Assembly: GCA_027483665.1 (NCBI GenBank)
Contig: JAIXUC010000029.1
Span: forward strand, 1-64,000
From: Comamonadaceae bacterium
GTDB taxonomy: Bacteria > Pseudomonadota > Gammaproteobacteria > Burkholderiales > Burkholderiaceae_C
Direction: 5' to 3'
DNA length: 64,000 nt
Under the pieces are notes generated by a model, which did not search any database, was not told where the DNA came from, and saw only the letters and a list, made by a program, of their open reading frames with translations. Below are positions 1 to 64,000 of this stretch, piece after piece. How positions within the stretch are numbered: position 1 is the first letter of the stretch; each line of letters begins with the position of its first letter. A program made the translations under genes and the position numbers.

Positions 1-1253
1 AGCACCGCTGGCAACCACATGGGCGCGTACAGCAGCGGGCGCAGGCGCAGGTCCCAGCGCTTGGGCGCCCACTCCAGCCACGACACGGCCCACAACAAGG
101 CAGCGCCAGCGCTGGCCACGCCTAGGCTGAGGGTGCTCAGCAGCGTGTCGCTGCTGGCCGCCACCGCGCGCCAAGCGCCCAGCGTCCAGGTTTCAGGCAA
201 CAGGGCTGGAAAAGGCCATACGCCAGCCACGCTGCCCAGGGCCAGAGCGGCAAGCACCGCCACGTGCACGCCCCAAAGCGCAGACGCTGGGTTCAGATTC
301 AGCAGCCGCTTGAAGGCCAGGCGTGGCGGTGTTTTTTGGGTCTGCTGGGTGGTGTTTGGGGGCACGGTGCAACGCCGTCCGTTCACGCGCCAAGCCGCTA
401 CGGGCTTGCGCACCAGAAGCAACACGCCCCATGAAAAAACACAGCCCAGCGCGGCCGCCAGCGCCAGCACCCAGGCTGCTGCAGCGCCTTGCGCGTGCAC
501 CGCAGGCTCTGCGTCTTGCAGCCACTGCCAAGCCAGCACGGCCAGCGTGGGCGGGCTGGCAGGCCCGATCACCAAGGCCATGTCGACCACGGTGAGCCCA
601 TACACCAGCACCGCCAGGGTCGGTGCCCAAAGGCGCGCCCAGAGCTGCGGCCAAGCTACCCGCCAGAAAGCTGCGCTCGGCGCATAGCCCAGCGTTTGCG
701 CCAGTGCCAGCTCGCGCGTCAGGCGCGGGCCGGTGTCGTCGCGCTGCAATTGCGTGGCCGCGGCCCACAGCAAAAAAGGCACTTCTTTGGCCACCAAAGC
801 GGCGATCAGCCCCAGGCCCCACGGGTCTTGTGTGGTGGGCCAAGGCGGCGGCTCTGTGAAGCCCGTGGCCCAGGGCGAGAGGGCGCGCAGCAGCCAGCCG
901 CTGGGGGCCAATAAAAAAGCCAGGCCAATGGCCAGGGCCAGGTGCGGCGTGGCCAGCATGGCCGGCAGCCGCCGGCGCAGCCACTGCCACAGCGGCCCCG
1001 GGAAACTGCGCGACAGCAAAAGCGCACACAAACCGACAGACAAAGCAGTGGCCATGCCCCCGGTCCACAGGCTCATGCCGAGCGCACGCACCCAGGCCGG
1101 TGTTTCAGACAGCGCGGCCCAGGCCTGCGTGTCCATGCCCGCCATCACAGCGGCTACCACCACGCCTCCCATGGCCACCAGGGGCAAGGAGACCCCGGCG
1201 GCGAAAGCCGCGGCCGTCATCGAAGCAGCCACCGCCGCGACCGACTTGCGCAT
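1..1253 (-). CDS. ynjC: ABC transporter permease, YnjC-like (fused two-half permease), 3' end beyond window
   Basis: An open minus-strand frame begins with ATG at 1251-1253, 3 bp downstream of the binding-protein stop, and runs off the left edge after about 417 codons without a stop. It has many hydrophobic segments: the first near residues 12-40, a permease block to about residue 290, a basic linker, then a second hydrophobic block beginning near residue 320. This two-half layout matches YnjC of E. coli (about 511 residues), so roughly 100 residues are missing. It would form the inner-membrane channel of an importer with the binding protein upstream; the ATPase (YnjD) would lie left of the window. 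The substrate of Ynj-type systems is not established. The family is a confident call; the gene name is by resemblance. Confidence 0.75.
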   Translation of the reverse strand, partial: MRKSVAAVAASMTAAAFAAGVSLPLVAMGGVVVAAVMAGMDTQAWAALSETPAWVRALGMSLWTGGMATALSVGLCALLLSRSFPGPLWQWLRRRLPAMLATPHLALAIGLAFLLAPSGWLLRALSPWATGFTEPPPWPTTQDPWGLGLIAALVAKEVPFLLWAAATQLQRDDTGPRLTRELALAQTLGYAPSAAFWRVAWPQLWARLWAPTLAVLVYGLTVVDMALVIGPASPPTLAVLAWQWLQDAEPAVHAQGAAAAWVLALAAALGCVFSWGVLLLVRKPVAAWRVNGRRCTVPPNTTQQTQKTPPRLAFKRLLNLNPASALWGVHVAVLAALALGSVAGVWPFPALLPETWTLGAWRAVAASSDTLLSTLSLGVASAGAALLWAVSWLEWAPKRWDLRLRPLLYAPMWLPAV

Positions 1254-1256
1254 GGC

Positions 1257-2522
1257 TCAGCTGTGGAGCTTGAGCCACTCGCGCTCGATCGGGTCCACCC
1301 AACTGGCGTGCGGCTCTGGCCAAGTGGGTGCCGTGGCTTCCAGTTGCCCCGGCAGACGCCGCGCATTGAAGCGGGCCCGCTCCGCTGCTGGCAAACGATC
1401 CACAGCCAGCACGGTCGGGTCGCCCCAGATCTCGATGTCGGCCTTGCGACTTTGCGCCAGCGGCGAGAGCATGAAGTCGATGAACACCAAAGCGCCAGCA
1501 CGCGCTCGGGCGTTGAACGGGATCGCCAGAAAGTGCGTGTTGCCGATCGACCCAGCAGCGGGCTGCCAACTCACCACGCTGCCAGGCAAGCGCTTGGCCG
1601 CCACTTCATTGGCCGCTTCATTGGGGTTGAAGGTGAGCGCCAGCAGCAGCTCGCCGTCGGCCATCATTTGGCGGATGGCGGCAGCGCTCGCCGGAAACTG
1701 CTGGCCGCTTCGCCACAGGTGCGGGCGCAACTCGGCCAGCCAAGCCCACAGCGGCGCTGTGGCTTGGGCAAAGGCCTCGGGCGTGACCGGGCGCGACAAG
1801 GCGGCACGCTGCGCCGGGCTGGTATTGAACTCCAGCAGGGCTTGTTTTAAGAAGGTGGTGCCGTGAAAGTCTGGCGGGCGCGGGTAGCTGATGCGACCCG
1901 GCTGGGCCTTGGCCAAGGCCAGCAACTCGGCCATGTTGCGCGGCGGCTGGGGCACGCGGCGGCTGTCGGCGAACCAAGTGAACTGCGCCATGCCCCAAGG
2001 CGCTTGCATGCCCTCGACCGGCTCCGAAGAATCGATGCGGGTGGTGGGCTTGCCCAGCACGTCCACGTACTGAAAACCGGGCAGGCTTTCTGCGAAAGGC
2101 CCAAAGAGCAGGCCTTCGCGCTTCATGGTCAGAAAGTTCTCGCCGTTGATCCAGATGGTGTCGACAGACCCGCCCTCGGTGCGGCCAGCGGCTTTCTCGG
2201 CCCGCACGCGGCGCACGGCGTCGGCGGTGTCGGTGAGCTTCACGTGCTGCAGCGTCAGCCCGTGGCGTTGCGTGAGCTCAGCGCCCGCCCATTGCAGGTA
2301 GGCGTTGATGCGCTCGCTGCCGCCCCATGCGTTGAAGAACACGGTCTGACCGCGCGCTGCTGCCAGAGTGGCCGGCCAGTCGAGAGGGGCCTGCGCTGCC
2401 AGCGGTCCACTGGCCAGGGTGGCCAGGGTGGCCAGACCGCCCAAGGCGATCAAGGTCTGTCGGCGGCTAAGGCGAATGCCAGCTGGTTGGAGCGGGGTGG
2501 AGCGGGTTTGGTCAGTTTTCAT
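1257..2522 (-). CDS. ynjB: ABC transporter periplasmic substrate-binding protein, YnjB-like
   Basis: This 421-residue protein starts at ATG 2520-2522 (MKTDQTRS). An upstream in-frame start would add 7 residues but lacks a reason to be preferred. A twin-arginine-like SRRQTLIALGG stretch near residues 19-29 is followed by a hydrophobic run ending in ASGPLAAQA, so export (possibly Tat) is likely. The body contains FFNAWGGSERINAYLQW and the internal WINGENF segment typical of YnjB/COG4134 proteins. It should deliver an unknown ligand in the periplasm to the permease that starts 3 bp after its stop. The two genes are surely co-transcribed. Confidence 0.82.
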   Translation of the reverse strand: MKTDQTRSTPLQPAGIRLSRRQTLIALGGLATLATLASGPLAAQAPLDWPATLAAARGQTVFFNAWGGSERINAYLQWAGAELTQRHGLTLQHVKLTDTADAVRRVRAEKAAGRTEGGSVDTIWINGENFLTMKREGLLFGPFAESLPGFQYVDVLGKPTTRIDSSEPVEGMQAPWGMAQFTWFADSRRVPQPPRNMAELLALAKAQPGRISYPRPPDFHGTTFLKQALLEFNTSPAQRAALSRPVTPEAFAQATAPLWAWLAELRPHLWRSGQQFPASAAAIRQMMADGELLLALTFNPNEAANEVAAKRLPGSVVSWQPAAGSIGNTHFLAIPFNARARAGALVFIDFMLSPLAQSRKADIEIWGDPTVLAVDRLPAAERARFNARRLPGQLEATAPTWPEPHASWVDPIEREWLKLHS

Positions 2523-2643
2523 GGGGTGGTCGAAGGACAGCACTTGGCTGCACGGGTTTGGTGCCTGTCACGGGGCTTTGCACAGGGTGCAAAAGGTGTG
2601 TCGAACAACATCATGCCCGCCTTACAAAGCCCTTGAAACCGGC

Positions 2644-2669
2644 CCAATGGCACAGGCCAATGGCACAGG
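2644..2669. repeat. 13-bp tandem duplication in intergenic spacer
   Basis: The unit ccaatggcacagg occurs twice in direct succession, in the 165-bp spacer between the ynjB-like start (2522) and the ftsY stop (2688). The rest of this spacer shows no gene and no clear terminator. Confidence 0.7.
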
Positions 2670-2687
2670 CCAACCCCGCAACAGCTG

Positions 2688-3719
2688 CTAGAGCAACAAG
2701 GCTTGCGCGAACTCGCGGGCCCGGAAAGTCTCGAGGTCTTGCACCTGCTCGCCCACGCCAATGAAATACACCGGCACTGGCCGTTCCCGGGCAATGGCGG
2801 CCAGCACGCCGCCCTTCGCTGTTCCATCCAACTTGGTGACGATCAAGCCGGTGAGGCCCAGCGCGTCGTCAAAAGCCTTCACTTGAGCCAGCGCGTTCTG
2901 GCCGGTGTTGCCGTCAACCACCAGCAGCACTTCGTGCGGTGCTGGAGCCTCGGCGGATTGGGCGCTGTTTGCGCTCGTGCCGGTCTGAGCAACCAGGCTG
3001 GCTTTGGCCAAGGTTCGCTTGACCTTGCGCAGCTCTTCCATCAGATGCAGCTGGGTGGGCAAGCGGCCTGCCGTGTCGACCAGCACCACGTCGCGGCCGC
3101 GGGCGCGGCCAGCACTCACCGCATCAAAAGCCACGGCTGCGGGGTCGCCACCGTCTTGGCTGATGATGTCCACCAAGGTCCGGTCGGCCCACACACCCAA
3201 TTGCTCGCGCGCTGCTGCCCGGAAGGTGTCGCCTGCGGCCAAGAGCACGCTGGCACCGGCCTGCGTGAGGTGGCGCGTGAGTTTGCCAATGGACGTGGTT
3301 TTGCCAGCGCCATTAACCCCCACCACCATGATGACGGTGGGCTGGGCCGCGCCAATCACCAGCGACTTTTCCAGCGGCGCCAACAAATCGGTGAGCACGT
3401 CCACCAGCAAGGCTTTCACCGCTGCGGGCTCGGTGGCACCGGTCTCGCGCACGCGGCGTCTCAGGCGCTCCAGCACCTCGGTGGTGGCGTGCACGCCGCT
3501 GTCGGCCATGAGGAGGGCCGATTCCAGCTCTTCATAGAGGGCTTCGTCGATGCGGGCACCGACGAACACCGAACCCAAACTGCTGCTGGTCTTGCGCAAA
3601 CCGGCGGCCAGACGAGACATCCAGCCGGCGCGAGCCGACGCGCTGACCTCAGCCAGGGCTGGGGCGGGCTGGGCCGGTAACTCGGGTGCAGGGACTTTTT
3701 TCTTGAAGAAACTGAACAT
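2688..3719 (-). CDS. ftsY: Signal recognition particle receptor FtsY
   Basis: FtsY is the SRP receptor GTPase that docks ribosome-SRP complexes at the inner membrane. Its 343 residues start at ATG 3717-3719 (MFSFFKKK), preferred over an upstream in-frame start because this is the usual FtsY N-terminus. A short Ala/Pro-rich A region of about 35 residues precedes the helical N domain. The G domain has P-loop GVNGAGKTT, DTAGRL and TKLDGTAKGG. About 18 low-complexity residues rich in S, A, T and Q are inserted just before the conserved HEVLLVVDGNTGQ strand. It diverges from the M16 peptidase gene at 3853 across 133 bp. No ftsE/ftsX follows here. Confidence 0.97.
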   Translation of the reverse strand: MFSFFKKKVPAPELPAQPAPALAEVSASARAGWMSRLAAGLRKTSSSLGSVFVGARIDEALYEELESALLMADSGVHATTEVLERLRRRVRETGATEPAAVKALLVDVLTDLLAPLEKSLVIGAAQPTVIMVVGVNGAGKTTSIGKLTRHLTQAGASVLLAAGDTFRAAAREQLGVWADRTLVDIISQDGGDPAAVAFDAVSAGRARGRDVVLVDTAGRLPTQLHLMEELRKVKRTLAKASLVAQTGTSANSAQSAEAPAPHEVLLVVDGNTGQNALAQVKAFDDALGLTGLIVTKLDGTAKGGVLAAIARERPVPVYFIGVGEQVQDLETFRAREFAQALLL

Positions 3720-3852
3720 GGGAAGTGCTGGAACACTCTCAGACCTGTGCCGGCCCGAAACCACCTCGCGAACGTGGCACTGACCATTCTAGGTAGGCAC
3801 TTCTCTGGACACCTTTCACCGTCATCCTCCCAACGACCACTGCGCCCCACCC

Positions 3853-5268
3853 ATGCCCCACCACTTGTCTGACGCCCCAAGCCGCTGGCTCTGGCTCTTG
3901 TGCTTGCTTTATTTCATCGCCTTGGGCACGACCCCGGCCAGAGCACAACCCGTTGAGTTCCAGCTGACCAACGGCCTGACGGTCATCGTGCAGCCCGACC
4001 GCCGTGCACCAACTGCCGTGCACATGCTGTGGGTGCGGGTGGGCTCGCTGGATGAAGTCGATGGCACCTCGGGCGTGGCGCATGTGCTGGAGCACATGAT
4101 GTTCAAAGGCACCGATACCCTAGGCGCGGGCGAGTTCTCCAAACGGGTGGCGCAACTCGGCGGGCGCGAAAACGCCTTCACCGCCCGCGACTACACCGGC
4201 TACTTCCAGCAAATTCCAGCCACACGCCTGGAAGACGTGATGCGCTTGGAGGCCGACCGTTTCGCCAACAACCGCTGGCCTGACGAGGCTTTTCGCAGCG
4301 AACTGGAGGTGGTGAAAGAGGAGCGCCGCTCGCGGGTGGAAGACAGCCCGCGCGCCAGGTTGTGGGAGCTGTTGAGCGCCAACGCCTTCGTGGCCTCTGG
4401 CTACCGCAGGCCCATCATCGGTTGGATGGGCGACCTGGACAGCTTGCAGCCCCAAGACGTGCGGCAGTTCCACCGCCAGTGGTATGCGCCATCCAATGCC
4501 GCCGTGGTGGTGGTGGGCGATGTGGACGTGCAGCAAGTGCGGCAATGGGCCGAGCGCCACTACGGCCCCATTCCCGCGAAAGCGGTGGCCGAGCGCAAAC
4601 CCCGGCCAGAACCCGCTCAGCAAGGTATGCGCCGCGTTGAGTTGAAGGCACCGGCCGAGCAGGCTTACCTGGCCATGACTTGGCGCGTGCCAACTTGGAC
4701 ACCAAAGCCCACGCCAGGGCTCGTCGGTGAGTCCGAAGATGCCTTGGCACTGACGGTGTTGGCCGCCGTGCTCGGCGGCTACGAAGGCGCGCGGCTGGAC
4801 CGGGCCTTGATGCAAGGCCCGGACCGCGTGGCCGACAGCGCCTCGGCAGGCAACGGTTTGTGGGGCCGCGGCCCGCAGCAATTTGTGCTGAGCGGTGTGC
4901 CCGCACCGGGCAAGACCGTCGAGCAACTGGAGCAAGCGCTGCGTCGCGAAGTGGCACGCATCGCCCAAGACGGCGTGAGCGAAGCGGAGCTGCGCCGCGT
5001 GAAAACCCAGTGGGTCGCAGCCGAGGTTTACAAGCGCGACGCGCTCATGACCCAAGCGCGCGAACTGGGCAGCCTGTGGGCGCTGGGCTTGCCGCTGGAC
5101 GCCAGCGACCAACTCATCGCAGCCCTGCGCGCCGTGACTGCAGCCCAGGTGCAAGCGGTGGCCGCGCGTTACTTTGCAGATGACCAACTCACGGTGGGCG
5201 TGCTGCGCCCGCAGCCGATGGATTCATCCGCTGCGCGCCGCCCACAACTGACCGGCGGGAGGCATTGA
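3853..5268 (+). CDS. M16 family zinc metallopeptidase (catalytic partner)
   Basis: This 471-residue protein has an N-terminal signal-like segment (residues 11-31, ending TTPARAQP), so it is probably periplasmic. The inverted zinc motif is complete: H77-V-L-E80-H81, with a downstream glutamate in VVKEERRSR about 76 residues later. Two M16 half-domains follow, with the typical RQFHRQWYAPSNAAVVVVGD segment. Insulinase/pitrilysin-like proteins of this type commonly act as heterodimers with a non-catalytic partner, which is encoded immediately downstream with a 1-nt stop/start overlap. The physiological substrate is unknown. Confidence 0.92.
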   Translation: MPHHLSDAPSRWLWLLCLLYFIALGTTPARAQPVEFQLTNGLTVIVQPDRRAPTAVHMLWVRVGSLDEVDGTSGVAHVLEHMMFKGTDTLGAGEFSKRVAQLGGRENAFTARDYTGYFQQIPATRLEDVMRLEADRFANNRWPDEAFRSELEVVKEERRSRVEDSPRARLWELLSANAFVASGYRRPIIGWMGDLDSLQPQDVRQFHRQWYAPSNAAVVVVGDVDVQQVRQWAERHYGPIPAKAVAERKPRPEPAQQGMRRVELKAPAEQAYLAMTWRVPTWTPKPTPGLVGESEDALALTVLAAVLGGYEGARLDRALMQGPDRVADSASAGNGLWGRGPQQFVLSGVPAPGKTVEQLEQALRREVARIAQDGVSEAELRRVKTQWVAAEVYKRDALMTQARELGSLWALGLPLDASDQLIAALRAVTAAQVQAVAARYFADDQLTVGVLRPQPMDSSAARRPQLTGGRH

Positions 5269-6734
5269 TGCACCGCGATTTGGAGAGCCTCGACATGCCC
5301 TTGACCCGTCAACAGTTCCCTGCCGCCGACCCAGTCCAAACGCAACCCTTGGCGTCATCGCTCCCAGGCTGGGCCAGTCGCAGGTGGGCCACTGGCATTC
5401 GGTCGCTGGGCTTGGCCGCTGCTCTGGTGGCCAGCAGTGCAGCAGCAGTGGCTGCCAAATTGCCCATCCAACACTGGGTTTTGCCCAACGGGGCCCGGGT
5501 GTACCTGGTGGAAAGCCCCGCCATTCCGATGCTGGACGTGCAGATCGACTTGGACGCCGGCAGCCGCCGCGACCCAGCGCAGCAATCCGGCTTGGCTTCG
5601 GTTGCTGCGTCGCTGCTATCGGCAGGCGTGCTGGCCACAGGCGCCCAGCCCGCGCTCGACGAAAACCAGTTGGGCGAAGCTTGGGCCGACTTGGGCGCCA
5701 GCTTCGGGGCCAATGCGGGTAGCGACCGCCTGAGCCTGAGCCTGCGTACCCTGACCTACCCCGACCTGCTCAGTGCTGCTGTGGCACTGGCCGCCAGGCA
5801 ATTGGCCCGGCCCGCGTACCCCGATGCGGTTTGGCAGCGCGAGCGTGCACGCTGGTCGGCAGCCTTGCGCGAAGCCGAAACCCGCCCAGGCACCCACGCC
5901 AGCCGGGCGTTTGCGCAGGCGGTGTATGGCCAACACCCTTACGGCGCGTCCTCCACCGAGGCCAGCTTGGCCCGCATCGAAGTGGCTGATCTGCAGCGAT
6001 TCCATGCGCGTTTGGTACTGCCTTGCCGCGCAAGCGTTACCTTGGTCGGCGCGGTCAATCGCGCCCAGGCTGACGCGCTGGTGCGTCAATTGCTGGCTGG
6101 TTTGCCTCAAGCAGCGCCCGGCAGCGCGGCTTGCCCGGCGCTGCCGGCTGTGCCTGAAGTGCAAGCGCTGTCTGCGCCGGCCGATGTGCGCTTGCCTTTC
6201 GCTGCTGCCCAAGCCCAGGTGTTGTTGGGCCAGCCGGGCATATCGCGCTCCGACCCCGATTTCTTTGCATTGCTGGTGGGCAACCACATTCTGGGCGGTG
6301 GCGGATTTGGTTCGCGCCTCACGCGCGAGGTGCGCGAAACACGAGGCTTGTCCTACAGCGTTTTCAGCGCTTTCTCGCCCGGGCGCCATGCCGGCGCATT
6401 CACGGTGGGCTTGCAAACCCGCCCAGACCAAGCACAACAAGCGCTGAGTGTGGCGCGCGAAACCGTGGCCCGCTTTGTCGCGGATGGGCCGACCGCCGAA
6501 GAGTTGCAGGCCGCCAAGGACAACCTCGTGGGCGGCTTCCCGCTGCGCCTGGACAGCAACCGCAAGCTGCTGGACAACGTTGCCAACATCGCCTGGAACG
6601 ATTTGCCGCTGGACTACCTCGCCACTTGGACCCAGCGCATCGAAGCGCTGACGCAGGCACAAGTCCGCGCCGCCATGCAGCGCGCCTTGCAGCCTCAGCG
6701 CATGGTGTCTGTGGTGGTGGGCCCTTCGCCATGA
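5268..6734 (+). CDS. M16 family peptidase-like protein (non-catalytic partner)
   Basis: This is the second M16 protein, 488 residues. The start at ATG 5268 overlaps the upstream stop (TGATG) and has a good ribosome site (gggagg, about 6 nt upstream); a later ATG at 5295 is possible. A hydrophobic segment around residues 45-65 ending AAAVAA looks like a signal or anchor. The HxxEH motif is absent: the equivalent region reads LASVAASLLSAGVL. The C-terminal half keeps the R/Y-type glycine-rich segment LGGGGFGSRLTREVRETRGL, typical of the partner subunit. It most likely pairs with the preceding catalytic subunit in the periplasm. Confidence 0.9.
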   Translation: MHRDLESLDMPLTRQQFPAADPVQTQPLASSLPGWASRRWATGIRSLGLAAALVASSAAAVAAKLPIQHWVLPNGARVYLVESPAIPMLDVQIDLDAGSRRDPAQQSGLASVAASLLSAGVLATGAQPALDENQLGEAWADLGASFGANAGSDRLSLSLRTLTYPDLLSAAVALAARQLARPAYPDAVWQRERARWSAALREAETRPGTHASRAFAQAVYGQHPYGASSTEASLARIEVADLQRFHARLVLPCRASVTLVGAVNRAQADALVRQLLAGLPQAAPGSAACPALPAVPEVQALSAPADVRLPFAAAQAQVLLGQPGISRSDPDFFALLVGNHILGGGGFGSRLTREVRETRGLSYSVFSAFSPGRHAGAFTVGLQTRPDQAQQALSVARETVARFVADGPTAEELQAAKDNLVGGFPLRLDSNRKLLDNVANIAWNDLPLDYLATWTQRIEALTQAQVRAAMQRALQPQRMVSVVVGPSP

Positions 6735-6753
6735 GGCCATTAAGCTAGAGCGC

Positions 6754-7425
6754 ATGAATCCCACCAGGCCAACAGCCCGCAAAAACGCAACTGCGGGCGC
6801 GCCGCAGCAGGTGCGCATCATCGGTGGACGCTGGAAGCGCAGCGTGCTTCCAGTGCTGGACCGACCGGGCCTGCGGCCCACGCCGAGCCGCGTGCGAGAG
6901 ACCTTGTTCAACTGGCTGACCAGCCGTTTTGGTGCTGATCTGCGCGATTGCTTTTGTGTAGATGCATTTGCTGGCACGGGTGCCTTGGGGCTGGAGGCTG
7001 CATCTCGCGGCGCGCCAGAAGTCTTGCTGGTGGAGCAAGACGCCAGGCTGGTCGATGGCCTGCGCTCGGCTGTGGCGCGCTTGCAGGGCAGCGGCGTGCG
7101 TGTGGAGCGGGGCGATGGCCTCCAGGCTTTGGCGCGGCTGCGCCCCGGCAGCGCAGCCATCATCTTTCTGGATCCACCTTTCGGTGCCGATGTGTTCTTG
7201 CCCGCCTTGCAGGCGGCACAGCGCGCATTGGCTCCAGGCGGCTGCGTTTACCTGGAGGCGCCGACAGCTTTCACGCAGAGTGCGCTGGCCGCCGGGGGCT
7301 GGTCGCTGTTGCGGCACATCGCGGCGGGTGCCGTGCATGCCCACTTGCTGGCCGCCAGTCCGGCCATGGTTGAATGGCGGGGCGGTGCCGAATCGCTGAC
7401 GCCGCCAGAACCTCTACAGCCATGA
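6754..7425 (+). CDS. rsmD: 16S rRNA (guanine(966)-N(2))-methyltransferase RsmD
   Basis: RsmD methylates G966 of 16S rRNA using S-adenosylmethionine. The 223 residues carry the family opening VRIIGGRWKRSVLPV, the RPTPSRVRETLFNWL segment, the SAM-binding DAFAGTGALGLEAASRGA motif and the catalytic DPPFG near residue 140. The C-terminus is about 20 residues longer than in E. coli. Its stop overlaps the coaD start in an ATGA, so the two are translationally coupled, as is common in Proteobacteria. Confidence 0.95.
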   Translation: MNPTRPTARKNATAGAPQQVRIIGGRWKRSVLPVLDRPGLRPTPSRVRETLFNWLTSRFGADLRDCFCVDAFAGTGALGLEAASRGAPEVLLVEQDARLVDGLRSAVARLQGSGVRVERGDGLQALARLRPGSAAIIFLDPPFGADVFLPALQAAQRALAPGGCVYLEAPTAFTQSALAAGGWSLLRHIAAGAVHAHLLAASPAMVEWRGGAESLTPPEPLQP

Positions 7426-7919
7426 ACCAGCCTGTCACTGCCATTTACGCTGGCACTTTCGACCCCTTGACGCTTGGCCACGAAGACTTGGTGCGCCGCG
7501 GCGCGCGCTTGTTCTCCGATGTGGTCGTGGCTGTGGCAGCAGCGCACCATAAAACCACGCTGTTCAGTCAGGCCGAGCGCGTGGCCATGGCGCAAGAGGC
7601 ACTGGCCGATCAGCCTCGGGTGCGGGTGCTGGGCTTCGACGGCTTGCTGCGCGATTTCGTTCGGGCTCAAGGCGCTCAAGTGGTGCTTCGGGGCGTGCGC
7701 TCTGCCACCGACTTCGACTATGAAACCCAGTTGGCAGGTATGAACAGGCAACTCATGCCCGAGGTGGACACCGTTTTCATGTGGCCCAGTGATGGCGTGC
7801 AGTACATCTCGAGCACCCTGGTGCGCGAGATTGCACGACTGAGCTCGGACGCGCATCGGTTTGTATCGCCCACCGTCCACGCCCGGTTGCTGCAAGCGAC
7901 AGCCGCTGGTCGCAAGTGA
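7422..7919 (+). CDS. coaD: Phosphopantetheine adenylyltransferase CoaD
   Basis: CoaD converts 4'-phosphopantetheine and ATP to dephospho-CoA, the penultimate step of coenzyme A synthesis. The 165 residues show the nucleotidyltransferase signature AGTFDPLTLGHEDLV (HxGH-type, T/GxxH variant) near the N-terminus, the RGVRSATDFDYE segment and the ISSTLVREI motif near residue 130. The start is the ATG at 7422 inside the rsmD stop overlap. It is followed 28 bp later by the ferredoxin gene. Confidence 0.96.
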   Translation: MNQPVTAIYAGTFDPLTLGHEDLVRRGARLFSDVVVAVAAAHHKTTLFSQAERVAMAQEALADQPRVRVLGFDGLLRDFVRAQGAQVVLRGVRSATDFDYETQLAGMNRQLMPEVDTVFMWPSDGVQYISSTLVREIARLSSDAHRFVSPTVHARLLQATAAGRK

Positions 7920-7947
7920 ACCACCGCCCTTCACCTTTATTTGCAAC

Positions 7948-8208
7948 ATGGCCTTGCTGATCACGGACGAATGCATCAACTGCGATGTGTGCGAGCCAGA
8001 ATGCCCCAACGAGGCCATTTTTCTGGGGCCGCAGATCTACCAGATCAATCCGGATCGCTGCACCGAGTGCGTGGGCCATTTCAACGAGCCGCAATGCGTG
8101 CAAGTTTGCCCCGTGGCCTGCATCCCGGTCGACCCGCAGCGGGTCGAAAGCCGCGACACGCTGTGGCAGCGCTTTGAGCGTTTGTCTGCTGACAAAGCGC
8201 CCGGCTAG
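7948..8208 (+). CDS. 2[4Fe-4S] ferredoxin, YfhL family
   Basis: This small electron carrier of 86 residues has two cluster motifs. The first is C-x2-C-x2-C-x3-C (CINCDVCEPECP). The second begins at RCTEC with an eight-residue insertion (VGHFNEPQ) before CVQVCP, the spacing typical of the Allochromatium/YfhL-type ferredoxins. The redox partner is unknown. It is the last gene of the rsmD-coaD run. Its stop codon (8206-8208) directly abuts the pth stop on the other strand (8209-8211), leaving no room for a terminator between them. Confidence 0.93.
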   Translation: MALLITDECINCDVCEPECPNEAIFLGPQIYQINPDRCTECVGHFNEPQCVQVCPVACIPVDPQRVESRDTLWQRFERLSADKAPG

Positions 8209-8841
8209 TCAAACCGATTCCGGTGTTTCCTCGGGCGGCTTGGGTGGTTTCGGAGGCTTGGGTCTTGGCGGCGCGCTGGTGTGCACCAAGAGCGTGGCAC
8301 GGGCCATGTCGCCGCGCAGCAGATCGGGCAGCGCGCTCAATGCGCGGTCCATCGCGGATTGAACGGCCGCGCGCTCGTCGGCGCTTGGCTGGCGCAGCAC
8401 CCAGGAGGCCACTTCTGCTTTGTCGCCGGGGTGCCCGATCCCCAAGCGAAGTCTCCAGTAGTCGGGCGAACCCAGTTGCGCATGGATGTCGCGCAGACCG
8501 TTGTGTCCTGCGTGTCCACCGCCTGCCTTGAGCTTGGCTTGCCCAGCGGGCAAATCCAGTTCGTCGTGCGCCACCAAGATTTCGCTGGGCGCAACCTTGA
8601 AAAAACGTGCCAAGCCGGCCACCGACTGCCCCGACAGATTCATGTAGGTTTGCGGCTGCAGCAACCATCGCGCTTGGCCGTCCACCGTGACCCGTGCCAC
8701 TTTGGCGCGGTATGCCTTGTCAGGCACCAGCTCGGTTTTGAGCGATCGCGCGACAGCGTCTAGCCACCAAAACCCTGCGTTGTGGCGCGTGTCTTCGTAT
8801 TCGCGGCCCGGGTTACCGAGGCCCACCAACAGTTTGATCAT
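8209..8841 (-). CDS. pth: Peptidyl-tRNA hydrolase
   Basis: Pth cleaves peptidyl-tRNA released from stalled ribosomes. The 210 residues include the start [12 protein letters not shown], the catalytic histidine in DTRHNAGFW (about residue 20) and the [15 protein letters not shown] segment. The last 20 residues form a proline/lysine tail ([14 protein letters not shown]) not found in E. coli Pth. It is last in the order rplY-pth, although a terminator-like hairpin lies between these two genes. Confidence 0.97.
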
Positions 8842-8930
8842 GGCGTGCGATTGTCCAGCGGGTCGGCAGGTGGCCCGATAAGGAGGAGCGTGAAGGGGGC
8901 TTAGGTCCTTTGCCCGGTCATGCGCAAGTC

Positions 8931-8957
8931 AAGAAAAAGGGCCGCTGATGCGGCCCT
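8931..8957 (-). terminator. Rho-independent terminator after rplY
   Basis: On the minus strand, agggccgc-atca-gcggccct forms a perfect 8-bp stem with a 4-nt loop (8938-8957), followed by TTTTTC. It lies 70 bp past the rplY stop and about 90 bp before the pth start, so pth probably has its own promoter or depends on read-through. The remaining 8842-9026 spacer holds nothing else I can identify. Confidence 0.85.
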
Positions 8958-9026
8958 GAATTCCATCGAAGCCCAGTTGCTCGCGCGTTCACGCCAGTCG
9001 CTGGGCTCCTCAGGCGTTGCGGAGAA

Positions 9027-9725
9027 TTACTTCTTCGCTGCGGGGGCCTTGGCTGCAGGTGCCTTGGCTGCCGGAGCTGCTTTGCCAGCAGGGGCCGCTT
9101 TGCCGCCCTTGGCTGGTGCTGCCGCAGCTGCCGCGGGCGCTGCAGCTGCGGGATCTGGCGCCTCATCGACAGGCGCTGCCACCGACACCAACACGGGGTT
9201 GGGCTTGCCGTGCACGACCGCTTTGACGCCCTTGGGCAGCGTGATGTCGTTGAGGTGAATCGACATGCCCTTCTTCAGGCCACTCAAGTCCACCGAAATG
9301 AACTCGGGCAGGTCTGCGGGCAAGCAGGTGATTTGCAGCTCATTGACCACGTGGTTCACCGTGCAGAAGTCCACCTTCACGGCTGGCGAGTTCTCTTCAC
9401 CGCTGTAGTGCATGGGCACTTTTTTGCTCATGCGGGTGTTGGCGTCCACGCGCTGGAAATCGATGTGCAGCACCAGTTGCTTGAACGGGTGCATTTGCAC
9501 GTCGCGCAGCAGCACTTTGGTGTCTTGGCCAGCGACTTCCATCTCCAAGATAGAAGAGTGGAACGCTTCCTTCTTGAGCGCGTGCCACAAAGCGTTGTGG
9601 TCCAGCTCGATCAGCTGAGGCTGGCCAGTGCCCCCATAAACGATACCGGGCGTGCGACCGGTGATGCGGAGACGGCGGCTCGCACCCGTGCCCTGCATGG
9701 CGCGCTCGAAAGCGACGATTTTCAT
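9027..9725 (-). CDS. rplY: 50S ribosomal protein L25, CTC-type long form
   Basis: L25 binds 5S rRNA in the large subunit. The 232 residues start at MKIVAFERA (ATG 9723-9725); an earlier in-frame start would add 22 residues without family similarity. The N-terminal L25 domain (about 1-95) includes [10 protein letters not shown]. The beta-barrel CTC domain (about 96-185) follows. The last 45 residues are an Ala/Pro/Lys low-complexity tail, which is common in betaproteobacterial L25. It lies 103 bp downstream of prs. Confidence 0.96.
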
Positions 9726-9828
9726 ATTCAGACTCCAGATTCGGGCCCACCGCGACCAGTGGGGCCCTGCTTGATAAAAGACGGCTGGCACCTACAACAG
9801 GTGCAATGCCGCCCGCTTTTCGTTCCGA

Positions 9829-10827
9829 TCAGAACAAGTTGTCCTGATCCGAGAACAAACTCATGACCGACTCGCCCTTGGCAATGCGCTGAATCGTCTC
9901 GGCGATCAGCGGGGCCACGGAGAGTTGGCGGATCTTTCGGCAGGCCGCTGCGGCTTCGCTCAAAGGGATGGTGTCGGTGACAACCACCTCATCGAGCGCG
10001 CCACCTTGAGCGATGCGCTCAATGGCCGGACCAGAAAAAATGGGGTGTGTGCAATACGCGTAGACCTGGCGAGCACCGCGCTCCTTGAGCACTTCAGCGG
10101 CCTTCACCAAGGTGCCGGCGGTGTCGATCATGTCGTCCATGATCACGCAGTTGCGGCCATCGATTTCGCCAATGACATGCATCACTTCGCTGACGTTGGC
10201 GCGCGGGCGACGCTTGTCGATGATGGCCAGATCGCAGCCCAGCTGCTTGGCCAAGGCGCGGGCTCGTACCACGCCACCCACGTCGGGTGATACGACGATC
10301 AGGTCTTCGTACTTCTGCTGACGCAAGTCACCCAGCAGAACCGGTGAAGCGTAGATGTTGTCTACCGGAATGTCGAAGAAGCCCTGAATTTGGTCGGCGT
10401 GCAGGTCCATGGTGAGCACGCGCGCCACGCCCACGGTTTGCAACAGGTCGGCTACCACTTTGGCTGAAATGGGCACACGGGTAGACCGAGGGCGGCGGTC
10501 TTGGCGGGCATAGCCAAAGTAGGGAATCACTGCAGAGATACGCTCGGCCGATGCACGCTTGAGCGCGTCGACCATGATGAGCAACTCCATCAGATTTTCA
10601 TTGGTGGGGGCGCAAGTGGACTGCACCACGAACACGTCGCGCGCACGGACGTTTTGGTTGATTTCGACGGTGACCTCTCCGTCAGAAAAGCGGCCAACGT
10701 GCGCTGCGCCGAGCGAAATGCCCAAATGTTGGGCAATGCTGGCCGCCATGCCGGGATTGGCGTTGCCCGTGAACACCATGAAGTCGGCAGCGGTGTGGGC
10801 TTGCGGTGGGATCGGGTACGTGGCCAT
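9829..10827 (-). CDS. prs: Ribose-phosphate pyrophosphokinase
   Basis: Prs makes phosphoribosyl pyrophosphate from ribose 5-phosphate and ATP, feeding purine, pyrimidine, histidine, tryptophan and NAD synthesis. The sequence has [16 protein letters not shown]-type N-terminal residues, [10 protein letters not shown] and the PRPP-binding loop [11 protein letters not shown] chose ATG at 10825-10827 (332 residues). The internal [10 protein letters not shown] start at 10779 would give 316 residues, closer to E. coli Prs (315), so the start is uncertain. It lies downstream of tRNA-Gln and upstream of rplY. Confidence 0.96.
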
Positions 10828-10931
10828 CGGCAACTTTGCTGAAGGGCTAACAGGTGGTGGGGTGCCCCAGAGTTGCACCCGCTAAAGATTAACCGAAAGG
10901 CCGATCGACAGCACGATGCTGGCGACTCGTT

Positions 10932-11008
10932 TGGCAGGGGAGGAAGGACTCGAACCCTCGCATGCCGGAATCAAAATCCGGTGCCTTGACCAACTTGGCG
11001 ACTCCCCT
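10932..11008 (-). tRNA. tRNA-Gln (anticodon TTG)
   Basis: Read on the minus strand this is a complete cloverleaf. The 7-bp acceptor AGGGGAG/CTCCCCT, D arm, anticodon stem CCGGA/TCCGG around loop TTTTGAT (anticodon TTG) and GGTTCGAGTCC T arm are all present, with discriminator G and encoded CCA. It sits between ispE and prs, its conserved place in betaproteobacteria. Confidence 0.96.
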
Positions 11009-11055
11009 GCACGGGCCGCAGAAGGGCTTGAACCCATCTACAGCCTTCATTCTTT

Positions 11056-11913
11056 CTACTCCAGCCATCCGTACAGCGGGTGGCTGGGCAGGTTGCTGCA
11101 TGTTCGACCCACCCACCCTGGGGGCAATCCCGACAGCGCGTGTTCCCATGCGGTGGCCGCGTCGGGCAAAAGAGCGAAAACCGCGCTTCCAGAGCCGGTC
11201 ATTCGTCCCATCAGCCCGCAGCGTGCAAGCAAATCAAGCGCTTCTTCAACTTCAGGACAAAGTACAAGCGCCACCGCTTGCAAATCATTTTGTCCGAACC
11301 CGAAGGCATCTGCAGCAAAGCCCGCGAGTGTAGCACTCGGGGTGTCGCGCCTAAGCGACGGCGAGCCGAAGATGGCTGGCGTTGACAAGCCGGTGGGGGG
11401 CTTCAGAACGGCAAACCGCGCCGGCGCCAAGCCCAGTGGCGTGAGCTCGTCGCCTATGCCTTCAACCCAGGCGTGATGTCCGCCAATAAAGAAAGGCACG
11501 TCTGCGCCCAGACCCAGTCCAATGGCTGCCAGATCGGCGCGACTCAAGCTCAGATTCCACAGGCGGTTGAGCGCGATCAGGCAGCTCGCAGCATCCGAAG
11601 ATCCACCACCCAAGCCAGCTTGCGACGGGATGCGCTTGTGCAGCGTGATGTGCGCACCGTCGCTGCAACCTGTGGCAGCACGCAAAGCTTGCGCCGCGCG
11701 CACGCACAGGTCTTGCTCTGGCAAACCTTCCAAGACGTGGACGTCTTCGCGAGAAATGCGGCCATCGCTGCGCTTTTCGAAGTGCAAGGTGTCGGCCCAA
11801 TCGATCAGCATGAACACCGACTGCAGCAAGTGATAGCCATCAGCGCGCCGTCCGGTGACATGCAGAAACAGGTTCAATTTGGCCGGGGCGGGCACGTCGA
11901 GCAGCCGTTGCAT
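11056..11913 (-). CDS. ispE: 4-diphosphocytidyl-2-C-methyl-D-erythritol kinase IspE
   Basis: IspE is the ATP-dependent kinase of the MEP (non-mevalonate) isoprenoid pathway. The 285 residues carry the family start PAPAKLNLFLHVTGRRADGYH, in which the lysine is catalytic. The GHMP-kinase glycine motif PSQAGLGGGSSDAA lies near residue 100, and the C-terminal motif MTGSGSAVFAL follows. It is 43 bp downstream of lolB and 47 bp upstream of tRNA-Gln, in the same operon. Confidence 0.97.
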   Translation of the reverse strand: MQRLLDVPAPAKLNLFLHVTGRRADGYHLLQSVFMLIDWADTLHFEKRSDGRISREDVHVLEGLPEQDLCVRAAQALRAATGCSDGAHITLHKRIPSQAGLGGGSSDAASCLIALNRLWNLSLSRADLAAIGLGLGADVPFFIGGHHAWVEGIGDELTPLGLAPARFAVLKPPTGLSTPAIFGSPSLRRDTPSATLAGFAADAFGFGQNDLQAVALVLCPEVEEALDLLARCGLMGRMTGSGSAVFALLPDAATAWEHALSGLPPGWVGRTCSNLPSHPLYGWLE

Positions 11914-11956
11914 GGTGGCGAATTATCCCGGCTGTCCCAAGACATCCAACGCTGGC

Positions 11957-12526
11957 TCAGCGTTCCAGAATGATGCGCAGGCGGGCCGCTGGTAGCGGTT
12001 GCAGTCTCAGGGCACTGATGCGGCCCATGGCCCACCCAGACAAATCCGCGCTCCAGCCTTCGATGTTCGCGCCTTGCCCCTGAAGCCAAGCGAACAAAGC
12101 TGCGCTGGGCAGCGAAGCACCGGTCAGCGACTGCAACAGTTGATCCAAAGACGCGTAGCTGCGCACTTGGCTGCCCTGCTCGATGCGCGCTTGGTCGGGT
12201 TGCCACAAGACCCGCGCTGCTGCGCTACCAAGTGGCGTCAGCAAAAGCAAGACCCCGGCATCCGGGCCGCCAGACAAGTCAAACGCACTGGAAAAAGAAC
12301 TGGGGTTTTCCCCTTCCACGCTCAGGGCCAGCCGCCCGCTCCATGGACCGGCATTTTGGGAGGCGCTTTGGTCAGCTGATGGGCGGCCAGCGGGCTGCTG
12401 CACGCTGGCGCAACTTGCCAAAGACCCAACACCCGCAAGAAAGCACACCCGCTGAGCGCCAACCAACAACCCGCGCCTGGACCAAGGTCGGGGCGCACCC
12501 TTTTTGTTGGTCACGGCTACAACCAA
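11957..12526 (-). CDS. lolB: Outer-membrane lipoprotein LolB
   Basis: LolB accepts lipoproteins from periplasmic LolA and inserts them in the outer membrane. The sequence has a signal peptide with lipobox GSLASC (lipidated cysteine near residue 39), then the LolB beta-barrel with the WSGRLALSVEG strand. The start is uncertain: the frame opens at TTG 12524-12526, 6 bp after the upstream stop, and a GTG at 12512-12514 is an alternative. No ATG occurs before the signal peptide. It is in operon with ispE. Confidence 0.87.
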   Translation of the reverse strand: MVVAVTNKKGAPRPWSRRGLLVGAQRVCFLAGVGSLASCASVQQPAGRPSADQSASQNAGPWSGRLALSVEGENPSSFSSAFDLSGGPDAGVLLLLTPLGSAAARVLWQPDQARIEQGSQVRSYASLDQLLQSLTGASLPSAALFAWLQGQGANIEGWSADLSGWAMGRISALRLQPLPAARLRIILER

Positions 12527-12532
12527 AGTGCG

Positions 12533-14392
12533 CTAAAGAGCGACGCTCAGGCGCTTGAGCGTCTGCCGCAGCGTCTCGTTGTCTGCGTCCTGCAAGACAC
12601 CCTCGCGCCAGACTGACAAAGCGCGTTCGCGCTGGCCCATGACCCAGAGGACCTCGCCCAAATGCGCTGCAATTTCGCTGTCTGGCCTGGCTTTGTATGC
12701 CTGTTCCAAGATACGCAAGGCTTCGGGCAAATTACCCAAACGAAACTCCACCCAACCCAGGCTGTCGGTGATGAACGGGTCGTTGGGCGCCATGCTGAGC
12801 GCTTTGCGGATCAGCTCCCGGGCTTCTGGCAGCCGCTGACCGCGGTCAGCCAAAGAGTAGCCGAGCGCGTTGTAGGCGTGGTGATGGTCTGGTTTGCGCG
12901 CAATCAGCGAGCGCAGCAACTGCTCCATTTCATCGAAGCGCCCGATCTTCTCGGCCATCATCGCTTTGTCGTACACCCAGTCGTCATCTTCTGGCGAGCG
13001 GGCCACTGCATCCTTCAGGAGGTCGTAGGCTGCTTGGTACTGTTGGTTGTCCCTCAACAAAGCGACCTCTGAAGCCAAACGCAAACGCTCGCCTTCTTCT
13101 CCTCGGGCTGGTAGAGAGCGCAACAGGGCGCGTGCCTCGTTCAACTTACCCTGGCGCGCCATGATCGAGGCACGCCGGTTCTGCGCGGCAATCAACTCTT
13201 GCGAGTTTTCGATGCGATTGAGCCAAACCTCGGCTTGGGTGAAATCTCGACGCCGCTCGGCCAACTGCGCCAGGTTAAGGTAGGCCTGTGCCAAGCCACG
13301 GCTTCGCTCTTCGCCCCGTGGTGCCTTGGGCCCGCCGGCTTCGACCAGTTCAAGATAGCGGCGCAAGGCAGCTTCGGCGGGGACAGCTTGTTGAGCTTGG
13401 GTCAACAAGCTGCCCTGAATCAGCCAAGCTTGGGCGTTGTCTGGTTGGCGCTGCGTGACCTTTTGAATTTCGCTGGCTGCCTCCGCAAGGCGGTTTTCGT
13501 CCAGCAAAGCACGTGAATACGCCATGCGCAACTCGGGAGAGTCGTTGCTCCTCAAGTGCTGCAACACCAATTGCTCTGCTGCGGGCATGTTCGGCGCCAT
13601 CAACTCGAGCGCCAACAGGGCTGGCGGTAGGGCCTGCTGGTCTGCAGCCAGACCGCGTTGCGCTGCCTGCAAAGCGCCGGGCCGGTCTTCGGCTGCGAGC
13701 CGCATGCGCCCAATCGCCGCCCAAGCCGGGCCGGCGGTGGCCGGTGCCATCAAAACATCGGCAAGCGCTTCTTGCACCACTTTGGCCGCCAGCGATTTGT
13801 CGTTGGCGCGGGCGTAAGTGGCGGGCACCGCTGCCAGAACAGCGGGGCGCTCTGCCATGGGACTCAGAGCCAATTCCCGACGCAACGGGGCTGCGGTGTC
13901 TTCCAAGCGGTTGAGCGCCAAGAGGATTTGCAGCACGTAGCGGTTGGCCTCGCGCGAGTCTGGCAGCGTTGAAGACCAAGCGCGCGCTGCTTGAATAGCG
14001 GCATCGCCGTTGCGTGACTGAAGGGCAATTTCGACAGCCCGCTCAAACACCTCCGGCCTTCGGGTGCGTTGCGCTGCATCCAGAAAGATCTGAAAACCAG
14101 CAGATGCCTCGCCCGACCGCAACGACAACTCGCCCATGAGCAACTGATAGAACAACTCGGCCCGCAAGCCCGAGTCCGCTGGTTGGGATGCTTCGGTGCT
14201 GGAAGAAGGGGTTGCGGTTGGCCCTGTTGGAGCTTGAGCCCAAGCGGCGTTTGCAAACGTGGCCAGCAGCATGGTTCGCCACGAGGTGCCCCAAGCCGCG
14301 ACGAGCGCGCCACACCTCTTCCCGAATGCAACGCCGTTTTGGTGGGTCAAGGGGCGTGGCTCAGCGGGCTTGGAGGGTGGGTGTGGAGCCAT
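12533..14392 (-). CDS. TPR-repeat protein, exported (function unknown)
   Basis: This 619-residue protein has a signal-like segment near residues 38-53 (MLLATFANAAWAQA). A shorter start inside residues 1-40 is possible. The rest is tandem tetratricopeptide repeats, clearest in the C-terminal third (KPDHHHAYNALGYSLADRG, APNDPFITDSLGWVEFRLGN). The gene opens the lolB-ispE operon, 6 bp before lolB, which suggests a role in envelope assembly or lipoprotein trafficking, probably as a scaffold. That role is inferred from context only. Confidence 0.85.
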   Translation of the reverse strand: MAPHPPSKPAEPRPLTHQNGVAFGKRCGALVAAWGTSWRTMLLATFANAAWAQAPTGPTATPSSSTEASQPADSGLRAELFYQLLMGELSLRSGEASAGFQIFLDAAQRTRRPEVFERAVEIALQSRNGDAAIQAARAWSSTLPDSREANRYVLQILLALNRLEDTAAPLRRELALSPMAERPAVLAAVPATYARANDKSLAAKVVQEALADVLMAPATAGPAWAAIGRMRLAAEDRPGALQAAQRGLAADQQALPPALLALELMAPNMPAAEQLVLQHLRSNDSPELRMAYSRALLDENRLAEAASEIQKVTQRQPDNAQAWLIQGSLLTQAQQAVPAEAALRRYLELVEAGGPKAPRGEERSRGLAQAYLNLAQLAERRRDFTQAEVWLNRIENSQELIAAQNRRASIMARQGKLNEARALLRSLPARGEEGERLRLASEVALLRDNQQYQAAYDLLKDAVARSPEDDDWVYDKAMMAEKIGRFDEMEQLLRSLIARKPDHHHAYNALGYSLADRGQRLPEARELIRKALSMAPNDPFITDSLGWVEFRLGNLPEALRILEQAYKARPDSEIAAHLGEVLWVMGQRERALSVWREGVLQDADNETLRQTLKRLSVAL

Positions 14393-14447
14393 CGGTTCAT
14401 CATAATTGAGCGGTTTTCACCAGAGACTGCTGTGCAGCGTTGCCCCT

Positions 14448-15263
14448 ATGCCTGAATTGCCAGAAGTCGAGGTCACGCGGCGCGGCTTTGCTGAACGCCT
14501 GCTTGGCGCACAAGTGCAAGGGGTTCGGTTGGGAAAACCTTTGCGCTGGCCCTTGGGCGTGGCGCCCGAGACGTTGGTGGGGCAGCGCGTCAGAGAAGTG
14601 TCGCGCCGTGGCAAGTACATCTTGATTGGGTTGAGCCAAGGTGGCCTGCTGCTGCACCTGGGGATGTCGGGCAGCCTTCAGTTTTCCCTCCTGTTGGTCG
14701 AGTCCGGCCCGCACGACCACTTTGATTTGCTCACCGATCAAGGTGCTTTGCGTCTGCATGACCCGCGGCGCTTCGGGGCCGTGGTCTGGGCGCCATCGTT
14801 CACTCACCCCACAGCCCTGAAGCTATTGGGCGGTTTGGGTGTTGAGCCATTGAGCGATGACTTCGAGCCAAACGCTTTTCATCGAGCGCTGCGCGCGCGC
14901 AGCGGCGCCATCAAGCAGGTCTTGTTGGGTGGCCAAGTGGTGGTGGGCGTGGGCAACATCTACGCCTCTGAAGCGCTGTTCCTGGCGGGCATCCGCCCGA
15001 CAACGCGTGCCTGCAAGCTGTCAAAGCCCCGAGTGGCTCGCTTGCACACGGCCATATGTGATGTGCTAAGCAGGGCCATCGAATTGGGGGGAAGTTCGCT
15101 GCGTGACTTCACCGGGACTTCAGGCGAGTCGGGCTACTTTCAGTTACAGGCGCAGGTTTATGGCCGTGAGGGCGAACCCTGCCGTGTGTGCCAGACGCCC
15201 ATCCGAATGCTGCGCCAAGGGCAACGCTCCACTTACTTCTGCAAGAACTGCCAGAAGCCTTGA
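14448..15263 (+). CDS. mutM: Formamidopyrimidine-DNA glycosylase MutM (Fpg)
   Basis: MutM removes 8-oxoguanine and ring-opened purines from DNA. The 271 residues begin MPELPEVEV (catalytic Pro2 after Met removal, Glu3), so ATG 14448 is fixed by function. A conserved lysine lies in SRRGKYILI and the H2TH segment in [11 protein letters not shown]. The C-terminal zinc finger is C-x2-C-x16-C-x2-C. It diverges from the TPR gene across 55 bp and precedes a dynamin-like GTPase and mutY, forming an oxidised-guanine repair neighbourhood. Confidence 0.97.
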
Positions 15264-15338
15264 GTTCGCTTATAGAAAACCAGTGTGATCAGGCACTAAC
15301 CCGGTGCTATATTGAACCGTTGACCTTGACACACTACC

Positions 15339-17465
15339 GTGGCCTCCACCTTTAACGACCGCTTTGACCAGCACGGTGCTTGGCGCCGAGAGTTTGCGCT
15401 GCGCCTGAAGTTGTTAGCGGAGTGGATGAAGTCGCAAGAGCTGTTGGACCCTGCGGTCGAAGAACGCTTGCACCGGCTCGAGTCCCGTGTGCGCTCCGAG
15501 AAAGTGATGGTGGCTTTTGTCGCCGAGTTCTCGCGCGGCAAGTCCGAACTCATCAACGCCATCTTCTTTGCTGGCTATGGGCGGCGCATCATGCCGGCGA
15601 GCGCCGGGCGCACCACGATGTGCCCTACGGAGTTGGGCTACGACGCTGATATTCCGCCTTGTTTGCGCTTGTTGCCTGTAGAGACCCGGCTGCAACCGCA
15701 GTCACTCATGGAGTGGCGCAAGGTTCCCGAGAAGTGGGTGCGCATCGACCTGGACGTGAATGACTCTGCGCAGCTGGCGCAGGCCATGGAGAAGGTATCC
15801 GAGGTGCGCAACGTCACCAAGGAAGAAGCCCGAGCCCTGGGTTTCTGGCACGAAGACTCGCCCGAAGACAACCCCCCGGTGGACAGCCATGGCATGGTCG
15901 AAGTGCCGCGCTGGCGCCACGCCCTCATCAACATCGCCCATCCCTTGTTGAAGCAAGGGCTGGTCATTCTCGACACGCCTGGCTTGAACGCGATTGGCGC
16001 GGAGCCTGAACTGACTGTGAACCTGATCCCTCAGGCCCACGCGGTGGTGTTCATCTTGGCCGCCGACACGGGCGTGAGCAAGTCGGACTTGTCTATTTGG
16101 CGAGACCACCTGGGCACTGAAGGCCACGGTGCCGACGCGCGCCTGGTGGTGCTCAACAAGATCGACATGTTGTGGGACGCGCTGAGCACCCCGCAACAGG
16201 TGCAAGCGCAGATTGACCGGCAGCGGGCTTCTTCTGCGTCCCTGCTGGGTTTGCCAGAGAGCCAAGTCATTCCGGTGTCGGCACAAAAAGGTTTGGTCGG
16301 CAAAGTCACAGGAGATGACGCCTTGCTGCAAGCCAGCTGCCTGCCGCAACTGGAAGATGCACTGGGCAGAGGCGTGATGGGCCAACGCCAGACCATCCTG
16401 CGCGCCGCGGTCTCTGGCGGTATCGCCGACTTGCGTGCCGAAGCTGGACGCGTTATTCAAATTCGCCGCCGAGACATCGCCGAGCAGACCATGGAGTTAC
16501 GAGGCCTGCGTGGCAAGAACACCGCCGTGATTCGCCACATGCGTTCGCGCATCGAGGGCGAACGCCGTGAGTTCGAGGACAGCGGCGCACGCATTCACGC
16601 GGTTCGCTCCGTGCACCTGAAGCTGCTGCGCGACTTGTTCCACCAGCTCAGCTCCAAGCGCCTTAAAGGCGAAGTGGCGACTTTGTCGGAGTCGTTGCGC
16701 CAAAAGGGACTCAAGCTGGGCGTCAAGGCGGTCTATGACGAAACCTTCGAGCACTTGGCCACCAGCTTGCGCCAGGGCCAGACCACCGTGGCAGAGATCG
16801 GCTCCATGCTCTCGGCCACGTTTCGTCAGCTCAACACCGATTTCGGTTTCTCTCTGCAAGTGCCACCAGAGCCTGACCTGACCCGTTTTGAGACCGATCT
16901 CCGCCAAGTGCAGCAAAGCCACAACCAGTATGTCGGCCTCACCAGCGCACTGAAGTTGTCACAGCCCGAGTTCTCGGAGCGCCTGGTGCGCGCGCTGGCC
17001 ACCCGCCTGCGGGGCGTGTTCGAGTCGGCATCCAGCGATGTCGAGATGTGGAGCAAGTCAGCCACGTCGCAGCTCGATGCGCAGTTGCGCGAACGCAGGC
17101 GTACGTTTGCGCGCCGCATCGAAGCCATCGACCGCATTCAAGAGGCGGCCAGCGGGCTCGACGAGCGAATTGCGGAGATCGAGCGGGCCAGTGAGGCGCT
17201 CAACGAGTTGGACGCCCGCCTGTTGCAGTTGACAGCGCACTTGGTGGCCATTCCTGCAGAAGAGGCCATGCCCGCATTGGCTGACAAATTTGCCGCGTTC
17301 TCCGGAGCAGACACGTCGGCACCGCCGCAGGCCAAGCCCCGCCCTGCCGCCCGCTCGCCTCGCGCCAGCAAGCCCGCAGTTGCCCCAGCACTTGCTACAG
17401 GTGCAGATTCCCCGGCGCGCTCTGCGCTCACCGAACCGCTGGACATCGACCTTTCTGCTGCATGA
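15339..17465 (+). CDS. Dynamin-family GTPase
   Basis: This 708-residue protein uses a GTG start at 15339; no better ATG lies upstream. The G1 loop is EFSRGKS (residues 63-69). G3 is DTPGLN near residue 212 and G4 is NKID near residue 275. A long helical stalk-like region follows to about residue 640, with heptad-like ERASEALNELDARLLQL, and then a Pro/Ala/Lys-rich disordered tail of about 60 residues. No transmembrane helix is obvious. Bacterial dynamin-like proteins remodel or protect membranes, but the role of this one is unknown. Its stop overlaps the mutY start in ATGA. A TATATT at 15308 could be a -10 box. Confidence 0.85.
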   Translation: MASTFNDRFDQHGAWRREFALRLKLLAEWMKSQELLDPAVEERLHRLESRVRSEKVMVAFVAEFSRGKSELINAIFFAGYGRRIMPASAGRTTMCPTELGYDADIPPCLRLLPVETRLQPQSLMEWRKVPEKWVRIDLDVNDSAQLAQAMEKVSEVRNVTKEEARALGFWHEDSPEDNPPVDSHGMVEVPRWRHALINIAHPLLKQGLVILDTPGLNAIGAEPELTVNLIPQAHAVVFILAADTGVSKSDLSIWRDHLGTEGHGADARLVVLNKIDMLWDALSTPQQVQAQIDRQRASSASLLGLPESQVIPVSAQKGLVGKVTGDDALLQASCLPQLEDALGRGVMGQRQTILRAAVSGGIADLRAEAGRVIQIRRRDIAEQTMELRGLRGKNTAVIRHMRSRIEGERREFEDSGARIHAVRSVHLKLLRDLFHQLSSKRLKGEVATLSESLRQKGLKLGVKAVYDETFEHLATSLRQGQTTVAEIGSMLSATFRQLNTDFGFSLQVPPEPDLTRFETDLRQVQQSHNQYVGLTSALKLSQPEFSERLVRALATRLRGVFESASSDVEMWSKSATSQLDAQLRERRRTFARRIEAIDRIQEAASGLDERIAEIERASEALNELDARLLQLTAHLVAIPAEEAMPALADKFAAFSGADTSAPPQAKPRPAARSPRASKPAVAPALATGADSPARSALTEPLDIDLSAA

Positions 17466-18559
17466 AGCTGGCGGCTGCGGTGCCCGCGCCCGACCGGGCC
17501 ATGCGGGGGTTTGCCGAGCAAGTGGTGGCTTGGCAGCAGGTGCATGGTCGGCGAGGTTTGCCTTGGCAGGAACCGCGCGATCCTTACCGCGTCTGGCTGT
17601 CCGAGGTGATGCTGCAGCAAACGCAAGTGGCCACCGTGCTGGCGTACTTTCAGCGTTTCACCGAGCGTTTCGCCGATGTGCGCGCACTGGCCGCTGCCAG
17701 CGAAGACGAGGTGTTGGCCCTCTGGAGCGGGCTGGGTTACTACAGCCGGGCGCGCAATCTGCACCGCTGTGCCCAAACGGTGGTTGCCCTTCACGCTGGC
17801 CAGTTCCCACGCACGGCGCAAGAGCTGCAGGCTCTGCCTGGAATCGGGCGCTCAACGGCCGCGGCCATTGCTGCTTTTTGCTTTGGCGAGCGCGTAGCCA
17901 TCTTGGATGGCAACGTGAAGCGGGTGCTGGCAAGAGCCCTCGGATTCGATGAAGACTTGGCCTTGGCTGCAGCGCAAAGCCGCCTGTGGGCGCTGGCCAC
18001 CGAGTTGCTGCCGACAGCCGATCTCCCGCGCAGCATGCCGGCCTACACCCAGGGCCTGATGGATTTGGGTGCCACCGTGTGCACACTGCGCGCGCCACGT
18101 TGCGAGCGCTGTCCTCTTGCCGCTGACTGCGTGGCTCGCAGTGAGGGCAGCACGTTGACGCTGCCGCGGCGCAGCAGAAAGTTGAAGCGCCAAGTCCTGT
18201 CGTGGTGGCTGCTCTGCCTTCAGCGCAGCGACGGCGCGGTGTGGTTGCAGCGCAGGCCCGACAAAGGCATCTGGGCTGGGCTTTATGCGCCGCTCGTCTA
18301 TGAAGATGCACAAGCCCTGCGCGACGCCATGCACGCCGTGCAGGTGCACGTGCTGCATGAGTGGCCAACCTTCAAGCACGTACTCACCCATCGAGATATC
18401 TACCTCCACCCCGTTTTGGCGAAGTGGCCAACAGAGTCCGGTGATGCGTCTGCTTGGGGGGCGGGCCGCTGGTGTCTGCCCTCGGCGCTTTCCGAGGTGG
18501 GCGTGCCAGCACCGGTGCGCAGCTGGTTGTCGGAAGCGGCGCTTCAGGCTTGCGTTTGA
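17462..18559 (+). CDS. mutY: Adenine DNA glycosylase MutY
   Basis: MutY removes adenine mispaired with 8-oxoguanine. The 365 residues contain [12 protein letters not shown], the helix-hairpin-helix [12 protein letters not shown] and catalytic Asp149 in [11 protein letters not shown]. The iron-sulfur ligands are C-x6-C-x2-C-x5-C (from CTLRAPRC). A C-terminal NUDT1-like domain recognises 8-oxoG. The start overlaps the GTPase stop. Its last 16 bp overlap the rapZ end on the other strand. Confidence 0.97.
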
Positions 18560-19440
18560 GCCAACTCGCGGTGGCGGCGCAGCGTGACCCAGTCGCTGGC
18601 GAAATACTCGCCCAAGCGTTCCACCAAGTAAACCGAGCGGTGCTGACCACCGGTACAGCCGATGGCAATGGTGACGTAACTGCGGTGGTTGCTGGCGTGT
18701 GCTGGTAGCCAGTGCGCCACGAAAGTGGCGATGTCGTTCTGCATGCGCTGCACTTCGGGCTGTGCTTGCAGAAAGGCTGCAACCGGTGCGTCCAGACCAG
18801 TGAGGGCGCGCAAGTCGCTCTCGTAGTGCGGGTTGGGCAACATGCGAACGTCAAAAAGGTAGTCGGCGTCCACCGGAATGCCGCGCTTGAAAGCAAACGA
18901 CTCAAACACCAGCGTCAGCTGCGCTGCAGGCGCTGCCACCAACTGCTTGACTTGCGCTTGCAACTGCGATGCGCGCAACACACTGCTGTCGAGCACCAAT
19001 GCTTGGTCCCGCAGGTCGGCCAGCAGCTCGCGTTCCAACTCGATGGCTTCCACCAACGCGTGGCGCAAATCTGTGGCGTCGGTGCGCGACAGCGGATGAC
19101 GCCTGCGGGTTTCTGAATAGCGGCGCACCAGTGTGTCGGTGGTGGCGTCCAGAAACAGGGTGCGGATGGACTGGCCAGCTTCCCGCAGCCGGGCCAACTG
19201 CGCCGGCAGTTGCGGCAGCGAATTGGCGCTGCGTACGTCCATGGCAATCGCGATGCGCGAGGCTTGGTGTTGTTGTTCCAGCGCGATGAAGGGCAACAGC
19301 AACTCGGGCGGCAGGTTGTCCACGCAGTAGTAGCCCGCGTCTTCGAGCGCGTGCAAAGCCACCGATTTGCCCGAGCCCGACATCCCGGTGATCAGGATGA
19401 TTTCGGTGGCCGATGCCGGAGGAGCGGTCTGGGTACTCAA
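18544..19440 (-). CDS. rapZ: RNase adapter protein RapZ (YvcJ-type P-loop protein)
   Basis: This 298-residue nucleotide-binding protein has Walker A GMSGSGKS near residue 20, [10 protein letters not shown], and the C-terminal domain signature [17 protein letters not shown]. In enterobacteria RapZ guides RNase E to the small RNA GlmZ and so tunes glmS; whether the same holds here cannot be seen. It overlaps recN by 4 bp and converges on mutY with a 16-bp overlap of coding ends. No pts genes are adjacent, unlike in E. coli. Confidence 0.93.
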
Positions 19441-21089
19441 AGGTGCCCTTGCAGCATTTCGCGCGCGTGCGCCAATGTCGTGCCCGACAGGCGCTCGCCG
19501 CCCAGCATGCGGGCGATTTCGCTCACCCGCTGCTCGCCCGCCACTGCACCCACCTGGCTATGCGTCAGGCCATCTTCAGCCTTTTTGGACACCACCCAAT
19601 GGCAGTCCGCGCAGGCAGCCACCTGGGGCAGGTGCGTGACGGCCAGCACCTGGCGGTCTGTACCCAACTGGCGCATGAGCCGCCCGACCGTCTCGGCCAC
19701 CGCGCCACCTACGCCCGAATCGACCTCGTCAAAAATCAGCGTTTGCGCCGGCCCCAATTGGCTGGTCGTCACGGCAATGGCCAAAGCGATGCGCGAGAGT
19801 TCTCCACCAGAAGCCACTTTGCCCACCGGGCGCGGCGTGCTGCCCTCGTGACCGGCCACCAAAAAAGCCACCGATTCCACGCCGTGCGCCGCCGGCTCGG
19901 GCAGCGCCTGCAATTGCACGTCGAAGCGCCCGCCTTGCATGCCCAGGCCCTGCATGGCCTGCGTGATGGCCTGCGCCAAGCGCGGCGCAGCTTGGCGGCG
20001 GCTGTGGCTGAGCACGGCAGCGGCTTTGTCGAAAGCCGCGCGCGCCGATTCAACCTGTGCGTTCAAGCCGGGCAAGTCAGCCGCAGCTTCCAACTCGGCC
20101 AGCCTCAGCTTCCAGCTTGTCAGCAAGCCAGGCAGCTCTTCGGGTGGGCGCTTGTGGCGGCGCGAGAGCGAAACCCACTGCGACAGACGCGCGTCCAGTT
20201 CTGCCAGACGCTGTGGGTCCAGCTCGGTGCGGCGCAAGTAAAGCCCGAGGCTGTGACCGGCATCTTCCACTTGCGCCAGCGCCGATTGCAGCACTTCAAC
20301 CAGGGGCGCGAACTGCGGCTCCAGGTGCGCTTGCGCCGACAGCGCGTGAATGGCGCGACCCAGCGCACCCTGCACGCCTTGGGCCTCGTCGTCAATCGTG
20401 TCGGCGGCCGTTTGCGCTGCATCCAGCAGCGCTTGCGCGTGGGCCAGTCGGGTGTGTTGCGCCTGCAGCTCTGGCCATTCGTCGGCACCGGGGGCGAGGC
20501 GCTCCACCTCTTGCACCTGCCACTGCAAGCGCTCGCGCTCGGTGTCGATTTGGCCTTGCAGGCTTTGCGCCTCTTCCAATTGCTGTTGGGCCTTGGACCA
20601 AGAGCCCCAAGCTTGCGCCACCGGGCGCGTGTCGCTGCCGGCATAGGCATCGAGCAGATTGCGCACGCTGTCCGGGCGGGTCAGGCTTTGCCAAGCGTGC
20701 TGACCGTGGATATCGAGCAACTGCTCGCCCAGTTCGCGCAATTGCGTAGCGGTCGCTGGGCTGCCGTTGATCCAAGCGCGGCTTTTGCCCGCGGTGTCCA
20801 CCGTGCGGCGCAGCAACAGCAGGCCATCTTCTGCATCAAAACCGGCGGCTTCGAGCCAAGGCTGCAGGTGGCTGGGTAAATCAAACTCTGCGCCCACCTC
20901 AGCGCGCGCTGCGCCTTCGCGCACCACGCTGGCGTCTGCGCGCGAGCCCAGCGCCAGTTGCAGCGCGTCGATCAAGATGGATTTGCCAGCACCCGTCTCG
21001 CCAGTCAGTACTGTGAAGCCGCTTTGCAGCTCCAGTTCCAAGGAGCGAACAATGACGAAGTCGCGCAGCGTGATGCGCTTCAGGCTCAT
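19437..21089 (-). CDS. recN: DNA repair protein RecN
   Basis: RecN is an SMC-like ATPase acting in double-strand break repair. The 550 residues show Walker [17 protein letters not shown] near residue 30, long coiled-coil arms (about 150-370), the ABC signature region [13 protein letters not shown] and Walker [14 protein letters not shown]. It follows nadK without a gap (21089/21090) and overlaps rapZ by 4 bp. Confidence 0.97.
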
Positions 21090-21968
21090 TCAGGCTACTC
21101 CCGCGTTCCAGTGCAGCTTGCCGCGCAAGGTGTCGAAGTAGGTCCAGCCCTTGGGGTGCAAAAAGCGCACGCGGTGTTCCGAGCGCTGCACCACGATGCG
21201 GTCGCCGTGCAGCAAAGAAGCGAGCGACTGCATGTCGAAATTGGCGCTGGCGTCGCGCCCAGCCACCAGCTCGATCACGATCTCCGCCGCATCGGCCAAC
21301 ACAATGGGCCGGTTGGACAAGGTGTGCGGCGCAATCGGCACCATCACCCAACCCGGAATAGAAGGGTGCAACAGCGGGCCGCCCGCAGACAGCGAGTAAG
21401 CGGTGGAGCCCGTGGGCGTTGCCACGATCAAACCGTCGGCGCGCTGGTTGGCCACGAAATGTCCGTCCACCTCCACGCGCAACTCGACCATGCCCGAGGT
21501 GGCCCCGCGGTTGACCACCACGTCGTTCATGGCCAGGGCCCTGAACACCACCTCGCCGTCACGCTCGACGCGCGCCTGAATCAGTGATCGGTGGTCTTCT
21601 TCGTATTCGCCGCGCAGCATGGGCGTGAGCACGCTGGCAAAGTTCTCCAAGGCGATGTCGGTCACAAAACCCAAGCGGCCTTGGTTGATGCCGATCAGCG
21701 GTGTGCCGTAGCTGGCCAGCTGCCGACCAATCGCCAACATCGTGCCATCGCCCCCCACCACCAGCCCCAAGTCGCATTGCTCGCCGATGGCTGTGGCGTC
21801 CAGGGTCGGGAAACCCGTGACGCCGGTTCCTTGCGCGGTGCTGGCCTCGAAGGACACGTCGCACCCCAAATCGTGCAAGGCGTGGGCCACGCCCTCCAGC
21901 ACCGGGCGCGCCGAAGAGCCCGATTGGTGCTTGCCGATCACGGCCACGTGCTGAAACAGGGACTTCAT
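21090..21968 (-). CDS. nadK: NAD kinase
   Basis: NadK phosphorylates NAD to NADP with ATP or polyphosphate. The 292 residues have the GGDGTM motif ([13 protein letters not shown]), [10 protein letters not shown] and [15 protein letters not shown]. The start is ATG 21966-21968; an upstream TTG is less likely. It heads the nadK-recN-rapZ operon and diverges from hrcA across only 28 bp, so the two promoters must overlap or lie inside the opposite gene. Confidence 0.97.
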
Positions 21969-21996
21969 CGGCAAATTACATCACTAAAATTTGACG

Positions 21997-23001
21997 ATGT
22001 TGGACGAACGAGCGCGCCTGTTGCTCAAGGCGCTGGTGGAACGCTACATCGCTGATGGCCAGCCGGTGGGTTCTCGCACTTTGTCGCGCGCTTCGGGGCT
22101 GGAGCTCTCGCCCGCCACCATCCGCAACGTCATGGCCGACCTGGAAGAGCTGGGCCTGATTGCCAGCCCCCACACCTCGGCTGGCCGTATCCCCACCGCT
22201 CGCGGCTATCGCTTGTTCGTGGACACCATGCTCACCGTCCAGCGTGACGGTTTGGCTACCCCGAGTTTGCAAGCCGACCAGCCGCAAAAGGTAATTGCCA
22301 ACGCGGCTCAGTTGCTCTCCAGCCTGTCGCATTTCGTGGGCGTGGTGTTGGCGCCCAGGCGCAGCTCGGTGTTTCACCACATCGAGTTCTTGCGCCTGTC
22401 AGAGCGGCGCATCTTGCTCATCATCGTCACGCCCGAGGGCGACGTGCAAAACCGCGTCATCTTCACCGAGGCAGATTACTCACAAACGCAACTCATCGAG
22501 GCCGCCAACTACCTCAACGCCAACTGCACGGGCTTGGCCATCGAACAAGTGCGCGAGCGTTTGCAGCAGGAAATGGAGTCATTGCGCGGCGAGATTGCTT
22601 CGCTCATGCACGCTGCGGTGAACGTCAGCTCGGAAGTGCTGAGCCAGCAGCAAGACGAGGTGGTCATCTCGGGCGAGCGCAACCTGCTGGCCGTGAGCGA
22701 TTTTTCTCAAGACCTCTCGCACCTGCGCCGCGCTTTCAACCTGTTCGAAGAAAAAGCGCAACTCATGCGGCTGCTCGATGTGTCCAGCCAAGCAGAAGGC
22801 GTTCGCATCTTCATCGGGGGCGAGAGCCAAGTGGTGCCCTTCGAAGAGCTGTCCGTGGTGAGCGCACCCTACGAGGTGGACGGTCTGGTGGTGGGCACGC
22901 TCGGCGTGATTGGCCCCACCCGCATGCCCTACGACCGCATGATCCAGATCGTGGACATCACCTCCAAACTGGTGAGCAACGCACTCAGCCACCAGCGCTG
23001 A
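21997..23001 (+). CDS. hrcA: Heat-inducible transcription repressor HrcA
   Basis: HrcA binds CIRCE operators and represses groESL and related heat-shock genes. The 334 residues have the winged-helix N-terminus ([20 protein letters not shown]), [18 protein letters not shown] and a GAF-like C-terminal domain ending in [13 protein letters not shown]. The ATG at 21997 is preferred over TTG 21991. I searched by eye for the inverted TTAGCACTC repeat upstream and did not find it. Confidence 0.96.
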
Positions 23002-23118
23002 ACCGCCAGGCCTAAAGCCCCGAGCTTGAGGAACGCCCCGTGCCCATGCGCCCATGCGCACGAAAACCGACTCCTACAATCGCAGCAGCTGTCGCAGGCT
23101 ATACGGGCCCGCGAACAC

Positions 23119-23195
23119 GGGGCGTTAGCTCAGTTGGTCAGAGCAGGGGACTCATAATCCCTTGGTCGCTGGTTCGAGCCCAGCACGCCCTACCA
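23119..23195 (+). tRNA. tRNA with anticodon CAT (elongator Met or Ile2)
   Basis: This is a complete cloverleaf of 77 nt with encoded CCA: TAGCTCAG D arm, anticodon stem around loop CTCATAA, and GGTTCGAGCC T arm. The anticodon stem lacks the three consecutive G-C pairs of an initiator. The anticodon-arm and T-arm sequence (GACTCATAATC, TTGGTCGCTGGTTC) resembles tRNA-Ile2, whose C34 becomes lysidine, at least as much as elongator tRNA-Met. The acceptor opens with a G-T pair. Confidence 0.93.
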
Positions 23196-23200
23196 GAATG

Positions 23201-23230
23201 AAAAAGCCGCTGATTAAGCGGCTTTTTTCT
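23201..23230 (+). terminator. Terminator after tRNA-CAT, probably bidirectional
   Basis: The hairpin AAAAAGCCGCT/AGCGGCTTTTT (23201-23227, loop GATTA) ends in a run of six T, 5 bp after the tRNA. The symmetric A and T runs would also stop the lipoprotein transcript from the other side (stop at 23294). Confidence 0.85.
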
Positions 23231-23293
23231 TGTTCGCAGGCTAGAGATTTTTGGCGCCTATTTCGGACGCCGTCCGCATCATTTGCAAACGGA

Positions 23294-23731
23294 TTACTGA
23301 GCGTTCGCCTTTGCTGCCTCAGCTTTCTTGTCCACCACCACAGACTCGCCCATCTTCACGGGGAGTTGGACGGGGTAGTCGTAACCGGTGCCTTTGCTGT
23401 GATCAATGATCGCGCCAATGCCGCCGCCAAAGATGATGTTGCCGAACATGGACCCGGCCGCGCGGGAGATGGCCTTGAGCAGGCCATCCGGGATGCCTGC
23501 TTTCTTGCAGGTCACGTTCAAGTCCTCGTTGGACTTTCTCACCGTCACATTCGACGGGGACTTGGCATTCCAAGAGCCTTTGTCGTTGACCAACGCGCAC
23601 TCTGCATCGACCGGTTGGCCTTGGTGGGTGGCGGTGAGGGACAAGACCTGCGTGCTTTCTTGCGTGATGGTCGAGCAGCCGACGACGGAAAAAACAACCA
23701 AAGGCATAACGAGTGTGCGGTGAAGATTCAT
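23294..23731 (-). CDS. Small predicted lipoprotein, function unknown
   Basis: This 145-residue protein starts at MNLHRTLVMPLV (ATG 23729-23731). The signal peptide ends in lipobox VVGC, giving a lipidated cysteine near residue 18. The mature part has two further cysteines (AEC and VTC) that could form a disulfide, and a glycine-rich hydrophobic stretch (MFGNIIFGGGIGAII) resembling a glycine zipper that may insert in a membrane. There is no recognisable family. It stands alone between a tRNA terminator and a divergent DUF465 gene, 172 bp away. Confidence 0.75.
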   Translation of the reverse strand: MNLHRTLVMPLVVFSVVGCSTITQESTQVLSLTATHQGQPVDAECALVNDKGSWNAKSPSNVTVRKSNEDLNVTCKKAGIPDGLLKAISRAAGSMFGNIIFGGGIGAIIDHSKGTGYDYPVQLPVKMGESVVVDKKAEAAKANAQ

Positions 23732-23903
23732 GATGGCTTGAGAGAGGGTCAAAGAATGACGTGCCTGGCACGCGGGGGCTTTGCTGGGTGAATACCGGCG
23801 GGCGCTACTGTACGTAGGCAAGTCATGCGGCGCGACCGGGTAACCCCGGGCTTGTCTGAGTAAGGTGCATAGTCGGGTTTTCCCACCCCCAATCGAGGTA
23901 CTC

Positions 23904-24143
23904 ATGGACTTGCTCAAGCACGACATCGTCAGCGAATTTCCCGCGTTCAAGGACAAGATCCACGCGCTGAAGTTGTCCAACGCGCACTTCGCGCGGCTCT
24001 ATGGCGACTACGACGCACTGAACCACCACATTGCGCTGGCCGAGACCGGTGGCTCGGTGATGACCGACGAGGCGCTAGAGGCCGAGAAGAAAGTGCGCTT
24101 GCGCTTGAAAGACGAGATCTCGCGCATGTTGAACGCTGACTGA
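23904..24143 (+). CDS. YdcH/DUF465 family small protein
   Basis: This 79-residue, highly charged helical protein contains the family segment HARLYGDYDALNHHI-like (FARLYGDYDALNHHI) and ends KVRLRLKDEISRML. The start is ATG 23904. DUF465 proteins are short helical hairpins of unknown role. It is a single gene converging on galU 21 bp later. Confidence 0.88.
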   Translation: MDLLKHDIVSEFPAFKDKIHALKLSNAHFARLYGDYDALNHHIALAETGGSVMTDEALEAEKKVRLRLKDEISRMLNAD

Positions 24144-24164
24144 ATCTGACAGGCTGACCAGCGC

Positions 24165-25049
24165 TTAGCCTTGGCGTTGTTGCAAATAGGCGCTGAAAGC
24201 CTCACCCACTTCGGGGTGACGGCTGCCGAGTTCTACGGTGGCCATCAGGTAGCCCAGCTTGGCGCCGCAGTCGTAGCGCTGGCCGATGTAGCGATGGGCA
24301 ATGACTCGTTCGTGCGCCAACATGGCCGATATGGCGTCAGTGAGCTGAATTTCGCCGCCTTTGCCCTTGGGCGTGCGGCGAATCTCTTCAAATATGCGTG
24401 GGCTCAAAACGTAGCGCCCCACCACCGCCAGGGTGGACGGCGCGTCGGCCGGAGCAGGCTTTTCCACAATGCCCACGACCTGCTCGTTGCGATCATCTAG
24501 CGGCTGCGTGCTGACGATGCCGTAGCTCGCCGTGCTGTCGCGCGGCACGTTTTGCACCGCCAACACCGAGGCTTGGTGCGCTCGGGCTGCGGCCAGCATT
24601 TGCTTCAAGGCCCCAGGTTGTGCGTCGATCAGGTCGTCGGCCAAGATGACTGCAAAGGCTTCATCGCCCACGATGGGCTCGGCGCACAAGACCGCATGGC
24701 CCAGACCCAAGGCCTCGGATTGGCGAACATAACAACAGCTCACGCCGGGCGGCACAGCCGAGCGGGCCGCTGCCAGCAGCTCGTGCTTGCCGCGTGCTTC
24801 CAGCTCGGTTTCCAGTTCGTAGGCTTTGTCGAAATGGTCTTCGATGGAGCGTTTGGTGCGCCCGGTCACAAAGATCAACTCGGTGATACCGGCCTCTGCT
24901 GCTTCTTCGACGGCGTATTGAATGAGCGGCTTGTCGACAACCGGCAGCATTTCTTTGGCGATGGCTTTGGTTGCAGGCAAAAAGCGGCTGCCAAGGCCTG
25001 CCACCGGGAAGACGGCTTTGCGGATGGGGCGGTTGAAGGCGTGTGTCAT
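24165..25049 (-). CDS. galU: UTP-glucose-1-phosphate uridylyltransferase
   Basis: GalU makes UDP-glucose for envelope polysaccharides. The 294 residues have the nucleotidyltransferase start [37 protein letters not shown] and [11 protein letters not shown]. The start at ATG 25047-25049 (MTHAFN) is chosen because an upstream open frame only reflects antisense tRNA-Arg sequence. It appears to be monocistronic. Confidence 0.96.
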
Positions 25050-25186
25050 GACTGGGCCCGTTGTGCAGAAGCTTTGACATGCTAGCGCCACAGCACAACA
25101 AGTTGATGACCGCGCTTGCAGCCACTGCGCTGTCTCTGGCGGCCGCTCTTCAGCGGCGCAGCACAGAGACCGTCTTTTCAAGCCGC

Positions 25187-25192
25187 TATACT
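25187..25192 (+). promoter_or_regulatory. Candidate -10 box for tRNA-Arg
   Basis: TATACT lies 10 bp upstream of the mature tRNA 5' end, the usual spacing for a tRNA promoter. I see no convincing -35 box at 16-18 bp upstream, so this rests on one hexamer. Confidence 0.4.
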
Positions 25193-25202
25193 GCGCCACT
25201 TC

Positions 25203-25279
25203 GCGGCTGTAGCTCAGTTGGATAGAGTACTTGGCTACGAACCAAGGGGTCGTGGGTTCAATTCCTGCCAGCCGCACCA
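25203..25279 (+). tRNA. tRNA-Arg (anticodon ACG)
   Basis: This is a complete cloverleaf of 77 nt with acceptor GCGGCTG/CAGCCGC, D arm TAGCTCAGTTGGATAGAG and anticodon stem CTTGG/CCAAG around loop CTACGAA (anticodon ACG). CCA is encoded. It lies upstream of greB, separated from it by a terminator. Confidence 0.96.
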
Positions 25280-25300
25280 GAACAAACGTTCAAGATCTGC

Positions 25301-25337
25301 AGCCTGAAGATTTCGGTCTTCAGGCTGTTTTTCTTTT
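25301..25337 (+). terminator. Rho-independent terminator after tRNA-Arg
   Basis: A perfect 10-bp stem AGCCTGAAGA/TCTTCAGGCT with loop TTTCGG is followed by GTTTTTCTTTT. It ends 20 bp before the greB start, so greB needs read-through or a promoter within this short interval. Confidence 0.88.
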
Positions 25338-25356
25338 GGCGACTCCCACAACATCC

Positions 25357-25962
25357 ATGAGCAAAGCCTTCACCCGGGAAAGCGATGCCGATGACGATGA
25401 GTCGGCCGATGGCGCGAGCGACGATGGCGTCAGCGCCTTGCCTGCCGGCTTGCGCAACTACTTGACGCCACAGGGCCACGCCCGGCTGCGCCAAGAGTGG
25501 GCCACGCTCATGGACCAAGAGCGTCCGCGGGTGGTCGAGGTGGTTCACTGGGCCGCCAAGAACGGCGATCGCTCGGAGAACGGCGACTACCTCTATGGCA
25601 AGAAGCGCCTTCGCGAAATCGACCGCCGCATTCGCTTTCTGACACGCCGTCTGGAGCTGGCCGAAGTGGCCGACCCCAGCGTGCACCATGGCGGCGATCA
25701 GGTGTTTTTCGGGGCCACCGTCACCTATGCCGAGGCCGATGGCACCGAACGTACCGTCACTATTCTGGGCATCGACGAGGCCGACAGCTTGAAGGGCCAG
25801 GTGAGTTGGGTGTCACCCGTAGCGCGTGCCTTGCTCAAGGCTCGGGTGGGCGAAGCGGTCCGCTTGGTGACGCCAGCAGGTGCACAGACCCTGGAAGTTT
25901 TGTCGGTGTCCTATCCCGAGCCCGAGCCCAAGCCGGGTGCCAGCGCCAGCGCCAGCCGCTAG
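25357..25962 (+). CDS. greB: Transcription elongation factor GreB
   Basis: GreB stimulates RNA cleavage by backtracked RNA polymerase. The 201 residues (start MSKAFTRES) have an acidic N-terminal extension of about 25 residues, then the coiled coil with its acidic tip NGDRSENGDY. The FKBP-like domain includes EKVS-type VSWVSPVARALL. The C-terminal tail is Pro/Ser/Ala rich. It converges on the RSH gene with 2 bp between stop codons. Confidence 0.95.
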   Translation: MSKAFTRESDADDDESADGASDDGVSALPAGLRNYLTPQGHARLRQEWATLMDQERPRVVEVVHWAAKNGDRSENGDYLYGKKRLREIDRRIRFLTRRLELAEVADPSVHHGGDQVFFGATVTYAEADGTERTVTILGIDEADSLKGQVSWVSPVARALLKARVGEAVRLVTPAGAQTLEVLSVSYPEPEPKPGASASASR

Positions 25963-25964
25963 GC

Positions 25965-28217
25965 TCAGCGTTGCGGTCGGCTGCGTTGAACGCGCAGCAC
26001 CGAGGGCGTGCGCTTGAGCAGGCGCATGGCGGTGTCGAGATGGGCCAAGTCGCGCACCGCCACCAAAAAGCGCAGATCGGTGGCTTCCTGCGCGCTGTCT
26101 TGCCCCATGTCGATGTGCGCAATGTCGGCCTCGGCGTGTGCCAGTGCCGAGGCCACGCGTGCCAGCACGCCTTTGCCGTTGGTCACGGTCACGATCAGCC
26201 CGGTCTCAAAAGTGCGAACGGGCTCATCTGACCATTCCACGCCAATGAAGCGTTCGGCGTCTTTGTGTTGCAGGCGCTGCGCCACCACGCAGTCGTCGGC
26301 GTGTACCACCAGTCCTTCACCGCGCCCCAGATAGCCCACGATGGCGTCGCCCGGCACTGGCCTGCAGCAATGCGCCAGACTGACGGAGGCACCTTCGCTG
26401 CCGTCGATGGTGACCACGCCCTGGCCTGTGGTGTCGTTGGACCCGGAAAACCGCTCGCGTGAAATCAGCAAGGCGTCTGGCCTCTGCCCCAGCTCTGCCA
26501 CCAAGGCCACCAGGCGCTTGGCCACGATGCCCGCTATGCGCCGACCCATACCGATGTCGGTCAGCAGTTCCTCGCGGCTGCGGCTGCCGGTAAAGCGCAG
26601 CAACTTGTCCCAAACGGCGCCAGACTCCGCTTCTGCGGGCAGGTGGTCGATGCCCTCAGCGCGAAGCGCCTGCGCCAACAGCTTTTCGCCCAAAGCAGCC
26701 GATTCGGTTTGCGCCAGCGTCTTGATGTGGTGACGAATTTTCGAGCGTGCGCGCCCCGTGCGAACAAAACCCAGCCATGCCGGATTGGGCGTGGAGTCCG
26801 GCGCAGTGACCACCTGCACCACATCACCGTTGTGCAATTCGCTGCGCAGCGGCACTTGTTCGCCGTTGATGCGGGCGGCTACGGCGCGGTCGCCAATGTC
26901 GCTGTGGACCGCATAGGCAAAGTCCACCACCGTGGCACCGCGGGGCAGCGCCATGATCTGGCTTTTGGGTGTGAAAACGTAGACTGCATCGGGGAAGAGG
27001 TCGACCTTGACGTGGTCCCAAAACTCGGCGGCGTCGCGGGTTTCGTTTTGAATATCCAGCAGCGATTGCAGCCACTGCGTGCCCAACCGGTCTGGGCTGA
27101 CCCCCTCTGGGGTGGCTGCCTTGTAGAGCCAGTGCGCCGCGACGCCAGACTCGGCCACCAAGTGCATGGACTCGGTGCGCAGCTGAAACTCCACGCTCAC
27201 CCCGGCAGGACCGATCAGTGTGGTGTGCAGCGACTGGTAGCCATTGACTTTGGGGATGGCGATGTAGTCTTTGAATTTGCCAGGCGATGGCTTGTAGAGC
27301 TGATGCAAAACACCCAAGGCGGTGTAGCAGTCGGCAACTTTGGGCACCACCACCCGAAAGCCGAACATGTCGGTTACCTGAGAAAAGCTCAGGTGCTTGT
27401 TTTGCATCTTGCGGTAGACGGAGAACAGCGTTTTTTCCCGCCCAGCGAGGCGAACGTCGAGGCCAGCTTGTGCAAAGGCCTGCTCCAGGTCGCGCTGCAC
27501 GCGCTGAATAAGGTCCCGCCTGCGGTTTCGCGCCCGGCCCACCGCTCGGCTCAGCACAGCGTGCCGCCACGGCAGGAGGTGGGCAAACGACAAGTCCTGC
27601 AGCTCGCGGTAAGTCTGGTTCAGCCCCAGGCGGTGTGCGATGGGTGCGTAGATTTCCAAGGTTTCCGACGAGATGCGGGCCCACTTCTCGCGTGGCACAT
27701 CCGAGAGTGTGCGCATGTTGTGGCAGCGGTCAGCCAGCTTGATGAGGATCACGCGCACGTCGCGCGCCATGGCCAGCAGCATCTTGCGGAAAGACTCGGC
27801 CTGGTTTTCCTCCCGCGTGTCGAACTGCAGGCGGTCCAGCTTGGTCAGCCCATCGACCAGCTCAGCGACCGGTGCGCCGAAGCGCTCAATCAATTCGTGT
27901 TTGGAGACACCGCAGTCTTCGATGGCGTCGTGCAGCAAGGCGGCCATCAGCGCCTGAGCATCGAGTTTCCATTCGGCACATTGCGCAGCTACCGCAATCG
28001 GGTGGGTGATGTAGGGCTCGCCGCTGTTGCGCAGCTGGCCCAGGTGGGCCTCGTCCGCGAAACGGTAGGCTTGGCGCACCTGCTCCACCTCGGGGCTGGG
28101 CAGGTAGTCCAGCTTGGCGGTCAGCGCGGCAAAGCTGGCCGCCGCTGCGTTGGCGGCAGCCTGCTCCTGGGCCGTTGGATGGGCCGCAGCAGGGAGTGGA
28201 ATGGCGACGCTACCCAT
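25965..28217 (-). CDS. spoT: Bifunctional (p)ppGpp synthetase/hydrolase (RSH, SpoT-type)
   Basis: This protein makes and degrades the stringent-response alarmone. Its 750 residues contain an intact HD hydrolase domain (HDAIED at residues 96-101), so hydrolase activity is expected. The synthetase domain has FGFRVVV and the CYTALG and NGYQSLHTT segments. A TGS domain (VYVFTPKSQIMALPRGATVVDFAY) follows, and a C-terminal ACT domain ends the protein. It lies behind yicC-gmk-rpoZ, as in E. coli, but a strong terminator separates it from rpoZ. Confidence 0.95.
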   Translation of the reverse strand: MGSVAIPLPAAAHPTAQEQAAANAAAASFAALTAKLDYLPSPEVEQVRQAYRFADEAHLGQLRNSGEPYITHPIAVAAQCAEWKLDAQALMAALLHDAIEDCGVSKHELIERFGAPVAELVDGLTKLDRLQFDTREENQAESFRKMLLAMARDVRVILIKLADRCHNMRTLSDVPREKWARISSETLEIYAPIAHRLGLNQTYRELQDLSFAHLLPWRHAVLSRAVGRARNRRRDLIQRVQRDLEQAFAQAGLDVRLAGREKTLFSVYRKMQNKHLSFSQVTDMFGFRVVVPKVADCYTALGVLHQLYKPSPGKFKDYIAIPKVNGYQSLHTTLIGPAGVSVEFQLRTESMHLVAESGVAAHWLYKAATPEGVSPDRLGTQWLQSLLDIQNETRDAAEFWDHVKVDLFPDAVYVFTPKSQIMALPRGATVVDFAYAVHSDIGDRAVAARINGEQVPLRSELHNGDVVQVVTAPDSTPNPAWLGFVRTGRARSKIRHHIKTLAQTESAALGEKLLAQALRAEGIDHLPAEAESGAVWDKLLRFTGSRSREELLTDIGMGRRIAGIVAKRLVALVAELGQRPDALLISRERFSGSNDTTGQGVVTIDGSEGASVSLAHCCRPVPGDAIVGYLGRGEGLVVHADDCVVAQRLQHKDAERFIGVEWSDEPVRTFETGLIVTVTNGKGVLARVASALAHAEADIAHIDMGQDSAQEATDLRFLVAVRDLAHLDTAMRLLKRTPSVLRVQRSRPQR

Positions 28218-28367
28218 GGCTCGAATGTAGCGCCTGCAAGCGGGGGCTCGCTAGCGCCCACTTTCATGGCCTTGATAGCCAATCTTGGACGTCCAAGCCG
28301 CGCCCGCACCGACCCTGGCCTGGGGCCAGCAACCTGGCATGACCCTCCAACGGGCTGGTTCGGGCAC

Positions 28368-28397
28368 AAAAAAAGCACCGCGAACGGTGCTTTTTTG
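28368..28397 (-). terminator. Strong terminator between rpoZ and the RSH gene
   Basis: On the minus strand, AAAAAAGCACCG-TTCG-CGGTGCTTTTTTT forms a very stable hairpin with a UUCG tetraloop and a seven-T tail. It lies 24 bp past the rpoZ stop and about 150 bp before the RSH start. The flanking A run lets it work on both strands. Confidence 0.92.
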
Positions 28398-28420
28398 TTG
28401 GGCGTGGAGCCTGTGCTGGC

Positions 28421-28624
28421 TCAGCCCGGAACCTTCTTGAGCATCTCGATGCCGATCTTGCCTTCGGCGATTTCGCGCAGTGCGGTCACACCTGGCTTGT
28501 TCTTGCTCTCAATCTTCGGCGCATGGCCTTGGTTGAGCATGCGGGCGCGGTAGGTGGCGGCCAAAACAAGCTGGAAGCGGTTGGGGATTTTTTCCAGGCA
28601 GTCTTCAACGGTGATGCGGGCCAA
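28421..28624 (-). CDS. rpoZ: RNA polymerase omega subunit
   Basis: The 67 residues start [21 protein letters not shown] and contain the RARML and [12 protein letters not shown] motifs of omega, which assists folding of the beta' subunit and carries a ppGpp site with it. It is shorter than E. coli omega (91), as is usual in betaproteobacteria. It is 17 bp downstream of gmk. Confidence 0.97.
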
Positions 28625-28641
28625 TTCGTTCTCCAGAAGTG

Positions 28642-29262
28642 TCAGGGGATGTTCAGGGCCTGGAAGGTTTCGGCCCTGCTGCGGCGCTGTGCCAAGAATT
28701 TCAGCCTTTGTGCGTGAACAATGGCTTTGAGGTCGAACAACGCGTTGTCAAATAACTCATTGATGATAACGAAGTCGAATTCTTGGGCCTGCCGCATCTC
28801 AAGGGCCGCGTTTCGCAGCCGTAATTCGATCACCTCGGCGCTGTCTTCGCCGCGCCGCTCCAGGCGTGCCCGCAGCTCTTCCCAACTGGGCGGCAAGATG
28901 AAGATCAGCACTGCATTGCTGAACACCCGTTTGATTTGCAGCGCGCCCTGGAAGTCAATCTCCAGCACCACATCACCGCCTTGCGCCATGCGCTCTTGGA
29001 TGGCTTGGCGCGAGGTGCCGTAACGGCGACCGTGCACAGCCGCCCATTCCACAAAAGCGTCCTGGGCCACCATGGCGTCAAAGGCCGTGTCTGACACGAA
29101 GTAGTACTCCCGGCCTTCTTTTTCTTGGCCGCGCGGCGCGCGCGTGGTGTGGGAGATGGACGGGCGAACTTGTGCGTCGAGCTGCATCAGCGCCTTCACA
29201 AGGCTCGATTTGCCGGCCCCGCTGGGCGCAGCTACGACGAATAAGTTGCCGGGGTAATCCAT
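28642..29262 (-). CDS. gmk: Guanylate kinase
   Basis: Gmk phosphorylates GMP to GDP. The 206 residues begin at [10 protein letters not shown] (ATG 29260-29262; TTG at 29268 is less likely). Walker A is [10 protein letters not shown]. The GMP-binding [16 protein letters not shown] and LEIDFQGA segments follow. It sits between yicC and rpoZ in one transcript. Confidence 0.97.
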
Positions 29263-29317
29263 GGCCAAGGGTCTATAGCGAGGTCTTGCGCAGTGTAGCC
29301 ATCGAGGCGCGCACGAC

Positions 29318-30247
29318 TCACTCGATGTTCTGCACCTGCTCGCGCATTTGCTCGATCAGCACTTTCATGTCCACGGCGATGCGCGTGAGCGACAGGGCGG
29401 CGGCTTTGGAGCCCAGGGTATTGGCCTCGCGGTGCAGTTCTTGAATGAGGAAATCCAGGCGTTTGCCGATCTCGCCACCGCGTTGGCACAGGCGCTCAAT
29501 TTCTTCCAGGTGCGACTGCAGCCGTGTGAGCTCTTCGGCTACGTCGATACGGATGGCGAAAGCCGTGGCTTCAGTGAGTGCGCGCTCTTGTGCTGCTTCG
29601 GGCAAGGTGCTGCCCTCGGCCAGTGACAAGGCCTCGCGCCAGCGCTCCAAAAAGCGCTGCTTTTGCTGGGCCACCAGCTCGGGCACCAAGGGCAGGGCTT
29701 GCTTTGCCAAGGCCCGCAATTGGGAACATCGGTCCAGCAGCATGGCGGCCAAGCGCTCGCCCTCGCGGGCCCTTGCGCTGGCCAGTGCGGTGGCCGCCTC
29801 GGTCGTGCAGTCGAGCAGCGCTTGTGCCAGCGTGGGGGCGTCCGCTGTCGGTGCAGCGTCGCTGCCGCTCAGGCGCAGTACCTCGGCGATAGACAGGCCT
29901 GCGGCTTGCGGCAGGCTGCCCTGCACCATGCCTTGCAATTGGGCCAGCCTTGCCAACAGTGCGGGCGTGGGTGCCGCTGGCAGGGCAGGGCCGCGTCCGT
30001 CGAGGCTGAGTCGAAGCTCCACCTTGCCGCGCCGAATGCGTTGGGTCAATGCGTCGCGCAGCGTGCTTTCGTGTTGGCGCAGTTCATCGGGTAGTTTCAG
30101 GCTCAAGTCCAGAAACCGGCTGTTGACCGAGCGCAACTCGAGGGTGATTTGCAGGGGCGTAGAAGCCGTGCCATCGGGCGTTTCTGATGGGGCGCCGGAG
30201 AGCGGGCGCTGCACGCTCGCGTAACCGGTCATGCTGTAGACTGCCAT
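29318..30247 (-). CDS. yicC: YicC/YloC family endoribonuclease
   Basis: The 309 residues start [11 protein letters not shown], the hallmark of the family, and end with the conserved [11 protein letters not shown] and [16 protein letters not shown] segments. YicC proteins form toroidal RNA-clamping nucleases linked to small-RNA turnover in E. coli. The gene is directly upstream of gmk, the common order, and diverges from the Ser/Thr kinase gene across 111 bp. Confidence 0.94.
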
Positions 30248-30358
30248 TCAGACTTTCGTGGGGTGGACAAAGCAAGCGGCGCCGCTTGTTACCCTTGAGA
30301 ATAGCGGGTCTACAACCCCTTCCCCAGCTCCTCTGGCCAGCCCGTTTCACCCGCCCAC

Positions 30359-31372
30359 ATGACGACGCAGAAGGCCAAACCCGCACCCCTCCCCCCAGAC
30401 ACCGTGATCGGCGACTACCGCGTGGTTCGCAAGGTGTCTGCCGGGGGATTCGGCGTGGTCTATCTGGCCACCGACAAAGAGGGCCAGCAGGTGGCGGTGA
30501 AGGAGTACTTGCCTTCCTCTCTGGCCACGCGCAACCCCGGCGAGCTCAACCCGCAGGTTCCGCCAGAAAAACTCTCGCTCTACCGCTTGGGCCTGAAGAG
30601 CTTTTTTGAAGAAGGCCGGGCGCTGGCGCAAATCTCCCACCCTTCGGTGGTGAGCGTGATGAACTTCTTTCGCGAGAACGAAACCGTCTACATGGTGATG
30701 AACTACCTGGAGGGCGGCACCCTGCAAGACTTCATCATCACGGCCCGCGACCTCAAGCGCCAAAAGGTGTTTCGCGAGTCGACCATCCGCTCGCTGTTCG
30801 ACGAAATATTGCGCGGCTTGCGCATCGTTCACCAGCACAAGATGCTGCACTTGGACATCAAGCCAGCCAACATCTTCATTACCGACGACAACAAGGCCGT
30901 GATGATCGACTTTGGCGCAGCGCGCGAGGTGCTGAGCAAAGAAGGCAACTTCATCCGGCCCATGTACACCCCCGGTTTTGCAGCGCCCGAAATGTACCGC
31001 CGCGATGCCGCCATGGGCCCGTGGACCGACATCTACGCTATGGGGGCCTGCATCTATGCCTCCATGCAGGGCTACCCACCCAACGACGCGCCGCAGCGCC
31101 TGGAAAAAGACCGCCTGTCGCTGGCGCTTTCCCGCTTGCGCGGCGTGTACTCCGACAACCTCATCGAGGTGGTGGAGTGGTGTATGTCGCTGGACGCCTT
31201 GTCGCGCCCGCAGTCGGTGTTTGCCTTGCAAAAGGAACTCAGCCGCGAGAGCGAGCGCCGCTACACCAAGTTGTCGGTGGGCGAGAAAGTGCGCATGCAG
31301 TTCGACAACATCGTGGGCGACAAGAAAGAGCGCAACACCAACATCGGTGGTGCTGAGGTCAAGCCCAAATGA
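30359..31372 (+). CDS. Eukaryotic-like Ser/Thr protein kinase
   Basis: This 337-residue cytosolic kinase is complete. It has a glycine loop (SAGGFGVVY), ATP-binding Lys48 (VAVKEYLP), catalytic HLDIKPAN with Asp166, DFG Asp184 (DFGAAR) and a PGFAAPE activation-loop end. No transmembrane helix or extracellular sensor is present, and only about 40 residues follow the kinase fold. The gene overlaps the phosphatase gene by 4 bp, so the pair forms a reversible phosphorylation switch; the targets are unknown. Confidence 0.93.
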   Translation: MTTQKAKPAPLPPDTVIGDYRVVRKVSAGGFGVVYLATDKEGQQVAVKEYLPSSLATRNPGELNPQVPPEKLSLYRLGLKSFFEEGRALAQISHPSVVSVMNFFRENETVYMVMNYLEGGTLQDFIITARDLKRQKVFRESTIRSLFDEILRGLRIVHQHKMLHLDIKPANIFITDDNKAVMIDFGAAREVLSKEGNFIRPMYTPGFAAPEMYRRDAAMGPWTDIYAMGACIYASMQGYPPNDAPQRLEKDRLSLALSRLRGVYSDNLIEVVEWCMSLDALSRPQSVFALQKELSRESERRYTKLSVGEKVRMQFDNIVGDKKERNTNIGGAEVKPK

Positions 31373-32271
31373 AGTTCTCGGTCTTTCAGGTCAGCCGACG
31401 CGGCGGCCGCGAAAAGAACGAAGACCGCATGGGCTACAGCTACACCCGAGAGTCCGGTCTGTTCGTGCTGGCCGACGGTATGGGCGGACACCCCGAGGGT
31501 GAGGTGGCCTCGCAACTGGCGCTGCAAACCTTGTCGGCCCAGTTCCAGAAAGCCGCAGCCCCCACGGTGAAAGACGTGAACGCTTTCCTCACCAGCGTGT
31601 TGCTGGCGGCGCACCACCGCATCATTCGCTACGCTGGTGAAAAAGGCATGCTCGACACGCCCCGCACCACGCTCGTGGCGGTGTTGCTCCAAGACGGCAC
31701 CGCCAGCTGGATCCACTGCGGTGATTCACGGCTGTACCTGGTGCGCGATGGCGAGTTGCTGACCCGCACGCGCGATCACTCCTACATGGAGCAACATGCA
31801 TCGGGCGGACTTCGCACGGAGAACATCAACCGCAACGTGCTGTTCACCTGCCTGGGCTCGCCCACCAAACCGGTGTTCGACGTGGTCGGCCCGGTCATGC
31901 TGCAGCAGGGCGACAAAGTTTTGTTGTGCTCCGATGGTCTGTGGGGCAGCGTGAGCGACGGCGACATCGTGCGTGAACTCAGCCGCCAGCCCGTGGGCGC
32001 TGCTGTGCCCGAACTGGCCGAGATGGCCCTGAAAAAAGCGGGCTCCAAAAGCGACAACGTCACCGTCATTGCGTTGGAGTGGGAAACGCCAGACGCACAA
32101 GAAAGCACGCGCGGCATCTCCACCGACAGCATCAGCGACGGCGTGTTTGCTTCCACCATTCAGGCCAGTGCGCTCGACGCCATGATGGAAGACCTGGACG
32201 ACGCCGCCATCGAGCGCTCGATCGCTGAGATCAACGAAGCGATTCGGCGCTCTGCCGCCAGAAAGCTCTAG
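31369..32271 (+). CDS. PP2C-family protein Ser/Thr phosphatase
   Basis: The 300 residues show the metal-binding PP2C motifs [24 protein letters not shown] and [11 protein letters not shown]. About 50 acidic residues follow the fold. It overlaps the kinase stop in ATGA and most likely counteracts that kinase. It lies 41 bp upstream of rph. Confidence 0.94.
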
Positions 32272-32312
32272 AGCCTGTATCTGCAGGTTTTTGTCATCAG
32301 TCCCCATCAACC

Positions 32313-33077
32313 ATGACCTCTTACGTTCGCAGCGGCCAACGTGCCGCTAACCAACTGCGCCCGGTGGCGTTGACGCGCCGCTTCACCATGCACGCCGAAG
32401 GCTCGGTGCTGGTGGCCTTTGGCAACACGCAAGTGCTGTGCACGGCTTCAGTGGAAGAGCGCGTGCCCGGCCACAAAAAGGGCAGCGGTGAAGGCTGGGT
32501 GACAGCGGAGTACGGCATGCTGCCGCGCAGTACGCACACCCGCAGCGACCGCGAAGCCGCGCGTGGCAAGCAAAGCGGGCGCACCCAAGAAATTCAGCGG
32601 CTCATCGGGCGCAGCTTGCGCAGCATCGTCGACCTGAATGCCCTGGGCGAGCGCACCATTCAGATCGACTGCGACGTGCTGCAAGCCGATGGCGGCACGC
32701 GCACCGCGAGCATCACGGGCGCCTACGTGGCCCTGCAAGACGCGGTGAGCGGCCTGATGGAGCGTGGCCTGCTGCAAGCTTCACCGCTGCGCGATGCGCT
32801 GGCGGCCGTGTCCGTGGGCATCGTGCAAGGCGTGCCTTTGCTCGACCTGGAATACACCGAAGACTCGGCATGCGACACCGACATGAACGTGGTCATGACC
32901 GGCTCTGGCCACTTTGTCGAAGTGCAGGGCACGGCAGAAGGTGCTGCCTTCTCACGTGCTGAGATGGACGCGCTGCTGGCCTTGGCAGAACGCGGCATCG
33001 CTGAGCTGGTGGCCTTGCAACGCGCGGTGCTGGCCCAGCCACTGCCAGCGGCTGCGCTGGCCACGCCTGCCGCCTGA
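32313..33077 (+). CDS. rph: Ribonuclease PH
   Basis: Rph trims tRNA 3' ends by phosphorolysis. The 254 residues carry the full signature: [50 protein letters not shown] and [17 protein letters not shown]. The coding frame is intact, unlike in E. coli K-12. It is followed 12 bp later by rdgB. Confidence 0.97.
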
Positions 33078-33089
33078 ACCTTGAGCATC

Positions 33090-33701
33090 ATGAAACTGGT
33101 GCTGGCCTCCAACAACACCGGCAAGCTCGCCGAGTTGCAGCAGCTCTTGGCCCCGCTGGGCCTAGTGCTGGTGCGCCAAGGCGACCTGTCCATCGCCGAG
33201 GCCGACGAGCCCTTCTTCACCTTCTTGGAAAACGCGCTGGCCAAAGCCCGCCACGCAGCACAACACAGCGGCCTGCCCGCGCTGGCAGACGACGCCGGCC
33301 TGTGCGTGGACGCCTTTGAAGGCCAGCCGGGCGTGGACACCGCCTACTACGGCACCCGCTTTGGCTACCCCAAGGGAGACGCTGGCAACGTGCGTGCCTT
33401 GCTGGAACAAATGCAAAGCGTGCAGGCGCGTGGTGCCACGCTGGTGAGCACGCTGGTGGCCGTGCGCCACGCGCGCGACCCGCAGCCGCTGGTCGCCGTG
33501 GGCCGCGCGCGTGGGCTCATCACTGCCGAGCCGCGCGGCAGCCATGGCTTTGGCTTCGACCCGGTCATGTTCATTCCAGCGCTGGGCTGCACCTTCGCCG
33601 AGCTGAGCGACGAGGTGAAGAACATGCACAGCCACCGGGGCCAGGCGGCGCGGCAGATGGTGGAGCTGATGCGCGAACACTGGTTGACCGCTGCCACGTG
33701 A
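33090..33701 (+). CDS. rdgB: dITP/XTP pyrophosphatase (RdgB/HAM1)
   Basis: RdgB hydrolyses non-canonical purine triphosphates such as dITP and XTP. The 203 residues begin MKLVLASNNTGKLAEL, contain LADDAGLCVDAFEGQPGV and HGFGFDPVMFIPALG, and end in the usual helix with HRGQAARQM. ATG 33090 is preferred over TTG 33081. Its stop overlaps the hemW GTG start. Confidence 0.96.
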   Translation: MKLVLASNNTGKLAELQQLLAPLGLVLVRQGDLSIAEADEPFFTFLENALAKARHAAQHSGLPALADDAGLCVDAFEGQPGVDTAYYGTRFGYPKGDAGNVRALLEQMQSVQARGATLVSTLVAVRHARDPQPLVAVGRARGLITAEPRGSHGFGFDPVMFIPALGCTFAELSDEVKNMHSHRGQAARQMVELMREHWLTAAT

Positions 33702-35095
33702 CCGAGCCCCAAGCACCCCCGCGCGCCATAGCAGCAGGCAGCACAGCTGTCGGGGCTGCGACTGCTGCAACTGTTGCAACTGCTGCAACCGCTGCAACCG
33801 CTGCAACCGCTGCAACCGCTGCAACCGCTGCGGCCCAGAGCCCGCTGGACGTGGCCCAGCGCCACTTGCGCCCCGGCACGCTGACCCTCACCGAGTTGCC
33901 GCCGCTGGCGCTCTACATCCACCTGCCCTGGTGCATCCGCAAGTGCCCGTACTGCGACTTCAATTCGCACGAATGGCGCGGGGATGGCCAGCTGCCGACT
34001 TCGCTGCCCGGCAAGCCCGTGGTTCCGGTCGTGCCCGTGACATCCCAGCCGCCAGAGCAGGCTTATCTGCAAGCCCTGTTGGCCGACCTGGACGCAGCCC
34101 TGCCCCTGGTCTGGGGCCGCCCGGTGGTGAGCGTGTTCATCGGCGGCGGCACGCCCAGCTTGTTCGCACCGCAGACCATCGACGCCTTGCTGGCTGGCGT
34201 GCGCGCCCGCTTGAAGCTGCTGCCCGGCGCAGAAGTGACGCTGGAGGCCAACCCCGGCACCTTCGAGCGCGAGCGCTTTGCGGCCTTTCGCAGCGCTGGC
34301 GTCACGCGCTTGTCCGTGGGCGTGCAAAGCTTTTCTGATGCCCACCTGCAAGCCCTGGGCCGCGTGCACCAAGCCGACCAAGCCAAAGCCGCTGTCGAAG
34401 AAGCGGCGCGCGCCTTCGACACCTTCAACATCGACCTGATGTACGCGCTGCCCGGCCAAAGCTTGGAGCAATTGCACGCAGACCTCGACACCGCACTGGC
34501 GCTGAACCCGCCGCACCTCTCGGTCTACCACCTCACCATCGAGCCCAACACCTTCTTCGCCAAGCACCCGCCTGCTTTGCCCGACGATGACACGGCCTAC
34601 GCCATGCTGGACGCCATCACCGAGCGCACCGCAGCGCGCGGTCTGCAGCGCTACGAGGTGTCGGCCTATGCCAAGATGGGCCACGCCTGCCAGCACAACC
34701 AGAACTACTGGCAGTTCGGCGATTACCTGGGCATTGGCGCTGGCGCCCACAGCAAGCTCAGCTTTGCGCACCGCGTGGTGCGCCAAGTGCGCGTGCGCGA
34801 CCCCCGCGCCTACATGGCCCGCGCGCACCAACCCGAAGGCGTGGTGGTGCAAGACGAAGAAGTGGCCCGCGCCGACCTGCCCTTTGAATACATGCTGAAC
34901 GCCCTGCGCCTGCGCGAAGGTTTTGCCTTGGCCGATTTCAGCGCCCGCACCGGCCTGCCGCCCTCGGCCATCGAAGCGGGCTTGTCACGCGCTGAAAGCC
35001 AAGGCCTCATCACGCGAGACCTGCACCGCGTGCAGCCGACCGAGCGTGGTTTTGATTTTTTGAGCGACCTGCAGGGGATGTTTTTGCCAGGCTAG
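33698..35095 (+). CDS. hemW: Radical SAM heme chaperone HemW
   Basis: HemW is related to oxygen-independent coproporphyrinogen oxidase but acts as a heme chaperone. The 465 residues carry the SAM cluster motif C79-x3-C83-x2-C86 (CIRKCPYCDF), GGGTPSLF and SYHLTIEPNT-like YHLTIEPNT. The start is GTG 33698, overlapping rdgB. The N-terminus is about 60 residues longer than usual, mostly an Ala-Ala-Thr repeat from a 9-bp tandem array. If translation began later, the repeat would be a leader, but no ATG lies before the radical SAM core. Confidence 0.92.
   Translation: MTEPQAPPRAIAAGSTAVGAATAATVATAATAATAATAATAATAAAQSPLDVAQRHLRPGTLTLTELPPLALYIHLPWCIRKCPYCDFNSHEWRGDGQLPTSLPGKPVVPVVPVTSQPPEQAYLQALLADLDAALPLVWGRPVVSVFIGGGTPSLFAPQTIDALLAGVRARLKLLPGAEVTLEANPGTFERERFAAFRSAGVTRLSVGVQSFSDAHLQALGRVHQADQAKAAVEEAARAFDTFNIDLMYALPGQSLEQLHADLDTALALNPPHLSVYHLTIEPNTFFAKHPPALPDDDTAYAMLDAITERTAARGLQRYEVSAYAKMGHACQHNQNYWQFGDYLGIGAGAHSKLSFAHRVVRQVRVRDPRAYMARAHQPEGVVVQDEEVARADLPFEYMLNALRLREGFALADFSARTGLPPSAIEAGLSRAESQGLITRDLHRVQPTERGFDFLSDLQGMFLPG
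33755..33835 (+). repeat. 9-bp tandem repeat inside hemW (gctgcaacc)n
   Basis: Nine consecutive 9-bp units run in frame. Five perfect gctgcaacc copies occupy 33782-33826; three variant units precede them and one follows. They encode Ala-Ala-Thr repeats (residues 20-46). Length changes would keep the reading frame. Confidence 0.95.
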
Positions 35096-35171
35096 GGTTG
35101 CCGGGCCACAGGTCAGCGGCGCACGCACACCGACATTGACAGCGTCGACTACTGAGCAACCCGGCTCACCC

Positions 35172-35203
35172 AAAAGCCCTGTTCTCAACGGCAGGGCTTT
35201 TTT
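35172..35203. terminator. Terminator between hemW and the serine hydrolase gene
   Basis: AAAGCCCTG (35173-35181) pairs with CAGGGCTTT (35192-35200) around a 10-nt loop, with TTTTTT on the plus side and TTTT on the minus side. It can end hemW transcription (stop 77 bp upstream) and, facing the other way, that of the gene ending at 35225. Confidence 0.82.
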
Positions 35204-35224
35204 ATGCGTGGCGTGGGCAGCCCA

Positions 35225-36394
35225 TCACCAGAGAGGTGCAATCTCTCCGGCGGGTAGCTTCGTCTTGCCCGCTGCCAGCCCCAGCAGACGGTCCGTATCG
35301 CCCGTGGCCTGGTCGCGGTCTGGTCCCGCGACTCGGGAGTTGAAGATCACCACGATGTTCCAGCCCGAGGCGTACGACAACCCCAGGCTGCTGGTGCCCG
35401 GCAGACTACCGCTGTGCCACAGGTTCACGCGACCGTTGTCCAGCGTCCGCGCCCTCACACCCAGACCGTAATACACCGGATTGCTGGCAGACGCTGCGGC
35501 CGCTGGACGGCCATGCAGCTGAGCAAAACTCGCCGCGCTCAGCAGGCTCCTGCCACCATGATTGCGCAGCGCTGACAGGAAGCGGACGTAGTCGGCCGCC
35601 GTGCTCGTCCATGCGCCAGCGCCGCCCAGCGATTCGAAATCGAGATTCGAATAGGCGGCGCCGTTATCGCTCACGTACTCAGGCTCATCGTCCTTGCCGC
35701 GCAAGGTCGCGAACTCCCAAGACTTGATGCCTGCAGGGGCTGCGACGTTTGTCTTCACATATTCCACATACTTCTGCCCGGTCGCCTTCTCGATCACCTG
35801 CTGCGCGAGGCAGAAGTTGATGTTCGAGTAGGAATACAGCTGGCCAGGCTCGGCATCGAGCTTGGCGCTGGCCAGCCATCTGGCCGAGCTGCCAGGGCAG
35901 GCCGGTGTGCGCTCGAACATGGGATCCCTCGCACGATCAACCGTCCAGCCTGCATGGTTCTGCAAGAGCTGGCGCACGGTGATCTGCAGCACACGCGGAT
36001 CTGCGTACTCCGAAGGGTTGGCCGGAAAACCCAGCAGCTTCGCAAAGGGCTGATCCAGATCCAGCTTGCCCTGATCAACCGCCTTCAATGCCGCCACCGC
36101 CGTGATCAGCTTGGACATGCTCGCAATCCGCATGCGCTGATCGACCTGCATGGGGCTCTTGTTGAACAGGCCGGGCTTTGCAAAACCGTAGGCTTTGTTG
36201 AGCACCAGCCGCCCCTGGAACGCCACGGCCAGCGTGCCACCCGGGTAGCTGTTGTTCTGCATCAGGGTCTGCATGGCTTCGTCGAGCGCTTCCATACCCG
36301 GCAGGCTCTGGCCGGACACCGTTGCAGGCGTTTGTGCGCTGGCTTGAAAAGCACCAATAGCGACGAGGCAGAGCACAACAGGAATACGAAACAT
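35225..36394 (-). CDS. Beta-lactamase-fold serine hydrolase (class C/DD-peptidase-like), exported
   Basis: This 389-residue protein starts at MFRIPVVLCLV (ATG 36392-36394) with ribosome site aaggaa upstream; an earlier in-frame ATG at 36436 gives 14 more residues. The signal peptide ends AFQASA. The active-site motifs are S92-M-S-K95, Y-S-N (YSYSNIN) and HSG near residue 345. It belongs to the beta-lactamase/transpeptidase-like (Pfam Beta-lactamase) hydrolases, which include esterases and D-aminopeptidases, so true beta-lactamase activity is not implied. It stands alone between a terminator and tRNA-Ser and has a lower GC third position than its neighbours to my eye. Confidence 0.88.
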   Translation of the reverse strand: MFRIPVVLCLVAIGAFQASAQTPATVSGQSLPGMEALDEAMQTLMQNNSYPGGTLAVAFQGRLVLNKAYGFAKPGLFNKSPMQVDQRMRIASMSKLITAVAALKAVDQGKLDLDQPFAKLLGFPANPSEYADPRVLQITVRQLLQNHAGWTVDRARDPMFERTPACPGSSARWLASAKLDAEPGQLYSYSNINFCLAQQVIEKATGQKYVEYVKTNVAAPAGIKSWEFATLRGKDDEPEYVSDNGAAYSNLDFESLGGAGAWTSTAADYVRFLSALRNHGGRSLLSAASFAQLHGRPAAAASASNPVYYGLGVRARTLDNGRVNLWHSGSLPGTSSLGLSYASGWNIVVIFNSRVAGPDRDQATGDTDRLLGLAAGKTKLPAGEIAPLW

Positions 36395-36488
36395 CAGGCG
36401 CACTTCCTTGGGCGTTGCAGAAAAGGTGGAGTCCATGTGGGGGTAGGAAAAGCAAACTGGCCTGACAGCCGCATGAATGCAAGCGTCT

Positions 36489-36576
36489 TGGCGGAGACTG
36501 TGAGATTCGAACTCACGGACGCTTGCGCGTCGGCAGTTTTCAAGACTGCTGGTTTAAACCACTCACCCAAGTCTCC
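36489..36576 (-). tRNA. tRNA-Ser (anticodon TGA)
   Basis: This 88-nt class II tRNA has acceptor GGAGACT/AGTCTCC, anticodon stem GCAGT/ACTGC around loop CTTGAAA (anticodon TGA), a long variable arm (GACGCGCAAGCGTC hairpin) and GGTTCGAATC-like T arm (AGTTCGAATCT), with encoded CCA. Confidence 0.95.
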
Positions 36577-36626
36577 GAGGCTGTGGATTGTAGGCAGGCC
36601 AATCACTGCCACTGCCGCCGCCGCCG

Positions 36627-38567
36627 CTACAGCGCCGGGTACTGCGCCACCAGTTGCGGTGGCATGGGCGTGTCGATCAGCAGGCACAGGGCGCGCAGGG
36701 CGTCGCTGAAGGCGATGGGCCAGGGGCCTTCGGCATCAACCCAGGCTTTGAGCAACATGGGGCGCTGCATCCACGAGAGTTGGCGCAGGTCGCGGGCGGC
36801 TTGGGCGAGTTCTCGGGTATCGGCCAGGTCGAGGTGCAGGGACTGCTGGGCCATGTGTTGGGCGGCGGGTGGCAGGTTCAAGCCTTGCAGCACGGTTTGC
36901 CTCCAGGCATGGCGCTGCGCTTTGGCATCGTCGCCGCTGCCCCAGCGCATGCGGGCCAGCACGCGGGTGATGGTGAGCACCTGCGGCAGCCGATCCGGCA
37001 AGCTGCGGTGTTCAGGCTCGTGCGCCAGCGGTGTGGCGTGCTGGCGCAGCAGGGCGTCCAACACCAGGCAGCGCCAGACTTCGGGCAGCGTCAGTCGGCC
37101 ATCGGCGCGGGCGATGTCCAGGGCTTTGCGGCGCAGGCGGGCGCGTTCTTCTTCTGGCAGGGCCTCGCAGCGGTTGAGCAGTCGCTCGAAGGCTGGCTGG
37201 CGCAAGGCCTCTGGCAGGGCCCAGCTTCGGGCCAGCAGTGGATGCGCAGCGGCCTGTGCGGGCTGAGTTGATGGCTCACCTGCAGGCTGCGCCGCGCTGC
37301 CACCCATCTGCAGGGCGGCGCGCCAAGCCTTTGCTTCAGCCGCTGAATCGGGGCTGACCATCAGCGCGAGTAAGCTGGCCTGCAGGTCGCTGGCCCAGTC
37401 CTGGTCCAGCAGGCTTTGCAGCCAGGTCGGCACCTGGGGTGAGTGGGGCGCATCTGGGCCAGCCGATGCCAAGGGCTGCCCAATGTCCGGCTGAGTAGCT
37501 GACACCAGGCTGGTGGTGCCTGCCAATGCCTGTGCATCTTCGGTGAACGACAGCGGCGGCAGTTCGCGCGGCAAGTCTTCTGCGCTTTCCAGCACCGGGG
37601 CTTCCAGCTCGGGCATGGCTTTGCCGTAGATGCGGCGCAAGCGCTCGGTCAGCGGCGGGTGCGTGGCCAAGGCGGTGTGGTCAAACAGCCGCGCGTGCAG
37701 CAGCATGTGCGAGACGGTTTCTGCCTGCACGTGGCGCATGGCGGCTTGGGCGTCGCGCTGCTGGCCTGCAATCTTGCGCAGCGCGCCGCCCAAGCCATCG
37801 GCCAGTCGGGTGTACTGTACGGCTGAAGCGTCGGCCAAAAACTCGCGCTGGCGCGACACCGCTGCGCGCAGCAAGCGCCCGGCCATCCAGCCGATGCTTC
37901 CCGCCACCATCAGGCCGAAGCCGGGCAGGGCGGCCGGCGTGCGCTCGCCGCGTTCGTTGGTGGCGTTCACCAAAGAGCGGCCAAACAAGAACACCAGCTG
38001 CAGGCCGTAGACGTAGCCGATGAGGCGCATGTTCAAGCGGGTATCGCCGTTAAGGATGTGGCCGAACTCATGCGCCACCACACCTTGCAGTTCGTCACGC
38101 GTCAGGCGCTCCAGCGCACCGCGCGTCACGGCGACCACGCTGTCTTGCTGCTCCCAGCCAGCGGCAAAGGCGTTGATGGCTTCTTCGCCGTCCAGCACGA
38201 ATAGGCGTGGCGGCTTCAGCCCCGAGGCAATGGCCATCTCCTCGACCACGTTTCGCAAGCGCCGCTCACGGCTGTCACGCGGTGCCAGCACCTCGCGCCC
38301 GCCCACTTGCTCGGCCACACGCGCGCCGCCTTGGCGCAGTTGCAGCGTCTCCAACCAACAGCCGCCCAAGATGAAGCCCAGCGTCACGAGCGTGTTGGTG
38401 AGGAAAAAACCAGTCGGTAGGCCGAACACGCCGCCCAGGCTCAGCTGCCAGATGAGCCACAGGGCGGCATTGACCGCCAGCACGGTCAGCACCACCGTGA
38501 CAACAAACCAAAACAGCAAGCGCCGCGTGGCGCTGCGGGCCTCGTCCTGGTGGTGGCGAAAGCGCAT
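36627..38567 (-). CDS. M48-family membrane zinc metalloprotease with long C-terminal region
   Basis: This 646-residue protein has two transmembrane helices near the N-terminus (about 17-40 and 53-72). The zinc motif is H166-E-F-G-H170 and the probable third ligand is E242 (REFLADASA). Two weaker hydrophobic segments lie around 180-200 and 215-235, giving an HtpX/M48B-like core of about 320 residues. The remaining 300 residues are soluble, helical, and match no family I recognise. It lies 144 bp downstream of a lemA gene; LemA and M48 proteins often occur together. The substrate is unknown, probably misfolded membrane proteins. Confidence 0.9.
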   Translation of the reverse strand: MRFRHHQDEARSATRRLLFWFVVTVVLTVLAVNAALWLIWQLSLGGVFGLPTGFFLTNTLVTLGFILGGCWLETLQLRQGGARVAEQVGGREVLAPRDSRERRLRNVVEEMAIASGLKPPRLFVLDGEEAINAFAAGWEQQDSVVAVTRGALERLTRDELQGVVAHEFGHILNGDTRLNMRLIGYVYGLQLVFLFGRSLVNATNERGERTPAALPGFGLMVAGSIGWMAGRLLRAAVSRQREFLADASAVQYTRLADGLGGALRKIAGQQRDAQAAMRHVQAETVSHMLLHARLFDHTALATHPPLTERLRRIYGKAMPELEAPVLESAEDLPRELPPLSFTEDAQALAGTTSLVSATQPDIGQPLASAGPDAPHSPQVPTWLQSLLDQDWASDLQASLLALMVSPDSAAEAKAWRAALQMGGSAAQPAGEPSTQPAQAAAHPLLARSWALPEALRQPAFERLLNRCEALPEEERARLRRKALDIARADGRLTLPEVWRCLVLDALLRQHATPLAHEPEHRSLPDRLPQVLTITRVLARMRWGSGDDAKAQRHAWRQTVLQGLNLPPAAQHMAQQSLHLDLADTRELAQAARDLRQLSWMQRPMLLKAWVDAEGPWPIAFSDALRALCLLIDTPMPPQLVAQYPAL

Positions 38568-38711
38568 GGCGAGGTTGGTCTTGGTGCTGTGGATGTCGCA
38601 GGTTGCTGTTGCGCAGCCGTGCTGTCACGCCCGCCGAGAAGCGGTCTGCGACGCCTTGGTCAAGCGACCGATATCAGCGACCGATAACTGCGACCGATGA
38701 CAGCGGCCGAC

Positions 38712-39305
38712 TCAGAACGTCACGCGCGGCGCTTGCCGTTCTGCTGGGTGCTCCGTCGACTCCAGCATCGCGGCTTCTTTGAAGGTAAACAGCTTGGCAA
38801 CGACGTTGGCCGGAAACTGCTGAGCTGCGTTGTTGTAGTCCAGCACCGCGTCATTGAAGGCTTGGCGAGAAAAGCCAATGCGGTTTTCTGTGGAGGTCAG
38901 TTCCTCTGCAAACTCGCGCATGTTTTGGTCGGCCTTGAGTTCGGGGTAGGCCTCGACCACGGCCATCAAACGGCCCAAAGCGCCGCCCAACACCGCCTCG
39001 GCAGCGCCCAAAGCGGCGATGTTGCCCACGGCCATCAAGTCACCGCGTGCGGCACCCGCGGCGGCTTGCGCTTGCGAGCGCGCTTTGATGACGGCTTCCA
39101 GCGTTTCGCGTTCGTGTTGCAGGTACTTGCGCGCCGTCTCGACCAAATTCGGAATGAGGTCATAGCGGCGCTTGAGCTGCACGTCAATCTGTGCAAAAGC
39201 GTTGCTCATCGCGTTGCGCAGGCGCACGAGCTTGTTGTAGATCACCACCGCCAACAGCACAAGCGCGCCCAAGATCAGCCAAGGCACAAAAGCAGACAGC
39301 TCCAT
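38712..39305 (-). CDS. LemA family protein
   Basis: The 197 residues start MELSAFVPW (ATG 39303-39305). One N-terminal membrane helix (about 8-25) is followed by a long helical bundle with family hallmarks YNKLVRLRN, AFAQIDVQLKRRYDLIPNLV, ENRIGFSRQAFNDAVLDYN and FPANVVAKLF. The function of LemA is unknown. Pairing with the downstream M48 protease suggests a shared envelope task. Confidence 0.93.
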   Translation of the reverse strand: MELSAFVPWLILGALVLLAVVIYNKLVRLRNAMSNAFAQIDVQLKRRYDLIPNLVETARKYLQHERETLEAVIKARSQAQAAAGAARGDLMAVGNIAALGAAEAVLGGALGRLMAVVEAYPELKADQNMREFAEELTSTENRIGFSRQAFNDAVLDYNNAAQQFPANVVAKLFTFKEAAMLESTEHPAERQAPRVTF

Positions 39306-39408
39306 CTCACACCTCCCGTTGTTTTGCGGCCGAGTGTAGGTTTGTGAACAAACCACGCAAGACCTTTGATTTGCTGCACAGCTGGCGAGCGCTTCGCTGA
39401 AGGCACCT

Positions 39409-40125
39409 TCAGTTCAGCAACAAACCCTTGGTTTCGATGAAGCGCACCACCTCGGCCAGACCTTGCTGGGTTTTAAGGTTGGTCATGACGTAAGGCTTGA
39501 CGCTGCGGGCAGCGCCTGAGGCGACAACACCGGGGCTGGCGCGCATGCGCTCGGTATCAGCCGCCATCACCGCCAAATCTGCGCCCACGTGCGGCGCCAG
39601 GTCGGTTTTGTTGATCACGAACAGGTCGCTCTTGGTGATGCCGGGGCCGCCTTTGCGCGGGATTTTTTCTCCAGCGGCCACGTCAATTACGTAGATGGTG
39701 AGGTCGGAGAGTTCCGGGCTGAAGGTGGCGGCTAGGTTGTCCCCGCCCGACTCCACGAACACGATGTCGGCGTTGGGAAACTGCACCAGCATGCGGTCGA
39801 TGGCCTCCAAGTTGATGGAGGCGTCTTCTCGAATGGCGGTGTGCGGGCAGCCCCCTGTCTCCACGCCCATGATGCGCTCGGCCGGCAGCGCACCACTCAC
39901 GGTCAGCAGGCGCTGGTCTTCCTTGGTGTAGATGTCGTTGGTGATGGCCACCAAGTCCCAGCGCTCGCGCATGGCTTTGCACAGCATCTCCAGCAGCGTG
40001 GTTTTGCCAGAGCCCACCGGCCCGCCAATGCCCACGCGCAGCGGCGGCAGGTGTTTGCTGCGCCCGGCGATGCGGTGCAGGCTGGGTTTGTTGGTCGTAG
40101 GGGTGGCTGGCTGCGGTGTGTTCAT
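39409..40125 (-). CDS. ureG: Urease accessory GTPase UreG
   Basis: UreG hydrolyses GTP to drive nickel insertion into urease. The 238 residues have P-loop [15 protein letters not shown], the metal-binding CPH motif in [22 protein letters not shown] and [13 protein letters not shown]. The start is ATG 40123-40125, overlapping the ureF stop. About 30 N-terminal residues precede the G domain. It is the last gene of the operon. Confidence 0.97.
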
Positions 40126-40820
40126 GATCTGAAGAGCCTGGAGTATTGGGTTTCGTGTCGGGCCGAGAGAATGGCCAACATGGGGCTGAAGGCTTGGCGC
40201 TGCGCATGGGGTGCCAAGGCTGCATCCACACAGCGCGGCAGCATGGCCGCCAACTGTTGCAGCACACGCTGACCTGCGTTTTGGCCCAGCGGCACGGCTT
40301 TGAGCGCGGCTTGCACCATGGCCTCGCACCAGCCAAAGCCAAAAGCCAGCAGGCCGTCGCGCTCGGAGGCCGGCGTCAGGCTCAAGGCCAGCGCAAAAGA
40401 CACGGGGTAGCTGGGGTCCATGTCCGCCAGGGCTTGAATTTGTTCTGGTGCGGCGGTGTGCTGTTGGCGCAGCCACTCCAGCAGCGAGCGGCCCATTTGC
40501 TCGGTTTGCAGCCGCAACTCGGCGCTCTCGCGGGTTTGCAGCACCCAGGCGTTGACCTCGCGCACCTGAGCCCAATCTCCCGTGCGCCAGCCGCGCCAAG
40601 CGTCTCGCAGCGCGGGCAGTTCGCTGCGTTGCAAACACAGCTCAGCTTGCGCCAACAGCCAGCGCGCGGTGCTGGCTTCGTCGTGAACGTGGCCCGCGTC
40701 CACCGCAGCTTCCAGCCCTTCGGAGTAAGAAAAGCCGCCGATGGGCAAGGCGGGCGAGGCCAGCCAGATCAGCGACAACAGACCCGCCGTGGCCGGTGCT
40801 GCGGCCGCAGGATCAGCCAT
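40122..40820 (-). CDS. ureF: Urease accessory protein UreF
   Basis: UreF is the helical accessory protein that gates UreG activity in the activation complex. The 232 residues contain [21 protein letters not shown], the family hallmark. The start is ATG 40818-40820 (MADPAAAA), overlapping the end of ureE by 8 bp; the longer open frame upstream is only the ureE His-tail read in another frame. Confidence 0.96.
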
Positions 40821-41346
40821 GCTGGTGGCGGTGGTCATGGCCGTGGTCATGGTCATGGTCATGCCCGTGGCCCGAGGCATGCGCGTGACCGTGGTCGCCA
40901 TACGCGCCGGCTTCTGGCTCAAAAACCGCGTCGCTGGCGGTCACGATGAGGTGCATGCGCCGCAGCATCTCGGCCAGCACGTGGTCTGGCTCGATCTTCA
41001 GATGGTCGGCGCGCAGCTCGATGGGCACATGCCGGTTGCCCAGGTGGTAGGCAGCGCGGGTCAGGTCGAAAGGCGTGCCGTGGCTTTTGCAGTGGGTGAT
41101 CACCAACACCGGCTGGGGCGCGGCCTCCACCCGAATGAGTGAGCCGTCTTCTGCCACCAGCACGTCGCCGCCGCGCACCACTTGCCCCCGCTCCAAAAAA
41201 ACACCCAGTCGGCGCCCCTGCGAGTCGGTGGCCTCGAAGCGGCTTTTCTGGCGCACATCCCAGTCGAGGCAAACGACGGCGGCGCGACGCACCAAGACGG
41301 AAGCCAAGCCCTGGCCAGATGGGAGGAGTTTGTTGATGGTCAGCAT
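40813..41346 (-). CDS. ureE: Urease accessory nickel chaperone UreE
   Basis: UreE carries nickel to the urease apoprotein. Of the 177 residues, the N-terminal domain (about 1-75) and the metal-binding C-terminal domain with the [11 protein letters not shown] segment are standard. The last 27 residues form a tail with 12 histidines alternating with Asp and Gly, ideal for nickel storage. The tail is encoded by ggtcat-like hexamer repeats around 40830-40870. Confidence 0.97.
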
Positions 41347-41409
41347 GCGGCTAATGTATCGATGCCAGTTGTCTCGGCTGGCACCGCCGGGGCCATGACC
41401 GCGCCCGTC

Positions 41410-43161
41410 TCAGAACAAAAAATAGCGCTGCGCCATCGGCAATTCGGTGGCCGGCTCGCAGGTCAGCAATTGGCCGTCGGCGCGCACGGCGTAGGTTTGG
41501 GCGTCGATGTCCATGGCCGGGGTGTAGGCGTTGTGGACCATGTCGCGCTTCTTCACGTTGCGGCAGGCCTTCACCGCCACGGCGGTCTTCTTCAGGCCGT
41601 ATTGCGCCGGCTTGCCTTGAGCGATGGCGGCCTGCGAGACAAATGTCAGCGAGCAAGCCGCGAGCGCACCGCCGAAGGCTGCGAATTGCGGGCGGTAGTG
41701 CACCGGCTGCGGCGTGGGGATGGAAGCGTTGGGGTCGCCCATGGCGGCCATGGCGACCAAGCCGCCCTTCAACACCAGCGAAGGTTTGACGCCGAAGAAG
41801 GCGGGCTTCCACAGCACCAGATCAGCCCACTTGCCCACTTCGATGGAACCCACCTCGTGCGCAAAGCCGTGGGTGAGTGCTGGGTTGATGCTGAGCTTGG
41901 CCACGTAGCGTTTGGCACGGGCGTTGTCGCAGCGCGCCGTGTCGCCGTCCATGCCGCCGGGCTGCCCGGCGCTGGGTAGGCTGCCGCGCTGCACCTTCAT
42001 CTTGTGCGCGGTTTGCCAGCAGCGGGTGATGACCTCGCCCACGCGGCCCATGGCTTGGCTGTCGGAGCTGAACATGCTGATGGCACCCAGGTCGTGCAGG
42101 ATGTCTTCAGCAGCAATGGTTTCCTTGCGGATGCGGCTCTCGGCAAAAGCCAAGTCTTCGGCGATGCCTGCATCGAGGTGATGGCACACCATCAGCATGT
42201 CCACGTGCTCGTCGAGCGTGTTGATGGTGTAGGGCCGCGTCGGGTTGGTCGAAGATGGCAGCACATTGGCCTCACCCACCACCTTCATGATGTCCGGCGC
42301 ATGCCCGCCGCCTGCGCCTTCGGTGTGAAAGCTGTGGATGGTGCGGCCCTTGAAGGCGGCCACGGTGTCTTCGACAAAACCGCTTTCGTTGAGCGTGTCG
42401 GTGTGGATGGCGATTTGCGTGTCGGTGTCTTCTGCCACCGACAGCGCGCAGTCGATGGCAGCGGGTGTCGTGCCCCAGTCTTCGTGCAGCTTCAAGCCGA
42501 TGGCACCGGCTTCGATTTGCTGCTTCAAGGCGGGCTGCAAGCTGGCGTTGCCCTTGCCCAGAAAGCCCAAGTTCATGGGGAATGCTTCAGCGGCCTGCAG
42601 CATCAACTCGATGTGCTTGGGGCCCGGCGTGCAGGTGGTGGCGAAGGTGCCGGTGGCAGGGCCGGTGCCGCCGCCAGTCATGGTGGTCACGCCGGAAGAC
42701 AGCGCTTCTTCGATCTGCTGCGCGCAAATGAAGTGGATGTGCGTGTCGATGGCACCCGGCGTGACGATCATGCCCTCGCCCGCGATGATTTCTGTGCCTG
42801 GGCCGATGACGATGTCGACGCCCGGCTGGACATCCGGGTTGCCGGCTTTGCCAATGCCCACGATGCGGTGCGCGCGGATGCCGATGTCGGCCTTCACGAT
42901 GCCCCAGTGGTCCAGGATGACCGCGTTGGTGATGACGCAGTCCACCGCGTCCATGGCGCCAGGGCCGTTGACCTGCTGCGACTGGCCCATGCCGTCGCGG
43001 ATGGTTTTGCCGCCGCCGAACTTCACCTCTTCACCGTAGCCACCGGCTTTGAGCGTGAAGTCTTTTTCAATCTCGATCACCAGGGCCGTGTCGGCCAAGC
43101 GCAGGCGGTCGCCCACCGTGGGGCCGAACATTTCGGCGTAAGCGCGGCGTCCGATCTTCAC
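41410..43161 (-). CDS. ureC: Urease alpha subunit
   Basis: UreC is the catalytic subunit that hydrolyses urea to ammonia and carbamate at a dinuclear nickel site. The 583 residues contain the HIHF nickel ligands (IDTHIHF), the carbamylated lysine in GLKLHEDWG, and the active-site flap [13 protein letters not shown]. The protein is slightly longer than typical (about 567-570) because of a Gly/Pro-rich insertion around residues 390-405 ([12 protein letters not shown]). It overlaps ureB by 4 bp. Confidence 0.98.
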
Positions 43162-43481
43162 AGCGCGCCCATGACCTGGCCACGAAAGCCGAAAACTCGG
43201 CGCGCGCCGGCGTACTCGACCAGTTCCACGGTGCGTTGCTGGCCGGGCTCGAAGCGCACCGCAGTACCAGAGGCGATGTGCAAGCGCATGCCGCGTGCTG
43301 CGGCGCGGTCAAAGTCCAGTGCGCCGTTGGTCTCTGCAAAGTGGTAGTGCGAGCCGACCTGAATGGGCCGATCGCTGGCGTTGCGCACCACCAGCTTCAA
43401 GGTGCGCCTGCCAGGGTTGAGTGCCAGCTCGCCATCGGCTGGGAACAATTCGCCGGGAATGAGGGGAGTGCTGGAGGCCAT
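43158..43481 (-). CDS. ureB: Urease beta subunit
   Basis: The 107 residues start [18 protein letters not shown] and contain [17 protein letters not shown] and [16 protein letters not shown], the typical UreB segments. It is a structural subunit of the urease trimer. It lies 12 bp downstream of ureJ and overlaps ureC. Confidence 0.97.
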
Positions 43482-43493
43482 CGCAGGGTGTCC

Positions 43494-44114
43494 TCAGGCC
43501 AGACCGGCCAGCATGTAGACACCCAGGCCCGCCACCACTGCACCTACGCTGCGCGCCAGCCACAAGCTGCGCGCTTGGCCGAAGTGGCCCAAAGCCATGC
43601 CCGCCAAGTGCAGCGCTGCGGTGCTGGCCAGCATGCCCACTAAAGCCCAGGCCGTGTTGCCGCCTGCCAGCTCAGCGCCGTGGGCCACGCCGTGAAACAC
43701 GGCAAAGGTGCCGACCAAAGCCACCGCAGCGGCCACTTGCAGCCTTTGCCGCGCACAGATCAGCAAGCCCATCACCAACACCGAGGCAGCGATCATGGGC
43801 TCGATAGCGGGCACTGCCACGCCTGTTGCGCCCAAGAGCGCACCACACAACAGCATGAGCACAAAGGCGACTGGCCCGAGCCAGGCGGGCCGCAGCACCA
43901 GCGCGCTCCACACGCCGACAGCCAGCATGGCGGCCAAGTGGTCCAGACCGGTCAGCGGGTGCAGCAGGCCGTCAAAAAAACCGTGGTGCGCAGCGCCGTC
44001 GGCACCGGTGTGGGCCAAGGCCGGCAGCGCGGCACCCGCGATGAGGGCAAGCAGGATCGGCCGCGCAGCGCGAAGGCTATGGGCCGGTGGTCGGTGGAGG
44101 GGCTTGGCGGACAT
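43494..44114 (-). CDS. ureJ: HupE/UreJ family membrane protein
   Basis: The 206 residues have an N-terminal signal segment ending ALPALAH, the family motif GLLHPLTGLDHLAAMLAVG (histidines likely bind metal) and about six hydrophobic segments. HupE/UreJ proteins are thought to carry nickel into the cell. Its position between ureA and ureB fits a nickel supply role for urease. The 110 bp between ureA and ureJ hold no feature I can name. Confidence 0.93.
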   Translation of the reverse strand: MSAKPLHRPPAHSLRAARPILLALIAGAALPALAHTGADGAAHHGFFDGLLHPLTGLDHLAAMLAVGVWSALVLRPAWLGPVAFVLMLLCGALLGATGVAVPAIEPMIAASVLVMGLLICARQRLQVAAAVALVGTFAVFHGVAHGAELAGGNTAWALVGMLASTAALHLAGMALGHFGQARSLWLARSVGAVVAGLGVYMLAGLA

Positions 44115-44224
44115 GCGGCGTGTTCCAGGTGAGGGGGTCGGCTGGTGTCAGGTCGGGTAGAGCGAGGCGGTCTGGGAAGGATCGGGTTTGGCGAAGCTGG
44201 GTGCGGTCAGATCACAAGTGAGCG

Positions 44225-44527
44225 TCAAGGAATCGGCTGGTGCACCGTGACGAGCTTGGTGCCGTCGGGGAAGGTGGCTTCGACCTGAATGTCGGGAATC
44301 ATCTCGGCCACTCCCTCCATCACATCGGCGCGGGTGAGTACCTCGCGCCCGGCGCTCATGAGTTGCGCCACGGTGCGGCCATCGCGTGCACCTTCCATGA
44401 CAGCCGCCGTGATCAGCGCCACGGCCTCGGGGTAGTTCAGCTTGAGCCCGCGCGCACGCCGCCGTTCGGCCAACAAGGCTGCCGTGAAGATGAGCAGCTT
44501 GTCTTTTTCGCGCGGGGTCAGTTCCAT
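44225..44527 (-). CDS. ureA: Urease gamma subunit
   Basis: The 100 residues are a canonical Ure[34 protein letters not shown], and the end VTVHQPIP. It is the first urease gene here. No ureD precedes it: 74 bp upstream, on the opposite strand, begins the permease-kinase fusion. The urease promoter must therefore lie in 44528-44601 or inside that gene. Confidence 0.98.
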
Positions 44528-44601
44528 GCTGGGCTCAGAGCAAGCCCCGTGCCCGGGAAGGGGATCGCTGCTTGTGGCACAGAAACTGCACCAAGCCCAG
44601 C

Positions 44602-47600
44602 ATGAGCGATGCCCTGGCAGACGTCGGACGCCCGCAGGCGCCGCAGCGGGTCATCAAGATCCGGCGTGACTACAACCACTGGGTCGGCAGCGAGACCATG
44701 GAGGACTACGCGCTGCGCTACACGCCGCAGCGCTTTCGCAAGTGGTCCGAGTCTCGGGTGGCGCACACCGCTTTTGGGGCCGCTTCCTTCCTCATCTTGG
44801 AGGCCGTGGGCGCCACCTTGCTGGTGCAGTACGGATTTCTCAACGCCTTCTGGGCGATCTTGGCCACCGGGCTCATCATTTTTCTGGCGGGCTGGCCCAT
44901 CAGCGTGTATGCCGCACGCTACGGTGTCGACATGGACCTGCTCACACGCGGCGCTGGATTTGGCTATTTGGGCTCGACCATCACCTCGCTCATCTACGCC
45001 TCGTTCACCTTCATCTTCTTTGCGCTCGAAGCGGCTGTCATGGCTTATGCGCTGGAGCTGGCGCTCGACATTCCGCCGGCCTGGGGCTATCTGATCTGCT
45101 CTCTGGTGGTGATTCCCCTGGTGACTCACGGCGTGTCGGTCATCAGCCGCCTGCAGTTGTGGACGCAGGGCGTTTGGTTGGTGATGTTGATCGTGCCCTA
45201 CGCGGCCGTGTTGATGCACGATGCTGGTGCGTTCTCTGGCTTGGTGCACTACGCTGGTGAGGACGGCCAAGGTGGCACCTTTCAGTGGCACCTCTTTGGC
45301 GCGGCACTGACTGTGGGTGTGGCGCTCATGACCCAAATGGGCGAACAGGCCGACTACCTGCGTTTCATGCCGGCGGAGCAGCCGGGTCGCCGCTGGCGCT
45401 GGTGGGCTGGTGTGTTGGCCGGTGGCCCAGGCTGGGTGCTGCTGGGCGTGGCCAAGATGCTGGGCGGCGCTGCATTGGCTTGGCTGGCCATCCAGCTCAT
45501 GGTGCCCACCGACCGCGCGGTGGACCCCAACCAGATGTACCTGGCCGCTTACCAATACGTGTTCCCGCAGTACGGCTGGGCGGTGGCGGCCACGGCGATC
45601 TTCGTCGTGGTCTCGCAGCTCAAGATCAACGTCACCAATGCCTATGCCGGCTCGCTGGCCTGGAGCAACTTTTTCTCGCGCCTGACGCACAGCCACCCGG
45701 GCCGGGTGGTGTGGGTGGTGTTCAACACGGCCATTGCCTTTGTGCTCATGGAGATGGAGGTGTTCCAGGCGCTGGGTCGGGTGCTGGGGCTGTACTCCAA
45801 CATCGCGATTGCCTGGATGATGGCCGTGGTGGCCGACTTGGTCATCAACAAGCCGCTGGGCCTGTCGCCCAAGGGCATCGAGTTCAAGCGTGCGCACCTC
45901 TACGACATCAACCCCGTGGGCGTGGGCGCCATGGGCCTGGCCTCGGTGCTGTCCATCAGCGCTTACTTGGGGGCATTCGGTCCGATGGCGCAGGCCTTCT
46001 CGGCCATCGTCGCGCTGGTCACGGCCATGGTGACTTCGCCACTCATCGCCTGGGCCACGCGTGGGCGCTATTACTTGGCGCGCACCTCGACGGCTGAGCC
46101 CTCTGAGCCGCTTCATCCCGCTCACCCAGCCTCCTCGGCTGCAGCGGGGCAAGCCGTCGAAGACACTGCCGATCCAGCGCACGCATCAGGCTCTTACCAG
46201 CGATGGCGCATGAGCACCTGCGTGATTTGTGAGCGCGCCTACGAAGGCCCGGACATGGCGCACTGCCCGGCTTACCAAGGCCCCATCTGCTCTTTGTGCT
46301 GCACGCTGGACGCCCGGTGTGGCGACTTGTGCAAGCCCGAGGCGCATTTCTCGGCGCAATGGCAGGCGCTGCTGCAACGCCTGCTGCCTGCCCGCCTGTG
46401 GCCTTTGCTCGACCGGGGCTTGGGGCACTTTGTCTTGCTCATGGGGCTCATCACACCCTTGTTGGCGGCCTTGTTTGCGCTGCTCTACCAGCAGGCCACA
46501 GCCGATGTGACCATGAGCGCGCAACAGGTACAGGCCTTGCGCGACGGCATGCTCAAGGCTTATTTGGCGCTGCTGCTGCTGGGGGGCGTGGTGGCTTGGT
46601 GGCTGGTGCTGGCGCAAAAGAGCCGTGCGGTGGCGCAAGAGGAATCGAACCGCCAAACGCACTTGTTGATGCGTGAGATCGCGCTGCACCGCCAGACCGA
46701 CATGGCCTTGCAGCAAGCCCGCCAAGTGGCAGAGGCCGCACGCCGCCAGGCCGACTCCGCCAACTTGGCCAAAAGTCGCTACTTGAGCGCCATGAGCCAC
46801 GAGTTGCGCACACCGCTCAACAGCATCTTGGGCTATGCGCAACTCATGGGCGCAGATCCCGAGGTTCCGCCGCATCGGCTGCAAGCGGTGCAGGTCATCC
46901 AGCGCAGCGGTGAGCACTTGCTGCAACTCATGGAAGGCACGCTGGACATCGCACGCATCGAGGCGGGCAAGCTCAGCCTGGACATGCGACCCATGGCTCT
47001 CGGGCCCTGCATCGACGAGCTGATGGCCTTGTTCGAACCGCAAGCGCAGGCCAAGGGCTTGGTGCTGCGCTGTGAAGTGGAAGGCAACTTGCCGCAGCGC
47101 GTGCGTGCCGACGAAAAGCGCTTGCGGCAAATCCTCATCAACCTGTTGGGCAACGCGGTGAAATTCACCGAGCAAGGGCAGGTGGTGCTGCGCGTGCGCT
47201 ACGCCCGAGAAATGGCGCACTTAGAGGTGCAAGACAGCGGCCCCGGTTTGTCGCCAGAACAAATCGCCACCGTATTCGAGCCCTTCACGCGCGCCGTGCC
47301 CGCAGGCTCATTGGTGCCAGGTTCGGGCTTGGGCCTGACGATGGCGCGCATGCTGACCGACTTGATGGGTGGCGAGTTGCAGGTCAGCAGCGCGCCCGGC
47401 CAAGGCACCGTGTTTAGGCTGCGCCTGTTCCTGCCCGAAGTGTCTGTGGCGACCATCTCGCCATTGCCCGCTGTGCCTCTGCTGGAGCGCTTTCGCCCTC
47501 CGCTTTCGGGCACGAAGGCCAAGCGCCGGGTGCTGGTGGTGGACAACGAAGAGGCCGACCGCGAGTTGCTGGTGCAACTGCTGGCTCCGCTGGGTTTCGC

Positions 47601-48279
47601 CATCGACACCGCTGCGAGCGGTCATGAAGCGCTGGCCTGGCTGGAATCCCACCCCGAGTCCGCGCCGGACGTCGTGCTGATGGATTTGGCCATGCCCGGC
47701 ATCGACGGCTGGGAGACCATTCGCCGCTTGCGCTTGCGCCCCGGCCCTCAGCCGGCCGTGGCGGTGGTGTCTGCCAATGCCTTCGAGCGCGCTGCTGACA
47801 ACCCCATGGGCATTGCGCCAGAAGATTTCATCGTCAAGCCGGTGCGGCACGCAGAGTTACTCGACTGGCTGGAGCGGCACTTGGCGCAGCCCGAGCGCCC
47901 TGTCGCCCAAGCCGCACCAGCAGCGCCAACCGCGCCAACCGCGCAGGGCATGCCAAGTACCCCAAGCGCTCCAAGTGCACAGAACACCGCGGAAGTGCCC
48001 ACGGCAACACCTGAGGCTGTAGGCTTCAGCGCCCTGCCCAGCACGGACCAACTCGATGCTTTGTTGAGCCTGGTACGCATGGGCTACTACCGTGGCATCT
48101 TGAACCACCTCGACGCCATGGAAGCAGGCTTGCCCCCAGGCGCCGACTTTGTTCGGCGCTTGCGCACCCAAGCGCAGGCTTACCAATTCGACGCCATGCA
48201 GCGCGTTTTGCTTCAAGCCCTCGCGTTCAGCGGGCGGGAGTACGGCGGAGATGACAGCCCGCCAGAATCAGCCGCCTGA
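44602..48279 (+). CDS. Permease-sensor kinase fusion: NCS1-like transporter + Cys-rich module + histidine kinase + receiver
   Basis: This 1225-residue inner-membrane protein starts at ATG 44602 (MSDALADV). Residues about 30-490 form a permease of some 12 helices resembling purine/cytosine (NCS1) permeases ([27 protein letters not shown]). A Pro/Ala-rich linker leads to eight cysteines at 540-577 (CVIC...CSLCC...CGDLC). Two more helices follow at about 610-629 and 653-672. The kinase has phospho-acceptor His733 ([11 protein letters not shown]), N-box Asn851, DSGPGL and GSGLGL. The receiver has Asp1028 and Lys1079. About 90 helical residues close the protein after a Pro/Ala/Thr linker. It diverges from ureA and precedes its likely partner regulator by 2 bp. 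The ligand is unknown; nitrogenous compounds are suggested by the urease neighbourhood. Confidence 0.88.
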
Positions 48280-48281
48280 AC

Positions 48282-49352
48282 ATGGCCCACTCACCCATGA
48301 CCGAGCACCACACGATCGACCGCAGCGTCAGCGACGTGGTGCTGATCGTGGACGACATGCCGGGCAACCTGTCCATGCTGCACGACGCGCTTGAAGAGTC
48401 GGGCTACACCGTGCTGCTGGCCACCAGCGGCGAGGCAGCACTCGCCAGTGCGGGGCAGGCGGTGCCCGACATCGTCTTGCTCGATGCGCTCATGCCTGGC
48501 ATGGATGGCTTTGAGGTGGCACGCAGGCTCAAGGCGACGCCGCATACCGCGCACATTCCCATCGTTTTCATGACAGGTCTGACCGAGACCGAGCACTTGG
48601 TGGCCGCGTTCGAAGCGGGCGGTGCCGATTACGTCACCAAGCCGGTGCGGCCCTTGGAGGTGTTGGCGCGCATGGCCGCGCACCTGCAGGGCGCTCGCCA
48701 AGCCCGGCAAGCCCGTAACGCGCTGGACGCTTTTGGCTACGCCAGCATGACCGTGCGCGCTGAAGATGGTCGCGTCATGTGGCAAACGCCTTTGGCACGC
48801 GGGCTGTTGGCGCGTTACTTCGCCGAGGGCTCGCCGCCCGGCCAGTTGCGCGTGCCGCAGACGGTGTTGCAGTGGTTGCAAGCGCACGCCATGCCCGGCG
48901 CTGCTCCACCAATGGGCCTGGAGATGGGCATGGACGCTGCCGCTCCACCCAGCGAAGCAGCTGTATCCAGCGAGCTGGGCGAAACCCTCAGCTTGCCCCT
49001 GGTGGTCACGCAAGGCGCGAGCCGACTGGAGCTGCGCCTGCATGCACCCGCTGGCCCTGGCGGCGAGGAAGACCTCGATTGGTTGATCGTCATGCGCGAG
49101 GTGTCCGACACCGCCGTGATCGACTCGATGGTGCACGCCTTCGGCCTGACCGCACGCGAGGCCGAGGTGCTGTATTGGGTGGTCAAAGGCAAGACCAACC
49201 GCGACATTGGCGACATCTTGGGCTCCAGCCCCGCCACCGTGAAAAAGCAACTCGAACACGTGTTTGTGAAGCTGGGTGTGGAGACGCGCACTGCAGCGGC
49301 CGGTGTGGCGCTGCGCCGCATACGGGCACTACAACCGCAGTTCGGCGGCTGA
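48282..49352 (+). CDS. Response regulator with LuxR-type DNA-binding domain
   Basis: The 356 residues have an N-terminal receiver with acidic pocket VDD (24-25), phospho-acceptor Asp68 (LLDALMPGMDG) and Lys120 (YVTKPVRP). A central region of about 130 residues, PAS-like in position but not recognised, follows. The LuxR/FixJ helix-turn-helix is at about 285-345 (LTAREAEVLYWVVKGKTNRDIGDIL). Its start lies 2 bp after the permease-kinase stop, so it is the cognate output by context; an internal ATG at 48297 is possible. Likely targets are the divergent urease operon or its own promoter. Read-through into the thi operon is blocked only by the riboswitch expression platform. Confidence 0.92.
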   Translation: MAHSPMTEHHTIDRSVSDVVLIVDDMPGNLSMLHDALEESGYTVLLATSGEAALASAGQAVPDIVLLDALMPGMDGFEVARRLKATPHTAHIPIVFMTGLTETEHLVAAFEAGGADYVTKPVRPLEVLARMAAHLQGARQARQARNALDAFGYASMTVRAEDGRVMWQTPLARGLLARYFAEGSPPGQLRVPQTVLQWLQAHAMPGAAPPMGLEMGMDAAAPPSEAAVSSELGETLSLPLVVTQGASRLELRLHAPAGPGGEEDLDWLIVMREVSDTAVIDSMVHAFGLTAREAEVLYWVVKGKTNRDIGDILGSSPATVKKQLEHVFVKLGVETRTAAAGVALRRIRALQPQFGG

Positions 49353-49404
49353 TCGCCCGCGGCTAACCCGCACCTATACTCCGCCCGCGCTGGCAACGGC
49401 GCAT

Positions 49405-49497
49405 CCGCTGGGGGTGTTGCCAAGGCTGTTGTGGCCTGGGTGACTGAGAGAGTCCCTTCGAACCTGATTGAGGTAATCCTCGCGCAGGGAAGCAAAC
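49405..49497 (+). promoter_or_regulatory. TPP riboswitch (THI element)
   Basis: The conserved thi-box parts are in order: gctgggggtg at the 5' side, then CTGAGAGAGTCCCTTCG, AACCTGATTGAGGTAAT and CGCGCAGGGAAGCA. The closing P1 helix can form from gct (49407) and agc (49491). A TATACT at 49375-49380 is a candidate -10 box. About 80 bp separate the aptamer from the cytX start, with an ggagg ribosome site at 49568-49572 that the expression platform may mask. It should switch cytX-thiOSGE off when thiamin diphosphate is plentiful. Confidence 0.96.
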
Positions 49498-49578
49498 CGC
49501 AGGACTGAGGCGCTCTCATGCCTTGGTCGCAGAACCTGCGGTCGGCCCACCTGCCGTTCGTTCGCTTGGAGGCGATGA

Positions 49579-50913
49579 ATGGCCATGTCACCTGACCTTT
49601 CTTCCAACCCCGCAGCCCCTGCGCTGGTGCCCATTGCCCTGTCGGACCGCGTGTTCGGCTTTCACCACCATCTGGCCTTGTGGTTCAGCTTGGGCACGGG
49701 CTTGCTGGTCATACAAATCGGCGCTTACCTGGTGCCTGCTGTCGGCACGCGCGACGCTGCGCTGGCCATCGTCCTCGGCTCGGTGATCGGCGCCGGCCTT
49801 TTGGCTTGGACAGCGCGGTTGGGCTGCCGCACGGGCTTGTCCAGCGCGGGCCTGATGCAGGCCACCTACGGCAGCGCCTTTGCCCGGTTGCCGGTGCTGC
49901 TCAACATCGTGCAGCTCATTGGCTGGACTACTTTTGAGCTGGTGGTCATGCGCGATGGCACCTCGGCCATGCTGCGCCATGTGTTCGGTTGGGACTTGAG
50001 CGGTCTTTGGGGCGTGCTGGCCACCACGGTGTTGTGGGGCGCGGTGCTCACGGCGCTGATGACGGCCTCGATGCTCGGGCTGGTGCGCCGCTTCGTAGGG
50101 CGCTATGGCCTGCCGCTGGTGGCCGCGTCCTTGATCTGGCTGGCCTGGCAGTTCTGGCAACGCCTGCCAGATGGCGCGCAGGCGTTCTGGGACCGCCCGG
50201 GCAACGGCAGCATGGGCCTGTTTTCTGCGGTGGACTTGGTCATTGCGATGCCGGTTTCCTGGTTGCCGCTGGTGGCTGATTACGCGCGCTATGGCAAGAG
50301 CGGCGGCTCCACGATGCGCGGCACCTGGTTGGGTTACGCCCTGGCCAACACCGCCTGCTACGGCTTGGGCGTGCTGGTGGCCAGCACCGTGGCCCCTGGC
50401 ACCGACTTGGTCGCCGCTTTGCTGCTGGCCCAAGGCGGTTTGCTGGCGCTGGGTCTGATCTTGCTCGACGAAATGGACAACGCCTACGGCGACGCGCACA
50501 GCGCAGCGGTGTCGGCGCAAAGCCTGCAGCCGCGTTTCAGCTTGCGCCGCTGGGCCGTGCTGATGGCGCTGGTGTGTACCGCGCTGGCCGTGGTGTTGCC
50601 GATGCGCAGCCTGGAGCCCTTCATGCTGATGCTCAGCTCGGTGTTTGTGCCGCTGTACGGCGTCATTCTTGGGCGCTGGGCCTTGCGGGCGAACCGCGCC
50701 CAAGCTAGCGACGTGCAACTGCAGCCCGCGCTGCCCACCCGGGCGGTCGACTGGTCAGCTGCGGCCATCTGGTTGAGTGGCATTGCCTGCTTTCATGGGC
50801 TGGCGCAATGGGCGCCGGGCTGGGGCTCTGCCCTGCCCACGCTGGCGCTCACCTTCGCGTTGGCCTGGGCCACAGCACCAGCGCGAGCAGCCGCAGCGCC
50901 CGTTGGGACCTGA
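49579..50913 (+). CDS. cytX: Putative hydroxymethylpyrimidine transporter CytX (NCS1 family)
   Basis: This 444-residue membrane protein has about 12 helices. The NCS1-type opening is FGFHHHLALWFSLGTGLLVIQ and the segment NIVQLIGWTTFELVVMRDG follows. Start ATG 49579 has ggagg 7 bp upstream. The riboswitch in front and thi genes behind match CytX, proposed from comparative genomics to import the thiamin pyrimidine precursor. It is the second permease of this superfamily within 5 kb. It is 6 bp upstream of thiO. Confidence 0.88.
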   Translation: MAMSPDLSSNPAAPALVPIALSDRVFGFHHHLALWFSLGTGLLVIQIGAYLVPAVGTRDAALAIVLGSVIGAGLLAWTARLGCRTGLSSAGLMQATYGSAFARLPVLLNIVQLIGWTTFELVVMRDGTSAMLRHVFGWDLSGLWGVLATTVLWGAVLTALMTASMLGLVRRFVGRYGLPLVAASLIWLAWQFWQRLPDGAQAFWDRPGNGSMGLFSAVDLVIAMPVSWLPLVADYARYGKSGGSTMRGTWLGYALANTACYGLGVLVASTVAPGTDLVAALLLAQGGLLALGLILLDEMDNAYGDAHSAAVSAQSLQPRFSLRRWAVLMALVCTALAVVLPMRSLEPFMLMLSSVFVPLYGVILGRWALRANRAQASDVQLQPALPTRAVDWSAAAIWLSGIACFHGLAQWAPGWGSALPTLALTFALAWATAPARAAAAPVGT

Positions 50914-50919
50914 AGGTCC

Positions 50920-52017
50920 ATGAAGCGACCCGTGGTCATCTTGGGTGCCGGCTTGATGGGCCGGCTGTTGGCCTGCGCCCTGGCGCGAGCGGGCCACGCC
51001 GTGACCGTCTACGAGGCGCAAGGCGCAGACGCGCAGGGCTCTGCGGCGCGCGTGGCTGCGGCCATGTTGGCGCCGCTGGCCGAGTCTGCCGTGACCGAGT
51101 TGTCGGTGGTTCGCATGGGCCAGCACAGCTTGCGGCGCTGGCCCGAGTTGCTGGCCGAACTGTTGCCCGAACTGTTGCCCCCTGCGCCGCAGGAGCCGGT
51201 CTTTTTCCAACGCGCCGGCACGCTGGTGGTCTGGCATCGGCTGGATGCACCCGAGGCCCAGCGCTTCGAGCGGCAGTTGGCCCACACGGTGCAGCGCCTG
51301 CCCGATTTGCCTGCAGCGCAGCGCCTGGGTGCAGCAGAACTTGGCGCGCTGGAGCCGGCGCTCCAAGGCCGTTTCACGCAAGGGCTTTATCTGCCCGAAG
51401 AAGGCCAGCTCGACAACCGTGCCTTGCTGGTCGCCTTGGGCTACAGCATGCAACGCTTGGGCGTGGATGTGCACTGGGGCGAGCCGCGAACGCCCGAGTC
51501 GGTCGAGCCTGGGCCGCAGGGCTGGGTGTTCGACTGCCGCGGGCTGGGTGCGCGCGGCCAGTGGCCAGCCCTGCGTGGTGTACGCGGCGAAGTCATGCGC
51601 GTTCACGCGCCGGGTGTGGTGCTGCAGCGGCCCGTGCGCTTGCTGCACCCGCGCTACCCGCTGTACATCGCACCCAAGCCGGGTGACGTGTTCGTCATTG
51701 GGGCCACGGAAATCGAGTCCGATGATCTGTCGCCTGCCAGCGTGCAGTCGGCCCTCGAGTTGTTGGGCGCGGCCTACACCGTGCACCCTGGTTTTGCAGA
51801 AGGACGCATCGTCGAGATGGGCACGCAAGCCCGCCCGGCCCTGCCCGACAACCTGCCCGCGCTGCGCTGCACAGGCCCGCAGCGGGTGCAAGTCAATGGC
51901 CTGTACCGCCACGGTTTTTTGGTGGCACCAGCCGTGCTCGATGCGCTGCTGGCTTTGGTCGGCAGCGGCCGAACAGACGAGGCCGAGCGTTTAGGCCTAC
52001 GCTTGGAAGGTTTTTGA
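50920..52017 (+). CDS. thiO: Glycine oxidase-like FAD-dependent oxidoreductase ThiO
   Basis: ThiO oxidises glycine to the iminoglycine needed for thiazole synthesis in aerobes. The 365 residues begin with the dinucleotide fold PVVILGAGLMGRLLACALA and an acidic residue in VTVYEA. The DAO-family C-terminal segment includes GLYRHGFLVAPAV. Position between cytX and thiS supports the role. A duplicated LLAELLPELL stretch lies near residue 85. Confidence 0.88.
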   Translation: MKRPVVILGAGLMGRLLACALARAGHAVTVYEAQGADAQGSAARVAAAMLAPLAESAVTELSVVRMGQHSLRRWPELLAELLPELLPPAPQEPVFFQRAGTLVVWHRLDAPEAQRFERQLAHTVQRLPDLPAAQRLGAAELGALEPALQGRFTQGLYLPEEGQLDNRALLVALGYSMQRLGVDVHWGEPRTPESVEPGPQGWVFDCRGLGARGQWPALRGVRGEVMRVHAPGVVLQRPVRLLHPRYPLYIAPKPGDVFVIGATEIESDDLSPASVQSALELLGAAYTVHPGFAEGRIVEMGTQARPALPDNLPALRCTGPQRVQVNGLYRHGFLVAPAVLDALLALVGSGRTDEAERLGLRLEGF

Positions 52018-52058
52018 TGGCCCCCGCTCGGGAACACGACTCCCCAGGAACTCGCTCC

Positions 52059-52256
52059 ATGGACGTTTGGATCAATGACCAGCCACACGCCGTACCCGAC
52101 GGCGCCACGCTGGCCGATGCCCTGGCGCTGCTGCAGCCGCAAGCGCCCTTTGCAGTTGCCGTGAACCGCCAATTTGTGCCGCGCACGGCGCACGCGCAAC
52201 ACGCTTTGCAGCCAGGCGACCGCGTCGAGGTGGTGTCGCCCATCACCGGCGGCTGA
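52059..52256 (+). CDS. thiS: Sulfur carrier protein ThiS
   Basis: This 65-residue ubiquitin-like protein carries sulfur as a C-terminal thiocarboxylate for thiazole formation. It ends in the required Gly-Gly (VVSPITGG) and contains AVAVNRQFVPR. ATG 52059 (MDVWINDQ) is preferred; an earlier start at 52017 would add 14 non-family residues. It lies between thiO and thiG. Confidence 0.94.
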   Translation: MDVWINDQPHAVPDGATLADALALLQPQAPFAVAVNRQFVPRTAHAQHALQPGDRVEVVSPITGG

Positions 52257-52299
52257 GCCGCTGCCGCCAACCCAACCGCCGTTCTACGCAGCCATCCTC

Positions 52300-53166
52300 A
52301 TGAGCCAGTCGTCTTCAGCGTCCGACCGCAACGAGTCCGCCGAACCGAGCGATCCCTTGGTGCTTTACGGCCAAGTTTTCAGCAGCCGCTTGATGCTGGG
52401 CACCTCGCGTTACCCATCGCCGGCCGTTTTGGAGGCCGCCGTGCACCGCGCGCGCCCGGCCATGCTCACCGCGTCTTTGCGCCGACAAGCGGTGCCCGGC
52501 GTGGGAGGCACAGCACCGGCAGACAGCGGTGCAGAGTCTGGCGGGCTAGCCTTCTGGGGCTTGATGAAGCGCCTGGGTGTTCCGGTGTTGCCCAACACCG
52601 CCGGCTGCCGCCGCGTGGACGAGGTGCTGGCGGTGGCCGCCATGGCGCGCGAGGTCTTTGCCACCGACTGGATCAAGCTGGAATTGATTGGTGACGATTA
52701 CAGCCTGGCACCCGACACGCAGAACCTGGTGCAAGCCGCAGAAAACCTCATTCGCGACGGCTTCAAGGTGCTCCCGTACTGCACCGAAGACCTGGTCTTG
52801 TGCGAGCGCTTGGTGGACGTGGGTTGCCAGGCCGTCATGCCATGGGCTGCGCCCATCGGTACGGGGCGCGGCCCGCAAAACCCGCACGGCTTGCGGCTGC
52901 TGCGTGAACGCTTGGCCGTGCCTTTGATCGTCGATGCGGGCTTGGGTTTGCCGTCCCACGCGTGTCAGGTCTTGGAGTGGGGCTACGACGCGGTGCTGCT
53001 CAACACGGCCGTGGCCTTGGCGCAGGACCCGGTTGCCATGGCCGGTGCTTTTGCCGATGCGGTGCAAGCCGGTCGCAGCGCCTGGCGGGCTGGCGCCATG
53101 GCACCGCAAGACAACGCCCAAGCGAGCACGCCGGTGTTGGGCACACCGTTTTGGCACCAGACATGA
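52300..53166 (+). CDS. thiG: Thiazole synthase ThiG
   Basis: ThiG condenses deoxyxylulose 5-phosphate, iminoglycine and ThiS-borne sulfur to the thiazole phosphate. The 288 residues carry the Schiff-base lysine K126 (WIKLELIGD), LMLGTSRYPSP, NTAGCRRVDE and the phosphate site VMPWAAPIGTGRGPQNP. The N-terminus has about 20 extra Ser-rich residues. The stop overlaps the thiE start in ATGA. Confidence 0.96.
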   Translation: MSQSSSASDRNESAEPSDPLVLYGQVFSSRLMLGTSRYPSPAVLEAAVHRARPAMLTASLRRQAVPGVGGTAPADSGAESGGLAFWGLMKRLGVPVLPNTAGCRRVDEVLAVAAMAREVFATDWIKLELIGDDYSLAPDTQNLVQAAENLIRDGFKVLPYCTEDLVLCERLVDVGCQAVMPWAAPIGTGRGPQNPHGLRLLRERLAVPLIVDAGLGLPSHACQVLEWGYDAVLLNTAVALAQDPVAMAGAFADAVQAGRSAWRAGAMAPQDNAQASTPVLGTPFWHQT

Positions 53167-54161
53167 CAGATGCCAACTTGGCTGTAGAGGACGGCGCAGC
53201 AGCCTGGGCCGACGCCATTGTCAATGCGCACCGTGACTTGGCCCTGCCGCTCTCAGAGGGTGCGTCCGATGCGCTGCCCTTGCCTGCCACGCTTTCAAAT
53301 GGGGCGCTGGCTGAACAAGCCCGGCTTGCAGGCCACAGCGCTGCCCTGCGTTTGGGCTTTGTGCCGGTGGATGCAGCCTGCGTCGCTCAGGCTTGGGGCC
53401 TTCAGACCGCGCGCACTGGCCAATTCAACCCAGCGCATTGGCCAGACGAGCCGGCTGACTTTGGCCTGCCCGAGCCACAGACCCAGGCACCAGCCTCTAA
53501 GGACTCGGCTGATGCCCACGCCCGGGCCTTCGCACCTTGCCCGCATGCCCTGGGCCTGTACGCCGTGCTGCCCGACGCCCAGTGGGTGGGGCGCATGGCC
53601 CGCGCGGGTGTCCCCACGGTACAACTGCGCTTCAAGTCCACCGATGCGCAGGCCATCGAGCGAGAAGTGCGCGCGGCTGTGGCAGCCGTGCAGGGTACGG
53701 GCGCGCTGCTGTTCATCAACGACCACTGGCAGGCCGCCATCGACGCCGGTGCCTACGGCGTTCACCTGGGGCAGGAGGACTTGAGCGTAGCGGGCCAGCA
53801 CGCCTTGGCCGCTGTCCGGGCGGCCGGCTTGCGCCTGGGCCTGAGCACCCATGGCTACGCCGAGATGCTGCGCGCCCAAGCACACAGGCCCAGCTACACG
53901 GCGCTGGGCGCGGTGTACGCCACCACGCTCAAGCGCATGGCCACAGCGCCGCAGGGTCCGGGTCGGTTGGCTGCCTATGCGCGCCTGCTGCGCGGGCAGC
54001 CACTGGTGGCGATTGGCGGCATCGATTGGGCGCGGCTGCCTGAGGTGCTGTCCAGCGGGGTGGGTTCGGTCGCCGTGGTGCGGGCCTTGATTGCAGCACC
54101 CGACCCCGAGGCTGAAGTCAAGCGCTGGATGAACGCCATCGGCCCGGCTGGACTGTCATAA
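53163..54161 (+). CDS. thiE: Thiamin-phosphate synthase ThiE with N-terminal extension
   Basis: ThiE joins the pyrimidine and thiazole moieties to thiamin phosphate. The catalytic barrel occupies about residues 127-330: VPTVQLRFK, LLFINDHWQ, GVHLGQEDL, LGLSTHG, ALGAVYATTLKR, VAIGGI and GVGSVAVV. The first 126 residues, with TGQFNPAHWPDEPADFGLP near 85-103, are not in minimal ThiE (about 210). I recall similarly long ThiE proteins in other Burkholderiales, so the extension is probably a lineage trait of unknown function. It is the last gene of the operon; no thiC or thiD is in the window. Confidence 0.92.
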   Translation: MTDANLAVEDGAAAWADAIVNAHRDLALPLSEGASDALPLPATLSNGALAEQARLAGHSAALRLGFVPVDAACVAQAWGLQTARTGQFNPAHWPDEPADFGLPEPQTQAPASKDSADAHARAFAPCPHALGLYAVLPDAQWVGRMARAGVPTVQLRFKSTDAQAIEREVRAAVAAVQGTGALLFINDHWQAAIDAGAYGVHLGQEDLSVAGQHALAAVRAAGLRLGLSTHGYAEMLRAQAHRPSYTALGAVYATTLKRMATAPQGPGRLAAYARLLRGQPLVAIGGIDWARLPEVLSSGVGSVAVVRALIAAPDPEAEVKRWMNAIGPAGLS

Positions 54162-54245
54162 GCCCTGGCGGACACCCCAATCAGCGGACGTTTCGGTGCA
54201 CGTGTCGGTGCACTGCTGCACCCAAGCAGCGGCGCACAATGGTTC

Positions 54246-54572
54246 ATGCTTTACCGTTTCACCTCCCGCGAAACCGCTGATGTCTTGATGTTGGATACGC
54301 ACGCGCACAGGCTGCTGGAGATCATCGGGCGGCCACCTGGGCCCACCGGCATCATCGTCTGGACCTCCATGGCTCTGGCCATGCAGCGCTTGCAGCAGGC
54401 CATACAAGCCGATGAGGCGCTGGCGGCACAAACCGACGCGACAAAAGAAAAGGCCCGGGAAGAACCCGAGCCTTCTGAGAACCCCGTCAGCCTGCGTCAG
54501 CGCGCCGCGCCCTTGTTGGCGATGATGGAGCGTTGCCAAGCAGCGCAGCGCGACATCGTCTGGGGCGTGTAG
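54246..54572 (+). CDS. DUF1840 family protein
   Basis: The 108 residues start MLYRFTSRETADVLML and end MERCQAAQRDIVWGV, both DUF1840 traits. The central third is charged, probably a disordered linker. Function is unknown. Its coding sequence holds a hairpin that looks like the terminator of the convergent gene on the other strand. Confidence 0.85.
   Translation: MLYRFTSRETADVLMLDTHAHRLLEIIGRPPGPTGIIVWTSMALAMQRLQQAIQADEALAAQTDATKEKAREEPEPSENPVSLRQRAAPLLAMMERCQAAQRDIVWGV
54442..54474 (-). terminator. Terminator for the minus-strand receptor gene, embedded in the DUF1840 coding region
   Basis: On the minus strand AAGGCTCGGG-TTCTT-CCCGGGCCTT forms a 10-bp stem with one mismatch, followed by TTCTTTTG. 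It lies about 130 bp past the receptor stop (54602). The T tract exists only in the minus direction. Confidence 0.65.
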
Positions 54573-54601
54573 CGCCTTGCAGCCGAAATGAGTTGGCGCG
54601 A

Positions 54602-55582
54602 TCAGTCTGCGTACTGACCAGCCTTGTCCACCACAGCCTTCAGCTTGATGATCTCTGCGGCCACGAACTTCTTGTGTTCAGCTGGTTCGACGCGGCGGTC
54701 GGTCACCACCAGAGCACCCAAGCCTTCTTGCTTCTTGATGAACTCAGGATCTTTCAGTGCGGCTTTCAGGGCGGTGTTGAGCGTGGCCAAGATGGGCGCT
54801 GGCGTGCCCTTGGGGGCGTACAGGCCGTGCCAGACGGTGAGATCGAACCCCTTCAGGCCCATTTCGTTGAGGGTGGGGTAGTCTTTCAGCAGCTTGTGGC
54901 CAGACAGTGGTTTGGCCGTGGTCACAGCGAAGGCCTTGACGCGACCCGATTCGATTTGCCCGGTGGTGTTGGTGGTCTGGTCACACATCACGTCGACTTG
55001 GCCGCCGATCAGCGCCGTCATGGCCGGGCCTGTGCCACCAAAAGGAATGGTCGTCATGGCTTCGTTGGCCTTCACAGCCGACTGCCACATCAGGCCGCAC
55101 AGGTGAGAAGCTGAGCCCAGCCCGGCGTGCGCCAAGTTCAGCTTGCCTGCGTTGGCGCGGATGTAGTTTTCGAAGTCGCGGTAAGTGTTGGCAGGCAACT
55201 GGGGCTTGCCGATCAGGGTCATGGGTACTTCGTTGACCATGCCCAGGTATTCGAAGTCTTCCAGTGGGTTGTACTGGAGCTTGCGGTAGAGCGCCGGGGT
55301 GGCGGCCATGCCGATGTGGAACAACAGCAGGGTGTGGCCATCGGGGGCGGCGCGCGCCACCTTCGTAGCACCGATGGTGCCGCCAGCACCGGCTGCGTTT
55401 TCCACCACGAAGTTCGAGTTGGGTACGAGCTTGCGCATGGTTTCTGCCAAGTCGCGCGCCACGCGGTCGGTGGGGCCACCTGCAGCGAAGGGCACCACGA
55501 TGGAGATGGGCTTGGTGGGGTAGCTCTGGGCTTGGGCAGCAAAGGCTGCAACAACTGCCGTCGCGATGATCAGACGTTTCAT
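54602..55582 (-). CDS. Tripartite tricarboxylate transporter substrate-binding protein (Bug/TctC family)
   Basis: The 326-residue periplasmic receptor starts MKRLIIATAVV (ATG 55580-55582) with a signal peptide ending AAQAQS. Family motifs YPTKPISIVVPFAAGGPTDR, GAGGTIGATKVARA and HGLYAPKGTP are present. Bug receptors are hugely expanded in Burkholderiales and bind carboxylates and other small molecules; no TctA/TctB membrane genes are nearby, so this is an orphan. It is 101 bp downstream of a ligase-like gene in the same direction. Confidence 0.93.
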   Translation of the reverse strand: MKRLIIATAVVAAFAAQAQSYPTKPISIVVPFAAGGPTDRVARDLAETMRKLVPNSNFVVENAAGAGGTIGATKVARAAPDGHTLLLFHIGMAATPALYRKLQYNPLEDFEYLGMVNEVPMTLIGKPQLPANTYRDFENYIRANAGKLNLAHAGLGSASHLCGLMWQSAVKANEAMTTIPFGGTGPAMTALIGGQVDVMCDQTTNTTGQIESGRVKAFAVTTAKPLSGHKLLKDYPTLNEMGLKGFDLTVWHGLYAPKGTPAPILATLNTALKAALKDPEFIKKQEGLGALVVTDRRVEPAEHKKFVAAEIIKLKAVVDKAGQYAD

Positions 55583-55683
55583 GGAGTCTCCTGGGTTTGG
55601 ACGAGGCATCCTAAGTCGGGCCTTTTGCCGGCCCATCGTGGGAAGTACGTAAGGGCAATCACGGGGCGCAGACCTGCGCCCAA

Positions 55684-56964
55684 TTACTGGTAGGTGCGCG
55701 CGTCTTCAATGACTTTGCCATCGTTGGGCAAGCTGCCTGCAGGCACACACTGCACTTCACCGCGCAACTTCGTCACGTCGCGAATGGCCTCTGCGATGCG
55801 TTCGTTCAGGCCCTCGGGTACAGCGCTCGGTTCGCCTGCCACTTCGACGTGCAGCGTCATGCGGTCGTTGGCCATTTCGCCCTGCACCACCAAGCGCGCA
55901 CGCCCGACTTCTGAGAATCGGCGCGTGATGTCGTGCACTTGAGAGGGGTGAATGAACATGCCACGCACTTTGGTGGTTTGGTCGGCGCGGCCCAGCCAGC
56001 CGCGAATGCGCAGGTTGGTGCGACCGGTGGGGCAAGGCCCCGGCAGCACAGCAGACAGGTCGCCCGTACCAAAGCGCACCAGCGGGTAGTCGGGGCTGAA
56101 GCTGGTCACCACGACCTCGCCCACTTCACCGTCGGGCACGGGCTCTTGAGTGCCGGGCCGCACGATCTCCAGCAGCACGCCTTCATCGACCACCAAGCCT
56201 TGGCGGGCCTCGGTCTCATAAGCGATCAGCCCCAGGTCAGCACTGGCGTAGCACTGGTAGGCGGCCACACCCCGCTCGGCCAGCCAGTCGCGCAGGCTGG
56301 GTGGGCAGGCTTCGCCCGAGACCAGCGCGCGGCGCAAGCTGGGCAAAGCCACGCCCATCTCCGCCGCTTTGTCCAAGATGAGCTTCAAGAAACTGGGCGT
56401 TCCGGTGTAGCCCGCAGGCCGCAACTCGGCCATGGCCTGCACCTGCTGCTCGGTCTGCCCGGTGCCACCGGCAAACACCGTGCAGCCGAGCGCGTGCGCA
56501 CCGGTTTCCATCATGGAGCCAGCAGGCACGAAGTGGTAGGAGAAGCAGTTGTGCACCAAATCGCCAGAACGAAAGCCCGCAGCGAACAAGGCACGGGCCA
56601 TGCGCCAGTAGTCGGGCGCTCGGCCTTCGGGTTCGTAAATCGGGCCTGGACTTGCAAACAAGCGCGGCATGTGCGGGCCAAATCGGTGTGTGGCAAAGCC
56701 GCCGAAGGGGTCCAGTGGGTGGTCACTTGGAAGGCTCTCCGTGCGCAGGCGCTTTTGGCGTTCGTGCAATTCGGCCTTGCGCGTCACGGGCAGGCGCGCC
56801 AGTGCCGCGCGGCTGGTGACCTGCTGAGCGTCCACACCCTGAAGACGCTCGCCCAGCGCCGCCGTGGTTTGGGCCCTTTGCACCTGTTGCGGCAGTGCCG
56901 CGAACAGTGCCGCTTCTCGTTGCGCGGTGCTGCGCGTCTCCAGGCTGTCGTAGTGATCGCTCAT
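55684..56964 (-). CDS. Phenylacetate-CoA ligase-like adenylate-forming protein
   Basis: The 426 residues fit the PaaK branch of AMP-forming CoA ligases: GCTVFAGGTGQTEQQ, TGTPSFLKLILDKA, YASADLGLIAYET, PLVRFGTGDLSAVL, GWLGRADQTTKVRGMFIHP and a final lysine in GSLPNDGKVIED. The usual SSGTTGKP phosphate loop is replaced near residue 105 by FASPGPIYEP, as in a subgroup of atypical family members. The substrate is unknown, perhaps an aromatic or carboxylic acid imported via the adjacent receptor. Confidence 0.85.
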   Translation of the reverse strand: MSDHYDSLETRSTAQREAALFAALPQQVQRAQTTAALGERLQGVDAQQVTSRAALARLPVTRKAELHERQKRLRTESLPSDHPLDPFGGFATHRFGPHMPRLFASPGPIYEPEGRAPDYWRMARALFAAGFRSGDLVHNCFSYHFVPAGSMMETGAHALGCTVFAGGTGQTEQQVQAMAELRPAGYTGTPSFLKLILDKAAEMGVALPSLRRALVSGEACPPSLRDWLAERGVAAYQCYASADLGLIAYETEARQGLVVDEGVLLEIVRPGTQEPVPDGEVGEVVVTSFSPDYPLVRFGTGDLSAVLPGPCPTGRTNLRIRGWLGRADQTTKVRGMFIHPSQVHDITRRFSEVGRARLVVQGEMANDRMTLHVEVAGEPSAVPEGLNERIAEAIRDVTKLRGEVQCVPAGSLPNDGKVIEDARTYQ

Positions 56965-57059
56965 GCCGTCTCCTTCGGGTCAACCGACTTTACCCGGCCC
57001 CGCCCCACGATCGCGCTCCTTAATCCCGCTCCACGATCCCGCGCCTAAACTCGCGCGCC

Positions 57060-57860
57060 ATGCCTGCGCCGCCACAGCCACCGTCTGCGCTCCCAGCGCC
57101 ATCCTCCGGCACCAGCCGCCTAAACAAGCGCATGGCCGAACTGGGCATGTGCTCGCGGCGCGAGGCTGATGAGTGGATCGAGCGCGGTTGGGTGCGCGTT
57201 GATGGTGAGCTGGCCCGCACCGGCATGCAAGTGGCGCCCGAATCCCGCATCACGGTGGACAAGCGGGCTCAGGGCGAGCAAGCCCAGCGTGTGACTTTTG
57301 TGCTGCACAAGCCCATGGGCTATGTGAGTGCCCAGGCCGAAGACGGCCACCCGCCAGCGGTGACGCTGATCGGCCCACGCACCCATTGGCGCGATGACCC
57401 CAGCCGTCAGCGCTTCGAGCCAGCCCAGCTGCGTGGCTTGGCACCTGCTGGCCGGCTCGACATCGACTCCGTGGGCCTGCTGGTGCTGACTCAAGACGGC
57501 CGTGTGGCGCGCCAGCTCATCGGCGAAGACAGCGAGGTCGACAAGGAATACCTGGTGCGCGTGCGGCTAGGCTCTGTGGTGCAAGACGTGCGCGCCGCCG
57601 TGCCCCCCGCTGCCTTGCAGCGCTTGCGCCATGGCCTGAGCCTCGACGGCCAGCCGCTCAAGCCCGCCGTGGTGGAGTGGGAGAACCCGGAACAACTGCG
57701 TTTCGTGTTGCGCGAAGGCAAAAAGCGGCAGATCCGCCGCATGTGCGAGGCGGTGGGCCTGCAGGTGACCGGGCTCAAGCGCATTCGCATCGGGCGCGTC
57801 GCCTTGGGTCATTTGCCTGTGGGCCAGTGGCGTTATCTGGGCGGTCACGAGCGGTTTTGA
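57060..57860 (+). CDS. RsuA/RluB/RluE/RluF-family rRNA pseudouridine synthase
   Basis: The 266 residues contain an N-terminal S4 RNA-binding domain (SRLNKRMAELGMCSRREAD) and the catalytic aspartate in GRLDIDSVGLLVLT. C-terminal REGKKRQIRRMCEAVG follows. It resembles RluF (23S U2604) more than RluB but the specific site cannot be set from sequence alone. It diverges from the ligase-like gene. Confidence 0.9.
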   Translation: MPAPPQPPSALPAPSSGTSRLNKRMAELGMCSRREADEWIERGWVRVDGELARTGMQVAPESRITVDKRAQGEQAQRVTFVLHKPMGYVSAQAEDGHPPAVTLIGPRTHWRDDPSRQRFEPAQLRGLAPAGRLDIDSVGLLVLTQDGRVARQLIGEDSEVDKEYLVRVRLGSVVQDVRAAVPPAALQRLRHGLSLDGQPLKPAVVEWENPEQLRFVLREGKKRQIRRMCEAVGLQVTGLKRIRIGRVALGHLPVGQWRYLGGHERF

Positions 57861-57876
57861 GGGGCTTGCCCCGGGC

Positions 57877-57905
57877 CTTGAAAGCTGGAGTCCCCAGCCC
57901 AACTT
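57877..57905 (+). promoter_or_regulatory. Candidate sigma-32 heat-shock promoter of htpG
   Basis: CTTGAAA (57877-57883) matches the sigma-32 -35 box. Thirteen bp later GCCCAACTT (57897-57905) partly matches the CCCCATNT -10 box. It lies about 80 bp before htpG, a typical sigma-32 target. The -10 match is imperfect. Confidence 0.4.
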
Positions 57906-57983
57906 CAGCAACAGAAACAGCAACAACCCCAGCTGAACGCCACTCCAGTTACGCCCCTTTTTTTTACATCCCATGAGCCCACC

Positions 57984-59918
57984 ATGAGCAAACAAACCCT
58001 TTCCTTCCAGGCCGAAGTCGCGCAACTGCTGCACCTGGTCACGCACTCGCTGTATTCCAACCCCGACATCTTTGTGCGCGAGTTGGTCTCCAACGCCTCG
58101 GATGCTTGCGACAAGCTGCGCTTCGAGGCGCTGGACCACGGCGAGCTGTACGAAGACCAGCCCGAGCTGAAAGTGAAGATTGGCTTCGACAAAGCTGCTC
58201 GCACGCTGTCCATCACCGACAACGGCATCGGCATGAGCGAGCAAGAGGCCATCGATCACCTGGGCACCATCGCCAAAAGCGGCACGCGCGAGTTCATGGG
58301 CCGCTTGAGCGGCGACCAGAAGTCCGACGCGCAGCTGATTGGCCAGTTCGGTGTGGGTTTCTATTCAGGCTTCATCGTGGCCGATCGCATCACGGTGGAG
58401 TCGCGCCGAGCCGGTTTGGCTGCAGCCCAGGGCGTGCGTTGGGTCAGTGCCGGCACGGGGGACTTTGAAGTGGAGGCCATCGAGCGCGCCGAGCGTGGCA
58501 CCACCGTCACCCTGCACCTGCGCGAAGACGCCAGCGACTACCTCTCCACCTGGAAGCTCAAGGGCATCGTCTCCAAGTACTCAGACCACATCAGCCTGCC
58601 CATCCTCATGCGCAAGGAAGAGTGGAAAGAGGGCGAGGAAGGCAAGGGCGGTGAGATGGTGCTCACCGACGAATGGGAGCCGGTGAACCAAGGCAGCGCC
58701 TTGTGGACGCGCGCCAAGAAAGACATCACGCCTGAGCAGTACACCGAGTTTTACAAGCAAATCAGCCACGACCATGAGGCCCCGCTGACCTGGAGCCATA
58801 ACCGCGTGGAAGGCAGCACCGAATACACGCAGTTGCTCTACATCCCGGCCAAAGCGCCCATGGATTTGTGGAACCGCGAGAAGGCCCCAGGCGTGAAGCT
58901 GTATGTGCGGCGCGTGTTCATCATGGACGAGGCCACCGCCTTGCTGCCGACCTATCTGCGCTTTGTGAAAGGCGTGGTCGACTCGGCCGATTTGCCGTTG
59001 AACGTCAGCCGTGAACTGCTGCAAGAAAGCCGCGACGTGAAAGCCATCCGCGAGGGCAACACCCGCCGCGTGCTCGGCTTGCTGGAAGACATGGCGCGCA
59101 AGGCAGAGCCCGCAGCCCAGGACGCCGAGCCAGCTCAGGCCGCCGCATCTGAAGAAGAGCGCGGCCAATACGCCAGTTTCTACGCCGAGTTCGGCTCGGT
59201 GCTCAAGGAAGGTTTGGGCGAAGACTTCACGCACCGCGACCGCCTGGCCAAGCTGCTGCGCTACGCCAGCACGCAGAGCGACACGCCCAGCGTTGGCCTG
59301 GCCGACTACAAGGCGCGCATGAAGGAAGGCCAGGAGGCCATTTACTACATCACCGCCGACACGCTGGCAGCCGCCAAGAGCAGCCCGCAGTTGGAGGTGT
59401 TTCGCAAGAAGGGCATCGAGGTGCTGCTCATGACCGACCGGGTCGACGAGTGGGCCTTGAGCTTCCTGCATGAGTTCGAAGGCACACCGCTGCAATCGGT
59501 GGCCAAGGGCCAGGTCGATTTGGGCAAGCTCCAAGACGAAGAAGAAAAGAAGGCCGCCGAGCAAGCCGCAGAAACTTTCAAACCGGTGCTGGAGCGTTTG
59601 AAGGCCTCTTTGAAGGACAAGGCCCAAGACGTGCGCGTGACCACGCGGCTGGTCGACTCACCAGCTTGCTTGGTGGTGCAAGACCACGGCATGAGCACGC
59701 AACTCGCGCGGCTGCTCAAACAGGCCGGCCAAAGTGCCCCAGAGGTGAAGCCCATTCTGGAAGTGAACGCAGACCACGCGCTGGTGAAGAAGCTGGAGGC
59801 CAGCCCGCACTTCGACGACTTGGCGCACATCCTGTTCGACCAAGCCCTGCTGGCAGAAGGCGGCCTGCCCGAAGACCCGGCGGCCTACGTCAGAAGGGTC
59901 AACACGCTGTTGGTCTGA
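57984..59918 (+). CDS. htpG: Molecular chaperone HtpG (Hsp90)
   Basis: The 644 residues are a full bacterial Hsp90: ATP-binding motifs [21 protein letters not shown] and [12 protein letters not shown], the middle domain with [12 protein letters not shown], and the C-terminal dimerisation domain. A short charged insertion rich in Glu/Ala lies near residues 374-395 before the RGQYASFY segment. It helps fold and protect proteins under heat and oxidative stress. Confidence 0.98.
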
Positions 59919-59968
59919 GCGCTCACGCGTTCGCTACGAGCTCCCAACCGTTCGACACGAGCCCCTAT

Positions 59969-60028
59969 CCGTTCGCCCTGAGCCTGTCGAAGGGCTCGTG
60001 AGGGCTTCGACAGGCTCAGCCCGAACGG
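59969..60028. repeat. Intergenic palindrome with gcctgtcgaag arms
   Basis: Two inverted arms of about 28 bp face each other around a GTG-type centre: CCGTTCGCCCTGAGCCTG... at 59969-59997 and its near-complement at 60001-60028. The gcctgtcgaag/cttcgacaggc core is a widely seen intergenic repeat in GC-rich Proteobacteria. It lies 51 bp after htpG and could act as a transcription or RNA-end barrier between htpG and the convergent srkA. Confidence 0.88.
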
Positions 60029-60113
60029 GCAATGCTCAGCCCGAACGGGCAATGCTCAGTTCGAACGGGCAATGCTCAGCCCGAACGGGCAATGCTCAGC
60101 TCGAACGGATGTG
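60014..60113. repeat. 20-bp tandem repeat array between htpG and srkA
   Basis: The unit gctcagcccgaacgggcaat is repeated four times (60014-60093, one copy with tt for cc) plus a partial fifth. The first copy is the right arm of the palindrome, so the array seems to have grown from it. It stops 3 bp before the srkA stop codon. Confidence 0.95.
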
Positions 60114-60115
60114 GT

Positions 60116-61192
60116 TCAGGCCGACAGAGGCTCCGCCTGCATGGCCTCTATCTGCTCGTGCAGCGTAGCGACCTGGCCTTGCCAGTAGTCACTGCTGCCG
60201 AACCAAGGAAAGTGCACCGGAAAGCTGGGGTCGCTCCAGCGGCGGGCCAGCCATGCGCTGTAGTGGATGAGGCGCAGCGTGCGCAGGACTTCCAGCAAGG
60301 CCAGCTCGCGCCGGTCAAAGGGCCGGAACTGTTCGTAGCCTTCAAGAAGGCAAGACAGCGCAAAGGTTTGCTGTTGGCGGTCGCCTGAAAGCAACATCCA
60401 CAGATCTTGCACGGCGGGCCCCGTGCAGGCGTCGTCGAGGTCCACGAAGTGCGGGCCCGCACCGGGTGCGTCTTGCGGCGTCCACAAAATGTTGCCGGGG
60501 TGGCAGTCGCCATGCAGCCGCAGGCGCTGGATGTCTGAGCTGGGGAGCATCAGCGCGTGCGCTTGCATGAGTGCAATGGCCCGTTGGCAGGCCGCGTCCC
60601 AGTCGGAGCGCACATCCAGCGGAACGGCCTCGTTGGCCAGCAGCCAGGACCGCGGCTCGACGGCGTAGCGCTCGATGTCCAGCGACAACCGGTGCCGGAA
60701 CGGGCTGCGCTCACCCACGCTGTGGATGCGCCCCAAAAAGCGCCCGATCCACTCCAACACCTCGGGGTCTTCCAGCTCCGGGCGCCGGCCGCCCCGGCGC
60801 GGACTGGCAGAAAAGGCAAAGCCCGCGAAGTGGTGCAGCGTGTGGCCTTGCAGCACCAGCGGCCCGATGACGGGCACTTCATCGGCCATCAACTCGGCTG
60901 CGAAAGCGTGCTCTTCCAGAATCTGCGCTTCTGCCCAGCGACCGGGCCGGTAGAACTTGAGCACCACGCTGGTGTTACCGCAGAAGGGTTCGTCCAGCTC
61001 AGCCAAGATCACCCGGTTCTCATAAGAGCCCAGCGCCTGGATGCGCCCGTCGCCGCGCAAACCCACGCTGTCCAGCGCGTCGAGCACCACGTCGGGCGTG
61101 AGGGTGGCATAGCCGTCGGGCGCTGGCACAGCGTGGGCGGCCCCTGCCTCGGCCTGCTGTGGGTGTGAGGGCCGACTCGGGTGCTTGTTCAT
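60116..61192 (-). CDS. srkA: Stress response kinase SrkA (YihE-type)
   Basis: SrkA is an aminoglycoside-phosphotransferase-fold protein kinase that counters stress-induced death in E. coli. The 358 residues have the N-terminal lobe with SYENRVILAE and VVLKFYRPGRW, catalytic HGDCHPGNILW and metal-binding DLDDAC. The C-terminal YSAWLARRWSDPSFPVHFPW segment is the YihE hallmark. About 30 N-terminal residues are extra. Confidence 0.93.
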   Translation of the reverse strand: MNKHPSRPSHPQQAEAGAAHAVPAPDGYATLTPDVVLDALDSVGLRGDGRIQALGSYENRVILAELDEPFCGNTSVVLKFYRPGRWAEAQILEEHAFAAELMADEVPVIGPLVLQGHTLHHFAGFAFSASPRRGGRRPELEDPEVLEWIGRFLGRIHSVGERSPFRHRLSLDIERYAVEPRSWLLANEAVPLDVRSDWDAACQRAIALMQAHALMLPSSDIQRLRLHGDCHPGNILWTPQDAPGAGPHFVDLDDACTGPAVQDLWMLLSGDRQQQTFALSCLLEGYEQFRPFDRRELALLEVLRTLRLIHYSAWLARRWSDPSFPVHFPWFGSSDYWQGQVATLHEQIEAMQAEPLSA

Positions 61193-61259
61193 GCCGCTAT
61201 TGTCGGCTTCAGTGCTCTGGTGAATTCCATAGGCCCGGCCCAGCGCAAAGCCTTCGACA

Positions 61260-62897
61260 ATGCAGCCAATGACCGACTACGTGATCGTTGGCGCAGGCTC
61301 CGCCGGTTGTGTGCTGGCCGCCCGCCTGAGTGAAGACCCCAATACCCAAGTGACGCTTCTGGAGGCGGGACCGCCAGACGACAGCGTCCTCATCCACTGC
61401 CCGGGCGGCTTGGCCGCCATGGCCAAGACCGGCGCGCACGGTTGGGGCTTTCACACCGAGCCGCAACCCGGCTTGAATGGTCGCCGCGGTTTTCAGCCCA
61501 GAGGGCGGGTGCTGGGTGGCTCCAGCTCCATCAATGCCATGGTCTATGCCCGCGGCCACCCCAGCGACTACGACACTTGGCAAGCGATGGGCAACCCCGG
61601 CTGGTCTTGGGCCGACGTGCGCCCCTACTTTTTACGCGCCGAGCACAACGAGCGCGGTGCCAGCGAACACCACGCCACCGGCGGCCCGCTCAACGTGGCC
61701 GACCTGCGCAGCCCCAACCCCTTCGCACGCGACTTCGTTCAAGCCGGTGTGCAGGCCGGCCACCCGCGCAACGATGACTTCAACGGCGCGCAACTGGAGG
61801 GCTGTGGCCTGTACCAAGTGACGCAGCGCAACGGTGAGCGCTTCAGCGCCGCCAAGGCCTACTTGCTGCCAGCGCGCGAGCGCCCCAATTTGCGTGTGAT
61901 CACCGGCGCTCGGGCGCGGCGCATCCTGCTGCAAGGCCAACGCGCCGTGGGTGTGGAGTTCATCGAAGGCGGGCACCTGCAGCGCATCGACGCCGCGCGC
62001 GAGGTGCTGCTGTGCGCCGGTGCGCTGCAATCGCCGCAGTTGCTCATGCTCTCGGGCATTGGCGGCCACACCGAACTGCTGCTCAACGGCATCGGCGTGC
62101 TGCACCCGCTGCCTGCTGTCGGCCAGCACCTGCAAGACCACGTGGACGTGGTGCAGGTGGTGGACGTGCCGGGGCGCACCGAGTTGTTTGGCCTGTCTTT
62201 GGCCGGTGCTTGGCGCACGCTGCAAGCGGTGCGCGAATGGCGCCGCCAGCGCAGCGGCATGCTCACCAGCAACTTTGCAGAAGCCGGTGCCTTTTTGAAG
62301 AGCGACCCCGCCGAGGCCGTGCCCGATTTGCAGCTGCACTTCGTGGTGGGCAAACTCATCGACCACGGTCGCAAAACCGTGTGGGGCCACGGCTATTCTT
62401 GCCACGTGTGCCTGCTGCGCCCGAGCAGCGAAGGGCGCTTGCGGCTGGACACCAAGGACCCCATGGCAGCGCCCCTGATCGACCCTAACTTTTTGGCCGA
62501 TCACGACGACCTGACGCGCATGATCAGCGGCTTTCGGCTGATGCGGCGCATCTTGCAGCAGCCGGCCTTGGCGCGGCATGGCGGGCGTGAGCTGCAGCGC
62601 AGCGCCGGCGCGCAGACTGACCTGCAGATTGAAGGCTTTCTGCGGGAACACGCCGACACCATCTACCACCCCAGCGGCACCTGCCGCATGGGGCCCCACG
62701 CGCAAGACGCGGTGGTCGATGCGCAGTTGCGCGTACACGGCTTGCAAGGCCTGCGCGTGGTCGATGCCTCGGTCATGCCCCGGCTGGTGAGCGGCAACAC
62801 CAATGCACCCACGATCATGATCGCGGAGAAGGCAGCAGACCTCATCCGCGCTTCCTTATCCCCAATCAGCCAGCCAGCCAGCCAGCCTGCCTCTTAA
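61260..62897 (+). CDS. GMC-family FAD-dependent oxidoreductase (choline dehydrogenase-like)
   Basis: The 545 residues show the FAD fold [20 protein letters not shown] signature 1 [21 protein letters not shown], signature 2 [15 protein letters not shown], and the catalytic C-terminal HPSGTCRMG and [13 protein letters not shown] segments. It oxidises an alcohol; the BetA/alcohol dehydrogenase clade is likely but no betB or betI is adjacent. ATG 61269 is an alternative start to 61260. The C-terminus ends in a Ser-Gln-Pro-Ala repeat encoded by cagc tandem copies. Confidence 0.9.
62867..62886 (+). repeat. CAGC tetranucleotide repeat (5 copies) at the GMC oxidoreductase 3' end
   Basis: Five perfect cagc units lie in the last ten codons before the stop at 62897. 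Because the unit is 4 bp, slippage would shift the frame, but only the extreme C-terminal tail would change. Confidence 0.9.
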
Positions 62898-62919
62898 CAA
62901 ACCCTGACCTCCAGCCCCC

Positions 62920-63786
62920 ATGCCTGACCCGTCTCCAGACCTGTTTTCCGCTTGGCAACAGCACCTGCTGCCCAAAGGCGCGCTCACGCGCTTGGCCGGC
63001 GCCTTGGCCCGCGCAGAAGCTGGCGCGCTGTCCCACGCCGCCATTGCCCGGTTCATTGCGCACTACCACGTGAACATGGACGAGGCCGCCGAGCCCAGCC
63101 CCCAGGGCTACGCCAGCTTCAATGCCTTCTTCACGCGAGCCCTGCGCGAAGGCGCCCGCCCGCTGGACGCGCAAGCCGCTTGGCTGTGCCCGGTGGATGG
63201 CGCCATCAGCCAGTTGGGTGCCATCGAGGGCGACCAGATTTTTCAGGCCAAGGGCCACCACTACAGCACGCGTGCCTTGCTAGGCGATGACGCCAACCGC
63301 GCCCAAGCTTTCCAAGGCGGTCACTTCGCCACGCTCTACCTGAGCCCGCGCGACTACCACCGCATCCACATGCCTTGCGACGGCGTGCTGCGTCGCATGG
63401 TGCATGTGCCCGGCGACCTGTATTCGGTCAACCCGGCCACGGCGCGCGCCATTCCCGGCCTGTTTGCCCGCAACGAGCGCGTGGTGTGCCACTTCGACAC
63501 GCCGCACGGCCCCATGGCGCTCGTCTTGGTGGGTGCCACCATCGTCGGCAGCATGGCCACGGTGTGGCACGGCGTGGTCAACCCACCGCGCCCAGGCCAT
63601 GTGCGCAGCTGGGACTACGCCGACGGCCAGGTGCGTTTGACGCGTGGCGCAGAGATGGGCCGCTTTCTGCTGGGCTCGACCGTGGTGCTGTTGATGCCGC
63701 GCGGCACCATCTCATTCAACCCCGAGTGGCAGCCTGCGCGGCCCGTGAAGATGGGCGAGGCGATGGGCTCAGCCCAAGCCACCTAA
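62920..63786 (+). CDS. psd: Phosphatidylserine decarboxylase proenzyme
   Basis: Psd makes phosphatidylethanolamine at the inner membrane. The 288 residues contain the self-cleavage site LGST (FLLGSTVVLL, near residue 250), where the serine becomes the pyruvoyl cofactor. The catalytic-triad segments CPVDGAISQLG (Asp) and SPRDYHRIHMP (His) are present. It lies 22 bp after the GMC gene and converges on amn. Confidence 0.96.
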   Translation: MPDPSPDLFSAWQQHLLPKGALTRLAGALARAEAGALSHAAIARFIAHYHVNMDEAAEPSPQGYASFNAFFTRALREGARPLDAQAAWLCPVDGAISQLGAIEGDQIFQAKGHHYSTRALLGDDANRAQAFQGGHFATLYLSPRDYHRIHMPCDGVLRRMVHVPGDLYSVNPATARAIPGLFARNERVVCHFDTPHGPMALVLVGATIVGSMATVWHGVVNPPRPGHVRSWDYADGQVRLTRGAEMGRFLLGSTVVLLMPRGTISFNPEWQPARPVKMGEAMGSAQAT

Positions 63787-63833
63787 CGCGCCCAGCACGC
63801 AGCCCGTTGGTGCCTAGGCGCGACTGCCCAGGC

Positions 63834-64000
63834 TCACTGAAAAGCCACTTCGGCAAAGCTGCGCAGCTTGCGGCTGTGCAACTGGTCCACCCCGGCTTCG
63901 CGCAGGGTTTGCAGCGCACGAATGCCAATTTGCAGGTGTTGGTTCACGCGCTCTCGGTAGAAGTGGTTGGCCATGCCCGGCAGCTTGATTTCGCCGTGCA
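63834..64000 (-). CDS. amn: AMP nucleosidase, C-terminal fragment (gene continues beyond window)
   Basis: The frame is open from the right edge to a TGA at 63834-63836, giving 55 codons. The translation contains HGEIKLPGMANHFY, EHLQIGIRA-like QHLQIGIRALQTL and ends LHSRKLRSFAEVAFQ. This matches the C-terminus of E. coli Amn as I remember it (HGEIKLPGQANRFY, LHSRKLRTFNEPPF). Amn splits AMP to adenine and ribose 5-phosphate. Confidence 0.82.
   Translation of the reverse strand, partial: HGEIKLPGMANHFYRERVNQHLQIGIRALQTLREAGVDQLHSRKLRSFAEVAFQ

Follow-up and report, generated by a model that had tools for sequence, protein, structure and literature searches.

A permease-histidine kinase fusion and a LuxR-type regulator divergent from urease genes: a candidate urea-responsive two-component pair

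The window analysed here is a 64,000-nucleotide stretch of DNA from a Comamonadaceae bacterium (assembly GCA_027483665.1, contig JAIXUC010000029.1, positions 1 to 64,000, forward strand). In it, a gene for a hybrid histidine kinase with an N-terminal permease domain diverges from ureA, 74 bp separating the two start codons, and is followed after a gap of 2 bp by a response regulator gene (Table 1). The open reading frames agree in this with the initial annotation, which had described a 1225-residue permease-kinase chain, a regulator 2 bp further on and ureA back to back with the pair. An Rfam match to '5 ureB sRNA' was dismissed as likely coding homology.

Table 1. Features of the urease-kinase locus, in window coordinates
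Feature	Position	Strand	Basis
Permease-hybrid histidine kinase, 1225 aa	44602..48279	+	ORF, Pfam
NCS1-fold permease domain, residues 1-498	44602..46095	+	relatives, predicted fold
8-Cys cassette C-x2-C-x11-C-x7-CSLCC-x5-C-x3-C, residues 540-577	46219..46332	+	family alignment
Two further predicted helices before kinase, about residues 606-690	46417..46671	+	predicted structure
HisKA with His733, residues 723-789	46768..46968	+	Pfam, alignment
HATPase_c, residues 837-944	47110..47433	+	Pfam
Receiver (REC) with Asp1028, residues 977-1089	47530..47868	+	Pfam, alignment
Response regulator, REC + LuxR-type HTH, 356 aa	48282..49352	+	ORF, Pfam
ureA-kinase gene intergenic region, 74 bp	44528..44601		sequence
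Sigma54-like -24/-12 element toward kinase, TGGCACAGAAACTGC	44575..44589	+	conserved in relatives
Sigma54-like -24/-12 element toward ureA, GGGCACGGGGCTTGC	44540..44554	-	only exact copy in window
ureA, urease gamma subunit	44225..44527	-	ORF; name via annotated relatives
hupE/ureJ-like gene	43494..44114	-	ORF; name via Mitsuaria annotation
ureB	43158..43481	-	ORF, annotated relatives
ureC	41410..43161	-	ORF, annotated relatives
ureE, ureF, ureG	39409..41346	-	ORFs, annotated relatives

Pfam and alignment place HisKA, HATPase_c and receiver domains in the hybrid kinase, together with their phospho-residues. His733 is a histidine in all 48 aligned fusions and Asp1028 an aspartate in 44 of them, the remaining four being shorter proteins (923-983 aa) that lack the receiver; both residues had been assigned correctly at the outset. 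The tail is not recognisable as an HPt domain: residues 1140-1225 hold a single histidine, which is not conserved. The regulator has the NarL/LuxR-type architecture (Pfam REC, residues 20-130, and GerE, residues 289-342). Pfam finds no AAA+ sigma54-interaction domain in this protein; elsewhere in the genome PF00158 has two strong matches and four weaker ones.

Assignment of the permease domain is less direct. Pfam returns no family at E ≤ 0.1 for residues 1-500 of the window protein, apart from an MscL match (0.066) that spans only residues 462-489. PF02133 has no match at E ≤ 0.1 in this protein or in any of 14 aligned fusion domains, the Pfam SLC5 profile does not match the window protein, and PDB sequence searches with the permease domain found nothing. 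The NCS1-like label given by the initial annotation therefore rests on relatives and fold instead, and these support it. One stand-alone relative, aligned at 45% across 467 columns, matches PF02133 at 1.4e-9, while a second does not match this family. The NCBIfam cytosine permease model is matched by 6 of the 14 fusion domains (best 1e-8), the window's own not among them. When the predicted model is compared with known structures, CodB and Mhp1 top both the Foldseek and the VIA-align lists, and NCS1 structures outrank SLC5-type ones. The predicted fold of residues about 28-489 aligns with CodB at Z 34.2 and with Mhp1 at Z 29.8, with 14-16% identity; these two proteins differ from the fusion in having no kinase and other substrates. 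In the second list DUR3, a urea transporter of plants that belongs to a different family, ranks 15th amid many equal LeuT-fold entries; it was dropped as evidence. The family scan gave 115 matches, of which five weak ones (E 7e-10 or worse) were counted as distant NCS1 proteins. In 48 of 48 aligned fusions there is no variation at permease residues such as D110, D112, R116, E248, Q249, K341, N343 and N346.

Four close stand-alone relatives were placed in context: two end urease operons, one precedes fmdA-fmdB-amiE and one adjoins a fusion. In Klebsiella pneumoniae, a urease-linked stand-alone 'cytosine permease' is 45% identical to the fusion across the permease domain and has a short Cys tail as well, but it has no kinase and only four cysteines in that tail.

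Between permease and kinase lies the Cys-rich block noted in the initial annotation, which proves to be real and invariant across the family. Its eight cysteines occur with identical spacing in 203 of 203 family proteins of at least 800 aa; two entries of 480 aa or less were excluded from the analysis of the block (L175, with a misread start, and L183, a gene cut by a stop). The full cassette also terminates one stand-alone permease that has no kinase, and a 4-Cys form terminates three others, suggesting that the cassette goes with the permease. Pfam has no match between residues 500 and 720, and a model of the 83-residue cassette (pLDDT 71.7) has no significant match among PDB structures. Since the insignificant matches of this model (E ≥ 0.3) are mostly to PHD, RING and FYVE-type zinc fingers, cassette profile matches to RING/treble-clef families are weak and PDB sequence matches to zinc fingers are at chance level, the term 'zinc-binding' would be a guess. 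The two extra helices of the initial annotation are both found in the predicted structure (residues 606-634 and 640-690).

Urease genes lie within 10 kb in 84 of the 100 clade loci that have at least 3 kb of upstream sequence. Of 93 other fusions, 84 have genes for taking up or hydrolysing urea or amides nearby. Neither share can be read as a rate in a random sample, because 80 clade loci are the best matches of a scan and the 93 take in a few plasmid records chosen for their score. Sixteen of the 100 clade loci have neither ureA nor ureC within 10 kb, and four of those have urtA instead. Among the markers searched, the recurring neighbours are urt, ure, fmdA and amiE; genes for purine or hydantoin use lay outside the marker set. 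At least eight changes between urea and amide context appear on a quick tree in which 35 of 121 branches are weak. The initial annotation had named a lack of linkage between homologues and urease or nitrogen genes as the outcome that would speak against it, and the survey did not see this. Two plasmid loci carrying the fusion were examined, in E. coli and Klebsiella.

We propose that the regulator's site is TACGYCA-N2-TGRCGTA, a candidate sequence found upstream of urtA, where a -10-like hexamer typically follows it at 23 bp. Amide-clade intergenic regions served to define the consensus, which was relaxed (Y/R) once urease-clade intergenic regions had been viewed; urease-clade urtA promoters had no part in defining it. 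In the 300 bp upstream of urtA, a site scoring at least 11/14 is present at 40 of 45 urease-type and 58 of 61 amide-type genes; of 3000 random windows taken at those loci, 82 contain one. The hexamer lies exactly 23 bp past the site in 30/36 urease-type and 25/49 amide-type urtA promoters. At fmdA, only 10 of 66 promoters have the site, with the hexamer at no fixed distance, and at ureA 27 of 102 have it. A single place in the genome of the window matches with one mismatch, and it precedes that genome's own urtA, which is on a different contig. Allowing up to two mismatches yields 10 places, compared with 61 for the backwards pattern (a control total over all mismatch classes), so that only the single-mismatch place stands out.

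Site and fusion also occur together. A urtA promoter with a site of at least 12/14 was found in 29 of 29 sampled family genomes that carry the fusion and in 4 of 30 that lack it, these being the best 30 of 51 and the best 30 of 40 genomes having urtA (one with-fusion locus had no upstream sequence). The pools from which they came were 60 hand-picked genomes with the fusion and, without it, 80 of 90 genomes lacking a strong family match. The corresponding Fisher value, 8e-13, overstates independence because the genomes are related. Two of the four fusion-less genomes with the site have retained the regulator. Among 17 fusion-less genomes checked further, a regulator homologue is found in three, all of which have the site (at least 11), and the site is present in two of the remaining 14. 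In two draft genomes the site is present and the regulator was not found.

Judged from their sequence, the promoters of ureA and of the kinase gene appear to depend on sigma54, with the caveat that the bare pattern of the kinase-facing element is found three times in the window, a number that chance alone would yield. The proposed regulator site is absent from the window's ureA-kinase intergenic region (best score 7 of 14), and action of the regulator at its own intergenic region was rejected here on that score. Given sigma54-like promoters, a regulator without a sigma54-activator domain and no intergenic site, direct control of ureA is not established; control of urease by the pair is weakly supported in view of that score and of the minority of ureA promoters that carry the site. 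Of the earlier proposal that the regulator governs urease or nitrogen use, the link to urease and nitrogen use is supported; the genes predicted to be controlled directly are not ureA but urtABCDE, which here lie on a different contig.

The architecture, the NCS1 fold, the gene context, the conserved site with its spacing and the co-occurrence of site and pair were all computed here. From them we infer, with a probability of about 0.72, a urea-responsive transceptor two-component pair that activates urea uptake. Urea would occupy the NCS1-fold domain, and in related clades formamide, acetamide or similar small amides would do so. The resulting shape change might be relayed through the 8-Cys cassette and the two-helix hairpin to the kinase, which would autophosphorylate at His733 and pass the phosphate, possibly via its own receiver, to the LuxR-type regulator. 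A dimer of the phosphorylated regulator would then bind TACGYCA-N2-TGRCGTA, whose centre would lie about 43 bp ahead of the urtABCDE start. Acting there as a class II activator, the dimer would recruit RNA polymerase, and the cell would produce its high-affinity urea importer in the presence of urea. At the divergent sigma54-type promoters, general nitrogen limitation, probably through NtrC, would set the levels of urease and sensor.

Could the permease be a mere scaffold? In that case the 8-Cys cassette would read the true signal in the cytoplasm, be it redox, nitrogen state or metal (such as the supply for urease). The identical spacing of the cysteines in all proteins of at least 800 aa would suit such a role. 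So would CbrA, whose kinase activities are unaffected by the histidine that it transports (PMC7096432), an observation that counts against the transceptor reading. We nevertheless consider a scaffold unlikely, since the cassette, once in full and three times in its 4-Cys form, is also carried by permeases without a kinase, and invariant permease residues would not be expected in an idle scaffold. The initial annotation listed purine, hydantoin and allantoin among the candidate signals. A reading in which the domain senses one of these and the regulator controls urease as the last step of that route appears very improbable. Titles of structure entries indicate that structurally similar NCS1 proteins carry cytosine and hydantoins; however, urea and short-chain amides are indicated by the recurring neighbours among the markers searched and by the stand-alone relatives, which belong to urease and amidase operons. 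A further reading, also very improbable, is that the pair serves a regulon of its own and adjoins urease without regulating urea genes. The clade loci without ureA or ureC, four of them with urtA, and the many ureA promoters without a site would fit this, but the association is repeated on the tree and the urtA site comes and goes with the pair.

Within the preferred reading, a urea-responsive transceptor, the domain may be an active urea importer that also signals or a receptor without transport. The former is possible, if somewhat doubtful. Stand-alone relatives with 45% identity occupy operons where an importer would be expected, and CbrA still transports histidine (PMC7096432). Conversely, transport was lost when Ks-Amt5 turned sensor (PMC5764959), and uptake is already supplied by urtABCDE.

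Several known systems invite comparison. CrbS/CrbR and RpuS/RpuR share with the present pair a transporter-kinase fusion and targets that use the sensed compound, and CrbR, a LuxR-family protein, depends on an imperfect inverted repeat that spans -52 to -36, directly before an RpoD promoter (PMC5715377). They combine SLC5 with STAC and serve acetate or pyruvate genes, whereas here NCS1, the 8-Cys cassette (at the place of STAC) and urea or amide genes are found. CbrA, also a transporter-kinase fusion, differs in its SLC5, STAC and PAS domains (PMC13022988) and in transporting histidine (PMC7096432). Ks-Amt5 is likewise a nitrogen-compound transporter turned kinase sensor, but has an Amt fold and 679 aa and no PAS, HAMP or STAC linkers (PMC5764959). 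S-component-like kinases form another group with transporter-type sensors (PMC11109136).

Among the papers listed by our literature searches, none concerns an NCS1-kinase fusion or such a kinase for urea or amides; two genome papers, in the portions available, name such a kinase next to urt genes without analysing it (PMC2907700, PMC13296017). If the proposal holds, it identifies a sensor through which many beta- and alphaproteobacteria use urea and amides, together with its regulator, DNA site and targets. It adds a further transporter family to those reused as kinase sensors (SLC5 in CbrA and CrbS, Amt in Ks-Amt5, and the S-component-like kinases) and offers a simple system for asking whether transporter-kinase fusions read occupancy or flux. 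More speculatively, and on balance doubtfully, there may be a broad proteobacterial family of urea/amide transceptors built on NCS1, with an obligatory, possibly metal-binding 8-Cys module in the place of STAC, output set by ligand together with the module's metal or redox state, repeated moves between urease and amidase operons, and a presence on enterobacterial plasmids too. The E. coli and Klebsiella loci suggest that plasmid urtABCDE-formamidase clusters bring their own sensor.

Most likely, the permease-kinase and its partner regulator form a sensory system for urea itself that acts first on urea uptake. The initial annotation had proposed a sensory system responding to a purine, hydantoin, allantoin or urea-yielding compound and controlling urease or nitrogen use. 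It is right in part, as a urea/nitrogen sensor is supported, while gene context and a candidate site at urtA point to urea as the more likely signal and to uptake as the first target. Its description of the locus is accurate, since gene layout, Pfam domains and the conservation of the two phosphorylation residues all agree with it. Pfam finds HisKA, HATPase_c and receiver domains in the kinase, and a receiver with a LuxR-type HTH in the regulator. His733 is kept in 48/48 aligned fusions and Asp1028 in 44/48, the remaining four being shorter fusions that lack a receiver. Of the 195 fusions with enough sequence, 175 have a regulator match no more than 1.2 kb past the kinase.

Features of the permease-kinase locus and of the window genome
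Feature	Position	Strand	Remark
5 ureB sRNA match (Rfam)	42705-43003	+	antisense to ureC
ureA	44225-44527	-	divergent from kinase gene across 74 bp
sigma54-like element toward ureA, GGGCACGGGGCTTGC	44540-44554	-	-24/-12 match
sigma54-like element toward kinase, TGGCACAGAAACTGC	44575-44589	+	-24/-12 match
permease-kinase gene	44602-48279	+	1225 residues
regulator gene	48282-49352	+	356 residues; starts 2 bp past kinase gene
TPP riboswitch-like element	49400-49507	+	47 bp past regulator stop codon
NCS1 transporter gene	49579-50913		downstream of TPP riboswitch-like element
palindrome upstream of urtA	C29:150864-150879		another contig of the window genome; one mismatch

Sequence profiles and a predicted fold assign the N-terminal domain to the NCS1 type, despite the lack of a useful Pfam match for residues 1-500 of the window protein. 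The NCS1 profile PF02133 hits a stand-alone relative (45% identity) at 1.4e-9. Six of the 14 fusion domains aligned, though not that of the window protein, match the NCBIfam cytosine permease model (best 1e-8). CodB and Mhp1 are the top matches, in both structure comparisons, of a predicted structure covering residues 1-691 at a mean pLDDT of 81.8 (CodB: Z 34.2 over 398 residues).

A cassette, C-x2-C-x11-C-x7-CSLCC-x5-C-x3-C, separates the permease from two further helices, and exactly that spacing recurs in 205 of 212 proteins over 480 aa. Its carriers are every protein that reaches 800 aa (203), a fusion truncated at a contig end and a single stand-alone permease, which adjoins formamidase. 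The other seven comprise three stand-alone permeases, which bear a 4-Cys short form, three distant NCS1 proteins, and a gene that stops short of the cassette position at a contig end. The cassette thus accompanies the permease lineage and not just the kinase. In Streptomyces, a distant NCS1-like protein (L044:5938-7920) has an SCP2 sterol-carrier domain fused to it.

Matches were found in 115 of 200 genomes drawn from the window's family (five of them weak), in 18/369 from the class and, with the stand-alone relative as query and weak NCS1 matches counted, in 64/398 from the phylum. In this last draw, among the matches listed, all 57 places with E <= 3.2e-101 lie in fusion-sized open frames of 894 aa or more. 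The surroundings of 210 loci were charted by searching each for one fixed panel of marker proteins. Among the 100 loci of the window's clade (over 70% identity) that have at least 3 kb upstream, 84 have ureA or ureC no farther than 10 kb away, and 88 have one of these or urtA; across all loci charted, 84 show the fusion divergent from a ureA that lies no more than 1 kb away. The 93 other fusions divide into 69 whose marker neighbours are solely formamidase, amidase or amide-type urtA genes, 13 that have urea genes alone nearby, two with both kinds and nine with neither. In a tree of 124 permease domains the window belongs to a set linked to urease; of its 22 rows, 17 are divergent from ureA, three have other urea genes and two have none. 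At least eight changes between urea and amide context are required on this tree, made by a quick method with weak branches. Mitsuaria sp. 7 has the window's arrangement, and its urtAB lie some 7 kb beyond.

Two of four close stand-alone permeases end urease operons (Klebsiella and genome G476). The third precedes fmdA-fmdB-amiE and faces a fusion. The fourth, from Acinetobacter, faces a fusion and has no urea or amide marker nearby. An amide-clade fusion also lies beside urtABCDE and formamidase on plasmids of E. coli and Klebsiella (L036, L045); the permease domain matched 342 Klebsiella plasmid records, the plasmid context being taken from these two loci. Both plasmids also bear resistance or KPC names.

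A 16-bp palindrome, TACGYCA-N2-TGRCGTA, is common to amide-clade intergenic regions. Scores of at least 11 of 14 occur in 56/59 of these (expected 1.5) and in 26/80 urease-clade regions (expected 0.5); the window's own ureA-kinase region reaches 7 of 14, that is, no site. The loci, 4.08 Mb in all, hold 138 palindromes scoring at least 12. Fusions or permeases follow 77 of them at a distance of up to 450 bp, urease-type urtA follows 39, fmdA eight, amiE two and amide-type urtA one; the other 11 are elsewhere. Within 300 bp upstream, a score of at least 11 is found for 40/45 urease-type and 58/61 amide-type urtA genes, 27/102 ureA, 10/66 fmdA, 3/31 amiE and 1/67 urtB; for comparison, 82 of 3000 windows taken at random from these loci reach it. 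A -10-like hexamer stands exactly 23 bp past the palindrome in 30/36 and 25/49 urtA promoters (best counts after shuffling: at most 5 and 6), a pattern not seen at fmdA promoters. The candidate site would thus be centred near -43.5, the position at which class II activators bind. For CrbR of the CrbS/R system, an imperfect inverted repeat spanning -52 to -36 is required (PMC5715377).

In sampled family genomes with urtA (best 30 of 51 with the fusion, best 30 of 40 without), the site scores at least 12 of 14 in 29/29 urtA promoters with the fusion and in 4/30 without. The permease domain is absent from all 17 fusion-less genomes checked further, by a query that does detect it elsewhere. Three of these (G061, G173, G111) keep a regulator homologue and all three have the site (scores 13, 13, 11); of the 14 without a homologue, 12 lack the site, and the two that have it are known from assemblies of 340 and 460 contigs, of which the second is 74% complete. 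The homologues of G173 and G061 are directly divergent from ureA, in the fusion's place (L315:6854-8273, L317:4792-6212). The site thus goes where the regulator goes, as binding by the regulator would predict, and the palindrome is probably the regulator's site. In the window genome, the sole one-mismatch palindrome is upstream of its own urtA, with TAGCAT 23 bp past it. Nine more places have two mismatches; since a reversed-pattern control gives 61 places at up to two mismatches, these carry no meaning. The ureD gene, outside the window's urease cluster, lies on the same contig as this urtA, beside urtABCDE on the opposite strand (L046:5722-12791).

With GG and GC fixed and at least 5 of 7 scored bases required, sigma54-type -24/-12 matches were counted in related, hence not independent, sequences. 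Of 80 ureA-kinase regions, 62 have a match toward the kinase (shuffled mean 2.0) and 58 have one toward ureA (2.8); of 59 amide-clade regions, 26 have one toward the kinase (2.9) and four, at chance, toward urtA (3.9). In the regulator, Pfam finds no domain of the kind that drives sigma54 promoters, so another activator would be needed, probably NtrC; the window genome holds two strong candidates for this role.

Computation establishes the architecture, the class of fold, the residues and cassette that do not vary, the gene context, the candidate site with its spacing, and the co-occurrence; the scheme built on them is as follows. Urea would be the ligand, and its binding would change the state of the kinase; phosphotransfer would take place, the regulator would activate rather than repress, and sigma54 and NtrC would control ureA and the kinase gene. 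Such double control fits Methylophilus methylotrophus, whose formamidase-transporter cluster is reported to be induced by formamide and urea and repressed by ammonia, the regulator not being named in the part of the review concerned (PMC10781810). The permease domain may transport or may only bind. Other work reports that CbrA transports histidine, yet its kinase activities are unaffected by histidine (PMC7096432), and that Ks-Amt5 binds without transport (PMC5764959).

The full-text open-licence literature yielded no account of an NCS1-kinase fusion or of a urea- or amide-sensing kinase of this kind, an absence that is no proof. A 1131-aa kinase and a receiver ahead of urtA are listed in PMC2907700, and a hybrid kinase and a LuxR regulator beside a urtABCDE operon are named in PMC13296017; these may be members of the family. 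Klebsiella plasmid or acquired clusters of urea-transporter and formamidase or amidase genes are described in PMC13060141 and PMC13209695, the main texts of which contain neither "two-component" nor "histidine kinase".

The 5 ureB sRNA match in the window probably reflects coding homology rather than an RNA. The NCS1 transporter downstream of the TPP riboswitch-like element looks CytX-like, and thiamine-type genes also follow the element. The element scores 52.5 bits against RF00059, just under the gathering score of 54.3 (E 1e-9).
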